Source: an uncultured Roseiflexus sp.
GTDB taxonomy: Bacteria > Chloroflexota > Chloroflexia > Chloroflexales > Roseiflexaceae
Direction of reading: 5' to 3'
Length of the DNA stretch: 54,559 bases
Assembly (NCBI GenBank): GCA_937935075.1
Contig: CALGYB010000047.1
Coordinates: 1-54,559 of the forward strand
The translations under genes and the position numbers were made by a program. Below are positions 1-54,559 of this stretch, in pieces. The first letter of the stretch is position 1, and each line of letters opens with the position of its first letter. The notes beneath the pieces were generated by a model. The model made no database searches. It was not told the origin of the DNA and saw only the letters and a program-made list of their open reading frames with translations.

Positions 1-188
1 TGAAGAGTGCGAAAGCCGTTCCAATACCCTCAACCTTCCGCCCCTCGCCTCGTTGCATACGCCACCCGACATATCCGACGCATAACCCGCATAGCAGACG
101 CGCATTGATACCATGATGCGCTACGATGCATGCAGCGTTCACGTCGGTTGTCTCCGGGGAAACGAAGACACCAGGTTGTGAGGACCTT
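1..188. other. intergenic, no feature recognised
   Basis: The first 188 bases hold no open frame that resembles a protein and no clear repeat. The only assignable element is the GAGG at about 180-183, which serves as ribosome binding site for the receiver-like gene starting at 189. Confidence 0.4.
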
Positions 189-650
189 ATGAATCATGCA
201 GAAGCGCCGCTGCCGGATCGCGTGCGCACCCTTGTTGCTGCGCCCGACCCGGAGCGCTTGCTGTGCCGCTCCGTGCTCGAACGTCTTCCGCAGGTGACGG
301 TGATTGCCGAAACGGATAACAGTCGTGTGGCGCTGGAGTATGTGCGACGACTGCGTTTCGATCTGGCGTTGCTCGGCATTTCGCTGGCGCAGGGCGACGG
401 ACTGACCGTTGCGCGTCAGGCGTTCCGCGCCTTGCCCGGTATTCGGGTCGCTATCATTTCCGCCGTCGACGACCCGCCATGTCTTCTTGAAGCGCTCCGG
501 ATCGGCGTCCATGGGTATCTGTCCGCCGCTGCGTCTATCGACGATCTGGCAGATGCCGTTCAACGCATCCTCCTGGGGGAAACGATCTTCGATACCACGA
601 TTTCTACGCGCGCGCTTCAGCGGCTGGCGGCATCCGGCTGTGAATGGTGA
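189..650 (+). CDS. degenerate response-regulator receiver protein
   Basis: A 153-residue protein with the alternating strand-helix pattern of a NarL-type receiver domain followed by the usual linker (GETIF...RALQRL), but it stops before any helix-turn-helix output domain. I take the ATG at 189 because GAGG sits just before it; an upstream ATG at 126 is in frame. The residues needed for phosphorylation are missing: the acidic pair near residue 18 reads A-P, the acceptor aspartate position is Gly63 (LALLGISL), and the conserved lysine after GYL is Ala113. Ser91 remains at the Ser/Thr switch position. It should therefore not be a phosphorylation switch and may act by protein binding. It lies just upstream of the polysaccharide operon, which could be its target (inference). 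It could also be a decaying gene that lost its DNA-binding half. Confidence 0.7.
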   Translation: MNHAEAPLPDRVRTLVAAPDPERLLCRSVLERLPQVTVIAETDNSRVALEYVRRLRFDLALLGISLAQGDGLTVARQAFRALPGIRVAIISAVDDPPCLLEALRIGVHGYLSAAASIDDLADAVQRILLGETIFDTTISTRALQRLAASGCEW

Positions 651-843
651 CGAAGATATGCCATCCGGCATAGGTGCGATTGTCCAACAGGCAGACGCTA
701 TGAAACGCTCACGGTGCTACAGTCGGCATGCGATCGCAACGCAGCGGTGTGTCCTTCCATGCGCACTGATGTGGCGAACACATGCGATTGCGCCCATGTA
801 AGCGGCGCCAATGCGCCAGATAGATGAGCAAAGTGAGCATCGC
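651..843 (+). other. spacer before the polysaccharide operon
   Basis: No gene is seen here. This spacer should contain the promoter of the downstream operon, but I cannot point to a convincing -35/-10 pair. An in-frame ATG at 811 would extend the kinase gene by 11 residues. Confidence 0.3.
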
Positions 844-2694
844 ATGATCCTGCAACGATACCTGAACCTCTTCTGGCGCTGGCTCTGGCTGATGCTGCTG
901 ATGACGCCGCTCGCTGGCGGCGCGGCGTATCTTGTCAGCATCCGGATGACGCCGATCTACGAAGCATCGACCACCCTGCTGATCAACCAGGCGCCGGCGG
1001 GCAGCGCCTCGCCGGACTACAACGCTGTGCTGACTGCGGAACGGCTGGCGCGCACCTACGCCGAACTGCTGGTCAAACGCCCGGTGCTCGAAGAGGTGGT
1101 GCGCGAGTTGAGCCTGCCGATCACGCCGTCGGCGCTTGCCGAGCGCGTTCGCGTCCGACCGATCCGCGACACGCAGTTGATCGTCGTGACGGTCGAAGAC
1201 ATCGACCCGCAGCGCGCTGCCGACATCGCCAATCATATGGTGGCAGTCTTCAGCGAACAAAACCGCGAGTTGCAGTCCGAACGCTTTGCCGAGTCGAAGC
1301 GCAGTCTCGCAAGCGAAGTTGCCAAACTCCAGGCGGATATCGATGCCACCCAGGAGCAACTCGCAGCGCTGCGCGGCATCGACGATCCGGTGCGCCGCGC
1401 GCGCCTGGAAGAGGCGCTGGTGCAGTATCGCAGCAGTTACGCCACGGTGCTGCGCAGCCTGGAAGAGGTGCGACTGGCGGAAGCGCAGTTGACAAACAGT
1501 GTCAATGTGGTGGAGTCGGCGGTTCCTGTGCCTACGCCAGTACGTCCGCGCATTGCCACGAACACCGGCATGGCGGCATTTGCCGGTCTGTTGCTGGCAA
1601 TCGGACTGGCGCTCCTGATCGAGTACCTCAGTGATCGGGTCAGTTCCGCCGAGGACGTGGCGAACGCCGCGCATGTCGGCATGCTGGCGGCGATTGGGCG
1701 GATCGATGGCGCCGAGCCGTCGGACAAACTGGTGATGCTGAAAGACCCTTTTGCGCAGGTTGCCGAAGCCTACCAGATGCTGCGCGTCAAACTGGAGATC
1801 GCGCGGTTCGAGAAGCCGCTGCGCACGCTGCTGGTGACGAGCAGCAGCCCCGGCGAAGGGAAGAGCACAACGGCGGCGAATCTGGCGCTGGCGATTGCCC
1901 GCTCCGGCAAGCGCGTCATTCTGGTGGACACCGACCTGCGCCGTCCGTCGTTGCACCGTTTCTTCCGCCACGCCAATCTGCGCGGCGTTACGACGGCGCT
2001 GGTGCGTGATCCGTCGGATAGCCTGTACAACCACATGATCGCCGCTGGTGTGGAGAACCTGCTCGTGCTGCCAAGCGGGCCGGTCCCCTCCGATCCGGCA
2101 GTGATGGTCAGCTCGAAGAAAATGCTCGACCTGATCGACGAACTGAAGCGTATGGCCGACGTTGTGGTGTTCGACAGCCCGCCGATCCTTGCCGTTGCCG
2201 ATGCCATACCGCTCGCGCATATCTGCGATGCCACCCTGCTGGTGGTGCTGGCAGGCGCCACGCGCACCAGTCAGTTGCGTCGCGCCTGCGATCAATTGCT
2301 CCAGGCGGGGGTGGAGCCGCAGGGTGTGGTGTTGAACCGGGTGACACGCGAGCAGGGCGGGTATGACCACTATTACTACTACTATGGCGGTGAACGGAAG
2401 CGCAGCCGCCGCAGCGGGTTGAGCCGGTGGTTCAGGCGCCGACGGCGACGCCAGCACACTGTGCCGGGCGTGGTCGATACCGTGGATGCGGGGGTAACCG
2501 GTATGGGGCACGTGGCGCGCAACGACCAGGAGGCGCCGATTGACCCGGTGAGGGATGAATTCTTCCCGCGCTACTCAGCCTCTGCGCCAGATACGGTAGA
2601 TGGGCATCCGGTGAGTGCCGACGTGGTTGTTGCCGAAGGAACGGACGAGCGCCGCAATGGGATGACGCAGCGCCGCGGGATTGCAACGAAGTAG
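844..2694 (+). CDS. Wzz/BY-kinase polysaccharide co-polymerase
   Basis: Chain-length determinant fused to a bacterial tyrosine kinase of the CpsD/CapB type, controlling export and length of exopolysaccharide at the inner membrane. An N-terminal membrane helix (FWRWLWLMLLM) and a second helix around residue 240-260 bracket a periplasmic coiled-coil Wzz region. The cytoplasmic half carries Walker A (SSSPGEGKSTTAAN), Walker A' (VILVDTDLRRP) and Walker B (VVVFDSPP). A tyrosine cluster (YDHYYYYY, encoded about 2359-2385) is the expected autophosphorylation site. Unusually, a further ~95 residues follow the cluster, beginning with a very basic stretch (RKRSRRS...RRRRRR). Start at 844 puts the membrane helix close to the N-terminus; 811 is an alternative. 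It is first of a tightly packed plus-strand operon. Confidence 0.9.
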   Translation: MILQRYLNLFWRWLWLMLLMTPLAGGAAYLVSIRMTPIYEASTTLLINQAPAGSASPDYNAVLTAERLARTYAELLVKRPVLEEVVRELSLPITPSALAERVRVRPIRDTQLIVVTVEDIDPQRAADIANHMVAVFSEQNRELQSERFAESKRSLASEVAKLQADIDATQEQLAALRGIDDPVRRARLEEALVQYRSSYATVLRSLEEVRLAEAQLTNSVNVVESAVPVPTPVRPRIATNTGMAAFAGLLLAIGLALLIEYLSDRVSSAEDVANAAHVGMLAAIGRIDGAEPSDKLVMLKDPFAQVAEAYQMLRVKLEIARFEKPLRTLLVTSSSPGEGKSTTAANLALAIARSGKRVILVDTDLRRPSLHRFFRHANLRGVTTALVRDPSDSLYNHMIAAGVENLLVLPSGPVPSDPAVMVSSKKMLDLIDELKRMADVVVFDSPPILAVADAIPLAHICDATLLVVLAGATRTSQLRRACDQLLQAGVEPQGVVLNRVTREQGGYDHYYYYYGGERKRSRRSGLSRWFRRRRRRQHTVPGVVDTVDAGVTGMGHVARNDQEAPIDPVRDEFFPRYSASAPDTVDGHPVSADVVVAEGTDERRNGMTQRRGIATK

Positions 2695-2703
2695 GAATAT
2701 GCC

Positions 2704-4014
2704 GTGACGCAGCAAGCACAACCAGGAGTTGTACGCCTGACCGTCGAGACCTATGCGGTACGACTGGCGACGCTGGGATTGATGGTGGTCTCGGCGGTAT
2801 TGCAGGCGCGTCTGCTTGGTCCTGAAGGCAAAGGATTGCTCGCCGCCGCACTTTCCTGGTCGGCGTTGATCGGCGGCATCGCCCTGCTTGGCTCGGATAG
2901 CGCCATTATCTACTTCGTCGCGCGTTCTGCGCGGCACACGTTGTGGACGATACGCGCCGGTCTGATGTATGCCGTCGGCATGGCGCTGATTGCGCTCGTA
3001 CCGCTCACCTTTCGGATCGATGTTCTGATCGACCGGCAGTTGATGCTTTCGGTTGCGCTGTTGACGCCGGTTGTCGTCATGATAACGCTGTTCAACGCGA
3101 TCTGTGTCGGATTGAACCGAATCCGGTTGACCAACGCGCTCAATGCGAGCGCTGCGCTGTTGTATGTGCTGGCGCTTGCAGTCTTGTTCATCGCGCGTAT
3201 CGACCACTTCGAAGCGGTTATGGCAACGGTCCTGGGGGTGCAGATCGTCGTCCTCGTCCTGTTCGCGGTAGCGCTGCGCCGCGCAGGAACTGCCGAATAC
3301 GTGGCGCCAGAACGTTCGGCGATGGTGCGATACTCGTTGCAGGCGTTTCGCGGCAACCTGGCAGGTCTCCTGTTTCTGCGCAGCAGCCTGATCATCGTCA
3401 GCGGCACGTCGTCGATTGCACAGGCCGGCATCTATTCAATCGCAGTCGTCTTTGCGGATGTGGCGCTGATGTTGCCTACCACACTCACGAACATCTTGCT
3501 GCCCCGTCTCGCCGGACAGCACGCGGAGACGGTCGCGCGGCGCGTTGCGGATGCAGCGCGCTATGCCTTTGCCGGGGCGCTTGTGACAGGGTTGCTGCTT
3601 GGCGGAAGCGCTTTCATCGTCGTGCCATTTGGATTCGGCGAGGCATTTCGTCCGGCGGCGGCGGTGGCGCTCATTCTCTGCATCGGCGCGGCGCTCGGCG
3701 CCCCCGGCATGATCCTGTCGCTCTATTTCAATGCGCTCGAACAGCCAGGGACGCCGGCAACCGCCGCCTGGATCGGGTGTGGCGTTTTGATCGCCGCTTC
3801 ACTGGCGCTTGCGCCGCTCTCTGGTGCGCTGGGCGCTGCCGTCGCAGCGGCAATCGCACGAATGGCGACCACGCTTGTGCTGGTTGTGCGTTTTTGTCGC
3901 GCCAGTCGCCTGAACTGGCGCGCCTTCCTGGTCTTCCAGCCGGCGGATTGGACGAGCAGTGAACGAAGGATTCATGCTATCTATGAGCAGATTGTCCGCA
4001 CTCGTCGCGCCTGA
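2704..4014 (+). CDS. Wzx-like polysaccharide flippase
   Basis: A 436-residue integral membrane protein of the MOP/polysaccharide transporter superfamily, with about 12-14 hydrophobic helices spread over its whole length. It would flip lipid-linked oligosaccharide across the cytoplasmic membrane. GTG start at 2704, 9 bases after the kinase stop codon. Its 3' end overlaps the next gene by about 41 bases, so the two are probably translationally coupled. Family assignment rests on helix pattern, length and operon position, since this superfamily has few fixed motifs. Confidence 0.8.
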   Translation: MTQQAQPGVVRLTVETYAVRLATLGLMVVSAVLQARLLGPEGKGLLAAALSWSALIGGIALLGSDSAIIYFVARSARHTLWTIRAGLMYAVGMALIALVPLTFRIDVLIDRQLMLSVALLTPVVVMITLFNAICVGLNRIRLTNALNASAALLYVLALAVLFIARIDHFEAVMATVLGVQIVVLVLFAVALRRAGTAEYVAPERSAMVRYSLQAFRGNLAGLLFLRSSLIIVSGTSSIAQAGIYSIAVVFADVALMLPTTLTNILLPRLAGQHAETVARRVADAARYAFAGALVTGLLLGGSAFIVVPFGFGEAFRPAAAVALILCIGAALGAPGMILSLYFNALEQPGTPATAAWIGCGVLIAASLALAPLSGALGAAVAAAIARMATTLVLVVRFCRASRLNWRAFLVFQPADWTSSERRIHAIYEQIVRTRRA

Positions 4015-5332
4015 ATATCTGCGGATCGGCACAGCGTTGCTGCTGGGGTTGACTGTCGCGCCGCTGGTTGGCGTGCTGGCAGCAACGCAGCCATTCCTGC
4101 TCCTGATGGCGCTTGGCGCTGCGGCGTGGGTTGCCCTGGCGCTGCGCGGCGGCGATAGCGCCTTCTTCGTGACCGGCATGGCCGTTCCGCTCCTCTATCT
4201 CATCGATATGCGCAGTGCGCTCTTCAGCCAGGCGTTGCTGGCGCTGTACAGTATGACCTTCCTCCACGCCTTGTATCAGGTTACGCAGCATCCCGACGCC
4301 AGGCAGTGGGATCGCCGGCTGCTGATCGTCGTCGTCGGCTGGGGGGCGGTCATTGTGCTGGCTGAACGCGCGCTCCTCAACGAAGGCTTGAGTCTGAAAC
4401 GTGTTGTCACGACCATCATCGGACTGCTGCCTTACCTCTGGTTTGCGCTGGCAGCGCCGCGAATAGCGACCGGCAGCCAGGCGCGCGCGCTGCTCGGCGG
4501 CATCGCTCTTGGCGCAACGGTAGTCGCCGGCGCATTTCTGCTCAACTCGCGCTCACTGAGCGAAGGACTGCAAGGACGCGATGCCTGGATCGACACCTAT
4601 ACCGTGATCGGCAGCCTGAAGAACTCACTGGGACTCCTGTGGGTCATCGGCTGGACCCTGCTGCTCGGAAGAGGCATCAGAGGCGGTTGGATGCTCAGAG
4701 CGCCGCTGCTCGCCATTTTACTGACCGCCATCCTGTTCTCATTCAGTCGCTCGTCCTATATGGCGTTGATTGTCGCAACGCTGCTGCTCTATCGCGGGCA
4801 TTCGCTCAAACTGTGGATCATTGCGGGAGCGATCGGCGCCTTTGTACTGTTTGGGTTGCCCGAAGCCGTCTGGGCGCGCCTTGAGATGACCTGGGCGCCG
4901 GGGCGTGGGTTCGACCCGTCGGCAGAGACGCGCCTCGATCTGTGGGGTGCGGCGGTCCATGCCTTTCTCTCGGCGCCGCTGACCGGCATTGGATGGGGGA
5001 AATTCAGCGAGTATCTGGTGCGCACCGGTCAGGCGCCGCTTGCTGCGGGATCGGCGGTGTACGACCTGGGCTTTGCCCATAATTACTTTCTGAGCGCATT
5101 TGCCATGCTCGGCGTTGGCGGCGGCGTGTTGAGCATCGGTGTGTTTCTGGCGGCATGGCGGCGTGTGCGCGCCCTGGTTGCGCGCCAGGATCATCTGGCG
5201 CGCGTCGTTCAGGCGGTGATCCTGGCAGTGCTGGTGTCATCATTGTTTGGCGAACCGCTCTTCGATCCGATCCTTGCCTTCGTATTCCTTTTGATTCTGG
5301 CATGCCTCGTCGGGCAGGAAAGTGAAGGGTGA
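3974..5332 (+). CDS. O-antigen polymerase/ligase-like protein (Wzy/WaaL type)
   Basis: A polytopic membrane protein of 452 residues with about ten to twelve helices and one large extracytoplasmic loop after the sixth or seventh helix (around the GRDAWIDTYTVIGSLKNSLG region), which is the architecture of Wzy_C-family polymerases and O-antigen ligases. The conserved region includes FSRSSYMALIVA and the later GIGWGKFSEYL. It would polymerise or ligate repeat units made by the glycosyltransferases downstream. Start chosen at ATG 3974 behind GAAGGA; GTG 3959 and ATG 3983 are alternatives. It overlaps both neighbours, consistent with one operon. Confidence 0.8.
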   Translation: MLSMSRLSALVAPEYLRIGTALLLGLTVAPLVGVLAATQPFLLLMALGAAAWVALALRGGDSAFFVTGMAVPLLYLIDMRSALFSQALLALYSMTFLHALYQVTQHPDARQWDRRLLIVVVGWGAVIVLAERALLNEGLSLKRVVTTIIGLLPYLWFALAAPRIATGSQARALLGGIALGATVVAGAFLLNSRSLSEGLQGRDAWIDTYTVIGSLKNSLGLLWVIGWTLLLGRGIRGGWMLRAPLLAILLTAILFSFSRSSYMALIVATLLLYRGHSLKLWIIAGAIGAFVLFGLPEAVWARLEMTWAPGRGFDPSAETRLDLWGAAVHAFLSAPLTGIGWGKFSEYLVRTGQAPLAAGSAVYDLGFAHNYFLSAFAMLGVGGGVLSIGVFLAAWRRVRALVARQDHLARVVQAVILAVLVSSLFGEPLFDPILAFVFLLILACLVGQESEG

Positions 5333-5333
5333 C

Positions 5334-6554
5334 ATGCCCCGATCATTACGCATCGTCCATATTGTCGGAAGCGCATTTGCCGGTGGATGGGCGTTCCATC
5401 CGCTCTGCCGGTTGCGCGATGCCGGGCACAAGGTGCACCTGATCTGCCCGGAGGATGGTCCGCTGCCGGAACGAGCGCGTGCCGCAGGGGTTCCGACCCG
5501 GATCGTCCCTTTTCCACGTCGCATCCGGCATATGCACACCGCCGCTGCGTATGTGGCGCGTGTGGCGGCCTGGTTGCGTCGAGAACAGATTGACGTGGTG
5601 CACAACCATCTGGCGCCGGCCAATGTGTGGGGGCGCCTGGCAGCATATGCGGCGGGCGTTCCCGTGCGTCTGACACAGTGGCCCGGTCCGCTGCCGCTCG
5701 AAATTCCTGCGTCGCGTCGGATCGAGATGGCGCTGGCGCGCCTCGATAGCGCCATCATCGCGTCGAGCACCGCCACGCAGCGTATCTACGACGCTTGCGG
5801 CGTCATGCGCGGACGGATCCGCCTGATCTACTACGGTTTCCCATTTGAGCCGTTCAATCCGGCAATCGATGGCAGCCCGATCCGGCGTGAATTCGGCATT
5901 GCACCCGATGCGCCGCTGATCACGATGATTGCGTATATGTACTCGCCGCTGAAGGAACAATCCCTGCGCGGGCTGAACGTTTTTGGCGGCGTTGGGCTGA
6001 AGGGGCACGAAATCCTGATTGCCGCCGCAGCGCGCGTGCGCGAGGCGAATCCCGCTGCGCGCTTCCTGATCGTCGGTGATGCGCTGGTCCCCGGCGAGGC
6101 GGAACAGTACAAGCGCCGGTTATACCAGATGGTTGCCGACCTGCAGTTGCAGCAGACGGTCATCTTCGCCGGGAAACGCACCGACATTCCGGCGATCCTG
6201 GCAGCCAGCGATGTGGCGGCGGTTCCGTCACTTTCGGAGAACGTCGGCGGCGCTGTCGAGCCGTTGTTGATGGAGCGACCCGTGGTTGCCAGCGCCGTCG
6301 GCGGATTGCCCGACGTGGTGCGCGACGGCGAAACCGGCTACCTCGTGCCGCCACGCGACCCGGAGGCGCTGGCAAAGGCGTTGCTGCACGTGCTGTCGCT
6401 GTCGCCGGTCGCTCGACGCGCGATGGGGTGCAAAGGGCGCGCTATCGTGCAGGAATTGTTCGATCTGCGCACCACCGTGCAGCAAACCGAGCGCCTGTAC
6501 TACGACATTCTGCACGCTCAGGGAATGGGGGGTCTGCGATGGGCGCGCCGCTGA
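5334..6554 (+). CDS. glycosyltransferase family 4 (GT-B fold)
   Basis: A 406-residue GT-B glycosyltransferase. The N-terminal acceptor domain starts RIVHIVGSAFAGGW, and the C-terminal nucleotide-sugar domain contains SDVAAVPSLSENVGGAVEPLLMERPVVAS..., where the E-x7-E motif sits in the family 4 position. ATG 5334 has AAGGG five bases upstream and overlaps the stop of the polymerase. The stretch 6159-6464 is nearly identical in DNA to 7337-7642 of the next gene although the two N-terminal halves differ, pointing to gene conversion or shuffling of the donor domain. The sugar donor and acceptor cannot be told from sequence. Confidence 0.85.
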   Translation: MPRSLRIVHIVGSAFAGGWAFHPLCRLRDAGHKVHLICPEDGPLPERARAAGVPTRIVPFPRRIRHMHTAAAYVARVAAWLRREQIDVVHNHLAPANVWGRLAAYAAGVPVRLTQWPGPLPLEIPASRRIEMALARLDSAIIASSTATQRIYDACGVMRGRIRLIYYGFPFEPFNPAIDGSPIRREFGIAPDAPLITMIAYMYSPLKEQSLRGLNVFGGVGLKGHEILIAAAARVREANPAARFLIVGDALVPGEAEQYKRRLYQMVADLQLQQTVIFAGKRTDIPAILAASDVAAVPSLSENVGGAVEPLLMERPVVASAVGGLPDVVRDGETGYLVPPRDPEALAKALLHVLSLSPVARRAMGCKGRAIVQELFDLRTTVQQTERLYYDILHAQGMGGLRWARR

Positions 6555-7723
6555 CCATTCTCTATGTGACCGGCTATGGCGCCCACGAATGGGCGCTGCA
6601 TACCCCGCGAAGTCTGATGCGTCGCGGGCATCGGGTGCTGGCGGCATGCCCGTTCGACTCGCCGATGGCGCGCCTGGCGCACGCTGCCGGCGTCGACGTC
6701 TGCACCTGGCAGGCGCCGCGTCATCTGAAGGAAGCGCGTCGTGTGATCGCTGCCATTGGCGCGCTCTATCGGCTGTTTCGCCAGCACCGACCGGACGTAG
6801 TCGTGTATTACGCGCTGCCGATCAGTCTGTGGGCGCGTGTTGCGGCGCGGTTGGCAGGCGTGCCGGTGCGCCTGTTCAAGCCGCCGAGCCTGTGGGACCT
6901 GGAATTGCGGCCCTATCGACTGGCGGAGTATAGCACCGCCTGGATGGACAGCGGGATTCTGGCGTCGAGCCGCGCGCTGGCGGACTACTACCGGCGCGCA
7001 CCGATTGCCTGCCGTAACGTGATTCTGAGTTACTACGGCTTTCCGCTCGAACGCTTCGATCCTGCGCTGAACGGCGCGGCAGTGCGTCAGGAACTCGCTA
7101 TTTCATCCGCTGCGCCGGTTGTGACGACCGTTGCGCATCTCATCCCGCCGATTCGCCGTTTCGATCCGCACTACGGCATCAAAGGGCACGAAGTGTTGAT
7201 CCGCGCGGCGCGCGATGTCGCGGCGCGCCTGCCTTCGGTGCGCTTCCTGATCGTCGGCGCCGAACCTGAAGGCGCTGATGGATCTTACGAGGCGTCGTTG
7301 AAGCAACTCGCGCGTGTGGAGGGGGTTAACCGCCACGTCATCTTTACCGGGAAACGCACCGACATTCCGGCGATCCTGGCGGCAAGCGATGTGGCGGCGG
7401 TTCCGTCACTCTCGGAGAATGTCGGCGGCGCCGTCGAGCCGTTGTTGATGGAGCGACCGGTGGTTGCCAGCGCGGTCGGCGGCTTGCCCGACGTGGTGCG
7501 CGACGGTGAAACCGGCTACCTCGTGCCGCCGCGCGACCCGGAGGCGCTGGCGGAAGCGTTGCTGCGCCTGCTGTCGCTCCCTCCGGCTGCCCGCCGCGCT
7601 ATGGGGCGGAGAGGACGCGCGATTGTGCAGGAACTGTTCGATATCGAGCGTGTGACGCTTGCTGAAGAACGCATCTTTTACCGTCTGCGAGGCGAACCGG
7701 TATGTGCGACCTTAGTATCGTGA
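6539..7723 (+). CDS. glycosyltransferase family 4 (GT-B fold)
   Basis: A 394-residue GT-B glycosyltransferase overlapping the previous gene by 16 bases. ATG 6539 follows a run of G residues that can serve as Shine-Dalgarno, and the protein then begins LTILYVTGYGAHEWAL, a normal N-terminus for the fold. The donor domain (residues about 267-370) almost duplicates that of its neighbour, suggesting both use a related nucleotide sugar, while the acceptor domains diverge and should recognise different growing chains (inference). Confidence 0.85.
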   Translation: MGAPLTILYVTGYGAHEWALHTPRSLMRRGHRVLAACPFDSPMARLAHAAGVDVCTWQAPRHLKEARRVIAAIGALYRLFRQHRPDVVVYYALPISLWARVAARLAGVPVRLFKPPSLWDLELRPYRLAEYSTAWMDSGILASSRALADYYRRAPIACRNVILSYYGFPLERFDPALNGAAVRQELAISSAAPVVTTVAHLIPPIRRFDPHYGIKGHEVLIRAARDVAARLPSVRFLIVGAEPEGADGSYEASLKQLARVEGVNRHVIFTGKRTDIPAILAASDVAAVPSLSENVGGAVEPLLMERPVVASAVGGLPDVVRDGETGYLVPPRDPEALAEALLRLLSLPPAARRAMGRRGRAIVQELFDIERVTLAEERIFYRLRGEPVCATLVS

Positions 7724-8637
7724 TTGTCAACTGGAACACGCGCGACCTGTTGCGCGCCTGTCTTGCATCATTGAGCGACGCCGCGCGCCGGATCGCCTGT
7801 GAGATCATCGTCGTCGATAACGCCTCGACCGATGGCAGCGCAGAGATGGTTCGCACCGCATTTCCACACGTGCGCCTGATGGCGCTGCCGGAGAACGTCG
7901 GTTTCGCCCGCGCCAACAATCTCGGATTTGCCCACGCACAGGGGCGGTATTTCCTGCTCTTGAATCCCGATACCTGGCTGCCGCCCGGCGCACTGGACGA
8001 GATGACGGCGCTGATGGACCGGATGCCGGATGTCGGCATTCTCGGTCCACGCCTGTTGAACGCCGACGGCAGTCTGCAACCATCATGCAGCCGGTTTCCG
8101 ACGCTCCTCAACATCACGCTGGATTGCTGGGGCGTCAGCCGGATCGCGCCGCGCAACCGCGTGCTTGCCCGCTTCAAAATGACGTGGTGGGCGCACGACA
8201 CGGCGCGCGATGTCGATCAGCCGTCGGGCGCGTGCCTGCTGGTGCGCCGCGAAGCCTGGGATGACGCCGGTCCACTCGACGAACGCTTCTTCATGTACTT
8301 CGAGGAAGTGGATTTCTGCTGGCGTGTGCGGCAGGCTGGCTGGCGCATCCGTTTCACGCCGACGCCACAGATCACGCACTATGGCGGCCAGAGTTCGCTC
8401 CAGAACCTCGATGCGCGTATTGCACAACGGTACGCCAGTCTGGTGTCGTTCTTCCGCAAACAGTATGGACCGCTGACGACCTGGGCGCTCTGTGCAGCGA
8501 TTGCGCCAGCGGCGCTGGCGCGCGCGGCGCTGGCGGCCTTGCGCGCGGCGCTGGCGGGTCAACGGCGGCAATGGGAGTACGCCGCACAATACTGGCGCGT
8601 GGCAACGCTCTTGTGCGGTTCGATGATTGCCCGGTGA
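7702..8637 (+). CDS. glycosyltransferase family 2 (rhamnosyltransferase-like)
   Basis: A 311-residue GT-A enzyme. LSIVIVNWNTRDLL, the DNAS motif (IIVVDNASTDGS) and the metal-binding DxD-like LLLNPDTWLPP are the hallmarks of WcaA/RfbF-like family 2 enzymes. EEVDFCWRVRQAGW is the typical catalytic-base region. A C-terminal hydrophobic segment after residue 255 may associate with the membrane. Start 7702 overlaps the preceding gene by 22 bases. Confidence 0.88.
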   Translation: MCDLSIVIVNWNTRDLLRACLASLSDAARRIACEIIVVDNASTDGSAEMVRTAFPHVRLMALPENVGFARANNLGFAHAQGRYFLLLNPDTWLPPGALDEMTALMDRMPDVGILGPRLLNADGSLQPSCSRFPTLLNITLDCWGVSRIAPRNRVLARFKMTWWAHDTARDVDQPSGACLLVRREAWDDAGPLDERFFMYFEEVDFCWRVRQAGWRIRFTPTPQITHYGGQSSLQNLDARIAQRYASLVSFFRKQYGPLTTWALCAAIAPAALARAALAALRAALAGQRRQWEYAAQYWRVATLLCGSMIAR

Positions 8638-8643
8638 AAAACG

Positions 8644-9738
8644 ATGAACGCGCTCTTTCTCACACGTTACAGTCAGCGTGGCGGCAGCAGCCGCTATATG
8701 GTGCATCAGTACCTGCCCGCGTATGCGCAGGCTGGCATTGCCTGCACCGTCGAGCCGCTGTTCGACGACCGGTACTTCGAGTTCGGCGTGCTCGACCGTC
8801 CGACGGGGTTTGGCGACATTGCACGTCATAGTCTGTACTTTGCGCGCCGTGTTGCGCGACGGCTGCGGGTGCTGCTGAACGCACACCGCTACGATCTGGT
8901 GGTATTCGAGAAAGAACTGCTCCCCTATCTGCCGGATGGATTTGAAGCATGGCTGCGGCGACGCGGTGTGAAACACGTGGTACTGTTCGACGATGCAACA
9001 TATGCCTACTACCGACGCCATCCCTTTCCGCTGGTGCGCTGGCTGTGTCGCGGCAAGATCGAGCGCATCGTGCGCCACGCCACGCACGTGATCGTCTGGA
9101 ATGAGCATCTGGCAGGGTACATGCGCCGCCTGAACCCACGTGTTTCGGTCGTGAACAGCGGCGTGGACATCACCCGTTACCCGCCGAAGGATTATCGCGC
9201 TCCTCGCGCCTCGAAGCGGCTGGTCATCGGCTGGATCGGCACACCCAACGGCTTTCCCTACCTGCGATCGCTGGAACCGGTCTTCGGCGAACTGGCGCAG
9301 CACTACCCGCTCGAACTGCACGTCATCAGTTCGGTTCCCTACGTCAGCGCCCACCTTCCGGTCGTCAACCGCATCTGGAGCCAGGCAACCGAGGTGCAAC
9401 ATCTCCATGCGTTCGACATCGGGGTCATGCCGTTGCCGGACGATGAATGGACCCGCGGCAAGAGCGGCGTCAAAGCCGTGCAGTATATGGCGGTCGGCGT
9501 TCCGGCAGTGTGTTCGCCGGTTGGCGTGGCGCGCCAGTTGATCATGCACAACGTCAATGGCTTGCTGGCGGACAACCCGACCGCCTGGCGTTGCGCCCTG
9601 GCACGGCTGCTCGACGACCCGGCGCTGCGCGAGCGGCTTGGCATGGCAGGACGCGCAACGGTGGCGCAGTCCTATTCCATTCAATCGGTTGCCCCGCGCC
9701 TGACGGATATTCTGTTGCGGGCAGGGCGTAGCACATAG
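8644..9738 (+). CDS. glycosyltransferase family 4
   Basis: A 364-residue GT-B protein starting MNALFLTRYSQRGGSSRYM. The donor-side domain shows VIGWIGTPNGFPYL and DIGVMPLPDDEWTRGKSGVKAVQYMAVGVP, in which the E-x-x-x-G-K-S-G-x-K pattern is common in family 4 enzymes that act late in exopolysaccharide assembly. It follows the family 2 gene by 6 bases and is followed by another glycosyltransferase 12 bases on. Confidence 0.82.
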   Translation: MNALFLTRYSQRGGSSRYMVHQYLPAYAQAGIACTVEPLFDDRYFEFGVLDRPTGFGDIARHSLYFARRVARRLRVLLNAHRYDLVVFEKELLPYLPDGFEAWLRRRGVKHVVLFDDATYAYYRRHPFPLVRWLCRGKIERIVRHATHVIVWNEHLAGYMRRLNPRVSVVNSGVDITRYPPKDYRAPRASKRLVIGWIGTPNGFPYLRSLEPVFGELAQHYPLELHVISSVPYVSAHLPVVNRIWSQATEVQHLHAFDIGVMPLPDDEWTRGKSGVKAVQYMAVGVPAVCSPVGVARQLIMHNVNGLLADNPTAWRCALARLLDDPALRERLGMAGRATVAQSYSIQSVAPRLTDILLRAGRST

Positions 9739-9750
9739 GAGGCATATTCG

Positions 9751-10950
9751 ATGACCGTGCGAGTCGCGCATGTGACGACCATCGACCAATCGCTGCGCTA
9801 TCTGCTGCTCAATCAACTGCGCAGCATCACCGACGCCGGGTATCAGGTCACGGGGATTTCCGCGCCAGGACCGGATGTGCCTGCGCTCGAAACACACGGC
9901 ATTCGCCATATCGCGGTTCCACTCACACGGCGCCTGACGCCGCTCGCCGATCTGCGCGCGTTACTGTGCCTGTACCGCGTGTTTCGCCGTGAACGTTTCA
10001 CGATCGTGCACACGCACACCCCCAAACCAGGGCTGCTGGGCCAACTGGCGGCGCGTCTGGCCGGGACGCCGGTGGTAATGAATACCATTCACGGCTTTTA
10101 TTTCCACGAGCACATGCCGCCAGCGCAGCGACGGTTCTACATCACGCTGGAACGGATTGCGGCGCGGTGCTCTGATCTCATTCTTTCGCAAAGTAGCGAG
10201 GACCTCGACACTGCGGTTCGTCTGGACATTTGTCCACGCGAGCGGATTCAGTTACTCGGCAACGGCATCGATATCCGGCGTTTTGACCGGAGTCGGATCG
10301 ATCCGGCGCATCTGGCGCGCCTGCGTCAGACGCTAGGGTTGCCGCCGGGCGTGCCGGTGATCGGCTTTGTCGGTCGGCTGGTCGCCGAGAAAGGGGTGAT
10401 CGAACTGGCGCGCGCCGTGCAACAGGTACAGTCGCGGTTCGGTCCGGTCGCACTCCTGGTTGTCGGCGGCGTTGATCGCGAGAAAGCGGATGCGCTCACC
10501 CCTGAGGATATTCAGGCGGCAGCAGGAACGGCGACTTGCGTGTTTGCCGGCGTTCGCCAGGATATGCCAGACATGTACGCCCTGATGGACATATTTGCGC
10601 TGCCATCGTACCGTGAAGGCTTTCCACGCGCACCGATGGAAGCGTCGGCAATGGGGGTTCCCTGTGTTGTGACCGATGTGCGCGGGTGTCGCGAGGCGGT
10701 CGAGCACGGGCGGAACGGACTGCTGACGCCGCTGCGCGCTGTCGATGCGCTGGCGGATGCCCTGGAGCGCCTGCTGCGGGATGACCGTCTGCGTGCAGCC
10801 ATGGGAGACGCCGGGCGCAGCGTAGCGTGCGAACGCTTCGATGAGCAGCAGGTGTTTCAACGAGTGATCGGCGCCTACCGGCGGTTACTGCACGAGAAAG
10901 GACTCCCCGCGCCAGAGAGCGCGGCAATGCCCGCAACCAGCAGAGCATAA
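9751..10950 (+). CDS. glycosyltransferase family 4 (PglA/CapM-like)
   Basis: A 399-residue GT-B enzyme with a strong AGGAGG eight bases before its ATG. HTHTPKPGLLGQLAARLAGTPVVMNTIHGFYFHE is the region that sets apart PglA/CapM enzymes, which add the second sugar to an undecaprenyl-linked N-acetylated amino sugar; ALPSYREGFPRAPMEASAMGVPCV is the donor-binding E-x7-E region. Being next to a PglC-type transferase and a PglD-type acetyltransferase supports that role, but the exact sugar is not known. Confidence 0.82.
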   Translation: MTVRVAHVTTIDQSLRYLLLNQLRSITDAGYQVTGISAPGPDVPALETHGIRHIAVPLTRRLTPLADLRALLCLYRVFRRERFTIVHTHTPKPGLLGQLAARLAGTPVVMNTIHGFYFHEHMPPAQRRFYITLERIAARCSDLILSQSSEDLDTAVRLDICPRERIQLLGNGIDIRRFDRSRIDPAHLARLRQTLGLPPGVPVIGFVGRLVAEKGVIELARAVQQVQSRFGPVALLVVGGVDREKADALTPEDIQAAAGTATCVFAGVRQDMPDMYALMDIFALPSYREGFPRAPMEASAMGVPCVVTDVRGCREAVEHGRNGLLTPLRAVDALADALERLLRDDRLRAAMGDAGRSVACERFDEQQVFQRVIGAYRRLLHEKGLPAPESAAMPATSRA

Positions 10951-10954
10951 TGCC

Positions 10955-11575
10955 ATGTACCGTCGTCATCTGAAGCGCATCTTCGACATCAGCATCGCCA
11001 GCGCGGCGCTCATTGCGCTGGCGCCGCTGCTGCTGATCATCGCAGCGCTGGTGCGCCTGTTGCTGGGAGCGCCGGTGATCTTTCGTCAGCAGCGCCCCGG
11101 ATTGCACGGCAAACCATTCACGCTGCTGAAGTTTCGCAGCATGACCGACGCGCGCGATGCCGAAGGCAACCTGTTGCCGGATGATCGGCGGCTGACGCGG
11201 TTCGGGCGCTTTCTGCGCAGCAGCAGCCTCGACGAACTGCCGGAACTGATCAACGTCATCCGTGGCGACATGAGCCTGGTAGGACCGCGCCCGCTGCTGA
11301 TGGAGTATCTGGATCGCTACACCCCGGAGCAGATGCGGCGGCATGCAGTGCGCCCCGGCATCACCGGATGGGCGCAGGTGAATGGGCGCAACGCGATTAC
11401 GTGGGAGCAGAAGTTTGCGCTGGATGTCTGGTATGTCGATCATCTCTCGTTCTGGCTCGATCTCCGCATTCTGGCGCTGACCATATGGCGGGTGGCGCGC
11501 TGTGAGGGGATCAACCAGCGCGGGTGTGCAACGGTGACAATCTTTCAAGGAACATCGGAAGGCAGGTCACAATGA
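10955..11575 (+). CDS. initiating phosphoglycosyltransferase (PglC/WcaJ type)
   Basis: A 206-residue monotopic phosphoglycosyltransferase, the short PglC type without the extra transmembrane domain of WbaP. It has an N-terminal reentrant hydrophobic helix (residues about 12-36), the FKKLRSM-like LLKFRSM, the catalytic Asp-Glu dyad (SSLDELPEL) and the SLVGPRPLL motif. It transfers a sugar-1-phosphate from a UDP-sugar to polyprenol phosphate at the cytoplasmic face of the membrane and so starts repeat-unit synthesis. It ends in an ATGA overlap with the acetyltransferase gene, tying the two steps together. Confidence 0.9.
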   Translation: MYRRHLKRIFDISIASAALIALAPLLLIIAALVRLLLGAPVIFRQQRPGLHGKPFTLLKFRSMTDARDAEGNLLPDDRRLTRFGRFLRSSSLDELPELINVIRGDMSLVGPRPLLMEYLDRYTPEQMRRHAVRPGITGWAQVNGRNAITWEQKFALDVWYVDHLSFWLDLRILALTIWRVARCEGINQRGCATVTIFQGTSEGRSQ

Positions 11576-12249
11576 AGCGCGTATTGATCATTGGCGCCGG
11601 CGGGCATGCGCAGGTGGTCGCCGACATTCTCGTGCGCATGCACGAGACCGGCGCCGACCTGACGCCGATTGGCTTTCTCGACGATAATCCGCACCTGTTC
11701 GGCGAGTGGCGGCTGGGATTGCCGATCCTGGGACCACTCGCTTCCATCGACGCCGTTGATCACGACGCGGTTGTGATCGGCATCGGCGACAACCGGACAC
11801 GCCGGACAATCTACGAACGTCTGGCGGCGTGCGGCGAACAGTTTATCGTAGCGCGCCACCCGTCGGCAATTGTGGCGTGCGATGCCGTCATCGGCGCGGG
11901 GACGGTCATCGCAGCGCGGGCAATCGTGAATGCGGGAGCGCACATCGACGTGAATGTCATCCTCAATAGCGGCTGCATCGTCGAGCACCACAACCGCATT
12001 GGCGCGCATGCCCACATCGCGCCCGGCGCGACCCTTGGCGGCGCGGTCACCGTTGGCGAGGGGGCGCTGGTAGGGATTGGCGCGACGGTGTTGCCACAAC
12101 GCGCAGTAGGCGCATGGAGCGTAGTCGGCGGCGGCGCAGTGGTGACATCGTCGGTCGATAATGATCTGGTGGTCAGTGGCATCCCTGCGCGTCCGCACCT
12201 GACGCCCGGGCTGATGCCGGCGCAGCGCCGTGCGCGTGTGAGAGTATAG
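11572..12249 (+). CDS. sugar O/N-acetyltransferase (PglD/NeuD family)
   Basis: A 225-residue left-handed beta-helix acyltransferase. The N-terminal sugar-nucleotide-binding Rossmann half reads VLIIGAGGHAQVV, and hexapeptide repeats run from about residue 100 to the C-terminus. The catalytic histidine region is IVEHHNRIGAHAHIAPGA. In Campylobacter PglD this enzyme acetylates the 4-amino group of a UDP-4-amino sugar using acetyl-CoA. ATG at 11572 in an ATGA overlap with pglC-like. The 4-amino sugar it needs could be made by the CapD-like and DegT-like proteins encoded at 20528-23691 (inference). Confidence 0.85.
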   Translation: MKRVLIIGAGGHAQVVADILVRMHETGADLTPIGFLDDNPHLFGEWRLGLPILGPLASIDAVDHDAVVIGIGDNRTRRTIYERLAACGEQFIVARHPSAIVACDAVIGAGTVIAARAIVNAGAHIDVNVILNSGCIVEHHNRIGAHAHIAPGATLGGAVTVGEGALVGIGATVLPQRAVGAWSVVGGGAVVTSSVDNDLVVSGIPARPHLTPGLMPAQRRARVRV

Positions 12250-12448
12250 CGATCAACCGGATATTGCACAATCATTGCCCGTGTTGACCGTCTTGCGGCA
12301 GACGGTGGCTTCGACAAGCTCAGCCAACGTCCGCCGCTGACCCAGCCGTATCATCTCGCGCGCGGCAACCCAGCACGGTGGCTTCGACAGTCTCTGCCAA
12401 CGTCTGCTGCTCCACGTCCTTGATAGTTCAGGTATTGGTTGATCGCTC
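12248..12448. repeat. MITE-like repeat, copy A
   Basis: The left end (GCGATCAACC) and right end (GGTTGATCGCTC, 12437-12448) are inverted copies of each other. The same left arm, centre and right arm recur in reverse orientation at 15085-15213. Copy A has about 70 bases of extra internal sequence with a second copy of the GGCTTCGACA...GCCAACG core. It begins exactly at the stop codon of the acetyltransferase gene. No transposase is encoded, so it would be a non-autonomous element. Confidence 0.7.
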
Positions 12449-12808
12449 CATGAGATGCGCAGAGGATTTGCCGGTCGAAGGCGGGAAGGATAGGAGGAGT
12501 TCCCCGCTCTCTTAGTTTTGGCGCGAAGCGCCGCCCCTTGCAGTGAGCCTGCCGAACTGAGCCTGCCAAACCACGTCCGCACCTCCAATACCCCTGTTCG
12601 CCCTCACCCCCTGACCTCGCGAGTGGAGATTTTTTGGCAAGCCCCTGGATGACATCGCTCACTCCAGCGCATGCCCCCTTCTCCCACGAGAGGAGAAGGG
12701 AGCGGGGGGATGAGGAGAAAACAGGCATCGAGACAAGGCATACACCACTTTGCCGAAGTCAACACGAGCCGTTCACGCGGCTTGTCCGTAAGGCAACCAC
12801 GTCACTCC
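12449..12808. other. intergenic region with an inverted repeat
   Basis: No gene is supported in this stretch. It contains a 9-bp perfect inverted repeat CCCTTCTCC / GGAGAAGGG (12676-12684 and 12692-12700) of the CCCTCACCCCC-type repeat seen in many GC-rich genomes; it could act as a weak terminator or simply be a dispersed repeat. Confidence 0.4.
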
Positions 12809-12817
12809 TGGTATAAT
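12809..12817 (+). promoter_or_regulatory. extended -10 box, probable leaderless promoter
   Basis: TGGTATAAT, a perfect extended -10. Only 6 bases separate it from the ATG at 12824, so transcription would start at or within a base of the start codon. No -35 hexamer at 17 bp spacing and no Shine-Dalgarno are seen. Confidence 0.6.
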
Positions 12818-12823
12818 AATGAT

Positions 12824-13462
12824 ATGGTGTTGCGTCTTCCATCTGGTCGTCTATCGGCGCGCCGCACGCCCGGTTCCGAAATGATGATTGCTCTGATTCT
12901 GGTCATCGCAATTGTTGCGATCCCCTTTCTGGCTGCACCGTGGCTGATCATCGATGATGCCGCTGACACTGCGGACGCGATCATCGTCCTCGGCGGCGAG
13001 GCGTATCCGCCCAACCGCACCATTCACGCACTGGAACTCTATCGCCAGCAGCGCGCTCCGGTTGTGGTGTTTACCGGCGGCGCACAGCCCGGCAGACCGT
13101 CGGAAACGTCATCGGCGCAGGTAGCGCTGCGCTATGCAGTGGCGCGCGGATTGCCGCCAGACGTCACGCTCCTGGCGGATGGGGCGCAGAGCACCTACGA
13201 CGAAGCGACACTGGTGCGCGATCTGGTCGCCACTTACGGCTGGCGCTCGTTAGTGATCGTGACCGATCCCTATCATACCCGCCGTGCAGTGCGCACCTTT
13301 CGCGCCCTCATTCCCGAGGCGCACATCACTGCGAGCGCCGCGCCGTTTCTTGCGCCCTGTCCTGATCGCTGGCGGTGTGGCGCGCGCCTCTGGCGCTACG
13401 CCGCCAGTGAGCTGGTGAAAATGGGGTTCTACCGGCTGTATTATGACGTGCCGCTGCCCTGA
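12824..13462 (+). CDS. YdcF/DUF218 family membrane-anchored protein
   Basis: A 212-residue protein with one N-terminal transmembrane helix (MMIALILVIAIVAIPFLAAP) followed by the DUF218 fold: DAIIVLGGEAYPPNRTIHALELY, VVVFTGG, YDEATLVRD and SLVIVTDPYHTRRA, the last with the conserved T-x-x-x-H-x-x-R pattern. The family includes SanA and ElyC, linked to envelope integrity and lipid-carrier metabolism, which would suit its place beside a glycan operon. ATG 12824 is preferred because the -10 box lies just upstream and the preceding in-frame codons do not look like protein. Confidence 0.8.
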   Translation: MVLRLPSGRLSARRTPGSEMMIALILVIAIVAIPFLAAPWLIIDDAADTADAIIVLGGEAYPPNRTIHALELYRQQRAPVVVFTGGAQPGRPSETSSAQVALRYAVARGLPPDVTLLADGAQSTYDEATLVRDLVATYGWRSLVIVTDPYHTRRAVRTFRALIPEAHITASAAPFLAPCPDRWRCGARLWRYAASELVKMGFYRLYYDVPLP

Positions 13463-13550
13463 AGAAAGGGGCGGACGGTTTCACCCGAATCTCATCTGTT
13501 TCTCAGCAGAAACTCAGCAGACCGTGCAACTTTCCGAACAGGCTGCACGT

Positions 13551-13690
13551 TATACTGGTGTAAGAGCAAGACGACAGCGGCGGTCGTCTCAGGGCGTGGC
13601 AGACGCCCAACCGGACACCCTCCTTCGCCGCCCTCATTCGTCCTCTCTTATCCCCACCGGTCGTCGTTATGACGGCCGGTTTCCTCTTTT
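13551..13690 (+). ncRNA. candidate structured small RNA
   Basis: A TATACT -10-like box (13551-13556) is followed by three hairpins and a T-rich end without any open frame: stem AGACGAC/GTCGTCT (13569-13575, 13583-13589), stem GGGCGT/ACGCCC (13592-13597, 13603-13608) and a 10-bp terminal stem (13656-13680) followed by TTTCCTCTTTT. No plus-strand gene follows for 1.7 kb, so it is not an obvious leader. It could instead be the 3' untranslated region and terminator of the ydcF-like gene. Confidence 0.4.
13656..13690 (+). terminator. rho-independent terminator
   Basis: Stem 13656-13665 pairs with 13671-13680 (10 bp with one G-T pair, loop GTTAT), followed by a run of mostly T ending at 13690. It would end transcription of the candidate small RNA or read-through from the ydcF-like gene. 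Confidence 0.7.
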
Positions 13691-13715
13691 ATATCCAGAA
13701 AATCTCGCCGGGAGG

Positions 13716-13779
<64 letters not shown>

Positions 13780-13791
13780 TTGGACGGTCTC

Positions 13792-14232
13792 TTATTGATC
13801 CATCCTGTCATTGCGCACGATGATGCGCACCGGCGCTTCTCCGGCAAGCCAGAGGAGGAGGGTATTGACAATCGCAATGATCAGACCGCCGAGAAACGCC
13901 GACCAGAAACTATCGACGCGAAACTGCACCCCCAGACCACCGGCGATATAAGCGGTCAGTAAGAGCAAGAGCGCATTGATGACCAGCGTAAACAGTCCCA
14001 GCGTCAGCAGCACCAACGGACAGGTCAGCAGGGTCAGGATGGGGCGCAACGCCGTATTGACCAGCCCAAATACCAGCGCGACCAGCCCGATTTCCCAGCC
14101 AGGACCGACGAACTCGATACCGGGGACGACCTGAATAGCCACAAAGATCGCCAGCGACGTCACCAGCCAGCGCAACACCAGGCTGCGCGCCATCTGCCAG
14201 CGCGAGGGCGGTTGTGGCGGAGAGTCAATCAT
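13792..14232 (-). CDS. phage holin family 4-like membrane protein (YvlD-like)
   Basis: A 146-residue protein with four hydrophobic helices: VLRWLVTSLAIFVAIQVVPGI, GLVALVFGLVNTALRPILTLL, VLLTLGLFTLVINALLLLLTAY and FWSAFLGGLIIAIVNTLLLWLAG. The N-T-A-L-R-P motif between helices is the signature of the family often annotated as superfamily IV 4-TMS phage holin; members are ordinary small membrane proteins of unknown role and not evidence of a prophage. Its ATG overlaps the stop of the Uma2 gene (ATGA). Confidence 0.85.
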   Translation of the reverse strand: MIDSPPQPPSRWQMARSLVLRWLVTSLAIFVAIQVVPGIEFVGPGWEIGLVALVFGLVNTALRPILTLLTCPLVLLTLGLFTLVINALLLLLTAYIAGGLGVQFRVDSFWSAFLGGLIIAIVNTLLLWLAGEAPVRIIVRNDRMDQ

Positions 14233-14795
14233 GGCGAGAAGAGTGCATCGGTGGTAAAACTGACCTGCGGCAACATCACGGCGCCGATCCGACTGCCCGG
14301 CAAAATCTTTTGAAGCAGCGTGTATTCGCCTGCTGCCGGCATCGTATACTGCTCGACGATCTGCCTGCTGGCATCAACAAGCCAGACTTCGACAATCCCG
14401 GCGCGAGCGTAGCGCGGCAGTTTTTCCTGCTGGTCGTAAGCGAGCGACGTATCTGCGACTTCGATGATAAGCAGCACATCCTCTGGCGTGGCAAGGGCAT
14501 TGAGATAGGCATCCTCACGCGGACGCAGCAGAGTCAGATCGGGTTGGGGTTCGTTGTACTCGTTCAGCCGGATCGGGTTTTGCACGCTGACAATTGCATC
14601 ATTGCCCGCCAGACGCACCAGCAAAGCAGTGAGTCGATTGACCAGGCTCACGTGCCGCGCACCGATCGGACTCATCTCACGAATCTCCCCATCGATCAGT
14701 TCAACCCGGTCATCCTCGCGTAGCAGACCGGCTTCGCGCAAACGGGCGTATGCGTCAACCGTAAATCGGTAGCGTGTGACTGTTTCTGTCGTCAT
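14229..14795 (-). CDS. Uma2 family (DUF820) putative endonuclease
   Basis: A 188-residue protein with the full Uma2 pattern: DRVELIDGEIREMSP near the N-terminus, EPQPDLTLLRP with the PD dyad, LLIIEVADTSLAYDQQEKLPRYARAG with the E-x-K-like segment, and VEVWLVD. The fold is a PD-(D/E)XK nuclease, but function is unproven; the family is massively expanded in Cyanobacteria and Chloroflexota. I place the start at 14795 (MTTETVTRYRF); the longer in-frame extension runs into repeat DNA. It forms a two-gene unit with the holin-like gene. Confidence 0.88.
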   Translation of the reverse strand: MTTETVTRYRFTVDAYARLREAGLLREDDRVELIDGEIREMSPIGARHVSLVNRLTALLVRLAGNDAIVSVQNPIRLNEYNEPQPDLTLLRPREDAYLNALATPEDVLLIIEVADTSLAYDQQEKLPRYARAGIVEVWLVDASRQIVEQYTMPAAGEYTLLQKILPGSRIGAVMLPQVSFTTDALFSP

Positions 14796-14834
14796 GGAAT
14801 CACTCTTGACCGCCAGCACATTGCCTGCGTGCGT

Positions 14835-14843
14835 ATGATACCA
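14835..14843 (-). promoter_or_regulatory. extended -10 box of the uma2-holin unit
   Basis: Reads TGGTATCAT on the minus strand, 39 bases before the ATG at 14795. It matches the extended -10 pattern seen before other genes in the window. Confidence 0.4.
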
Positions 14844-15084
14844 TGCCAGACGATGCGGTGTTGCAGCGTCACGGTTCACGGCATACGCCTGATGGCATAG
14901 GGCGCGCATTATGCATTGTCTCGCGCTGCATCGCTGACTCCGGCAATCCGCCGGCGCGTTGGATGAACTCCTCCGCGCGTTGCTGCTCGACCCGAAGGCC
15001 ACTGCGCGGAGACGTTCGCAGCGCTGATGGGCACGGACATCAGCCTGGCAGCCCTGTGCCGCCATGTTGCGCATCCTCATTATG
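14844..15084. other. intergenic region, nothing recognised
   Basis: Between the uma2 promoter and the second MITE-like copy I see no protein-like frame or regular repeat. Confidence 0.3.
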
Positions 15085-15213
15085 GAGCGCTCAACCAAAA
15101 CCTGGACAATCAAGGATGCGGAGCGGCTGACATTGGCTTCGACAGGCTCAGCCAACGTCAGCCACAAGCCGGTCAACACGGGCAAGTGTTGCGCAACATC
15201 AGGTTGATCGCTC
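15085..15213. repeat. MITE-like repeat, copy B (inverted relative to copy A)
   Basis: Bounded by GAGCGCTCAACC (15085-15096) and GGTTGATCGCTC (15202-15213). Read on the minus strand it matches the outer parts of 12248-12448 base by base with about 85% identity, including the internal TTGCCCGTGTTGACCG and TGGCTTCGACA/TGTCGAAGCCA core. Confidence 0.75.
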
Positions 15214-15415
15214 TATAAGCGCCCGACGGCTGAAGCCGCAGGCTCCTGTTGCGAATCCCGCCTGCGGAGGAGGGCGCGAGTAATGCGGAATTCCTGTCGC
15301 AAAGACCATACCGACAATAACGGCTTTTTGATACAGACTCTTTGCGCCTGCGCGCCTTTGTGTGAGTTTACCAGATAGCACTGGACTGAACCGGTCTCTC
15401 GATGATGCCCCGCTT

Positions 15416-16132
15416 ATGTCAAACGATTCGATGGGTTCCGAACAAATCGTGTCACTTGCCGGAGAAGACGTGTGGCTCCTCCCGGAGCGCGCCATTTTCT
15501 GGCGGCGCACTGCCACGCTGATCATCGCCGATCCGCATATCGGCAAAGCAAGTGCATTCCGCACCGCATCAATCGCTGTGCCGGAAGGAACAACAACCGC
15601 CGATCTGGATCGCCTGAGTCAGGCTATTGCCCATTGCAATGCGCAGAAAGTCATTATTCTGGGCGATCTGCTGCATGCGCGCAGCGGACGCACTGCTGCA
15701 ACCATCGCAGCGTGTGCGAAGTGGCGGGAGCGCCACGCCGATCTTGCCCTGTTCCTGGTGCGCGGCAACCACGACGCGCACGCCGGCGATCCACCGAATG
15801 CTTGGGGGGTCGTCTGCATCGATGAGCCATGGCATCTGCCGCCCTTTGTCATGTGCCACCATCCCAAAGCACACGCCGATGGGTACACGCTCGCCGGACA
15901 TCTCCATCCTGCCGCCCGTTTGACCGGCGCCGGCAGGCAACGCCTGACTCTGCCCTGTTTTTGGTTTGGCGCGCAGGTCGGTGTGCTGCCGGCGTTCGGC
16001 AGTTTTACCGGCGCAACGGTTATTGCTCCTGAGTCGGACGATCAGGTGTTTGTCATTGCTGATGCTGAGGTGGTTGCAGTGTCGGGCGCGCCACGCGGAA
16101 CGGCGCCAGCGCCACGGGAGCGACGCCGGTAA
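15416..16132 (+). CDS. pdeM: ligase-associated-type metallophosphoesterase (PdeM-like)
   Basis: A 238-residue calcineurin-like phosphoesterase with all metal-binding motifs in order: ADPHIGK, GDLLHA, RGNHDA, CHHPKAH and AGHLHPAA. The AERAIFWRRTATLIIADPHIGKA start is typical of PdeM, which is often encoded with a DNA ligase, an exonuclease and an Lhr-like helicase; none of those is nearby here. ATG 15416 or ATG 15431 could be the start, as neither has a good Shine-Dalgarno. Its last 80 bases overlap the convergent oxidoreductase gene. Confidence 0.85.
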   Translation: MSNDSMGSEQIVSLAGEDVWLLPERAIFWRRTATLIIADPHIGKASAFRTASIAVPEGTTTADLDRLSQAIAHCNAQKVIILGDLLHARSGRTAATIAACAKWRERHADLALFLVRGNHDAHAGDPPNAWGVVCIDEPWHLPPFVMCHHPKAHADGYTLAGHLHPAARLTGAGRQRLTLPCFWFGAQVGVLPAFGSFTGATVIAPESDDQVFVIADAEVVAVSGAPRGTAPAPRERRR

Positions 16133-17300
16133 GCGCCGCTTCCGCCAGCAACTGCCCAAAGCGCATGCCAAACGGCATGCCGTGACCACAGAATCCGCCC
16201 GCCACCCACACTCCCGGCATCTCCGGCGCTGCATCGGCGACTGGCGCGTAGTCGGCGGTGAACGCCATCAACCCTGCCCATCGCCGCATAACGTTCAGAT
16301 TACCGATCTGCGGAAACAGGCGCGGCAGGATCTGTTCGATGGCTGCCATGACTTCCGGCGTCGGAACGGGTTCGGTGACGCCCACATCGCGCCCTGGAGC
16401 GTGGGCGCGGCACCCGCCGATCACGATAGAACCATCCGGCGTCTGATGCCAGTATTCGCCGGTAGGGGTCGCCGATGCGCCGATGCCCTGCTCGAAGACG
16501 CGCGAAATGGGGGCATACGCCAGCGCCTGACCGCGCACCGGCGTGATAACGTCGCGCAGTGCCGGAACCAGGTCGCGCGTCCAGGCATTGACGGTCACGA
16601 CTGCGGCGCCTGCTTCCACCACGCCATAGTTGGTGATGACGCGGACGTGACCGTTGTGTGGGACCACATGTGCCGCCCGTGCCATTGCCACACGCGCGCC
16701 ATGCCGCTGCGCCGCTGCGATCAATCCATAGACCAGCCGCGCCGAATGGAGTAGCGCATTCTCTGGTCCATACAACGCGCCGGTGATCTCTTCGCTCAAC
16801 GGCGTGCGGATCAACGCCTGCGTCTGCTGGCGATCAAGGAGTTCGGCGGCGAACCCATCGGCGCGCAGCGCAGCAATGTGGCGCTGGAGATCGACATACT
16901 GCTCTTCTCCCAACGCTAGCGTCAGATGCCCCGGTTCGCGATAGTCGCAGGCGATCTGTTCTTCGGCGAGCGTCTGCCGTAGCAGCGCGCGACTGTCGAG
17001 CGTGATCTGCATCATTGCGCGGGCTGTGTCGCGCCCCAGACGTGCGATGGCATCAGCATACCCTTCCGCCGTTCCAACCACGTGAAAACCGCCGTTGCGA
17101 CCGGTAGCGCCGTAGGCGGGCGCCGCCTGTTCGATCAGGAGCGGCGCAGCGCCGGCGCGCGCCAGAAAGTACGTTGTCGCTGCGCCGAAAAAGCCGCCGC
17201 CAACAACCACGATATTCGCAGTTGAGGGGAGATCAATCGGGAAAACCGGAGCAGGCGCCGTCGCCTGCCAGTATGACTGCGGATCGTGAGTGACGCTCAT
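16053..17300 (-). CDS. FAD-dependent oxidoreductase (DAO family)
   Basis: A 415-residue member of the glycine/D-amino-acid oxidase superfamily. The FAD-binding GxGxxG is NIVVVGGGFFGAATTYFLARAG (residues about 29-50), followed by the acidic ribose-binding Glu in LLIEQ. The C-terminal DAO signature is GVWVAGGFCGHGMPFGMRFGQLLAE. The overall layout resembles gamma-glutamylputrescine oxidase (PuuB) and related amine oxidases; the substrate is unknown. ATG 17300 is preceded by an ACGAGGGA ribosome binding site. The 3' end runs 80 bases into the convergent pdeM gene. Confidence 0.85.
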   Translation of the reverse strand: MSVTHDPQSYWQATAPAPVFPIDLPSTANIVVVGGGFFGAATTYFLARAGAAPLLIEQAAPAYGATGRNGGFHVVGTAEGYADAIARLGRDTARAMMQITLDSRALLRQTLAEEQIACDYREPGHLTLALGEEQYVDLQRHIAALRADGFAAELLDRQQTQALIRTPLSEEITGALYGPENALLHSARLVYGLIAAAQRHGARVAMARAAHVVPHNGHVRVITNYGVVEAGAAVVTVNAWTRDLVPALRDVITPVRGQALAYAPISRVFEQGIGASATPTGEYWHQTPDGSIVIGGCRAHAPGRDVGVTEPVPTPEVMAAIEQILPRLFPQIGNLNVMRRWAGLMAFTADYAPVADAAPEMPGVWVAGGFCGHGMPFGMRFGQLLAEAALTGVAPVALAPFRVARPTLQPPQHQQ

Positions 17301-17580
17301 GGTCAGTTTCCCTCGTGTCTTACTAACTAATGCGCGGTCATTCGTACCATACTGCCGGGTCGCGCAGCGAGACGCCAGGGCGCTGCGGGCGAACGCCCTC
17401 GCTGAGGACGCGGTTCGACCACGCTCACCGCACGCGGAAGCCCCCTTGGGGCTGCTGATGCCAGGGCGCAGTCATGAGTCCACGACCGCCAACACGCGTT
17501 GTGGGTTGTTACGTCTTGCGGACCGGGCGCTCGAACATCTTGTCTGACCGGCCACAAGAAACCCGGCGGCGAGGTATTAT
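17301..17580. repeat. diverged intergenic repeat, copy 1
   Basis: From about 17327 to 17550 the DNA resembles 17637-17845: both start TAATxCGCGGTCA, share CTGATGCCA in the middle and AACATxTTGTCTGAC near the end. No gene is seen. Confidence 0.55.
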
Positions 17581-17613
<33 letters not shown>

Positions 17614-17636
17614 GCAGGGTTTTTCGGATAGGCTCT

Positions 17637-17850
17637 AATACGCGGTCACTTGTACAATGATGGTTTTTGAGAACATAATCCGGCATCACCCGGTTAAGCC
17701 CGCGCGGGCGAGCTTTGGCAGCAGTAGCCCGCAGCTTTAGCCGCCGGGCGGACTGATGCCAATACGCGGTTGTGCGTCTGCGACACGCCTGTCGCTGCGT
17801 GTTGACCGTTGCGCCTTGCACAACGAATGCTCAAACATTTTGTCTGACTG
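17637..17850. repeat. diverged intergenic repeat, copy 2
   Basis: Second, diverged copy of the roughly 220-base unit at 17327-17550; the two flank palindrome P1 copy 2. No open frame here resembles a protein. Confidence 0.55.
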
Positions 17851-18151
17851 AACGCCACAGCGTCCATCGCGACTCAGATAGTATCGGCTGATCTGCACGG
17901 TCACCGTATGATAGCCGATACATGTCGGTCTGGCAAAGGCGACGGGACATGCCGCTCAGCGATGCATTCCCCAGGGGTGCGGGCAAACAAGGGCGGCAAG
18001 ACGCCAGGAGGGACACGGTGCGGCAGGCTCACCGCAAGGGGCGCTCCACGCGCGGGCGCTGGGGGCAGGTCTCAGACCTGCCCCTCCACGCGCGGGCGCT
18101 GGCGCCGCACCCCAACACCCCGCACACCTGAAGACGCTCCCCTGAAAGAAC
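17851..18151. repeat. intergenic region with palindrome family P2, copy 1
   Basis: Contains a perfect 23-base palindrome at 18062-18084 (arms GGGGCAGGTCT / AGACCTGCCCC around one C). It is flanked by direct repeats CTCCACGCGCGGGCGCTGG at 18044-18062 and 18084-18102. Further P2 copies lie at 23879-23903 and 40511-40531. No gene seen. Confidence 0.7.
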
Positions 18152-18859
18152 CTACTCCTTCCCTTCGTACACGGCAACCACAATCAGTCGTCGCTCATTC
18201 GTCTGCCGCTCGGGAATCCAGTCGCCGCTACAGGTGATGAGTGTGGCGATTGTCCGATCACTGGGCGCCATAACGAGCACATCGTCCGGCGTTGTTTCGT
18301 AGATCGTTTGCACCCGATAGCGATGGAGGGCGGACATCGTTTGCACCAGGATTTCATCGCCGCGCTGCACCTCGTGCAGACGATCAAAGGTGGCATAGGG
18401 TCCGCCAGCATGTCCGGTCAGGACCATGTTGCCCGGAGCGCCGGGAAAGGCGGTTCCAAACATCCATCCAATGCCCTGGAACTTCGGTAAGTGATCGATG
18501 TCTGCCAGCGTCACGGGCCAGTTAACGTTGATGCGTGGAATGATCAGGCGCTCTGGCGGCAGGAGAACAGGGTCCGGCATCGGCGTGACCGGCGCTTCGG
18601 GCGTGACCTGCACCCCGCTTGCGGCAATCGGCGTGGCTTCTGCTGCGGCGCCCGTCGGGCTGGGTTGGGTCAACGGAACGCGCTGACCGTCGGTTGTGAC
18701 CAGCACTCGTTCGGTTGACGGGCTGAGGCGTTCCTGGTCGCGCAACATATTCATCCAGACCAGGTACGCCGCGCCGATGCCCAGCAGGATAAGGGCAACC
18801 GCAGCAATGACCGTCAGGAATGGACGATAGCGATAATAGGAAACTCGCGCGCCATGCAT
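18152..18859 (-). CDS. sortase (class D/F-like)
   Basis: A 235-residue membrane-anchored transpeptidase. One N-terminal helix (FLTVIAAVALILLGIGAAYLVWM) is followed by a Pro/Thr-rich linker and the sortase barrel. The catalytic triad is visible: His in VLTGHAGG (about 148), Cys in TLITCSG (about 209) and Arg in NERRLIVVAV (about 222). It would cleave a sorting signal on secreted proteins and transfer them to an acceptor. ATG 18859 has GAGGAGAG upstream; an overlapping ATG four bases downstream is out of frame. No LPxTG-type substrate was found among the neighbouring proteins. Confidence 0.9.
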   Translation of the reverse strand: MHGARVSYYRYRPFLTVIAAVALILLGIGAAYLVWMNMLRDQERLSPSTERVLVTTDGQRVPLTQPSPTGAAAEATPIAASGVQVTPEAPVTPMPDPVLLPPERLIIPRINVNWPVTLADIDHLPKFQGIGWMFGTAFPGAPGNMVLTGHAGGPYATFDRLHEVQRGDEILVQTMSALHRYRVQTIYETTPDDVLVMAPSDRTIATLITCSGDWIPERQTNERRLIVVAVYEGKE

Positions 18860-18891
18860 GGTTTTTCTCTCCTCTGGCGTCAATTACAGAG

Positions 18892-18984
18892 TTACGCAGT
18901 CATCTCGCGGGTGAGATCCGCCTTAATCGGGATGACCATGCTGCCGCAGGCTCTGGCAGAACCCAAAAACGCGCCACTGCGTAA
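18892..18984. repeat. candidate small inverted-repeat element
   Basis: TTACGCAGT (18892-18900) and ACTGCGTAA (18976-18984) form 9-bp terminal inverted repeats around about 75 bases. It fills most of the gap between the sortase gene and its upstream neighbour and may be a MITE. Confidence 0.5.
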
Positions 18985-18990
18985 GTCCTG

Positions 18991-19533
18991 TCAGTGAGAT
19001 GACATTCGGTTGGCGCCGGGCGGAGCGGAGGTGTTCGGCAGTTCGGTGATCGTGCGCGTGCCGCGCCCGGCGTTGGTGACGATCAGCACCGGCGCCCCCC
19101 CGCTGCCAGGCGCGCGATACTCGCCTTCAACCGCCAGCGGCATGCCGGCAATTGTGACCAGACCATCCCATCCTGGCATCAAGGTCACGCGCCGCGCTGG
19201 CAGACGGTCGAGGCTGATGTTCGGATGGTTGAAACCTGTCAACTCGACGGTCACACTTCCATCGATAGACCAGCGTTCAACCCCCTTGCCATCGACTTCT
19301 TCGAGTTTGCCATCGAGCATGCCACGAAATGACCACCAGACTGCGCCGCTGCCATCCATTGCCCGGCGAATCACATAGGCGCCTGTGATGCGATGTCCGG
19401 CGCCTTCGACGTCTGCCAGCACCGTCAACGTTTCGGTCGGCAGAGGAGCAGGCTGTTCTTGCGCCGACACGCCGCTCAGCGAGAAGACAAGCGCTGGCAA
19501 AAGGACGATGCGCATTATGATCCATCGTTTCAT
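18991..19533 (-). CDS. secreted hypothetical protein
   Basis: A 180-residue protein with a clear signal peptide (MKRWIIMRIVLLPALVFSLSGVSA, cleavage before QEQP) and a beta-rich, Gly/Pro-containing body (for example ITGAYVIRRAMDGSGAVWWSFRG). I do not recognise a family. The C-terminus (LPNTSAPPGANRMSSH) contains LPNTS, which loosely recalls a sorting motif but lacks the hydrophobic segment and basic tail that a sortase substrate needs. ATG overlaps the TPR gene stop (ATGA), so it belongs to the same operon. Confidence 0.7.
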   Translation of the reverse strand: MKRWIIMRIVLLPALVFSLSGVSAQEQPAPLPTETLTVLADVEGAGHRITGAYVIRRAMDGSGAVWWSFRGMLDGKLEEVDGKGVERWSIDGSVTVELTGFNHPNISLDRLPARRVTLMPGWDGLVTIAGMPLAVEGEYRAPGSGGAPVLIVTNAGRGTRTITELPNTSAPPGANRMSSH

Positions 19534-20531
19534 ACATCCCTCCGAAACAGGTCCATCCAGCGCGCGCCGCCGCGCCGTTGAGACTGCCGTTCCCCGGTTG
19601 TCGCGGTCTCGCGATCCGTGCGCCGGTTGGCTGCCTGCGTGCGGTAGAGCGCGGCGGCGCGCTCGCGGCAGTACTGTGCGCTTTCTTCATCGCCGAGGTC
19701 CGCCAGCACGCGACTGAGCGCGTCCAGGCTCTGCGCCGTCACCAGGTGCTCACGTCCCAGCCGATCCTCGCGGATTGCCAGCGCCTGCGCCAGGCAAACG
19801 CGCGCACTGCGCAGATCGCCGAGCGCCGCCAGGGTCACGCCGAGATTGTGCAGGCTTTGCGCTGTCGCCGGGTCGCGTGGTCCCAGCGTCGCCTCGCGGA
19901 TCGCCAGCGCTTCCTGAAAGTGAAAACGCGCCTGGGTGTAGCGTCCCTGCTCAAACCAGAGCGCGCCGAGGCGGGTGTGGGTCTGCGCCGTCGCAGGATG
20001 GGCGTTGTGCAGTTCGGACTGCCGCCGCAGTGCGCGTTGCAGACACATAAGCGCTGCGGTGTATTTGCGTTCGGCGCGCAGCGCATCGCCCAGCCCACTG
20101 AGCGCACGGGCGATGATCGCGCTATCGCCAAGGACGCTTGGACGGTGCGCCGCCAGCACCAGTTCGTACTGCTGGCGCGCTTCTTCCACCCGTCGTTCCG
20201 CCAGCAGCAGATCACCCAGGTGGCAACGCAGCGCGCCGATCGCGGGATGCGCTTCGCCCAGCGTTCCAGAACAGACATCTGTCACCCGCCATAGCAATGC
20301 AGTGGTCGCGTTTGGGTTTGCCTGCGCCTGCGACATTTCTGTTGCGCGCAGGCAGCGATACGCAAGATCGGCAGCGGCTTCGGGCGATGTGGATGCCTGC
20401 GACAGCAGCGGCTCGCACGACGCGAGCAGCATGGCTTCGTGCTGTGGCGCCTCGTCGGAGGGCGATGTCATCAGAGCGGCGTGGCGGTCTGACATCACAA
20501 CCGACATCTCGGTTATCGTATCCGTCATCAT
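19530..20531 (-). CDS. tetratricopeptide-repeat protein (kinesin-light-chain type)
   Basis: A 333-residue protein made of about five 42-residue TPR units of the TPR_12 type, recognised by the repeated pattern LGxLLxxxGRYxxAxxxFxxALAIREATLGPRDPATAQSL (residues about 90-280). The tail is charged and basic. Such repeats bind other proteins; here, between glycan-modification enzymes and a secreted protein, it could act as a scaffold (inference). Start overlaps the dehydratase gene stop by ATGA. Confidence 0.85.
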   Translation of the reverse strand: MMTDTITEMSVVMSDRHAALMTSPSDEAPQHEAMLLASCEPLLSQASTSPEAAADLAYRCLRATEMSQAQANPNATTALLWRVTDVCSGTLGEAHPAIGALRCHLGDLLLAERRVEEARQQYELVLAAHRPSVLGDSAIIARALSGLGDALRAERKYTAALMCLQRALRRQSELHNAHPATAQTHTRLGALWFEQGRYTQARFHFQEALAIREATLGPRDPATAQSLHNLGVTLAALGDLRSARVCLAQALAIREDRLGREHLVTAQSLDALSRVLADLGDEESAQYCRERAAALYRTQAANRRTDRETATTGERQSQRRGGARWMDLFRRDV

Positions 20532-22471
20532 GGTCGGCTCTCAATCAGAACGTGCGCCGGTTGCAACGAACGCAACGGCACGGACGACGGCGTTTCATTC
20601 GTGACCGGAACCGGCGGCGGGCAGTACTCCGGCACAATGGCGCGCAGCATGCGGCGAACGTCAGCATCGAGGTTGGCGCGCGCCGTCCGTTCGAGCGCGG
20701 CCACACTGGTGCGCAGCGCCGGCGGAATACTGTTGCTGGCGCCTGCCGCAACAAAGATTTTGCTGTGCGCCGTCGGTTGATATTCTTCTCCCCGTGCAAA
20801 CAATTCCTCGAACAGTTTCTCACCGGGGCGCATGCCGGTAAAGCAGATGTCAATGTCACGCCCAACTTCCAGCCCGGACAGACGGATCATGTCGCGCGCC
20901 AGATCAACCACTTTCACCGGCTCGCCCATATCGAGCATGAAGATTTCACCCGTGCGCCCCAACACCGACGCTTGCAACACCAGTTGCACGGCTTCGGGAA
21001 TCGTCATGAAGTAGCGCCGCATCTCTGGATGAGTGACTGTCACCGGTCCCCCTGCCGCAATCTGGCGCTTGAACGTCAACACCACGCTTCCACGACTACC
21101 GAGCACGTTGCCAAAGCGCACCGCCACATACGGGCGCCCGCTGACCCGTGCAGCGTCAAGCACGAGCATCTCGGCAACCCGCTTGGTCGCCCCCATGACA
21201 CTCGTCGGATTGACAGCTTTGTCCGATGAAATCATCACAAAGCGTTCGACGCCGGTTTCAAGCGCAACATCGAGCAGATTGCGCGTTCCGACGATGTTGT
21301 TGCTGACGGCTTCAACGGGGTGTTCTTCCATGAGCGGCACGTGTTTGTGCGCTGCGGCGTGGAAGACGAGATCGGGCGCATGGGTCTCAAACACGGCGCG
21401 CAGCCGCTCCAGATCACGAATATCGGCGATGACCGACACAATACAGGGTGATTGGTCGAGTTGCGCGTTCGCCAGTCGGGCAAGTTCGTTGCAGACCTCG
21501 AACACGCTGTTCTCGCCGTGTCCGAGCACAATCAAGTGCGAGGGACCGAAGCGCAGCAACTGACGACAGAGTTCGCTGCCGATCGAGCCGCCGCCGCCCG
21601 TCACCAGCACGCGCCGTCCGGCAACCAGTGCGCGCACAGCAGCGGTATCGGTCTGCACCGGCGCCCGGCGGAGCAGGTCTTCGATCTGAATGTTGCGCAG
21701 TTTACTGACGCTGATCGTTCCGTCGATCAGTTCGTGAACGCCGGGCATGATGCGCACGGCAACTCCGGCGGCTTCGCAGATGTGCATGATGTCGCGCACC
21801 GCTTTTCCAGGCGCCCCTGGCATGGCAATGATGACCTGGCGAATCTTGTGCCGGGCAGTGAGCGCCGGAATGGCATGCCGGTCGCCAAGCACTTCGACGC
21901 CGTGCAGACGCAAGCCGCGCTTTGCCGGATCATCGTCCAGCAACCCGACGACCTCCATGCCAAGTCTGGGATTGCGTTGAATCTCACGCACAATAATGGA
22001 CGCTGCATCACCCGCGCCCATGATCAGCACCGGCGCCGGTCGGTCGGTGGCGCGGCGGCGACGCTCACGCGCAGCGCCGATGCGCACGAGCAGCCGCGGG
22101 ATGCTGACCAGCGATGCGGCGATTGGCGGGACAATGAATGGAATGGAACGGGGGACGGTTGCTATCACCGGCGTCACGAGATCGAGCAGGGCGAGCACAA
22201 TTGCAGTGACGCCCATTGCCAGCGAAGTTGCACCGCTGAGCAGCAGCACTTCCTCGAATGAGGCGTAGCGCCAGTAACGGCGGTAGATGCCGAACGCGCG
22301 AAAGACCAGCGGGGTGACGATGATCGCTGCCACGCAGAAGTGCGCACACGCCAGCCAGTAGGTCGCAAGGTCGAACGTTTCGAGCCGCAGCACAAAACTG
22401 GTGTAGATCGCCACCGGCACGAGCAGCACATCGGAGAGCAAGAAGTGCCGGTTCTTGAGTCGTTGCATCAT
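20528..22471 (-). CDS. CapD/PglF-like UDP-sugar 4,6-dehydratase
   Basis: A 647-residue membrane enzyme of the FlaA1/CapD/WbpM family. Four N-terminal helices are followed by a CoA-binding-like Rossmann domain (VLIMGAGDAASIIVREI) and the catalytic SDR domain with VLVTGGGGSIGSELCRQ. The active-site region reads SSDKAVNPTSVMGATKR, where Met replaces the SDR tyrosine (M-x-x-x-K), the mark of PglF-type 4,6-dehydratases that make UDP-4-keto-6-deoxy sugars. ATG 22471 has GGAGG nine bases upstream; a GTG at 22537 lies inside the preceding gene. Together with the DegT aminotransferase it would make a UDP-4-amino sugar. Confidence 0.9.
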   Translation of the reverse strand: MMQRLKNRHFLLSDVLLVPVAIYTSFVLRLETFDLATYWLACAHFCVAAIIVTPLVFRAFGIYRRYWRYASFEEVLLLSGATSLAMGVTAIVLALLDLVTPVIATVPRSIPFIVPPIAASLVSIPRLLVRIGAARERRRRATDRPAPVLIMGAGDAASIIVREIQRNPRLGMEVVGLLDDDPAKRGLRLHGVEVLGDRHAIPALTARHKIRQVIIAMPGAPGKAVRDIMHICEAAGVAVRIMPGVHELIDGTISVSKLRNIQIEDLLRRAPVQTDTAAVRALVAGRRVLVTGGGGSIGSELCRQLLRFGPSHLIVLGHGENSVFEVCNELARLANAQLDQSPCIVSVIADIRDLERLRAVFETHAPDLVFHAAAHKHVPLMEEHPVEAVSNNIVGTRNLLDVALETGVERFVMISSDKAVNPTSVMGATKRVAEMLVLDAARVSGRPYVAVRFGNVLGSRGSVVLTFKRQIAAGGPVTVTHPEMRRYFMTIPEAVQLVLQASVLGRTGEIFMLDMGEPVKVVDLARDMIRLSGLEVGRDIDICFTGMRPGEKLFEELFARGEEYQPTAHSKIFVAAGASNSIPPALRTSVAALERTARANLDADVRRMLRAIVPEYCPPPVPVTNETPSSVPLRSLQPAHVLIESRP

Positions 22472-23691
22472 CGTTCCACTCCTCCGGTCACAGACAGCGG
22501 CGCACTGCGCCGGACTGCATCGCACAGCGCTTCGCACACGGCATCGACCTGCGCTTCGGTCATGACGCTCGAAAATGGCAATGCCAGCGAGACCGATCCC
22601 AGATGCTCAGTCACCGGAAACTCGCCGCCACGGTATCCAAACTGCTCACGGTAGAACGGTTGCAGGTGGATGGGGGTAAAGTACGGTCGGCTGGGAATGC
22701 CGCACTCCGCCAGCAGGCGCACGACAGTATCCCGCTGCGCCGGCGGCAGAATACGCACCACATATACGAACCACGACATATGCGTCGTTGTGGACGCGAT
22801 ACGCGGCGTTTCAATCCATTCCACACCGGCGAGTCGCTCGTCGTACCAGGCAGCGACGCGCGCGCGCTTCGCCAGGATTTCATCCAACCGCTGCAGCTGT
22901 ACCAGACCAAGCGCAGCGCTCAGTTCGTCGAGGCGGTAGTTGTACCCCAGGCGAGTGTGGTTGAGCCAGCCATCGAACACATCGCGTCCCTGGTTGCGCA
23001 GGCTGCGAAACAGATGCGCCCACGCCTCGCGGTTGGTGACGATCATGCCGCCTTCGCCGGTAGTGACCTGTTTGTTTGGATAGAAAGCGAACACCGCCGC
23101 GTCACCGAGCGATCCCGCCGGTCGTTCCTTGTAGGCGGCGCCAATGGCTTCGCAGGCATCTTCGATAATCGCCAGATCGTAGTTGCGCGCAGTATCGATC
23201 AGCGGGTCCATATCGGCGGGTTGCCCGAAGGCATGCACCGGCAGCAACGCGCGTAACCGTCCGACCGAGCGACGCGCGCCGCGGAGCGCCGGCGGCAACC
23301 AGCGGTCGGCAGCCGCACCGCCACGTGTCAGGTCGGCAACCGCAGATGCCACGAGGTGCGGGTCGATATTCCCGGTCACCGGATCGACATCGACGAACAC
23401 CGGCACACCGCGCTCGTATAACACACAATTTGCCGATGCAATGAACGAGAACGACGTCGTGATCACCAGATCGCCGTCGCCAACCCCGGCAGCAATGACG
23501 CACAGGTGCAGACCGCTGGTGCCCGAGTTAACGCCGACCCCCCACTCGACACCGGCGATCGCGGCGGCTGAACGCTCGAACGCTGCCAGGCGCGGACCAA
23601 TGCTCAACGTTGGCGTGCGCAGCGTCTCGACGACCGCCTGCACTTCTGTATCGCCAATGTCGGGAGACGACATGGGAACGCGTGGTACCAT
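22468..23691 (-). CDS. DegT/DnrJ/EryC1/StrS aminotransferase (PglE-like)
   Basis: A 407-residue PLP-dependent sugar aminotransferase. The start MSSPDIGDTEVQAVVETLRT, the GVNSGTSGLHL phosphate-binding loop, EDACEAIGAAY and the PLP lysine in YPNKQVTTGEGG (about residue 207) are standard for the family. It transfers an amino group to a UDP-4-keto sugar. A strong AAGGAGGA precedes ATG 23691, making it first gene of the minus-strand operon; it overlaps the dehydratase by ATGA. Confidence 0.9.
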   Translation of the reverse strand: MVPRVPMSSPDIGDTEVQAVVETLRTPTLSIGPRLAAFERSAAAIAGVEWGVGVNSGTSGLHLCVIAAGVGDGDLVITTSFSFIASANCVLYERGVPVFVDVDPVTGNIDPHLVASAVADLTRGGAAADRWLPPALRGARRSVGRLRALLPVHAFGQPADMDPLIDTARNYDLAIIEDACEAIGAAYKERPAGSLGDAAVFAFYPNKQVTTGEGGMIVTNREAWAHLFRSLRNQGRDVFDGWLNHTRLGYNYRLDELSAALGLVQLQRLDEILAKRARVAAWYDERLAGVEWIETPRIASTTTHMSWFVYVVRILPPAQRDTVVRLLAECGIPSRPYFTPIHLQPFYREQFGYRGGEFPVTEHLGSVSLALPFSSVMTEAQVDAVCEALCDAVRRSAPLSVTGGVER

Positions 23692-23977
23692 TGCGATTCC
23701 TCCTTATCAACGGCATATGTGGTTGCCGTTGCAACGAGTGTATCGCTGCACTCGCCAATGTGCGTCTGCCTGTCGGCTATGCCGGGATATGCCGCATGGC
23801 GGATTTCACACAGGGCGAGCGGCAAGAGGCGCGAGGTAGGGGCAACCCGGTGGATTGGGCACGCCCGCGCGCAAACGCGGAGGCGGGTCTGCGACCCGCC
23901 TCCACGCCGACGGCGCGCCCGTGGAACGACGGCGCGCCCGCCGTATTGCCATCACACCCGTGGGGGCCTACCGCAGA
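23692..23977. repeat. intergenic region with palindrome family P2, copy 2
   Basis: Holds the palindrome at 23879-23903 (arms GGAGGCGGGTC / GACCCGCCTCC around TGC), then two copies of CGGCGCGCCCG. The stretch GGGGCAACCCG at about 23840 also occurs in front of hoxY. No gene is seen; the promoter of the aminotransferase operon should lie in its left part. Confidence 0.6.
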
Positions 23978-26896
23978 TCACCGATCCTCCGATTTGCGTC
24001 GTGCGCGTTGTTTCGCCGCCAGCAACCGGGCAAATTGCTCTTCTGCCGATGCAGGCGACTTTGGACGCTCTTCAGATGGTCTGGCGCGTGACTCGGACAC
24101 ACCCGCTTTTGGGGTCGGCGAAGGCGCATTCGAAGAGGGACGCGGCGGCTGAGCGGTCTGCGTCGTCGCAGATGGCGCGACCGGCTGATCGGCGCCGGAG
24201 TCGTTGCGGGTTGGCGCGAAACGCACAGCAGTGGCACGGCGTTTGGCGTCGCCAAGTCGTGTCATTGTTGCAGTAGCCTCCGGGAGCGGAACTGCGGAAC
24301 GACGCCGCTGGCGGAGCCGTTCGAGCCACGGCGCCACATCTTCCATCCGCAGCATCACGCGCCGCACAGCAATGTCGAGGGGCCAGAGCACAAGCGCCAG
24401 CCAGAGGAGCGGAAAACCGATCTCGCGCACCGAACCGACATTCTGGTTGGGTGAAACAAATGCGGCTTCAGGCAGCGGATCGATCCGCCCGCCACTGATG
24501 CTGGCCACCTCGGTGAGCAATGGCAGATTTTCACGCTGCGCGCTGTATTCCAGCGAGTAACTGACCACAATGCCGGTCACAGCAATGCCAAGCTGACGCC
24601 CCTCTTCATCGGACGCCGCCACCTGCGCCAGATACACGCCCGGCGACGATGTATCGACCACCGCGCGATACTGACCAGGACCGATCTGTTGAAACTGAAC
24701 CGCGGTTCCCTGATTCTGCGGATCGACGGCGCGCCCTGCAATGACCAGATTGTTGAGTGGACGTCCCTGCTCATCCTGGGCGGTCAATTCCAGAACTGCG
24801 CGCGGACCGACGACGGTCGCACGCAATTCGAGCGCACCGCTTTCGCGTGGCGGCAGCAAAAGATCGGCAAGCCCGCCGGCAAAGCGCGGAAACTGATCCC
24901 AGGCGATCCAGTCCCTTGCCCAGCGCCCCTGCGCGTCGCTCGTCCAGGCGACAACACGCCCCAGACCATATTGCCACTGTGCGAGCAACGGTTTGCCATC
25001 GGGCGTAAACAGCAATGTGCGCGCCGCTTCGCGCACTTCCGTGCCATTGTAGCCATAGAGCGGCGGCAACCCGCCCAGACTGCGGATGACCGGCGAGGGA
25101 AGCCCCGCTTGTGGTTCGATGCGCTGTTCAACAATATCGCGCCCGGCGGCGATGATCGTCTCCTGCAAAAAGATGCGCGGCACATCTTCGACACGGGTCA
25201 CGCGATAGGAACGCCCGCCCCCGGCATTGGCCACATCGACCAGATTGGGATTGGCGTCTTCACCAATTGCAACTGTCGAAATCGTCATGCCAGCAGCGCG
25301 CATCTGTGCAATCAGATCGCTGTAGTTGCTTTCTGCAATGCCATCGGTCAGGAGAATGACGTGCTTGACCTTTGCATCAGCAGCCGCCAGCGCCTGTGCT
25401 GCCTGTTCGATCCCCGGTCGAATATTCGTGCCGCCACCAATGCCAAACGAACCGAGCGCTCGTTCAATCTCAACCACCGAGGGCAATCGTTGCAGCGGCA
25501 ACACCCAGTTTGCCACATCATCGAACACAACCAGTCCCACCTGATCGACGGGAGTCAGACCAAGGCTTGCCTGGTAGACCGCTTCTTTGGCGAGATCGAG
25601 CCGGTTGCGCCGGCTTCCACTCACCAGTTCCGCCATACTGCCGCTCCGGTCGATCACCATCACCAGCGCCAGATCAGGTTGCTGCATCGTGTCGAGCGGA
25701 TCGAGCAACACCGGCAGCACCGGTTCCAGCGACGTGCGCCGGTAGCCGCCGGCGCCGAATGAGTCCACACCGCCGATCATCGCCATTCCGCGCCCCAGTT
25801 CACGCACATAGACCGGCAGCGCCTCCATCAAGGTGCGTGGCATGTCGCGCGCCGGCGTATCGACGATCACCACCCCGGCGTAGGCGCCAAGCTGATCCAG
25901 AGTGGCGGGCGCCTGATTGGGCGGGAAGAGGTCGACACGCACCTCGGCGGCGCGCAACGCATCTCGCAAGTTGGCGGCGCGCGACTCATCCGCCGCAATC
26001 AACAGCAGGCGCGGCGGTCCGAGCACTTCGGTAAACGCCGCTCCCCGATTGTTCTGCGACTCGGTGTCGCCATCGGCATCGAGGCGCACCTCCAGCCGAC
26101 GAAACCCCGTCTCGCCTGACGGCACACGAATATCGATTGTGCTCGATCCCTCGGGAATGGGCAGTTCCTGCTCACCGATCAGTTGCCCATCGACAAAGGT
26201 TTGCAAGCGCCCGCTCGTCGCATAATTCGACGTAATATTCGCCTGAAGGGTGAGGTCTTGCCCTTCACGCACCACAGCCGGCGCGCTAAGCCCGGCGACG
26301 ATGACGTCGGGACCCCGCTCGCCCGGCAAATAGACCACATCAATCGGCACCCCGCGAATGGCTGCAAGTTGTGCCGCATCCGCCACCCGCCCCGCATTTT
26401 CGCCGCCATCCGAGATGAGCACCAGGCGCTTCTGCGTTTCCGCCGGAAAGAGCGCCAGTCCAAGTTGCACCGCCTCTTGCAGATTGGTGCGCGTCGTGAT
26501 CGGAACCGACGTCAGGCGACTCAGCGGGCTGATCGGACCTGGGGCGCGCTCCACCAGCGCATTATCGCCGAACACCACGACGGCCGCCTGGTCGCCTGGG
26601 GGCATAACAGCCAGCGCATCGTTGACATACTGCAAGGCGCGTTCGCGTTGCACCGGCGTCATCGAATCCGAGACATCCACCAGGAACACGGTTGTCAGAT
26701 CACGCACCGGCAGGACGATCTGCGTACCGGCGAGCGCCAGGATGAGCGCAAGCAGGATGGCGCTGCGCAACGCCAGACTGGACCAGAAGCGCCATGGAGC
26801 AAGGCGGCGCGGCGTGAGCAGCGTCAAAGCCCACAGCGCCGGAATCAGCGCCAGGAGTGCAAGGGCAAGGGGCGTGATGAACGAGAGGCGAATCAT
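23978..26896 (-). CDS. von Willebrand factor A membrane protein (BatA-like)
   Basis: A 972-residue protein. N-terminal helices (LSFITPLALALLALIPALWALTLL and WSSLALRSAILLALILALAGT) resemble BatA. They are followed by a VWA domain with the MIDAS motif FLVDVSDSMTP (residues about 70-80), a class I glutamine-amidotransferase-like segment (GRGMAMIGGVDSFGAGGY, about 375) and a second VWA domain with VMVIDRSGSMAELV (about 412). A C-terminal helix (FPLLWLALVLWPLDIAVRRVML) leads to a Pro/Ser/Ala-rich tail that ends basic. The domains would face outside, so the protein may bind metal-dependent ligands or take part in envelope assembly; its precise role is unknown. Start ATG 26896 sits 6 bases from an extended -10. 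Confidence 0.88.
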   Translation of the reverse strand: MIRLSFITPLALALLALIPALWALTLLTPRRLAPWRFWSSLALRSAILLALILALAGTQIVLPVRDLTTVFLVDVSDSMTPVQRERALQYVNDALAVMPPGDQAAVVVFGDNALVERAPGPISPLSRLTSVPITTRTNLQEAVQLGLALFPAETQKRLVLISDGGENAGRVADAAQLAAIRGVPIDVVYLPGERGPDVIVAGLSAPAVVREGQDLTLQANITSNYATSGRLQTFVDGQLIGEQELPIPEGSSTIDIRVPSGETGFRRLEVRLDADGDTESQNNRGAAFTEVLGPPRLLLIAADESRAANLRDALRAAEVRVDLFPPNQAPATLDQLGAYAGVVIVDTPARDMPRTLMEALPVYVRELGRGMAMIGGVDSFGAGGYRRTSLEPVLPVLLDPLDTMQQPDLALVMVIDRSGSMAELVSGSRRNRLDLAKEAVYQASLGLTPVDQVGLVVFDDVANWVLPLQRLPSVVEIERALGSFGIGGGTNIRPGIEQAAQALAAADAKVKHVILLTDGIAESNYSDLIAQMRAAGMTISTVAIGEDANPNLVDVANAGGGRSYRVTRVEDVPRIFLQETIIAAGRDIVEQRIEPQAGLPSPVIRSLGGLPPLYGYNGTEVREAARTLLFTPDGKPLLAQWQYGLGRVVAWTSDAQGRWARDWIAWDQFPRFAGGLADLLLPPRESGALELRATVVGPRAVLELTAQDEQGRPLNNLVIAGRAVDPQNQGTAVQFQQIGPGQYRAVVDTSSPGVYLAQVAASDEEGRQLGIAVTGIVVSYSLEYSAQRENLPLLTEVASISGGRIDPLPEAAFVSPNQNVGSVREIGFPLLWLALVLWPLDIAVRRVMLRMEDVAPWLERLRQRRRSAVPLPEATATMTRLGDAKRRATAVRFAPTRNDSGADQPVAPSATTQTAQPPRPSSNAPSPTPKAGVSESRARPSEERPKSPASAEEQFARLLAAKQRARRKSEDR

Positions 26897-26902
26897 GGTT
26901 TC

Positions 26903-26911
26903 AGTATACCA
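26903..26911 (-). promoter_or_regulatory. extended -10 box, probable leaderless promoter
   Basis: Reads TGGTATACT on the minus strand and ends 6 bases before the ATG at 26896, the same geometry as at 12809-12824. No Shine-Dalgarno is possible if transcription starts 6-7 bases downstream of the box. Confidence 0.55.
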
Positions 26912-26988
26912 TGCCAGAACTCTTTCTGGCGTGTTGTCGCCTGTTATCTGCCGATAATCAAACCTTTCTCGCCAGGGCGCGGCGGGTA

Positions 26989-26997
26989 TGGTATAGT
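26989..26997 (+). promoter_or_regulatory. extended -10 box of the hox operon
   Basis: TGGTATAGT, 53 bases before the hoxE ATG at 27051. It is divergent from the promoter at 26903-26911, so the 154-base gap controls both transcripts. No good -35 is visible. Confidence 0.5.
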
Positions 26998-27050
26998 GAC
27001 ACAGCAATGTGCATACCCTGAGCAAAAGATGTATCGACGAGGATACGCCA

Positions 27051-27575
27051 ATGGCTGCTCCGCGCGCACAGCCCCCCGTTTCAGAGCAGACGCCGCATCC
27101 CAGTGGCGACAACCGGTTCAAACTGCTCGAAGCCACGATGAAGAAACACCAGTATCGCCCGGACGCGCTGATCGAAGTGTTGCACCGCGCGCAGGAACTG
27201 TTTGGCTATCTTTCGACCGATCTGCTGCTCTATATTGCCCATAGCCTGCATCTGCCGCCGAGCCGGGTGTACGGCGTGGCGACGTTCTATCACTTCTTCT
27301 CGCTGGCGCCGAAGGGTGAGCATTCGTGCGTCGTCTGTCTCGGAACCGCCTGCTATGTGCGTGGCGCAGCGGCCATCCTGGCGGCTGCCGAACAGACGCT
27401 GGGGGTCAGAGCAGGTCATACCACGCCGGATGGTCGCCTGTCGCTGGAAACGGCGCGTTGCCTGGGGGCATGCGGTATCGCGCCGACGGTTGTGTTCGAT
27501 GGCACGGTCACCGGTCATCAAACCCCAGAGCAGGTGCAGGTCTGGCTGGAGCGCCTCAGGGAAAAGGATTTATGA
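27051..27575 (+). CDS. hoxE: bidirectional hydrogenase diaphorase subunit HoxE
   Basis: A 174-residue NuoE-like [2Fe-2S] protein. Thioredoxin-fold ligands are C-x4-C in [11 protein letters not shown] and C-x3-C in [11 protein letters not shown]. It carries electrons between the diaphorase HoxFU and partners and marks the five-subunit HoxEFUYH enzyme (group 3d). ATG 27051 is preferred, with GACGAGG upstream; GTG 27009 would add 14 residues. The stop codon lies within a 64-base dispersed repeat (27571-27634), so the extreme C-terminus was set by that repeat. Confidence 0.93.
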
Positions 27576-27634
27576 CTTCACTGCAAAAAGCAACCACGAA
27601 GGTCACAAAGGGACACAAAGGAAATGCTCTTCAT
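27571..27634. repeat. 64-base dispersed repeat, copy 1
   Basis: Starts TATGACTTCACTGC, ends GCTCTTCAT and matches 49756-49819 with three differences. It contains two CACAAAGG-type units. Both copies begin at or shortly after the 3' end of a gene. Confidence 0.9.
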
Positions 27635-27643
27635 TTTTTGAAG

Positions 27644-27720
27644 GTTGCACGTTGAACGTTGAATGTGGGTTGGTTCTCAGTTCCTGGTTCTCAGTTCTTG
27701 GTTCTCAGTTCTTGGTTCTC
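27644..27720 (+). repeat. heptanucleotide arrays between hoxE and hoxF
   Basis: Three GTTGxAx units (27644-27664), then seven exact-length units alternating GGTTCTC and AGTTCYT/AGTTCTT (27672-27720). The array ends 3 bases before the hoxF ATG, so the ribosome-binding position is occupied by repeat and no Shine-Dalgarno is left. Confidence 0.85.
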
Positions 27721-27723
27721 ACT

Positions 27724-29334
27724 ATGGATATAAGCGAACTCCTGGCAATTGCCGAACACGAAAACGCTCTGCGGCGACCGATCGGCATCCGCTGCTGCAC
27801 GGCGCTCGGATGCCAGTCGGCGGGGGCGCTGTCATTGAAACAACGGCTCGAAGAAGCGGTTGCCGAAGTGGATCGCACCGACATCGAGGTTATTGGCGTC
27901 GGCTGTATGGGGTTGTGCGGTCACGGTCCGCTGGTGCAGGTCGATCCGCATGGCGTGCTCTACGAGCATGTGCGCGCCGCCGATGCGCCATCGATCGTCG
28001 CAGCCCTCGATGGCGGCGAGGCGACGGCGCCGCAGGGCGATCCTCAACATCCCTTCTTCACCCTGCAGAAGCGGATCGTTCTGGAAAATAGCGGCATGAT
28101 CGACCCGGAGCGCATCGAGTCGTATATTGCCGCCGGCGGGTATCAGGCGCTCTACCACGTGCTGCACGATATGACTCCGGCGGAAGTGATCGATGTCGTC
28201 ACCCGCAGCGGTCTGCGCGGGCGCGGCGGCGCCGGGTACCCGACCGGTCTGAAGTGGGCGACGGTTGCCAAGAGCCACGGCGATCGCAAATATGTCGTCT
28301 GCAATGCCGACGAAGGCGACCCCGGCGCCTTCATGGATCGCAGCATCATCGAAAGCGATCCGCACAAGGTGCTCGAAGGCATGGCAATCGCCGCCTATGC
28401 CGTCGGCGCCGACCAGGGATACGTCTATGTGCGCGCCGAATATCCGCTGGCGATCCAGCGTTTGCAACGCGCAATTGCGCAAGCACGGCGACTGGGGCTG
28501 CTTGGGGCGCAGATTTTCGACGCCGGGTTCACCTTCCGCGTTGATATTCGCGTCGGCGCCGGCGCATTCGTGTGCGGCGAAGAAACAGCGCTCATGGCGT
28601 CGATTGAAGGCCGGCGCGGACAGCCGCGCCCGCGCCCGCCCTATCCCGCCGAAAGCGGATTGTGGGGCAGGCCGACGCTCATCAACAATGTCGAAACCTT
28701 CGCCAACATCCCGCCGATCATTCGCAACGGCGCCGAATGGTTCGCCGCGATCGGCGCAGAAACGAGCAAAGGGACGAAGGTGTTCGCCCTGACCGGCAAA
28801 ATCCGCCACACCGGTTTGATCGAAGTGCCCATGGGGGTCACACTGCGTCAGATCGTCGAAGATATGGGAGGCGGCGTGCCCGAAGGCAGGGTTAAAGCAG
28901 TGCAGACGGGCGGACCATCCGGCGGGTGCATCCCCGCTGCGCTGCTCGATACGCCGGTTGACTACGAATCATTGCAGCGCGTCGGCTCGATCATGGGGTC
29001 GGGTGGCATGGTGGTGATGGACGATGCGACCAACATGGTCGATGTTGCCCATTTCTACATGGAGTTCTGCAAGGACGAGTCGTGCGGCAAGTGCATTCCG
29101 TGCCGCGCGGGAACGGCACAGATGCTGCACATGCTCGACCTCATCCGATCCGGTCAGGCGACTGCCGCCGACCTCGCGCAACTCGAACAGCTCTGTCTGA
29201 TGGTTAAAGAAACCAGCCTCTGCGGTCTTGGTCAATCGGCGCCGAACCCGGTGCTGAGTACGATGAAATATTTCCGCGAGGAGTATGAGGCGTTGGTCAG
29301 AGGTGAGAGGTCAGAGGTGAGAGGTCAGAGGTGA
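27724..29334 (+). CDS. hoxF: bidirectional hydrogenase diaphorase subunit HoxF
   Basis: A 536-residue NADH-oxidising flavoprotein homologous to NuoF with an N-terminal thioredoxin-like [2Fe-2S] domain ([14 protein letters not shown] ... [10 protein letters not shown]). The FMN/NADH fold shows [16 protein letters not shown] and [14 protein letters not shown], and the C-terminal [4Fe-4S] ligands are [13 protein letters not shown] and TSLCGLG. It exchanges electrons with NAD(H). ATG 27724 fits the family N-terminus. The last 12 or so residues ([12 protein letters not shown]) are encoded by the downstream heptamer array, which also supplies the TGA stop. Confidence 0.95.
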
Positions 29335-29507
29335 GAGGTGAGAGGTCAGAGGTGAGAGGTGAGAGGTCAGAGGTGAGAGGTGAGAGGTGAGAGGTCAGAG
29401 GTGAGAGGTGAGAGGTGAGAGGTGAGAGGTGAGAGGTCAGAGGTGAGAGGTGAGAGGTCAGAGGTGAGAGGTCAGAGGTGAGAGGTCAGAGGTCAGAGGT
29501 CAGAGGT
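29298..29507 (+). repeat. 30-unit heptanucleotide array between hoxF and hoxU
   Basis: Exactly 30 uninterrupted 7-base units, every one (G/C)AGAGGT: 18 start with G and 12 with C. It overlaps the hoxF 3' end by 37 bases and ends 33 bases before hoxU. GAGGTGA, created wherever the next unit starts with G, is complementary to the 3' end of 16S rRNA, so the transcript would carry many Shine-Dalgarno-like sites. Confidence 0.97.
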
Positions 29508-29539
29508 TAAGGGGCAGGGGTTATTGGGAAGGAAAAGCA

Positions 29540-30247
29540 ATGGCTGCGCGAACGTTTACGATCAATGACCAACTGATCAGCGCGCGAGAAGGTGAAACGA
29601 TTCTCCAGGCGGCGCGTGAGCATGGCATCTCCATTCCAACGCTCTGTCACCTCGATGGCGTGAGCAGCGTCGGCGCCTGCCGGCTCTGCCTGGTCGAGAT
29701 CGAAGGCAGTCGTGTCCTGCGCCCGGCATGCGTGACGCCGGTGGTCGAAGAGATGATTGTGCGCACCGATACCGAGCGTCTGCGCGAGTATCGCCGGATG
29801 ATCATCGAACTCCTCTTCGCCGAACGCAATCACGTGTGTGCGGTGTGCGTCGCCAATGGCCACTGCGAACTGCAAGACCTTGCCATTGCGGTTGGGATGG
29901 ACCATGTGCGTTTCGATTACGCCTTTCCGCGCTGCGATGTTGATATTTCCCATCCGCTCTTCGGCATCGACCACAACCGCTGCGTTCTCTGCACCCGGTG
30001 TGTGCGCGTGTGCGACGAAGTCGAAGGGGTGCATACCTGGGACGTGGCGGGGCGCGGCGCCGATGCGCGGGTGATTACGGACATGCGCCAGCCGTGGGGC
30101 GAGGCGCGCAGTTGCACCTCGTGCGGCAAATGCGTGCTTGCCTGCCCGACGGGGGCGATCTTCCGTCGCGGCGCGACGGTCGGTGAGATGGAGCGCGATC
30201 GTCACAAGATTGCCTACATCGTTGCTGCGCGCGAACAGCGCTGGTGA
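29540..30247 (+). CDS. hoxU: bidirectional hydrogenase diaphorase subunit HoxU
   Basis: A 235-residue NuoG-like electron-transfer subunit. It has an N-terminal ferredoxin-type [2Fe-2S] site (LCHLDG...[12 protein letters not shown]...RPAC), a His/Cys cluster ([15 protein letters not shown]) and two [4Fe-4S] motifs ([11 protein letters not shown] and [12 protein letters not shown]). It links HoxF to the hydrogenase small subunit. GGGAAGGA precedes the ATG. The TGA stop overlaps a GTG that could start an extended HoxY. Confidence 0.95.
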
Positions 30248-30254
30248 GCGTCCA

Positions 30255-30362
30255 TCCAAAAACCCGACGGTCGCGCGTCATCGATCGGGGCAACCCGCCG
30301 GGGCGTCCGTACAATGGGGGCATCTGGCGCGACGACCCACCGGGTCGCCCGTACTGTGCGAG
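30255..30362. repeat. repeat-derived spacer before hoxY
   Basis: ACCCGCCGGGGCGTCCGTAC (about 30292-30311) and ACCCACCGGGTCGCCCGTAC (about 30335-30354) are two copies of one 20-base unit; GGGGCAACCCG just before also occurs near 23840. The segment stays open in the hoxY frame from GTG 30244 but has no counterpart in the protein family. Confidence 0.6.
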
Positions 30363-30369
30363 GGCGATT

Positions 30370-30915
30370 GTGGAAAAAATACGACTGGCGACAATCTGGC
30401 TTGGTGGATGTTCAGGGTGCCACATGTCGTTCCTGGATCTCGATGAGTGGCTCTTTGAACTGGCACAGCACATCGATCTGGTGTACAGCCCGCTCGCCGA
30501 TGTGAAGGAATACCCGGAACATGTGGATGTAGCGCTGGTCGAGGGCGCCGTTGCCAACGAGGACAACCTGCGCCTGATCCGGCAGGTGCGTGAACGAACC
30601 CGCATCCTGATCGCCTTCGGCGATTGCGCCGTCACCGGTAATGTCACAGCGCTGCGCAACCCGCTCGGCGACCCGGCGCCATTGCTGCATGCCATCTATG
30701 TCGAGCGAGCCGACGTGGGCAGTTGTATGCCCCACACTCCTGGCATCATACCGCCGCTGCTCGACAGGGTTCAGCCGGTTCATAAAGTTGTTCCGGTCGA
30801 TGTGTATCTGCCAGGGTGCCCGCCGCCGGCATCACGCATTCGCGCACTACTCGAACAGACACTGGCTGGCGGCGCTATCCATCTGGCCGGGCGCGACATG
30901 ATCAAGTTTGGTTGA
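30370..30915 (+). CDS. hoxY: bidirectional [NiFe] hydrogenase small subunit HoxY
   Basis: A 181-residue small subunit holding the [4Fe-4S] cluster nearest the active site. Cluster ligands are GGCSGCHMS (Cys14, Cys17), the mid-protein GSCMPH and the C-terminal LPGCPPP. GTG 30370 is chosen because AGGG lies a few bases upstream and the length then fits group 3d small subunits; GTG 30244 would add 42 residues coded by repeat DNA. It forms the catalytic heterodimer with HoxH. There is no signal peptide, as expected for a cytoplasmic enzyme. Confidence 0.93.
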
Positions 30916-30932
30916 GAGGATGCGAGACGTCT

Positions 30933-32354
30933 ATGACTCGTCAGATCCTCATTGATCCGGTGACCCGGATTGAAGGACATGCAAAGATCAGCATCCACCT
31001 GGATGACAACGGCGACGTGCAGGAAGCGCGCTTGCACGTCACCGAATTTCGCGGTTTCGAGCGATTCTGCGAAGGGCGTCCGTTCTGGGAAATGCCCGGT
31101 ATTACGGCGCGCATCTGCGGCATCTGCCCGGTAAGTCATCTGCTGGCGTCTGCCAAAGCGGGTGATGCGCTCCTCTCGGTCACTATTCCACCGGCTGCCG
31201 AGAAACTGCGCCGGCTGATGAACCTGGGGCAGATCGTGCAGTCGCATGCGCTCAGTTTTTTCCATCTCAGCGCCCCGGACCTGCTGCTTGGCTTCGACAG
31301 CGACCCGGCACGGCGCAACGTCTTCGGACTGATGACCGCCGATCCGATGTTCGCGCGCGCGGGCATCAGGCTGCGGCAGTTTGGGCAGGACATCATCGCC
31401 ATGCTTGGCGGCAGCAAAATCCATCCGGCGTGGGCCGTGCCCGGCGGCGTTCGTTCAGCGCCAACTGCTGCACAACGCGCCGACATCGCCCAACGGCTGC
31501 CCGAAGCGCGCGCGACCGTGCTCGACGCACTGCGCCGCTTCAAGACCCTGCTCGACACGCATCACGACGAGGCGGCAACCTTTGGCAATTTCCCATCGCT
31601 CTTCCTGGGGCTGGTCGGACCGCATGGCGAGTGGGAACACTATGATGGTCATCTGCGCGTGGTAGACTCAGGCGGCGCGATTGTTGCCGATCAGGTCGAG
31701 CCGTCGCGCTACCGCGACATTATTGCCGAAGCGGTCGAACCCTGGTCGTACTTGAAAATGCCCTACTACCGGGCGCGCGGGTATCCTGCCGGAATGTACC
31801 GCGTCGGTCCACTGGCGCGTCTGAACATTTGCACCCGCATCGGCACCCTGCTGGCGGACGCCGAATTGGGAGAGATGCGGCAGCGCGCCGGCGGTATCGC
31901 CACCTCGTCGTTTTACTACCACTACGCGCGCCTGGTCGAAATCCTGGCGGCGCTGGAACGCATTTCATTGCTGCTCGACGACCCGGACATCGATTCGTTG
32001 CGATTGCGCGCCGAGGCAGGGGTCAATCAGTTTGAGGGGATCGGTGTAAGCGAAGCGCCGCGCGGCACGCTCTTCCACCACTACATGGTTGATGCGCACG
32101 GCCTGATCCAGAGCGTCAACCTGATCATCGCCACAGGCCACAACAATCTGGCGATGAACCGGACGATCGCGCAGATCGCGCGGCACTATGTCAAAGGCGA
32201 CCGGATCAGCGAAGGCGCGTTGAACCGGGTAGAAGCAGGCATCCGGGCCTACGATCCATGTCTCAGTTGCTCGACGCACGCTGCTGGAACGATGCCGCTG
32301 GTGGTGACGCTCATTGCCGCCGACGGCACAGTGCTCGACGAGGTGCGGCGGTAG
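30933..32354 (+). CDS. hoxH: bidirectional [NiFe] hydrogenase large subunit HoxH
   Basis: A 473-residue catalytic subunit carrying the NiFe centre. The L1 motif is [10 protein letters not shown] (Cys62, Cys65, His69) and the L2 motif is DPCLSCSTH (Cys443, Cys446, His449). A 24-residue tail after His449 is the peptide removed by the maturation endopeptidase once nickel is inserted. The enzyme interconverts H2 with NAD(H) through the diaphorase. ATG 30933 follows hoxY by 17 bases with GAGAGGA upstream. No hyp maturation genes are present in this window. Confidence 0.96.
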
Positions 32355-32375
32355 GTTGCCGTTGCACGCATTTCC

Positions 32376-32403
32376 GGTTCTCAGTTCTCGGTTCTCGGTT
32401 CTC
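32376..32403 (+). repeat. heptanucleotide array between hoxH and hoxW
   Basis: Four units: GGTTCTC, AGTTCTC, GGTTCTC, GGTTCTC. The same unit family occurs before hoxF and before the yeaH-like gene. Confidence 0.8.
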
Positions 32404-32415
32404 AGCCGCACACAC

Positions 32416-32862
32416 ATGGCAGGATACTCCGTCATCATCATCGGCTACGGCAACGACCTGCGCGGCGACGATGCAGCCGGTCGCGTAGCAGCGGAGCGTC
32501 TCGCTGCACTTCAGATTCCAGATGTACAGGTGCTATCGGAGCATCAATTAGTGCCGGAACACGCAGCACTGCTGGCGCAGGCGCACATGGCAATCTTCAT
32601 CGACGCCGACTTAAGCGGATGCCCAATCGTCCGGGTGACCCATCTGACACCTGGCGCCACCTGGAGTGCCATGGGTCATACTGCTTCTCCTGAAGGACTG
32701 CTTTCACTCGCCACAACAGTGTATGGTCAGTCACCGCATAGCTGGTTGATTCGTATCCCGGCAGTCCATGACAATCTCGGCGCTTCCCTCTCCCCTCAGA
32801 CGGAAGATGGCATCAGCGAAGCGGTTGAGATCGTCCGGCATCTCATCGCCTCCTTTAGATGA
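32416..32862 (+). CDS. hoxW: hydrogenase maturation endopeptidase HoxW
   Basis: A 148-residue HycI/HoxW-type protease. VIIIGYGNDLRGDDAAGR contains the nickel-sensing acidic residue, IFIDADLSG the second acidic residue and MGHTASPEGLL the conserved histidine. It cleaves the HoxH tail after the L2 histidine when the NiFe cofactor is complete. Its place directly after hoxH matches that task. ATG 32416 lacks a strong Shine-Dalgarno; the preceding 40 bases are heptamer repeats. Confidence 0.9.
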   Translation: MAGYSVIIIGYGNDLRGDDAAGRVAAERLAALQIPDVQVLSEHQLVPEHAALLAQAHMAIFIDADLSGCPIVRVTHLTPGATWSAMGHTASPEGLLSLATTVYGQSPHSWLIRIPAVHDNLGASLSPQTEDGISEAVEIVRHLIASFR

Positions 32863-33129
32863 CGGTCATTTGACAACCCACACGCCTTGGAGCGCAGGCT
32901 TCCCACCTGCACCCTGGGAGCGCGGGCGTCGCGGGGACGCGGTCGCCACGCCCCGCCTGCACACCGCGCCAGAGCAGCGGGGCAAAAAGGATGCCCACCC
33001 CCAGCCCCGCGCCAGCGGGGCTTCGTTCGTTCAGCGCGGGCATTCATGCCTGCGCGGTCGCCGCGTCCCGCCTGTGCACCGCGCCAGAGCAGCGGGGCAA
33101 CATTGAAGCTGGCATACCTCTCCAATCCA
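32863..33129. repeat. intergenic region with a 47-base direct repeat
   Basis: Copies at 32939-32985 and 33054-33100 start GCGGTCGCC and end AGAGCAGCGGGGCAA; they differ at four positions and are 115 bases apart. The space between holds CCCCGCGCCAGCGGGG, a further palindrome. No gene is seen. Confidence 0.85.
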
Positions 33130-33138
33130 TGGTATGGT
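33130..33138 (+). promoter_or_regulatory. possible extended -10 box
   Basis: TGGTATGGT, about 70 bases before the thiol-protein ATG at 33209; fits the recurrent pattern in a weaker form. Confidence 0.35.
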
Positions 33139-33208
33139 ATTTACCAACAACAGATCCCGCGAACCCCGCACGTCTTTTATCGAGATATCAACCAACCACG
33201 AGGTAGAT

Positions 33209-34000
33209 ATGACGATATATCACCGACACGCCGCCATTGCCCTGCTCATCTGTCTGCTGAGTGTTCCTGTATGGATGACGAGTCGCACGCAAGCCCAGGG
33301 GAACGCCGATCCGCGCGGGCTTGGCGACCCCGACGCGCCGCTGGTCATCATCGAATACAGTGACTACGAATGCCCGGCATGCGCCTCATTCGTGCGCGAT
33401 GCTAAACCGCAACTGATAGCTGAATACATCGAAACCGGCAAGGTTTACTACCTCTACCGCGACAATCCGCTGCCGCAGCATCCGGCAGGGCGGGTCGCCG
33501 CAGCGTATGCGCACTGCGCCGCACAGCAGGGACAATTCTGGCCCATGCACCGGCGTTTGTTCCAGGGGTACATCGATGGCGAATGGGGCGGCAATCCATC
33601 CGCGTCGGAGCGTGTGTTTCGTCAGTATGGCGATGAGATTGGTCTGGACGCAAGCGCGCTTCAAGAGTGCGTCCGCGATCCGGCCACCGATCAGGCGATT
33701 GCGGCAGACATCGAGGAAGCGCGCAATCGTGGTTTGCGCGGAACACCTGCCTACATTCTGCGCTGGCCCGGCGGTCCAGAGCGTGGCGATGTGCTGACAG
33801 GCGCACAGAGTTTCGGCACCTGGCGCTACCTGCTCGACGAGCGCCTAGGCGCACAGCCTGATCCAACGACGGCAGCGCCTGCCCTGGGAGAGCAGGCATC
33901 GCTCTTCCTCTACCTGGCGCTGGGAGCGGCGGGAGGTCTGGTCGTGCTGGTTGCCGGCGGAAGCGTGCTCTGGTGGGTTGCCAGGCGATCCCGCCGATAA
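33209..34000 (+). CDS. DsbA-family thioredoxin-fold membrane protein
   Basis: A 263-residue exported thiol-disulfide protein. A signal peptide or anchor (IALLICLLSVPVWM) is followed by a DsbA/DSBA-like thioredoxin domain starting PLVIIEYSDYECPACASF, with the redox pair Cys55-x-x-Cys58, and the cis-proline loop GLRGTPAYIL. A C-terminal helix (FLYLALGAAGGLVVLVAGGSVLWWV) with a basic end suggests it is tethered to the outer face of the membrane. ATG 33209 follows ACGAGGTAG. Whether it oxidises or reduces partners cannot be told. Confidence 0.88.
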   Translation: MTIYHRHAAIALLICLLSVPVWMTSRTQAQGNADPRGLGDPDAPLVIIEYSDYECPACASFVRDAKPQLIAEYIETGKVYYLYRDNPLPQHPAGRVAAAYAHCAAQQGQFWPMHRRLFQGYIDGEWGGNPSASERVFRQYGDEIGLDASALQECVRDPATDQAIAADIEEARNRGLRGTPAYILRWPGGPERGDVLTGAQSFGTWRYLLDERLGAQPDPTTAAPALGEQASLFLYLALGAAGGLVVLVAGGSVLWWVARRSRR

Positions 34001-34002
34001 TA

Positions 34003-34094
34003 AGAGCCTGTCCGAAAAACCGCTAACTGAAGTGCGACCGGGTAGGCGAAGCCAATGCCTTCGCCTGCCCAAGGATCTTTCCTGGATAGGCTCT
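34003..34094. repeat. MITE-like element with P1 palindrome, copy 3
   Basis: Ends AGAGCCTGTCC (34003-34013) and GGATAGGCTCT (34084-34094) are inverted repeats with one mismatch. The interior carries palindrome P1 at 34040-34070. It starts 3 bases after the stop of the thiol-protein gene. Confidence 0.75.
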
Positions 34095-34258
34095 AAGCAA
34101 TCGCCTGCTGGCGCCATTTGGCTGCCGCTGATACTCGTGGCAAACTTTCCTGAGCGTCATCATCAGACAGCCCCCTCTCTCCAGCACGCGCGCATCTGCC
34201 TGGCCCTACACCAGCGAGGCTTCGTGCGTTCAGTGGGAACACGCATGTCCGCTCGCAG

Positions 34259-34422
34259 CAATACGGCGTTTCGTAACAACGCATGACTAATGCCCGCAAA
34301 ACGTCACTACCCGTGCAACGTGCTGCAATACGGCGTTTTGTAACAGCGCATGACTAATGCCCGCAAAATGTCACTACCCGTGCAACGTGCTGCAATATGG
34401 CGTTTCGTAACAACGCAGATAG
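34259..34422. repeat. 67-base tandem repeat, about 2.4 copies
   Basis: Units start at 34259, 34326 and 34393 with CAATAxGGCGTTT; the first two are almost identical and the third is cut off after about 30 bases. There are no spacers, so it is not a CRISPR. Confidence 0.9.
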
Positions 34423-34458
34423 CGCACCCTCGTCTGTAAAATTGTCCGCCATATTTTG

Positions 34459-34467
34459 TGCTATACT
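34459..34467 (+). promoter_or_regulatory. extended -10 box of the PAS/STAS gene
   Basis: TGCTATACT, 173 bases before the ATG at 34641; this implies a leader of about 165 bases in which no structured element was recognised. Confidence 0.45.
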
Positions 34468-34640
34468 ACACGCTCAGGTGCTTCGATTTGCCCCGTCTGC
34501 AATCGGCAGGCGATGCTACGCCGCTTCCCCGTCGCCATCCTGTGCTGTGGCATACCAGTTAGCAACCACATTTGTAATGCCGTACACGGAGTGATGGACC
34601 CATTTCGCCACACTATCACGATTGCCAGAGGAGTACGCCT

Positions 34641-36638
34641 ATGGACGCCAATGCCGCCGCAGACACAACAGCACTGCTTGCAGAGTGTGAGCGCTTGCGC
34701 GAGCGGGTTGCACAACTTGAGCACGACCTGCTGCGCTTCCGCACCATCGTCGAAGACACCGATCTTCTCATTACCGAAGTCGACGCAAATGGTTTGTTCA
34801 CGTATGTGAACCATGCCGCTCAACGTGTTTTCGGGTATCCCCCAGCAGAGTGTATCGGTCGTTCATCGCTCGAATTCGTCCATCCAGACGACCTCGACGA
34901 CGCCAGGCGAGCATTCGTTGAGCATGTGCAACGTCATGATCACTCATTTGTGACAGAAAACCGGGTGGTACACCGCAACGGCGCCGTTTCCCACAAACTC
35001 TGGTCGATCACCCTGCACTACGATGATCAGGGGCAGATTCAGCGCGCCACCTCAATTGCATACGACATCGGCGCACTTCACCGGCTGCGTAGCGAACTGC
35101 GCGAAAGCCGCACCATGTTGCAATTGGTGATCGACAACTTACCACAAGCCGTCTTCTGGAAAGATCGCGCATCGCGCTTCCTCGGTTGTAACCGGCGCTT
35201 CCTGGCAGACGCCGGTTTGACCTCGGTTGATGACATCATCGGCAAGACCGATTTCGACATGCCGTGGAAGGATCAGGCATCGGCGTATCAGACAGACGAC
35301 CGCGCAGTGATGGAGCAAGGACCGAAGATCAACATCGAAGAACCGCTCACGCGCAGCGATGGTTCGACGATCTGGCTGCGCACCAGCAAGGTTCCATTGC
35401 AGCGCGACGGAGAAGTCATCGGCGTTCTAGGCATGTACGAGGACATCACCGACCTGAAGCGGCAGGAAAACGAACTGCGCACGTTCAAGTTGCTGGTGGA
35501 GAACGCTCCCGACGGGATTGGCATCGCCGACACGAACATGGTGCTGACCTACACCAACCCTGCGTTCGCCGCCATGCTGGGATACCCCAGTCTGATCGGG
35601 AAAACGGTGCCTGCGATCACGCACCCTGACGATCTGGAGAAGTTAAGCGCCATCGCCCAGCAGGTGGCGCAAGGTGATACGCCGCGCGAGACGGTCCGCT
35701 ATCTGCGGAGCGATGGTTCAGTCGTTACGGTGCAGGCATCAGCGCTGGCGCTGCGCGATGGGCACGGCAACGTAATCGGCTATGCGTCGATCAACCGCGA
35801 CATCACCGAACAACTGCACGTCGAAGAAAACCTGCGCGCGAGCGAACAGCGTAACCGCGCGCTGCTCAACGCCATCCCCGATCTTATGTTTCTGATCAGC
35901 CACGACGGCGTTTTCCTGGACTACAAAGCCGACAGCAGCGGCGATCTGCTGCTTCCGCCCGAAGCATTTCTCAACAAAAAGGTCGCCGAGGTGTTGCCGC
36001 CTCATCTGGCGGAGCAGGTGCTGACGCACATGGAAGCGCTCCAACGCACGCACGAGATACAGACGTATGAATATCAGGTGCTGATCAACGATCAGCCGCG
36101 CGACTTTGAAGCGCGCATGCTGTTTAGCAATAACGATATTCTCGTGGTATCACGCGATGTGACGAAGCAGAAGCGCGCCGAACGGGAGCGGCAGGCGATG
36201 CAGGAGCAGATCATTCAGGCGCAGCAGGCGGCGCTGCGCGAACTGAGCACGCCACTGATGCCGATCGCCGATGGCGTGGTGGCGATGCCGATTATCGGAA
36301 CGATTGATACCATGCGCGCGCAGCAGATTATGGAAGTGCTGCTCCAGGGCATTGCCGAGCACAGCGCCGAGATTGCCATTCTCGACATTACCGGCGTCAA
36401 AGTGGTGGACACGCAAGTCGCCGGGGCGCTCATCCGCGCAGCGCAGGCGGCGCGCATGCTTGGCGCGCGCGTGGTGCTGACCGGCATCAGCCCCGAGATT
36501 GCTCAGACCCTCGTCCACATTGGCGCCGAAATGCGCGAGATGGTCGCTAAACCGACGCTGCAACAGGGGATTGCCTACGCGCTCGAACAGCGGGTGGGCA
36601 ATCACAAAGGGGAGAAGGCGAGAGGGTTTGAAGGTTGA
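34641..36638 (+). CDS. multi-PAS STAS-domain sensor (RsbR-like)
   Basis: A 665-residue cytoplasmic protein. A short coiled coil (ECERLRERVAQLEHDLLRF) is followed by four PAS domains (about 35-150, 150-275, 280-395, 405-515), a linker helix rich in Gln/Arg, and a C-terminal STAS domain (about 545-650; MPIIGTIDTMRAQQIMEVLLQGI ... AILDITGVKVVDTQVAGALI). The STAS domain resembles RsbR/RsbS, with Thr in place of the anti-sigma-antagonist serine. It probably senses light, redox or a ligand and feeds a stressosome-like or partner-switching relay. GAGGAG precedes ATG 34641. The stop codon lies in a GTTGAAC heptamer pair (36634-36647). Confidence 0.88.
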   Translation: MDANAAADTTALLAECERLRERVAQLEHDLLRFRTIVEDTDLLITEVDANGLFTYVNHAAQRVFGYPPAECIGRSSLEFVHPDDLDDARRAFVEHVQRHDHSFVTENRVVHRNGAVSHKLWSITLHYDDQGQIQRATSIAYDIGALHRLRSELRESRTMLQLVIDNLPQAVFWKDRASRFLGCNRRFLADAGLTSVDDIIGKTDFDMPWKDQASAYQTDDRAVMEQGPKINIEEPLTRSDGSTIWLRTSKVPLQRDGEVIGVLGMYEDITDLKRQENELRTFKLLVENAPDGIGIADTNMVLTYTNPAFAAMLGYPSLIGKTVPAITHPDDLEKLSAIAQQVAQGDTPRETVRYLRSDGSVVTVQASALALRDGHGNVIGYASINRDITEQLHVEENLRASEQRNRALLNAIPDLMFLISHDGVFLDYKADSSGDLLLPPEAFLNKKVAEVLPPHLAEQVLTHMEALQRTHEIQTYEYQVLINDQPRDFEARMLFSNNDILVVSRDVTKQKRAERERQAMQEQIIQAQQAALRELSTPLMPIADGVVAMPIIGTIDTMRAQQIMEVLLQGIAEHSAEIAILDITGVKVVDTQVAGALIRAAQAARMLGARVVLTGISPEIAQTLVHIGAEMREMVAKPTLQQGIAYALEQRVGNHKGEKARGFEG

Positions 36639-36647
36639 ACGTTGTAC
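36634..36647. repeat. two-unit GTTGAAC heptamer
   Basis: GTTGAAC then GTTGTAC; the TGA of the first unit is the stop of the PAS/STAS gene. Confidence 0.6.
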
Positions 36648-36671
36648 GCAGGCAGGTCAACGAACCTTCCC

Positions 36672-36770
36672 GACCCTTGAGGTCTCTGTTCCCGACTCCT
36701 CGCTGCGGCGGAAGATTGCTGGCGGTACGGTTCCTGCGCCCTCAAGTCGCCTTGCCCGACCTCAAGGGTC
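36672..36770. repeat. inverted repeat, possible terminator region
   Basis: GACCCTTGAGGTC (36672-36684) and GACCTCAAGGGTC (36758-36770) are perfect 13-bp inverted repeats separated by 73 bases, followed by TTTAGGG. Convergent genes lie on either side. Confidence 0.6.
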
Positions 36771-36852
36771 TTTAGGGTGGAAATGTCGCCCATTGCAGGT
36801 TGACGTTGGGAAGATTGACGGTGCGAAGGCAGGTGCGCCCGCAAAACCCGGG

Positions 36853-37095
36853 TCACTTTGGCATGCGCCCGATCACCCAGCCAAACAGGAGCGCTCCCCC
36901 CACCAGCAGCGCCAGGCTGATCGCGCCGCCGATCAGCACGTGACGCCAGCCGAATGGTCCCCCAAGCAGCCACCACGTCAGCAGCGTCGGTCCCACAAGC
37001 ACGGCAAGCGCGACCGCCGCCAGCGGGACGATCGCGCGCACCAGGAGCCAGATTTTGTCCAGTGGCGGATCCATCTCCACGGCTGCGGGCGCCAT
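36853..37095 (-). CDS. small hypothetical membrane protein
   Basis: An 80-residue protein with two hydrophobic helices (LVRAIVPLAAVALAVLVGPTLLTWWLLG and HVLIGGAISLALLVGGALLFGWVIG). ATG 37095 is chosen so that the helices come close to the N-terminus; no strong Shine-Dalgarno is present. Codon use matches neighbouring genes. I do not recognise a family. Confidence 0.55.
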   Translation of the reverse strand: MAPAAVEMDPPLDKIWLLVRAIVPLAAVALAVLVGPTLLTWWLLGGPFGWRHVLIGGAISLALLVGGALLFGWVIGRMPK

Positions 37096-37298
37096 ACGAA
37101 TAAAGACGCAAAATCGGTCTACCGGTATTACCAGACCGGTTATCCCCTGCGCTGGCATGTCAGTCGGGCGCCCACAAGGGGCGCCCCTACCGATGGCGAT
37201 GCACCACGGGCGCCCACGAGCGGCGCCCCGACGTTGTGCGCGCCCCGCCGGGCGGCGAATCCGCGTCGGGCGCCTCGCCCCCCCTTCGCATCTCGGCC
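37096..37298. other. intergenic, GC-rich GGGCGCCC repeats
   Basis: Several GGGCGCCC-type short inverted units (for example CGGGCGCCCACAAGGGGCGCCCC at 37167-37189) lie between two minus-strand genes. No protein-like frame. Confidence 0.5.
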
Positions 37299-38987
37299 TT
37301 AGCCGCCCCCTTTCACCGCCTCGTGGATCTGTTCGATCAATCCGGCCGCGAGCAGCGGGTCGTGGGCGCCGATCGATTGCGCGATTTCCCGCGTCAGGCG
37401 GGTGACCGCTGCCGGATTAGCCGCCAACCGGGCGATGTCCTCTGCGACAAAAGGCGGCGCACCGGCGCCAAGCGACGCTGATAGCGACGCTTCGCCCTGC
37501 GGCGCGGGCTGCCGCGCCGCCTGGAAGCGTTCCTGCGCATTACGCAGCGTGGCGGCTGCATCGAACGCCATGCCGGGCGTTGCGCCTGGGGCGCGATACT
37601 CGATAGTGTAGACCAGTTCCGTCTGCGCGGCGACCATGCCTTTCATCGTTGCCGCCTCGGAGATTGCCAGCGCGCCCGACGCGGCTTCCGCTGCCGCTGC
37701 GCCCAGGAGCGCCGATGGAGCAGCCGCTGCGGTAGGTTCAATGGTGAGTGCTCCGAGCGAAAATGCGCCGCTCGCTGTGCCGCGCACGCGCACCTGATAG
37801 CCGCCGGGCTGCGGATTCTCGATAATCGCCATGTACAACGGCTTGCCGCGATGTCCATAGTTGCGGAAGCGCACCCTCGGCGCCGCACGCCGTTGCACCG
37901 CAGGCGCGCCGAGCACGGCGCTGACCGGCGCGCCCGGCATTGCTTCGATGGTCAACTCGACAGGTGAGGCTGCCATGATCACCATCCGCGCCGCCGGCGC
38001 TGACTCTGGCGCAGGCGGCGGAGCAGCGACCCCCAGAATCTGCAACACCTGATCGACAGTCCTGTCCGGCAACTGGTCGTGGACGATCTGCACCGGCGGG
38101 CGATTCGTCGCGCCTTGTGCCTGCACCTGTGCGCTGGCGAGCAGCACCGTGCCGTCGCCGTCGGCGGTCGTAATGCGCCGAAGCGGCACGCCATCGGGGT
38201 AGACCGGTGGTGTGCCGGGTGGCGAGGGGGGGGGACCAACCTCGATCTGTTCCAGCGTCACAAAGTTCTGCCCGCTGATCGTCGTCAGCGGCGTGCGGCT
38301 GAGCAGCAGCGCCAGCGCGCCCGGCGTGTTCCAGACATCCGACCAGAGATTGCGTTCGTGCATCTCATCTTCCGGGATCGCCACCGGCGGCGACCCCGCC
38401 CTGCACAGATAACCGTCCTGCGGCAGAAGATCCCTGAGACCGACGATCTGCGTCCGGATGGTCTTGAGCCGGTTCAGTCCCGTCTGGAACGGATGGATGC
38501 GCGCCAGATACCAGAGATAGACGTTCAGGACAGCCTGTACCATGCCGCCCCAATTGATATCGCCGCCGCCCCACGGGTAGTAGGCGTTGGCTGCGCCGCG
38601 ATGCGGCGTGCCGAGCGTAATCAGGTGCGCCACGTCATTGCGATACGAGGTGCTCTGGACGTAGGTGCGCGCCGCCAGACCGCCCATGCTGTGGGCGACG
38701 AGCGCGACGCGCGAACTGCCGGACGCGCTCTTCGCGCGGTCAATCCAGCGCGCCAGATAGGTCGTCGCGCTGTCGGTCACCGACTTGCGCCAATCGTAGA
38801 AAGCCACGAACAGATCGCGGTTGCGGGTGTAGCCGGCGCGCTCACAGGCGGACACAAACGCGCGGCCATAGTCAACGAACGGCGGGAAGTTCCAGCCGCT
38901 CAATGACGGCGCGCGCCAGTCGAGCAGCAACGGCAGGTTGAATGAACCGGCGAACCCTGGGACGAACACGATTGGCGGGTTGGGCAT
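37299..38987 (-). CDS. alpha/beta-hydrolase, lipase/LCAT-like
   Basis: A 562-residue protein whose first half is an alpha/beta-hydrolase: PIVFVPGFAGSFN (oxyanion region), VALVAHSMGGLAARTY with the nucleophilic Ser in AHSMGG, ITLGTPHRGAANAYYP and DGDGTVLLASA near the expected acid residue. This arrangement resembles lecithin-cholesterol acyltransferase and PGAP1-type esterases. The second half is a beta-rich, Ala/Pro-rich region with no recognised domain. No signal peptide is seen, so it appears cytoplasmic unless exported by another route. ATG 38987 has GAAGGAG upstream. Confidence 0.85.
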   Translation of the reverse strand: MPNPPIVFVPGFAGSFNLPLLLDWRAPSLSGWNFPPFVDYGRAFVSACERAGYTRNRDLFVAFYDWRKSVTDSATTYLARWIDRAKSASGSSRVALVAHSMGGLAARTYVQSTSYRNDVAHLITLGTPHRGAANAYYPWGGGDINWGGMVQAVLNVYLWYLARIHPFQTGLNRLKTIRTQIVGLRDLLPQDGYLCRAGSPPVAIPEDEMHERNLWSDVWNTPGALALLLSRTPLTTISGQNFVTLEQIEVGPPPSPPGTPPVYPDGVPLRRITTADGDGTVLLASAQVQAQGATNRPPVQIVHDQLPDRTVDQVLQILGVAAPPPAPESAPAARMVIMAASPVELTIEAMPGAPVSAVLGAPAVQRRAAPRVRFRNYGHRGKPLYMAIIENPQPGGYQVRVRGTASGAFSLGALTIEPTAAAAPSALLGAAAAEAASGALAISEAATMKGMVAAQTELVYTIEYRAPGATPGMAFDAAATLRNAQERFQAARQPAPQGEASLSASLGAGAPPFVAEDIARLAANPAAVTRLTREIAQSIGAHDPLLAAGLIEQIHEAVKGGG

Positions 38988-39337
38988 GGTTTGCTCCTTC
39001 GAGGCGTCCGGCGGCTGATGGAGTTTGGATCGATAGTCCACTCGACGCCCTTCCGCCCGGTGGGTGATGCCGCAGGCTGCGGTTTGCAACGCCCGCCGGC
39101 GCGGGATAGATCGAGCGATACCGGGTTATTTTCGCACAGAATCATACCAGTGGATCTGTGCCAATCCGTCGCACCCATGGGCATCCCTGTCCCCTCCCCG
39201 CCCGGCGGGTGCGGCGCCCGCCTGCGCGGGCTGGCGCAGGCGATACCGGGTTAATGGCTCAGAAACCAGCACCTACAGGCGTGAGCATACGACGATAGTA
39301 TCATGATTGTAGCCATTATGCGCCCTGATGAGGTCAT
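38988..39337. other. intergenic, no gene recognised
   Basis: Contains GC-rich stretches and two similar pieces, GATACCGGGTTA(T/A) at about 39117 and 39241, but no protein-like frame. Confidence 0.35.
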
Positions 39338-39775
39338 CTATGAGTAGATTCCCGCCGGAATCTCCTGCGCCCAGTATGGATCATCGAGACCGGCGGGCAA
39401 TGTGCAGACGCCGGGACGCGGGTCGCCAAGCCGTCCCGCCACGCGCGCGGCGCACAGGCGTTGCTCCAGTGGCACAGCAGCGTTTTCGATCAACTCGGCA
39501 GCCAGTCTTACAGACACACGATCATCAGCAGTCTGTTGCAACAGCGTTTCCAGGTAGTCGATAGCACGAGCATAATTACCGGCCTGTACCTGGACATAAA
39601 AAACGTCATAGCGCAGGCGCTTTTCCGCCGCAATCCGCTCACGAGCGTGACCCAGCAATTACCGCGCCTCGCTGTCATCCGGCGCTTTGACCGGCAGCGT
39701 CTCAAGTTCAATGGTCGCCTCCTGCCAATCGCCGCGTTCACAGGCCGCCAGCGCCGCATTATAGCATTATTAGCA
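39338..39775 (-). pseudogene. remnant of a TPR/formylglycine-enzyme-like protein
   Basis: Read from about 39775 the frame translates to AALAACERGDWQEATIELE... and then meets TAA at about 39661, within EAR*LLGHARER, before continuing in the same frame to VAGRLGDPRPGVCTLPAGLDDPYWAQEIPAG and a final stop at 39338. The LGDPRPGV...EIPAG segment is the conserved lead-in to an FGE/SUMF1 domain in Chloroflexota and cyanobacterial proteins, yet the domain itself is missing. One internal stop plus truncation at both ends indicates a decayed gene. Confidence 0.65.
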
Positions 39776-39979
39776 TTAGGCGCCTGATAACAGAGCACTT
39801 GCGCTATCGTATCTGCGCGGATTCTGGCAAGTCATCGTCGCGCCTGTCGAGCACTCACTGCTAAACATCGTACCCGTGCAGATGTGGGGAAGTCAATACA
39901 CAGCGCCGCACCCAGAACAAACGCCCGCCACACCTCGTATCATGTACAGAGAACGACTTTTGCAGCGGGAGGTTTCGCT
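39776..39979. other. spacer before the DUF2905 gene
   Basis: Nothing recognised apart from the GGGAGG ribosome binding site at its right end. Confidence 0.3.
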
Positions 39980-40201
39980 ATGGGCGACATTGGACGCCTG
40001 TTGATCGGCATGGGCGCGGTGTTGATCGTCATCGGCGCGTTGCTGCTGTTTGCGGGGAAAGTGCCGTGGCTGGGACGCTTGCCGGGGGATATTCTCATCG
40101 AGCGCGAAAATGTGCGCATCTTCATCCCGATCGGGACGATGCTGCTCCTCAGCCTGGTGTTGACGGTGATCGCCAATCTGGTGGCGCGCTTCTGGCGCTA
40201 A
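39980..40201 (+). CDS. DUF2905 family small membrane protein
   Basis: A 73-residue protein with two helices (LLIGMGAVLIVIGALLLFAGKV and IPIGTMLLLSLVLTVIANLVARFW) joined by the family motif WLGRLPGDILIERENVRIFIPI. This is the full length of DUF2905, a widespread family of unknown function. GGGAGG lies 8 bases before ATG 39980. It ends against a bidirectional terminator shared with the convergent tRNA gene. Confidence 0.9.
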   Translation: MGDIGRLLIGMGAVLIVIGALLLFAGKVPWLGRLPGDILIERENVRIFIPIGTMLLLSLVLTVIANLVARFWR

Positions 40202-40202
40202 A

Positions 40203-40227
40203 AAACCCCTGAAAACATCAGGGGTTC
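40203..40227. terminator. bidirectional rho-independent terminator
   Basis: AACCCCTG (40204-40211) pairs with CAGGGGTT (40219-40226) around a 7-base loop; an A run lies on the left and T's on the right. It serves the DUF2905 gene (plus) and the tRNA-Thr gene (minus). Confidence 0.85.
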
Positions 40228-40235
40228 TGGCACTG

Positions 40236-40311
40236 TGGAGCCGGCGGCGGGATTCGAACCCGCGACCTACTGTTTACAAGACAGTTGCTCTGCCAGCTGA
40301 GCTACGCCGGC
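40236..40311 (-). tRNA. tRNA-Thr (anticodon UGU)
   Basis: A complete cloverleaf on the minus strand. Acceptor GCCGGCG pairs with CGCCGGC; the D arm contains AGCTCAGCTGGCAGAGC; the anticodon stem ACTGT/ACAGT encloses loop CTTGTAA with anticodon TGT; the T arm has GCGGG-TTCGAAT-CCCGC. The 3' CCA is encoded. Confidence 0.97.
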
Positions 40312-40537
40312 ACGCTGCCATTGTAGCACGGGAGCGCCGGATGCGTCAATGTACGTCTGGACGGATGCCCCCTGCCATGCCCCCGGCGGCTACCCGGCAC
40401 GTCCGCCATGTCCGGCGTTCGGGCGACCCGTGGTCGCCCCGTATCCCCCGCCCCATCCCGTCGGCGCGGGGCGCAGACCCGCCCCTCCCCCACCTCGCCC
40501 CATCCCGTAAGGGCGGGTCTCAGACCCGCCCCAACGA
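40312..40537. repeat. intergenic region with palindrome family P2, copy 3
   Basis: Palindrome at 40511-40531 (GGGCGGGTCT, C, AGACCCGCCC), preceded by a half copy (CAGACCCGCCCC near 40474) and two GCCCCATCCCGT units. The palindrome ends just before the -10 box at 40538-40546 and covers the -35 position. Confidence 0.8.
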
Positions 40538-40546
40538 TGGTATAAT
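40538..40546 (+). promoter_or_regulatory. extended -10 box beside palindrome P2
   Basis: TGGTATAAT, 38 bases before ATG 40584. The perfect palindrome immediately upstream could be an operator as well as a repeat. Confidence 0.6.
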
Positions 40547-40583
40547 GATACCGCCAACACGACGATGGTGTGGGAGAATGTCT

Positions 40584-40925
40584 ATGTCTGCTCTGCTCGC
40601 TCCGCGCAATGGCCTGCCGTCGAGCATCGAACCGCCGACACCGGAGGAAAGCTTGAACGATGCACGGCAGCGCATGGCGCGCACTTTCCGCCGCGATGAG
40701 TTTGTCTGGATCATCGCCGAGCGCTACGATGAGCACGCCGCCGCCTGGCTGATCGATGTGCTGCGTCAGGGCGCGGAAGGGCGTTGGATGCGTCAGCGCT
40801 ATCGGTACGACGTGGCTGCGGGTGTGCTCTATTTCCTCGGCGAAAGTGCAGTTGATCGCCAGACGTTTCGTGAGTTGCGCCGCGCCTCCACGCTGTTCGA
40901 TGTTCCCGCGTGGCAGGATCGCTGA
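40584..40925 (+). CDS. hypothetical protein
   Basis: A 113-residue soluble protein with a helix-rich body (LNDARQRMARTFRRDEFVWIIAERYDEHAAAWLIDVL) and a short beta segment (YRYDVAAGVLYFLGE). GGGAG lies 7 bases before ATG 40584. Codon use is that of a real gene. I do not recognise the family. The S9 peptidase gene starts 61 bases downstream. Confidence 0.7.
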   Translation: MSALLAPRNGLPSSIEPPTPEESLNDARQRMARTFRRDEFVWIIAERYDEHAAAWLIDVLRQGAEGRWMRQRYRYDVAAGVLYFLGESAVDRQTFRELRRASTLFDVPAWQDR

Positions 40926-40985
40926 TCGCTGCAAGATATGCCGGCTGTCTGCGCACGCGAAATGTGATGCGAGTGAGTTGATCCG

Positions 40986-43118
40986 GTGCAGGACCCATCT
41001 GTGCAAAAGAATGCTGCTCCTTTCGACATTGACGACCTCTACCGCCTCGGCTGGCTCGAAGATCCACAGGTCAGCCCGGATGGCCGCGAGATCGCCTTTG
41101 TGCGGGTGACGATTGATCGCCCGGCGAATGCCAACCACCGTTCGATCTGGATCGCGCCAACCGACGGCGGTTCGCCGCGCCGTTTCACCTCCGGGACGAA
41201 CGACTCCGCCCCGCGCTGGAGTCCCGATGGACGCTGGCTGGCGTTCGTCGGTGTGCGCGGCGATGATCGACCGCAACTCTATGTGCTGCGGCGCGATGGC
41301 GGCGAGGCGCGTTGCCTGACTTCGCTGCCGCAGGGGGTCAGTGACCCGGCGTGGAGTCCCGATGGACGGCGGATTGCGTTCCTCGCGCGCCTGAATGCCG
41401 CTGAGCGCGCAAGCGAGGATGCAGACAAGCCGGAACCTGGCGGGGAAGGCTTCAAACCTGCCTCTGCCGCCGATGCGTTTACGCGCAAACAACAGGCTGA
41501 GCGCCGCAAATACGAGGAAGAGCGCCGCTTCGACCCGCGCGTGGTGCGGCGCCTCCCCTACCGCGCCGGCGTCGAGTTCTTCGACGACCGCTACGCGCAG
41601 ATCTATGTCGTCGAGGTTCCCGTCGATGATGATGCGCCTGTGCCGACGCCCCGCCGCATTACCGACGCCGACCTCGATTTTGGCGCGCCAGTGTGGATGC
41701 CGGACGGTCAGGCGGTGCTGACGACCGCGACGCGCGATCCGGAAGGGGACTCGCAGTTCTTCTTCTTCGATGTGCTGCGCGTGCCGGTTCTGGCGGAAGG
41801 ACGCGCCGATCCGCAGCGCCTTACGACGCCCGGATTTACCCATTTTGCGCCCCAACCATCGCCGGACGGACGCTGGATTGCATGCCTGCGCTCGCCCGAA
41901 GGTCAACCGTTCGCTTCGGCGACGTCGCTGGTCGTGATGGACGCTTCCGGCGGCAAGCTGCGCGATCTGACCGCCGCCGCCGACCTCAACATTGCTGCTT
42001 TCGACTGGTTGCCGAGGAGTGATGGATTACTGTGCCTCGCCGGGCTGCGCGGCGCACAACCGCTGTGGCGCGTCGCGCTGGACGGTAGCGGATGCGAACG
42101 GCTTGCCCACATGCCCGATGACCGTGTCATCGCCGAGTTCGATGTCGGCAGCGACGGGACGGTTGCGTTTGTGGCGGGGGATGCCGCTAACCCCTGTGAG
42201 TTGTACGCCCGCGATGCGCGTGGCGTCGAGCGCCGGTTGACCGCATTCAACGCGCCGTTGCTGGCGGAACGGATCGTTGCTCCGTTCAAGGAATTGGTCT
42301 ATACTGCGCCGGATGGGCACGAGGTGCAGGGGTGGGTTATCCATCCGCCCGATTTCGACCCGGCGCGGCCCGGCGGCTATCCCCTCGCGGTCTATATTCA
42401 CGGCGGACCCCATCTGATGTGGGGACCGGGCGTGCGCAGCATGTGGCACGAGTGGCAGACCGCCGCAGCACGCGGGTATGTGGTCTTCTTCTGCAACCCG
42501 CGTGGCTCCGATGGGTATGGCAACGCCTGGCGCCTGGCGACGCAGGCGAATTGGGGGTTTGCCGACGCACCCGACATTCACGCCGGGATCGACGCGCTGA
42601 TTGCGCGCGGATACATCGATCCGCGCCGCATAGCGGTTACCGGCGGTTCGTATGGCGGGTACATGACTGCCTGGCTGATCGCGCACAGTGATCGGTTCGC
42701 CTGCGCCGCCGCAGCGCGCGGCGTCTACAATTTGCTGACGCAGCACAGCACCAGCGATGCGCACGAACTGGTCGAACTGGTCTTTGAAGGGTTCCCGTGG
42801 GAGAACCACGAGTTGCTCTGGCGACATTCGCCGCTGGCATATGCCCACCGTATTACCACACCGCTGCTCATTCTGCATGCCGAGCGCGACTACCGCGTGC
42901 CAATCAGCGAGGCAGAGCAGTTGTTCGCTTTCCTGCGGCGGCGCAAGCAGATCGTCGAATTCGTGCGCTACCCGCGCGAGGGGCACGAACTGACCCGCAC
43001 CGGCGAACCGGATCATCGCGCCGATCATATGCGCCGCATCCTGGAATGGTTTGATCGCTTCTGCCAACCGCGCGCCGGCGATAATGACGCATCTCGTGGG
43101 GAGGATGCCGATGGCTGA
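40986..43118 (+). CDS. S9 family peptidase (acylaminoacyl-peptidase/DPP-like)
   Basis: A 710-residue two-domain enzyme. The first 400 residues contain TolB/WD40-like propeller repeats (SPDGRWLAFVG, SPDGRRIAFLA, SPDGRWIACLR), and the C-terminal alpha/beta-hydrolase domain has the catalytic triad Ser in GGSYGGYMTAW (about 554), Asp in AERDYRVP (about 635) and His in REGHEL (about 666). It cleaves short peptides, often removing N-terminal dipeptides or acyl-amino acids. GTG 40986 gives a family-like start; no signal peptide is present. It overlaps the next gene by 8 bases. Confidence 0.93.
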   Translation: MQDPSVQKNAAPFDIDDLYRLGWLEDPQVSPDGREIAFVRVTIDRPANANHRSIWIAPTDGGSPRRFTSGTNDSAPRWSPDGRWLAFVGVRGDDRPQLYVLRRDGGEARCLTSLPQGVSDPAWSPDGRRIAFLARLNAAERASEDADKPEPGGEGFKPASAADAFTRKQQAERRKYEEERRFDPRVVRRLPYRAGVEFFDDRYAQIYVVEVPVDDDAPVPTPRRITDADLDFGAPVWMPDGQAVLTTATRDPEGDSQFFFFDVLRVPVLAEGRADPQRLTTPGFTHFAPQPSPDGRWIACLRSPEGQPFASATSLVVMDASGGKLRDLTAAADLNIAAFDWLPRSDGLLCLAGLRGAQPLWRVALDGSGCERLAHMPDDRVIAEFDVGSDGTVAFVAGDAANPCELYARDARGVERRLTAFNAPLLAERIVAPFKELVYTAPDGHEVQGWVIHPPDFDPARPGGYPLAVYIHGGPHLMWGPGVRSMWHEWQTAAARGYVVFFCNPRGSDGYGNAWRLATQANWGFADAPDIHAGIDALIARGYIDPRRIAVTGGSYGGYMTAWLIAHSDRFACAAAARGVYNLLTQHSTSDAHELVELVFEGFPWENHELLWRHSPLAYAHRITTPLLILHAERDYRVPISEAEQLFAFLRRRKQIVEFVRYPREGHELTRTGEPDHRADHMRRILEWFDRFCQPRAGDNDASRGEDADG

Positions 43119-43368
43119 GCATCATCAGGGGTCCGATTCGCATCCCTGGGCGGAGTTGACCGCGCCGCAGGCGCTGTCGCTCGTACTGCGCGACCTGTAT
43201 GTGCCGGTGAGCGCGCTCGGCGATCAGGTCAGCCGCCTGGCGAACGAGACGCTCGACGATGGCGAACGCACTGAGATCATCGGCCACATGCGCGCCCGAA
43301 TCGATGATCTGAGCCGTCTGGTGGTGTTGCTCAAACGGTACCTCGATGACTATTCAATTCAGGCTTGA
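43111..43368 (+). CDS. small HisKA-like protein lacking the phospho-histidine
   Basis: An 85-residue protein with two helices like the dimerisation hairpin of histidine kinases: LVLRDLYVPVSALGDQVSRLA aligns with the H-E-L-R-N-P-L-T-x-I box, but Arg27 stands where the phosphorylated His should be; the second helix is EIIGHMRARIDDLSRLVVLL. No ATPase domain follows. GGGGAGG precedes ATG 43111. It sits 15 bases before the dynamin gene and could be an adaptor for it or for a kinase (inference). Confidence 0.6.
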   Translation: MAEHHQGSDSHPWAELTAPQALSLVLRDLYVPVSALGDQVSRLANETLDDGERTEIIGHMRARIDDLSRLVVLLKRYLDDYSIQA

Positions 43369-43383
43369 AAAGCGAGTGCCGCT

Positions 43384-45141
43384 ATGACGCCTTTCCTGAC
43401 CCGCCGAAAACTGCTGACCGAGCGTCAGGAGGCGCTGCTCGAAGAGATTCGCGCGGCGCTGGAGGCGTTGCGCGCCGCATTGCAACGGTTCGGCGTCGAT
43501 GTGGCGCCCGCCGATGTGCGGATTCTCGATGACACCATCACCCACCTCGACGAACTGTTCCTGCTCGTCGTCGCCGGTGAATATAATTCGGGCAAGTCGA
43601 GTTTCATCAATGCACTCCTGGGAGCGCCGGTGGTCGCCGAGGGGGTGACTCCGACGACCGACCGGATTACGGTGCTGCGCTATGGCGACACGCCGGGTGA
43701 AGCAGTCAGCGGCGCGCTGCTGGTCGAGCACCGTTTCCCTGCCGAGGTGCTGCGCCGCATGGCAATTGTAGACACGCCGGGCACGAATGCAATCATCCGG
43801 CGCCACGAAGAGTTGACGCGCGACTTCATTCCCCGCGCCGACCTGGTGCTGTTCATTACATCCGCCACTCAGCCGTTTTCCGCCAGTGAACGCGCCTTTC
43901 TCGAACTCATCCGCGATTGGGGCAAAAAGGTCGTGATCATTGTCAACAAAGCCGACCTGCTCGATGACGCCGGTCTGGCCGAAGTGGTCACATTCGTTGG
44001 CAGGCACGCCGAAGACCTGTTTGGCATCCGTCCAGAAATCTTCCCCGTCTCGGCGCGGCTGGCGCGCCAGGCGCGCGACGGCGACGACCAGGCATTGTGG
44101 GATGCCAGTCGCTTCCCGGAGATCGAACAGTATATCAGTGAGACCCTCGACGAAGAGCAGCGTGTGCGGCTGAAACTCCTCTCGCCGCTCGGCGTGGCGC
44201 GCCGACTGGCGGAACGCTACCTGGTCGCCGTCGAGGATCGCCTGACGGCGCTGCGCGACGATGTTGCCGCGATTGAGAATATCGAACGGCAACTCGAGCA
44301 GTTCCGCAGCGATCTTGCCGACGATTTCCAGCGCCATCGCGCCGATGTCGCCAATATTCTCAACGAGTTCGAGCTCCGCGGCATGCAGTTCTTCGATGAT
44401 ACCATCCGCGTGAGCAATCTGTTCAACCTGGTTCGTCATCAGCAGGAGATCAGTGAAACATTTGCGCGCGATGTCGTCGCCGACGTGCCGCAGCAGATCG
44501 AAGAGCGCTTGCAGGCGCTCATCGACTGGATGGTGGGAAAGAACCTGCGTATGTGGCAGGGGGTCATGGAGTATCTGCGCCGCGAACGGGCGGTGCAGCA
44601 GCGCAGCGGACTGATCGGCGAGATCGGCGGGACCTTCGAGTACAACCGGAATGCGCTGATCGAAACGGTGGCCCGCGAGGCGGAAAAGGTCGTCGCCACC
44701 TACGACCGCGAGGCGGAAGCGCAGGCGCTGACCGAGGAGGTGCGTTCCGCAATCGCCGGTTCGACGCTGGTGGGCGCCGGCGCACTTGGGATCGGAACGT
44801 TGCTGGTGCTGCTGCTGCACGGCGCCCTGCTCGACGTGACCGGCGTGCTGGTCGCCGGGGTGCTGGCGCTCGGCGGGTTGTACATCATCCCGAACAAGCG
44901 GCGCCAGATCAAACGCCAGTTCCATCAGCGCGTCGCCGATCTGCGCGAGACGCTCACCGAAACGATGGAACGCCAGTTCAATGCTGAACTCGACCGCATG
45001 ATCACCCGCATCCGCGACGCCATCGACCCCTACACTCGCTTCGTCTATACCCAGCATGACCATCTGCTGACGACCCAGCGCGAACTGTCGGACGCCGAAG
45101 CGTCCATTGGTCGATTGCAGGCGGAAGTGGAGCGATCATGA
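43384..45141 (+). CDS. bacterial dynamin-like GTPase
   Basis: A 585-residue large GTPase. G1 is GEYNSGKSSFINAL (about 65-78), the G2 threonine is in TPTTD, G3 is IVDTPGTN (about 128) and G4 is IVNKADLL (about 187). Helical stalk-like segments follow, with many Glu/Arg heptads, and a paired hydrophobic segment near 465-505 (LVGAGALGIGTLLVLLLHGALLDVTGVLVAGVLALGG) acts as membrane paddle. Such proteins remodel or stabilise membranes under stress. It overlaps the following gene by ATGA. Confidence 0.9.
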   Translation: MTPFLTRRKLLTERQEALLEEIRAALEALRAALQRFGVDVAPADVRILDDTITHLDELFLLVVAGEYNSGKSSFINALLGAPVVAEGVTPTTDRITVLRYGDTPGEAVSGALLVEHRFPAEVLRRMAIVDTPGTNAIIRRHEELTRDFIPRADLVLFITSATQPFSASERAFLELIRDWGKKVVIIVNKADLLDDAGLAEVVTFVGRHAEDLFGIRPEIFPVSARLARQARDGDDQALWDASRFPEIEQYISETLDEEQRVRLKLLSPLGVARRLAERYLVAVEDRLTALRDDVAAIENIERQLEQFRSDLADDFQRHRADVANILNEFELRGMQFFDDTIRVSNLFNLVRHQQEISETFARDVVADVPQQIEERLQALIDWMVGKNLRMWQGVMEYLRRERAVQQRSGLIGEIGGTFEYNRNALIETVAREAEKVVATYDREAEAQALTEEVRSAIAGSTLVGAGALGIGTLLVLLLHGALLDVTGVLVAGVLALGGLYIIPNKRRQIKRQFHQRVADLRETLTETMERQFNAELDRMITRIRDAIDPYTRFVYTQHDHLLTTQRELSDAEASIGRLQAEVERS

Positions 45142-45983
45142 CGAGGTGGCGTATGCAACCATCAGGAATCATCACCCTGACAACCGACTTCGGGCTGGCC
45201 GATAGTTACGTCGGCATCATGAAAGGGGTCATTCTCGGAATTGCGCCCAGAGCGACCATCGTGGACATCACCCATCAGATTGCACCGCAGGACGTTCACC
45301 AGGCCGCTTACATCGTGCAGACCTTCGGCGCCTTCTTTCCACCGGGAACGGTCCACGTGGTGGTCGTTGATCCTGGGGTTGGGAGTCAACGACGCCGGAT
45401 CATTCTGACGACCCCGGTCGCTGCATATGTCGCACCGGACAATGGCGTGCTGACGTATGCATGGCGCGAAGCGATCGCACGATGGGGCGCGGAAAAGTGC
45501 GCCGTCTACAACCTGACCGAGGCGCGCTACTGGTTGCCGCATGTCAGCAGCACGTTCCACGGGCGCGACGTATTCGCGCCGGTGGCGGCGCACCTCACCC
45601 TCGGCGTTCCGCCGGCGGAGTTCGGCGAGCGGTGCGCGGAGATCGTCGAAGCCGTCCTCGAGCAACCGTCGCGCGGACGGCACGGCGAACTCGTCGGGCG
45701 GATCATCCACATCGACCATTTCGGCAACTGCATTACCAATATCACGCTGAATCACCTGAAGGAAGCGGGGGTTGGCGAGCGCATGGTCGCACAGTTGATC
45801 GGGCAACGGATCGAAGGCCTGTACCGGACCTACGCCGATGTGCCGATTGGCGCGCTGGTTGCGCTGATCGGCAGCAGCGATCACCTGGAGATCGCCGTGC
45901 GCAATGGCAATGCCGCGCAAACCCTGGGCGCCGGGATCGGCGACATCGTGCGCGTGTTCCCGTTTACGCACGATGCGTCGTAG
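45138..45983 (+). CDS. SAM hydroxide adenosyltransferase (DUF62 family)
   Basis: A 281-residue trimeric-fold enzyme that splits S-adenosylmethionine to adenosine and methionine using water, related to chlorinase and fluorinase. Motifs seen are LTTDFGLADSYVGIMKG, VVVDPGVGSQRR and APDNGVLTYAW. The longer loop of true halogenases is not evident, so the hydrolase reading is preferred. ATG 45138 in ATGA overlap with the dynamin gene. Confidence 0.9.
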   Translation: MTRWRMQPSGIITLTTDFGLADSYVGIMKGVILGIAPRATIVDITHQIAPQDVHQAAYIVQTFGAFFPPGTVHVVVVDPGVGSQRRRIILTTPVAAYVAPDNGVLTYAWREAIARWGAEKCAVYNLTEARYWLPHVSSTFHGRDVFAPVAAHLTLGVPPAEFGERCAEIVEAVLEQPSRGRHGELVGRIIHIDHFGNCITNITLNHLKEAGVGERMVAQLIGQRIEGLYRTYADVPIGALVALIGSSDHLEIAVRNGNAAQTLGAGIGDIVRVFPFTHDAS

Positions 45984-46035
45984 CGCAATGGCGAAAATTT
46001 GTTTTGCAATCCGCCGATTTTCCTGTAATATTCTC

Positions 46036-46064
46036 TTGACGCTCAATACGCAGATTGCTATAAT
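46036..46064 (+). promoter_or_regulatory. sigma-70 promoter of the prkA operon
   Basis: TTGACG (46036-46041), 17-base spacer, TATAAT (46059-46064), with TGC making an extended -10. It is the closest match to consensus in the window. Transcription would start near 46071, leaving a leader of about 258 bases. Confidence 0.85.
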
Positions 46065-46070
46065 GATCAA

Positions 46071-46328
46071 CACCTGGAATACCAGGCCTCCTACCCGCCC
46101 CCTAAGATGTCTGGCTGTATCGGTGCAGCGACCAGCGGGTGCAGAGATCTGCGATGAACCGCATCTCTTCGTTGGGGCAGCGCACCATCTACAGTTGGAG
46201 TCAATGCACATTATCAGGACCACAGATACCCGACCGACAGCGGCAGCACAGGCTGTTGCAATCGGTCCATTTTGCCGCAGGCATTCGCACGGCGCGCGAA
46301 TGGCGGCAATCAACCAGGAGGATGATTC
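46071..46328 (+). promoter_or_regulatory. long 5' leader of prkA
   Basis: An untranslated leader with small hairpins: CCTGG-AATA-CCAGG at 46073-46086 and GCAGA-GA-TCTGC around 46140-46151. It ends in a perfect AGGAGG Shine-Dalgarno 7 bases before the ATG. I recognise no riboswitch class. Post-transcriptional control is possible. Confidence 0.45.
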
Positions 46329-48407
<2,079 letters not shown>

Positions 48408-48632
48408 GCGCCTGTCTGGGCGGGCGAAGGCAGTGCCTTCGCCTACCCGGCAAGCGCCGAAAGGCAAAAGGTAAAAGGTAAAAGGCAAAAGGCAAAAGGC
48501 AAAAGGTAAAAGGCGCAAGGTCAGGGGCAAGCGGCGAGAGAGGAGTAGAGACCAGGAAACCAGGTTCTTAGTTCTCGGTTCTCGGGTCTCGGTTCTCAGT
48601 TCTCGCAACCCCTACCCCCAAAGGACATCACT
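48408..48632. repeat. prkA-yeaH spacer: palindrome P1 copy 4 and two heptamer arrays
   Basis: Palindrome P1 lies at 48418-48448. Seven (C/T)AAAAGG units follow at 48465-48513, then six GGTTCTC/AGTTCTC-type units at 48563-48604. The yeaH-like ATG comes 28 bases later, with AAAGGA as ribosome binding site. Confidence 0.9.
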
Positions 48633-49742
48633 ATGTCGATCCATCGTGCTGAGCGCGATTTGAACCGATTCCGCCAGATTGTGCGCGGCAAGATCAAGAA
48701 GGACCTGCGCAAGTATATGTCGCAGGGCGAGATGATCGGCCGCCAGGGGCGCAAATACGTGTCGATCCCGCTGCCGCAGATTGAGCTGCCGCAGTTCCGC
48801 TACGGCACACGCCAGGGCGGCGGCGTCGGGCAGGGCGATGGCAACGTCGGCGATCCAATCGGGCAGGGCGATGGACAGTCGGGGCAGGGCGAGGCCGGCT
48901 CGGAACCAGGGCAGCACATTATCGAGGTCGATATTACCCTCGAAGAACTGGCGCAGATCCTTGGCGAGGAACTGCAACTGCCCAACATCCAGCCGAAGGG
49001 CAAGAAGAATATCATCTCGCAAAAGGATCGCTACTCCGGCATTCGCCGCGTCGGTCCCGACTCGCTGCGGCATTTCAAACGCACCTACCGCGAGGCGCTC
49101 AAACGCCAGATTTCGTCGGGTGAGTACAATATCGCCGACCCGATCGTCGTGCCGATCCGCCAGGATATGCGCTATCGCTCCTGGAAAGAAACGCTTCAGC
49201 CTGAGTCGAATGCGGTCATCATCTATATGATGGACGTGAGCGGCTCGATGGGCGCCGAGCAGAAGGAGCTGGTGCGCATTACCGCGTTCTGGATCGAAAC
49301 CTGGCTGCGCTCGCAGTACAAGGCGATCGATATTCGCTACATCGTGCACGACGCTGCTGCCAAAGAGGTCGATCAGGAGACGTTCTACCATATCCGCGAA
49401 GGCGGGGGCACCAAGATCAGTTCAGCGTACAAATTGTGCAACAAACTGATCGATGAGCGCTACCCGGCTGATGAGTGGAATATTTACCCGTTCCACTTCT
49501 CCGACGGCGACAACTGGGGCGGCGGTGATACGCGCGAATGCATCGAATTGCTGCGCACCCAACTTCTGCCCAAGGTCAACCAGTTCTGTTATGGTCAGGT
49601 GCGCTCGCTCTACGGCTCCGGGCGCTTCGCCCACGATCTCGAAGAGCACCTGGGCAAACACGAGGCGCTGGTGATCTCGGAGATTGCCGATCGCGACGAT
49701 ATCTACGACGCGATCAAGGATTTTCTTGGTAAAGGAAGATAG
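48633..49742 (+). CDS. YeaH/YhbH family (DUF444) VWA protein
   Basis: A 369-residue protein of the YeaH/YhbH family. The N-terminus is helical and basic, followed by a Gly-rich stretch ([20 protein letters not shown], residues about 71-90) and a VWA-like domain with a MIDAS-type [12 protein letters not shown] (about 197-208). Its partners PrkA and SpoVR flank it. The family is required for the PrkA-linked stress response, but its biochemistry is not settled. Confidence 0.93.
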
Positions 49743-50035
49743 TGCATAAGCGATCTATGACTTCACTGCAACAAGCAACCATGAAGGTCACAAAGGGACA
49801 CAAAGGAAATGCGCTTCATGTTTGTTCACCTTCGTGCGCTTCGTGTCCTTTGTGGTTAAGCCTTTGTGCAGTGGACTCAAGTGACGCAGTACGATGATGT
49901 TCGGTCTCATGGCGAGCGGGGCAAAGCAATCGCCCCGGCTGCCAGAAGATTGCTTTGGCGCCGGCGCGTCTCGCAATGACCGTTGCGAAGACGCGAGTGC
50001 GCCAACTTTGAACGCACAAGTGGTATGAGTCATCT
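49743..50035. repeat. yeaH-spoVR spacer with dispersed repeats
   Basis: Contains copy 2 of the 64-base repeat (49756-49819), then an inverted repeat at about 49911-49979 built on GCGAGCGGGGCAAAGCAATC and its complement GATTGCTTTGGCGC...CTCGC, a type of intergenic repeat common in Chloroflexota. No gene. Only a weak Shine-Dalgarno (TGAG) precedes spoVR. Confidence 0.8.
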
Positions 50036-52732
50036 ATGAAGAGTACCCGTCTCCCCCGAGAGTTGCAGGCTGCATGGGAGGAAATCGAAGCCTATGCAAA
50101 GGAGTATGGGCTTGACTTCTTCCCCATTATTTACGAAGTTCTCGATTATCGTACCCTCTACGAAACCGCGGCGCTCGGCGGTTTTCCGATTCGCTATCCC
50201 CACTGGCGCTTTGGCATGGAGTACGACCAGCTCATGAAGGGGCACGTCTGGCTTGGCTCCACGATTTATGAGATGGTCATCAACACCAACCCGTCGTATG
50301 CGTACCTGCTCGAAGGCAACGAGATGGTGACGCAAAAGATGGTCATGGCGCACGTCGCAGCGCACGTTGATTTCTTCAAGAACAATATGTGGTTCGCGCA
50401 TACGAACCGCAAGATGCTCGATGAAATGGCCAACCACGCCGCGCGTGTGCAGCGCATGATCGATCGCTACGGGTATGAGCAGGTCGAGGAGTTCATCGAC
50501 ATCTGCCTCTCGCTCGAAAACCTGATCGACTATCACGCACCCTATATCAAGCGCCCCGAAGCGCAGACCCATCAGTCGGTCATGGCAGAGGAAGAGCCGC
50601 AGGTGGTTGAGGGGTTGCCAGTTGAGCGCAGCTACATGCGCGACTATATCAACCCGCCGGAGTTTATCGAGCAACAGCGCAAGCGCCTCGAACGCGAACG
50701 CGCGCTTCAGAAGAAGTTCCCGGAGCATCCGCAGAAGGACGTGCTCCTCTTTCTGATGAATTATGCGCCGCTCGAACGCTGGCAGCATTCGATCCTCGAA
50801 ATCGTGCGCGATGAGGCGTACTACTTCGCGCCCCAGGGCATGACGAAGATCCTGAATGAAGGATGGGCCTGCTGCCGATACGATACGCTGGTGTTCACCG
50901 ATCAGGGCGTGCTCCGCATCGGCGATATCGTCGCCCAGCGACAGGCGGTGCGGGTGAGCGACGGCGAAACGCCGCAGGCCGTCTATGATTGGGCAGCGTT
51001 CGAGAACTATGAGACGATCCGGGTGCGCACGCGGCGCGGCTTGGAACTCGAAGGCTCGGTCAACCATCGCGTCATGCTGCCCGACGGCGGCTGGCGTCGC
51101 CTCGATGAACTCCAGGTTGGCGAAAGGGTCAGGATTGGCGGCGGGCAGAACCTGTGGGCGCACCAGTATGTCGCCCTCGATTGGTCGCCGGTGCGCCGTG
51201 CGACCCTCGCACAGATCGCTGATGCGGCAGAGGTCGATGTCGAGACCGTCATCCGCTACCGGCGCGGTGTGCGCGGCGTTCACGCAACAACGCTGGCGCC
51301 GCTCGTCGCAGCATACGATGCCGCCATCGCTGACCACGGCCCGATCATCCGGCGACGGGTCCCCATTCGCGTGCCGGAGGTGGTGGATGAGCGCCTGGCG
51401 GCGTTCCTGGGGTATCTGTGCGGCGATGGGCATATCAGCGCGGTCAAGCGCACCATTGGATTGACGACCGCCGATGAGGATCAGGCGCGCGCCTTCGCCG
51501 ATCTCGTCCATTCACTGTTTGGCATCGAAGCGCGCTGGCGCAGGAATGGAAACCGCTGGCGCGTCTCTTTCTATTCGCGCGACGTCCAGGATTTCCTGGT
51601 CCGCCTTGGTCTCAAAACTGACGTCGCAGCGCGCGAAAAGCGTGTGCCCGACGTCATTCTGCGCTCGCCGAAGCCGGTCGTTGCGGCGTTCCTGCGTGCG
51701 CTGTACGACTGCGATGGCTATGCAGGCGATGCTGGCGTCATTCTCTCCATCGCCAGCGAGGAGATGGGCAGAACCATTCAGGTGCTGCTGCTCAACTTTG
51801 GCATTCTCGCCAGCCGCCGCGCCAATACGGATGGTAAATGGCACATTCGCGTCACCGGTCGTTCGGCTGCCGTCTTCTTCGCCGAGATCGGCTTCGGTCT
51901 GGCGCGCAAGCAGGCGGCGCTGGCGCACTACATCGAGGATCGGCGCTGGTTTAGGCGTGAGGAGTGGTCGGACGAGATTGTGGCAATTGAGCGGGGACGC
52001 GCTCATGTGTACGATATCTCGGTGCATGCAACGCACCGCTACGCCGCGCAGGGGTTCATCAACCACAATAGCTACTGGCACTCCGAGATTATGACCCGCA
52101 AGGCGCTGCGCGATGATGAATTGATCGACTTCGCCGACCATCACTCCGGCGTGGTTGCGGTGCATCCCGGGCGCCTCAATCCGTACAAACTCGGGCTTGA
52201 ACTGCTGCGCGACATCGAGTTTCGCTGGAATACCGGGCGCTTCGGCAAAGAATACGAGGAGTGTGAGAACCTGGCTGCTAAACTCAACTGGGATAAGCAA
52301 CTGGGATTGGGTCGTCAGAAACTGTTCGAGATACGCCGTCTCTACAACGATGTCACCTTTATCGACGAGTTCCTGACGCCAGAGTTCGTGATGCAGCAGA
52401 AGCTCTTTACATTCCGCTATAATCGTGATACAGATATGTATGAGATTGCGTCGCGCGAGTTCAAGGAGATTAAGGAAAAGCTCCTGTTCCGCCTGACGAA
52501 CTTCGGCCAGCCGTTCATCTATGTCGAAGATGGCAACTACAACAATCGCGGCGAACTCTATCTGCGCCACCGCTACGAGGGGGTTGAGCTGAAGATGGAC
52601 TATGCGCGCGACACGATGCGCAACATTCAGCGTATCTGGACACGTCCGGTGCACCTCGAAACGGTGGTGGACGAGAAGCGGCGTCTGATCACCTTTGATG
52701 GGCGCGATTTCTCGGAACGGAAGATGGATTAG
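50036..52732 (+). CDS. spoVR: SpoVR family protein interrupted by an intein
   Basis: An 898-codon frame that encodes a 498-residue SpoVR/YcgB protein once the 400-residue intein (residues 279-678) is spliced out. N-extein features are RELQAAWEEIEAYAKEYGLDFFP and HVAAHVDFFKNN; the insertion splits the invariant NEGWA|SYWHSEIM signature, which is probably at the active or binding site, and the C-extein starts SYWHSEIMTRKAL. Function of SpoVR is unknown beyond its genetic link with PrkA and YeaH. Without splicing the protein should be inactive because the most conserved motif is disrupted. Confidence 0.95.
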   Translation: MKSTRLPRELQAAWEEIEAYAKEYGLDFFPIIYEVLDYRTLYETAALGGFPIRYPHWRFGMEYDQLMKGHVWLGSTIYEMVINTNPSYAYLLEGNEMVTQKMVMAHVAAHVDFFKNNMWFAHTNRKMLDEMANHAARVQRMIDRYGYEQVEEFIDICLSLENLIDYHAPYIKRPEAQTHQSVMAEEEPQVVEGLPVERSYMRDYINPPEFIEQQRKRLERERALQKKFPEHPQKDVLLFLMNYAPLERWQHSILEIVRDEAYYFAPQGMTKILNEGWACCRYDTLVFTDQGVLRIGDIVAQRQAVRVSDGETPQAVYDWAAFENYETIRVRTRRGLELEGSVNHRVMLPDGGWRRLDELQVGERVRIGGGQNLWAHQYVALDWSPVRRATLAQIADAAEVDVETVIRYRRGVRGVHATTLAPLVAAYDAAIADHGPIIRRRVPIRVPEVVDERLAAFLGYLCGDGHISAVKRTIGLTTADEDQARAFADLVHSLFGIEARWRRNGNRWRVSFYSRDVQDFLVRLGLKTDVAAREKRVPDVILRSPKPVVAAFLRALYDCDGYAGDAGVILSIASEEMGRTIQVLLLNFGILASRRANTDGKWHIRVTGRSAAVFFAEIGFGLARKQAALAHYIEDRRWFRREEWSDEIVAIERGRAHVYDISVHATHRYAAQGFINHNSYWHSEIMTRKALRDDELIDFADHHSGVVAVHPGRLNPYKLGLELLRDIEFRWNTGRFGKEYEECENLAAKLNWDKQLGLGRQKLFEIRRLYNDVTFIDEFLTPEFVMQQKLFTFRYNRDTDMYEIASREFKEIKEKLLFRLTNFGQPFIYVEDGNYNNRGELYLRHRYEGVELKMDYARDTMRNIQRIWTRPVHLETVVDEKRRLITFDGRDFSERKMD
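50870..52069 (+). mobile_element. intein with LAGLIDADG homing endonuclease and helix-turn-helix
   Basis: A 400-residue in-frame intein. Block A begins Cys1 in CCRYDTLVFTDQG; block B has the S-x-x-H in EGSVNHRVMLPDG; block F is VYDISVHATHRYA; block G is GFINHN with the terminal Asn followed by Ser+1. Two dodecapeptide endonuclease motifs, FLGYLCGDGH (about 178) and FLRALYDCDGY (about 273), each keep the catalytic Asp. Between block B and the first motif, TLAQIADAAEVDVETVIRYR (about 111-130) reads as a helix-turn-helix that could add DNA specificity. All splicing residues are present, so it should be active. Confidence 0.95.
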
Positions 52733-52753
52733 GTCTGCTGGGGAGGAATGAAC

Positions 52754-53287
52754 ATGCTCGGAAAACTGACGATTGAGACGTTGAAGCGCCTGGCGAGCGA
52801 GGGTCCGCAGGCGGTGAGTGCGCTTTCCTGGACCGATGATGGCGCAAAGGTGATTGTGGTTCCCTCCAATGCAGCCGATGCGCGCATCGATCTCGCCGAT
52901 CTGGATCGTTTTAGCGCAACGCTGCGCGAACTCACCGTGACACGCCACGTCGCGCCGATGGTCGATGACGTGCGCGCCTGGCTGAGCGACCACGCGGCGG
53001 CAATGATCCGGGCATTGGGTTTCCTCGAAGAGCCGCTGGCCGTCTGGGAACTTGAGGAGAGTGAAGGCGTCGCCCAACTGCGCTCGTCGCCGCCGTACCG
53101 CGAGGAGTCTGACGTCACCTACTGGGAGGTTGTGCTCCACTGCGCTGATCAACCCTCTGCGGTCATCGCCCGGTACCACTGGGCGCCAGGGATGCTGGAG
53201 CGCGAGCGCGTCGCGTATCCGGCGACGTTTGCGCTGATCGGTCGCATGACCGCTGCGCTCGAAAGCGCATTGACCTGCGAGGCGTAG
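52754..53287 (+). CDS. hypothetical protein
   Basis: A 177-residue soluble alpha/beta protein; residues about 95-140 (EEPLAVWELEESEGVAQLRSS...VTYWEVVLHCADQPSAVIARYHW) look like a beta sheet. Not recognised. GGGGAGGA precedes two in-frame ATGs (52748 and 52754); the second has the better spacing. It lies 21 bases after spoVR and 4 bases before prmC, so it may be read through from either unit. Confidence 0.75.
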   Translation: MLGKLTIETLKRLASEGPQAVSALSWTDDGAKVIVVPSNAADARIDLADLDRFSATLRELTVTRHVAPMVDDVRAWLSDHAAAMIRALGFLEEPLAVWELEESEGVAQLRSSPPYREESDVTYWEVVLHCADQPSAVIARYHWAPGMLERERVAYPATFALIGRMTAALESALTCEA

Positions 53288-53291
53288 CCGG

Positions 53292-54164
53292 GTGACGTCT
53301 CCCAACGCGCAGGCAACACTGGCTCAGACGCTGGCTCTGGCAGTCGAGGCGCTGCGGGACGTGAGCGATACGCCGCGCCTGGACGCAGAAATCTTGCTGG
53401 CTCACGCACTCGGCTGGTCGCGTGCGCGTGTTCTTGCAAGGCTGCAAGAAACCATCCCCGATGATGCTCTCCAGGCGTTTCGCGTGCTGGTGCTGCGCCG
53501 CGCAGCATGCGAACCGGTTGCCTACCTCATTGGAAGCAAAGAGTTCTACGGACTGGAGTTCTTCGTTGATCGGCGTGTGCTCGTGCCGCGTCCCGAAACC
53601 GAAACGCTGATCGATGCCGCGCTCGAATGGGCGCGGCAGCGGTTTTCCCCACACGACACCCTCTTGATCGCCGACATCGGAACCGGAAGCGGGTGCATCG
53701 CCGTTGCGCTGGCGGTGCACCTGCCCAATGCCATGATCTATGCCACCGACCTTTCATCTGACGCACTCACGGTAGCGCGGCAGAACGTTGAACGACACGG
53801 AGTCGCCGATCGTGTTGTACTCTTGTGCGGTGATCTGCTGGCGCCGCTGCCGCAATCGGTTGATCTCCTGGTCAGCAATCCTCCGTACACCGTCCTCGAC
53901 GCCATCGACGCCGGTGTGCGGCTGCACGAACCGCACCTGGCGCTCGATGGCGGCAGCGACGGTCTCGCCATCTATCGTCGCCTGCTGGCAGCGGCGCCGC
54001 AGGCATTGCGACCCGGCGGCGCGCTGATGCTGGAGATCGGCGCAACGCAGGCGGAGGCGGTTACGGCGCTGGCGCGCCGGGCATTCCCGTCTGCCGCCGT
54101 GCGTGTGTTGCGCGATCTGGCCGGGTGGGATCGGGTGGTGACGGTGTTGAACGTCGAATGTTGA
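53292..54164 (+). CDS. prmC: peptide chain release factor N5-glutamine methyltransferase
   Basis: A 290-residue SAM-dependent methyltransferase of the HemK/PrmC family, which methylates the Gln of the GGQ motif in release factors RF1 and RF2. An N-terminal helical substrate-binding domain (LDAEILLAHALGWSRARVLA) precedes the catalytic domain with PRPETETLID, the SAM-binding DIGTGSGCIAVALAV (about 128-142) and the catalytic NPPY (about 196-199). GTG 53292 starts 4 bases after the previous stop. The final codons and TGA lie in a heptamer array. Confidence 0.95.
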   Translation: MTSPNAQATLAQTLALAVEALRDVSDTPRLDAEILLAHALGWSRARVLARLQETIPDDALQAFRVLVLRRAACEPVAYLIGSKEFYGLEFFVDRRVLVPRPETETLIDAALEWARQRFSPHDTLLIADIGTGSGCIAVALAVHLPNAMIYATDLSSDALTVARQNVERHGVADRVVLLCGDLLAPLPQSVDLLVSNPPYTVLDAIDAGVRLHEPHLALDGGSDGLAIYRRLLAAAPQALRPGGALMLEIGATQAEAVTALARRAFPSAAVRVLRDLAGWDRVVTVLNVEC

Positions 54165-54180
54165 ACGTTGCACGTCGCCC
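54146..54180 (+). repeat. heptanucleotide array at the prmC stop
   Basis: Five units: GTTGAAC, GTCGAAT, GTTGAAC, GTTGCAC, GTCGCCC. The TGA of prmC (54162-54164) is inside the third unit. Confidence 0.75.
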
Positions 54181-54559
54181 GTGGGAACGACCACCGCACG
54201 GCCGCGGCGCCGCCCACGCGCCCCATCCCGCGCCACCACGCACCCTATCCCACGCCCACTCGCCCTATCCCGCCGCGCCCGCGCGCCCCATCCCGCACCC
54301 GCACGCGCCCTATCCCGCCGCGCCCGCACGAACGGCGCCCATCGCCCACACGCCCGCGCCGCCGCGCCCGCGCGCCCATTCCTCCGCCGCGCCCACACGA
54401 ACGGCGCCCGCGCCCGTGTACCCCATCCCGCGTCGCCGCGCGCCCCATCCCGCGCCACCACGCACCCTATCCCACGCCCACTCGCCCTATCCCGCCGCGC
54501 CCGCGCGCCGCATCCCGCACCCGCGCGCGCCCATTCCACGCCGCCCACGCCGTGCGCCC
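54181..54559. repeat. GC-rich degenerate repeat block to window end
   Basis: Made of CCCATCCCGC, CCCTATCCC and CGCCCGCGC-type short units. A segment of about 92 bases at 54218-54310 recurs at 54440-54532 with about two differences. Open frames here are low-complexity and unlikely to be genes. Confidence 0.85.

Follow-up and report, generated by a model that had tools for sequence, protein, structure and literature searches.

The SpoVR gene in the window (the whole 54,559-nucleotide stretch of DNA analysed here) is interrupted by an in-frame insert, which we read, at a probability of roughly 0.93, as a mobile bifunctional intein of class 1 type, at once a splicing element and a homing element. 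The SpoVR intein is a known kind of element with an unexpectedly wide range, occurring in bacteria, salt-loving archaea and phage-like contigs. Its host protein is part of a widespread stress and sporulation module of unknown chemistry, the other two genes of which, for PrkA and YeaH, lie upstream in the window (Table 1). Clustering of the PrkA, DUF444 and SpoVR genes was already known from haloarchaea (PMC3102087).

Table 1. Coordinates of the module genes, the SpoVR precursor and the parts of its intein in the window
Feature	Position	Strand	Support
PrkA (YeaG) AAA+/kinase gene, module gene 1	46329..48407	+	Pfam AAA_PrkA 8.8e-94, PrkA 9e-92
YeaH (DUF444) gene, module gene 2	48633..49742	+	Pfam DUF444 4e-94
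SpoVR-intein precursor ORF, 898 aa	50036..52732	+	
SpoVR N-extein, 278 aa, C-terminal end ...NEGWA	50036..50869	+	
Intein, 400 aa, Hint + HTH + LAGLIDADG homing endonuclease	50870..52069	+	
Hint N-terminal half, intein 1-104, Cys1 at 50870-50872, block B SVNH at 63-66	50870..51181	+	TIGR01445 at 50870-51076; C1, H66 invariant 53/53
Helix-turn-helix (HTH), intein 111-133, LacI-like in homologues	51200..51268	+	PF00356 E ~2e-5 in two homologues; two modelled helices
LAGLIDADG homing endonuclease domain, intein 163-357, borders approximate	51356..51940	+	PF14528; Foldseek to I-DmoI, I-Tsp061I
LAGLIDADG motif 1, LGYLCGDG, intein 180-187, catalytic Asp186 present	51407..51430	+	
LAGLIDADG motif 2, LYDCDG, intein 278-283, catalytic Asp282 present	51701..51718	+	
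Hint C-terminal half, intein 358-400, last residues NHN	51941..52069	+	H399, N400 invariant 53/53
SpoVR C-extein, 220 aa, first residue Ser+1 (SYWHSEIM)	52070..52732	+	

The intein makes up residues 279-678 of the 898-residue reading frame, with the junctions NEGWA/CCRYDTLV and GFINHN/SYWHSEIM, and the translated extein halves joined without it give a protein of 498 residues. The Pfam match to SpoVR (E 1.4e-123) falls into two stretches that flank matches to LAGLIDADG_3 (1.4e-21) and Intein_splicing (5.6e-9). In a whole-genome profile search the only TIGR01445 match, scoring above the cut-off, started exactly at position 50870. The Pfam Intein_splicing profile scored 33.9 on the whole ORF, slightly below its cut-off of 35.8, and 36.4 on the intein alone, which passes; PF14890 missed the SpoVR intein in a six-frame search of the genome, yet matched the translated intein. 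Cys1, His66, Asn400 and Ser+1, a residue set of class 1 type, are all present, and block B has the form S-x-x-H, common to 48 of 53 relatives, rather than the commoner T-x-x-H. A Cys1 residue predicts class 1 splicing chemistry. The initial annotation had described a complete 400-residue intein at 50870-52069 with Cys1, S-x-x-H, two LAGLIDADG motifs and a terminal HN/Ser+1; all of these coordinates and features hold, and Hint homology, the lack of which had been named beforehand as evidence to the contrary, is present in the TIGR01445, Pfam and fold matches. Chance origin is excluded, since the in-frame insert has 53 homologues at the identical codon boundary. From the sequence we infer that the window copy would splice and that its endonuclease would cut DNA.

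The precursor was modelled with AlphaFold2 from 29 aligned sequences (mean pLDDT 78, the intein mostly 80-97), giving a predicted order of Hint domain, three-helix segment, two LAGLIDADG units and Hint C-terminus. Endonuclease-bearing VMA inteins are the closest solved structures (Foldseek E 8.7e-20; VIA Z 33.5 over 312 residues for TliVMA); PI-PfuI aligned with Z 29 over exactly residues 279 to 678, and the splicing domain of the Mtu RecA intein with Z 20, likewise over residues 279 to 678. The helix-turn-helix, which the initial annotation did not contain, sits between the splicing and endonuclease parts and forms the core of the modelled three-helix segment. Its PF00356 (LacI HTH) matches in the two homologues score below the curated threshold, and HTH matches to the window copy are only weak. 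Within the genus this segment is the fastest-evolving part of the intein (dN/dS 0.19-0.46), and it is absent or shrunken in short SpoVR inteins. We infer that it contributes to recognition of the target DNA.

Elsewhere in the window, an array of about 30 copies of the 7-base unit GGTGAGA lies at 29295-29507, and degenerate G+C-rich tandem repeats at 54207-54550, the window end, form proline/arginine-rich ORFs in several frames. A tRNA-Ser call by ARAGORN at 43432-43509, inside an ORF at 43384-45141, is without Rfam support and probably false, unlike the tRNA-Thr at 40236-40311.

A search of SpoVR homologues for inserts at the same site, which the initial annotation had proposed, yielded 53 complete inteins at a NEGWA/S-type boundary. 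Thirty complete copies, including the window copy, belong to the order (Chloroflexales), are 274-402 residues long and share the identical codon boundary; all seven complete copies found in a Chloroflexus-like genus are short, at 274-279 residues, and without an endonuclease. On the SpoVR tree of Chloroflexota the presence of the intein changes at least 9 times. Outside the order, a census of 84,980 species genomes was made with a degenerate NEGWAC pattern, which is biased toward Cys after NEGWA and was chosen as the wider pattern after an earlier block-A-residue pattern had missed several known copies. It returned at least 115 stretches, mostly natural Cys variants, with at least about 22 inteins among the matches listed, from Planctomycetota, Myxococcota, Bipolaricaulota, Armatimonadota, Beta- and Gammaproteobacteria, Halobacteria and Chloroflexota; except for Chloroflexota and Halobacteria, these counts are minimum values. 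A SpoVR intein in Acidobacteria, also from this census, has a broken frame. In a sample of Halobacteria the intein was present in 10 of 171 SpoVR-bearing genomes, clearly separated in score from other inteins. The only match in the plasmid collection was a distant intein, in a Streptomyces gene unrelated to SpoVR (L239) whose annotation says no more than LAGLIDADG homing endonuclease.

Phage-like contigs extend this range. Searching IMG/VR with a peptide pattern of the window intein gave no match, but the NEGWAC DNA pattern did, and revealed SpoVR inteins in more than 12 contigs. The viral label of most of these contigs is that of IMG/VR, and no structural phage gene was seen in the contig parts examined. 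Contig L303 encodes at 7380-11489 a SpoVR of 1369 residues with two inteins, at NEGWA/S and at VIN/T, which is also a conserved motif; genes for PrkA and YeaH lie next to it. The NEGWA/S intein is present in each of L310, L318, L319, L334 and L342; the ORFs of L318, L319, L334 and L342 are similarly long to that of L303 and may likewise hold a second insert, and that of L310 is shorter. The NEGWA/S intein of L347 (6224-8929) is about 26% identical to other SpoVR inteins and may represent an independent invasion; in the same contig the PrkA-YeaH-SpoVR module adjoins a DnaB-type helicase, a DnaC-type loader and a sigma factor of phage families. In a 636-kb uncultured phage (L292, LR756504.1) the SpoVR ORF, starting at about 2429, holds a mini-intein of about 129 residues at NEG/C, two codons upstream of NEGWA/S, where Cys replaces the conserved Trp; it is closest to beta- and gammaproteobacterial SpoVR inteins. 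Separately, Psychrobacillus phage Perkons (L240, 1001-2107) carries an intein inside its terminase.

The same data bear on whether one allele spread or whether unrelated inteins invaded the NEGWA-S site repeatedly, the latter being unlikely in our judgement. A main clade of 36 rows (SH-aLRT 98) unites copies from Chloroflexota, Planctomycetota, Myxococcota, Bipolaricaulota, Halobacteria and IMG/VR contigs; most of its full-length bacterial and archaeal members are 40-65% identical to the window intein, its IMG/VR copies are 44% identical to it, and its members have the internal HTH region in common, all of which speaks against repeated invasion. In its favour, the beta- and gammaproteobacterial, armatimonad and L347 copies are not firmly placed in the main clade, and holding all SpoVR inteins as one clade against other inteins gave p values of 0.31 and 0.45, by which a single clade is neither rejected nor established.

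Six genomes of the genus were compared for intein-free alleles in related strains, which the initial annotation had suggested looking for. Four carry the intein; in the other two, of which one is a single-contig genome, the site NEGWASYWHSEI is clean and uninterrupted, without a scar. Both catalytic Asp residues of the endonuclease are intact in the window copy and in G003, and the endonucleases of G004, with Asn in motif 1, and G005, which has lost Asp-Gly in motif 1, are dead. Synonymous divergence among the four intein-bearing members is similar for intein and extein, and these copies therefore look vertically inherited since their split; the two empty genomes look like cases of loss or of non-invasion. 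Within the genus dN/dS is 0.07-0.10 for the splicing parts, 0.15-0.33 for the endonuclease and 0.01-0.04 for the extein. Empty alleles, apparently active copies and decayed copies of a single homing element occur side by side in the genus, as in a textbook homing cycle, and provide natural alleles for tests of homing and splicing.

Across the 53 complete inteins Cys1, His66, His399 and Asn400 are invariant; at +1, 50 have Ser and 3 have Cys. Both catalytic Asp residues of the endonuclease are kept in 30, and the remaining 23 have either lost the endonuclease or lack a catalytic Asp in it.

The initial annotation further proposed that splicing could act as a post-translational switch on the PrkA-YeaH-SpoVR module, a proposal for which we obtained no positive support. 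On this reading the intein would be kept for conditional splicing, with SpoVR inactive until stress or heat, and we regard this as improbable. The insert does divide the most conserved motif of the protein, so that the unspliced precursor is very likely inactive, the endonuclease-free small inteins are fixed in the Chloroflexus-like genus (7/7) and purifying selection on the splicing parts is strong; such selection, however, is expected of any intein in a useful gene. Moreover, presence is sporadic within the genus, the order and the class, relatives without the intein still possess the gene, no regulatory feature came to light, and 30 of the 53 copies retain the endonuclease, as a homing parasite predicts. 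Sporadic presence, common empty alleles, a decaying endonuclease and fixed splicing residues are together explained by a homing parasite that is obliged to splice. A block of SpoVR until splicing is probably a by-product of the insertion rather than a selected switch. That the intein is dead, with the unspliced precursor or two separate SpoVR halves acting as such, is scarcely credible, given that Cys1, His66, His399, Asn400 and Ser+1 are present, the first four without exception in the homologues, and that the frame is open and its splicing parts are under purifying selection.

A mobile intein that both splices and homes would act as follows. In the 898-residue precursor an acyl shift at Cys1 would be followed by transfer to Ser+1 and by cyclisation of Asn400, aided by His66 and His399; excision of the 400-residue intein would restore NEGWA-SYWH and a SpoVR of 498 residues. 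The freed intein, with its LAGLIDADG and HTH parts, would then cleave the corresponding site of spoVR alleles without an intein and spread through repair of the break. Persistence at NEGWAS is accounted for by two properties of the site: as the most conserved stretch of SpoVR it offers a target that recurs in distant hosts and does not tolerate imprecise loss, and its native Ser or Cys provides the +1 nucleophile. The initial annotation started from a preference of inteins for nucleic-acid enzymes, which is not needed here; the common factor in this case is a site that is conserved and hard to lose. An Ala residue is unable to serve as the +1 nucleophile, and splicing cannot finish with it. 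Among haloarchaea the +1 position is Ala in 24 of 30 intein-free genomes (L195-L224, the best-scoring matches and not a random draw) versus Ser in 9 of 9 intein-bearers (Fisher p 2e-5, ignoring relatedness), and this Ala may be a natural resistance to invasion by the intein.

The site itself points to a functional centre of SpoVR, as had been proposed from the window alone. NEGWAS is the most conserved hexamer in 67 SpoVR homologues that were not chosen by that motif, and in the model of the intein-free protein (mean pLDDT 76) NEGWA lies within a predicted helix, residues 264-283. That the insertion recurs at a single codon boundary across two domains and phage-like contigs points the same way, as would a predicted zincin-like fold, in which the equivalent Glu is a metal ligand. 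A Foldseek search with the SpoVR model gave no match at E < 1; after VIA realignment of the Foldseek candidates, the first 15 were zinc metallopeptidases or their relatives (Z 5.6-10.6), with M1, M2, M9, M32 and M61 among the families. His106, His110, Glu79, Glu151 and Glu275 are near-invariant in the 67 proteins, and the intein is inserted three residues past Glu275. In M1 peptidases the third zinc ligand lies in NEGFA-type motifs. NEGWA resembles the M1 motifs NEAFA and DEGLA of relatives, a likeness to which profile-profile comparison gives no support; searches for a zincin relation by sequence or profile (Pfam at E 10, a PDB profile search, and hhalign against M1 and M32 of relatives) were all negative. 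An HExxH motif with its catalytic Glu is absent from SpoVR, which has H-x-x-x-H instead (HVEAH, HVTGH, HVAAH; HACYGH in E. coli). The titles and abstracts covered by our literature search, which left subscription journals aside, nowhere treat SpoVR as a metallopeptidase.

On this basis we tentatively suggest that SpoVR could be a zincin-like metalloprotein in which His106, His110 and Glu275 bind a metal. Because the intein lies three residues after the putative ligand Glu in its helix, splicing could be the step that completes the metal site. In the same tentative scheme the intein would have crossed between bacteria, archaea and phages, perhaps by way of phages that encode the module. The metal site is put forward as a possibility somewhat short of even odds, and its value is that it is concrete, naming three residues.

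A literature search, with subscription journals outside its coverage, found no paper that combines SpoVR and an intein. One known relative is the SpoVR intein of Chloroflexus aurantiacus, the InBase entry Cau SpoVR. An intein of 276 residues in genome G012, which we take to be strain J-10-fl, occupies the identical host protein and site; it has lost the Asp residues of the endonuclease and the greater part of the HTH, whereas the window copy has its full length and retains the catalytic Asp pair. The VMA inteins TliVMA and PhoVMA of the archaeal V-ATPase (PDB 7qsu, 7qss, 7qst) are, like the window intein, Hint domains with an inserted double-LAGLIDADG endonuclease, and they are its top match both in sequence (E 5.6e-21) and in fold (Z 33.5); they differ in host protein and site and are about 28% identical to it. 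In the window intein an HTH segment about 50 residues long precedes the endonuclease, which may be a further difference. PI-PfuI (1dq3), which aligns from Cys1 to Asn, and PI-SceI (1vde) are bifunctional in splicing and homing as the window intein appears to be, but reside in other host genes and have other DNA-recognition subdomains. The halobacterial survey of Soucy et al. 2014 listed 24 intein alleles in 13 genes, SpoVR not among them (PMC4071816); the haloarchaeal SpoVR inteins found here are absent from it. With the alleles of that survey the SpoVR intein shares its lifestyle: sporadic presence, full and mini forms, and transfer across class and domain.
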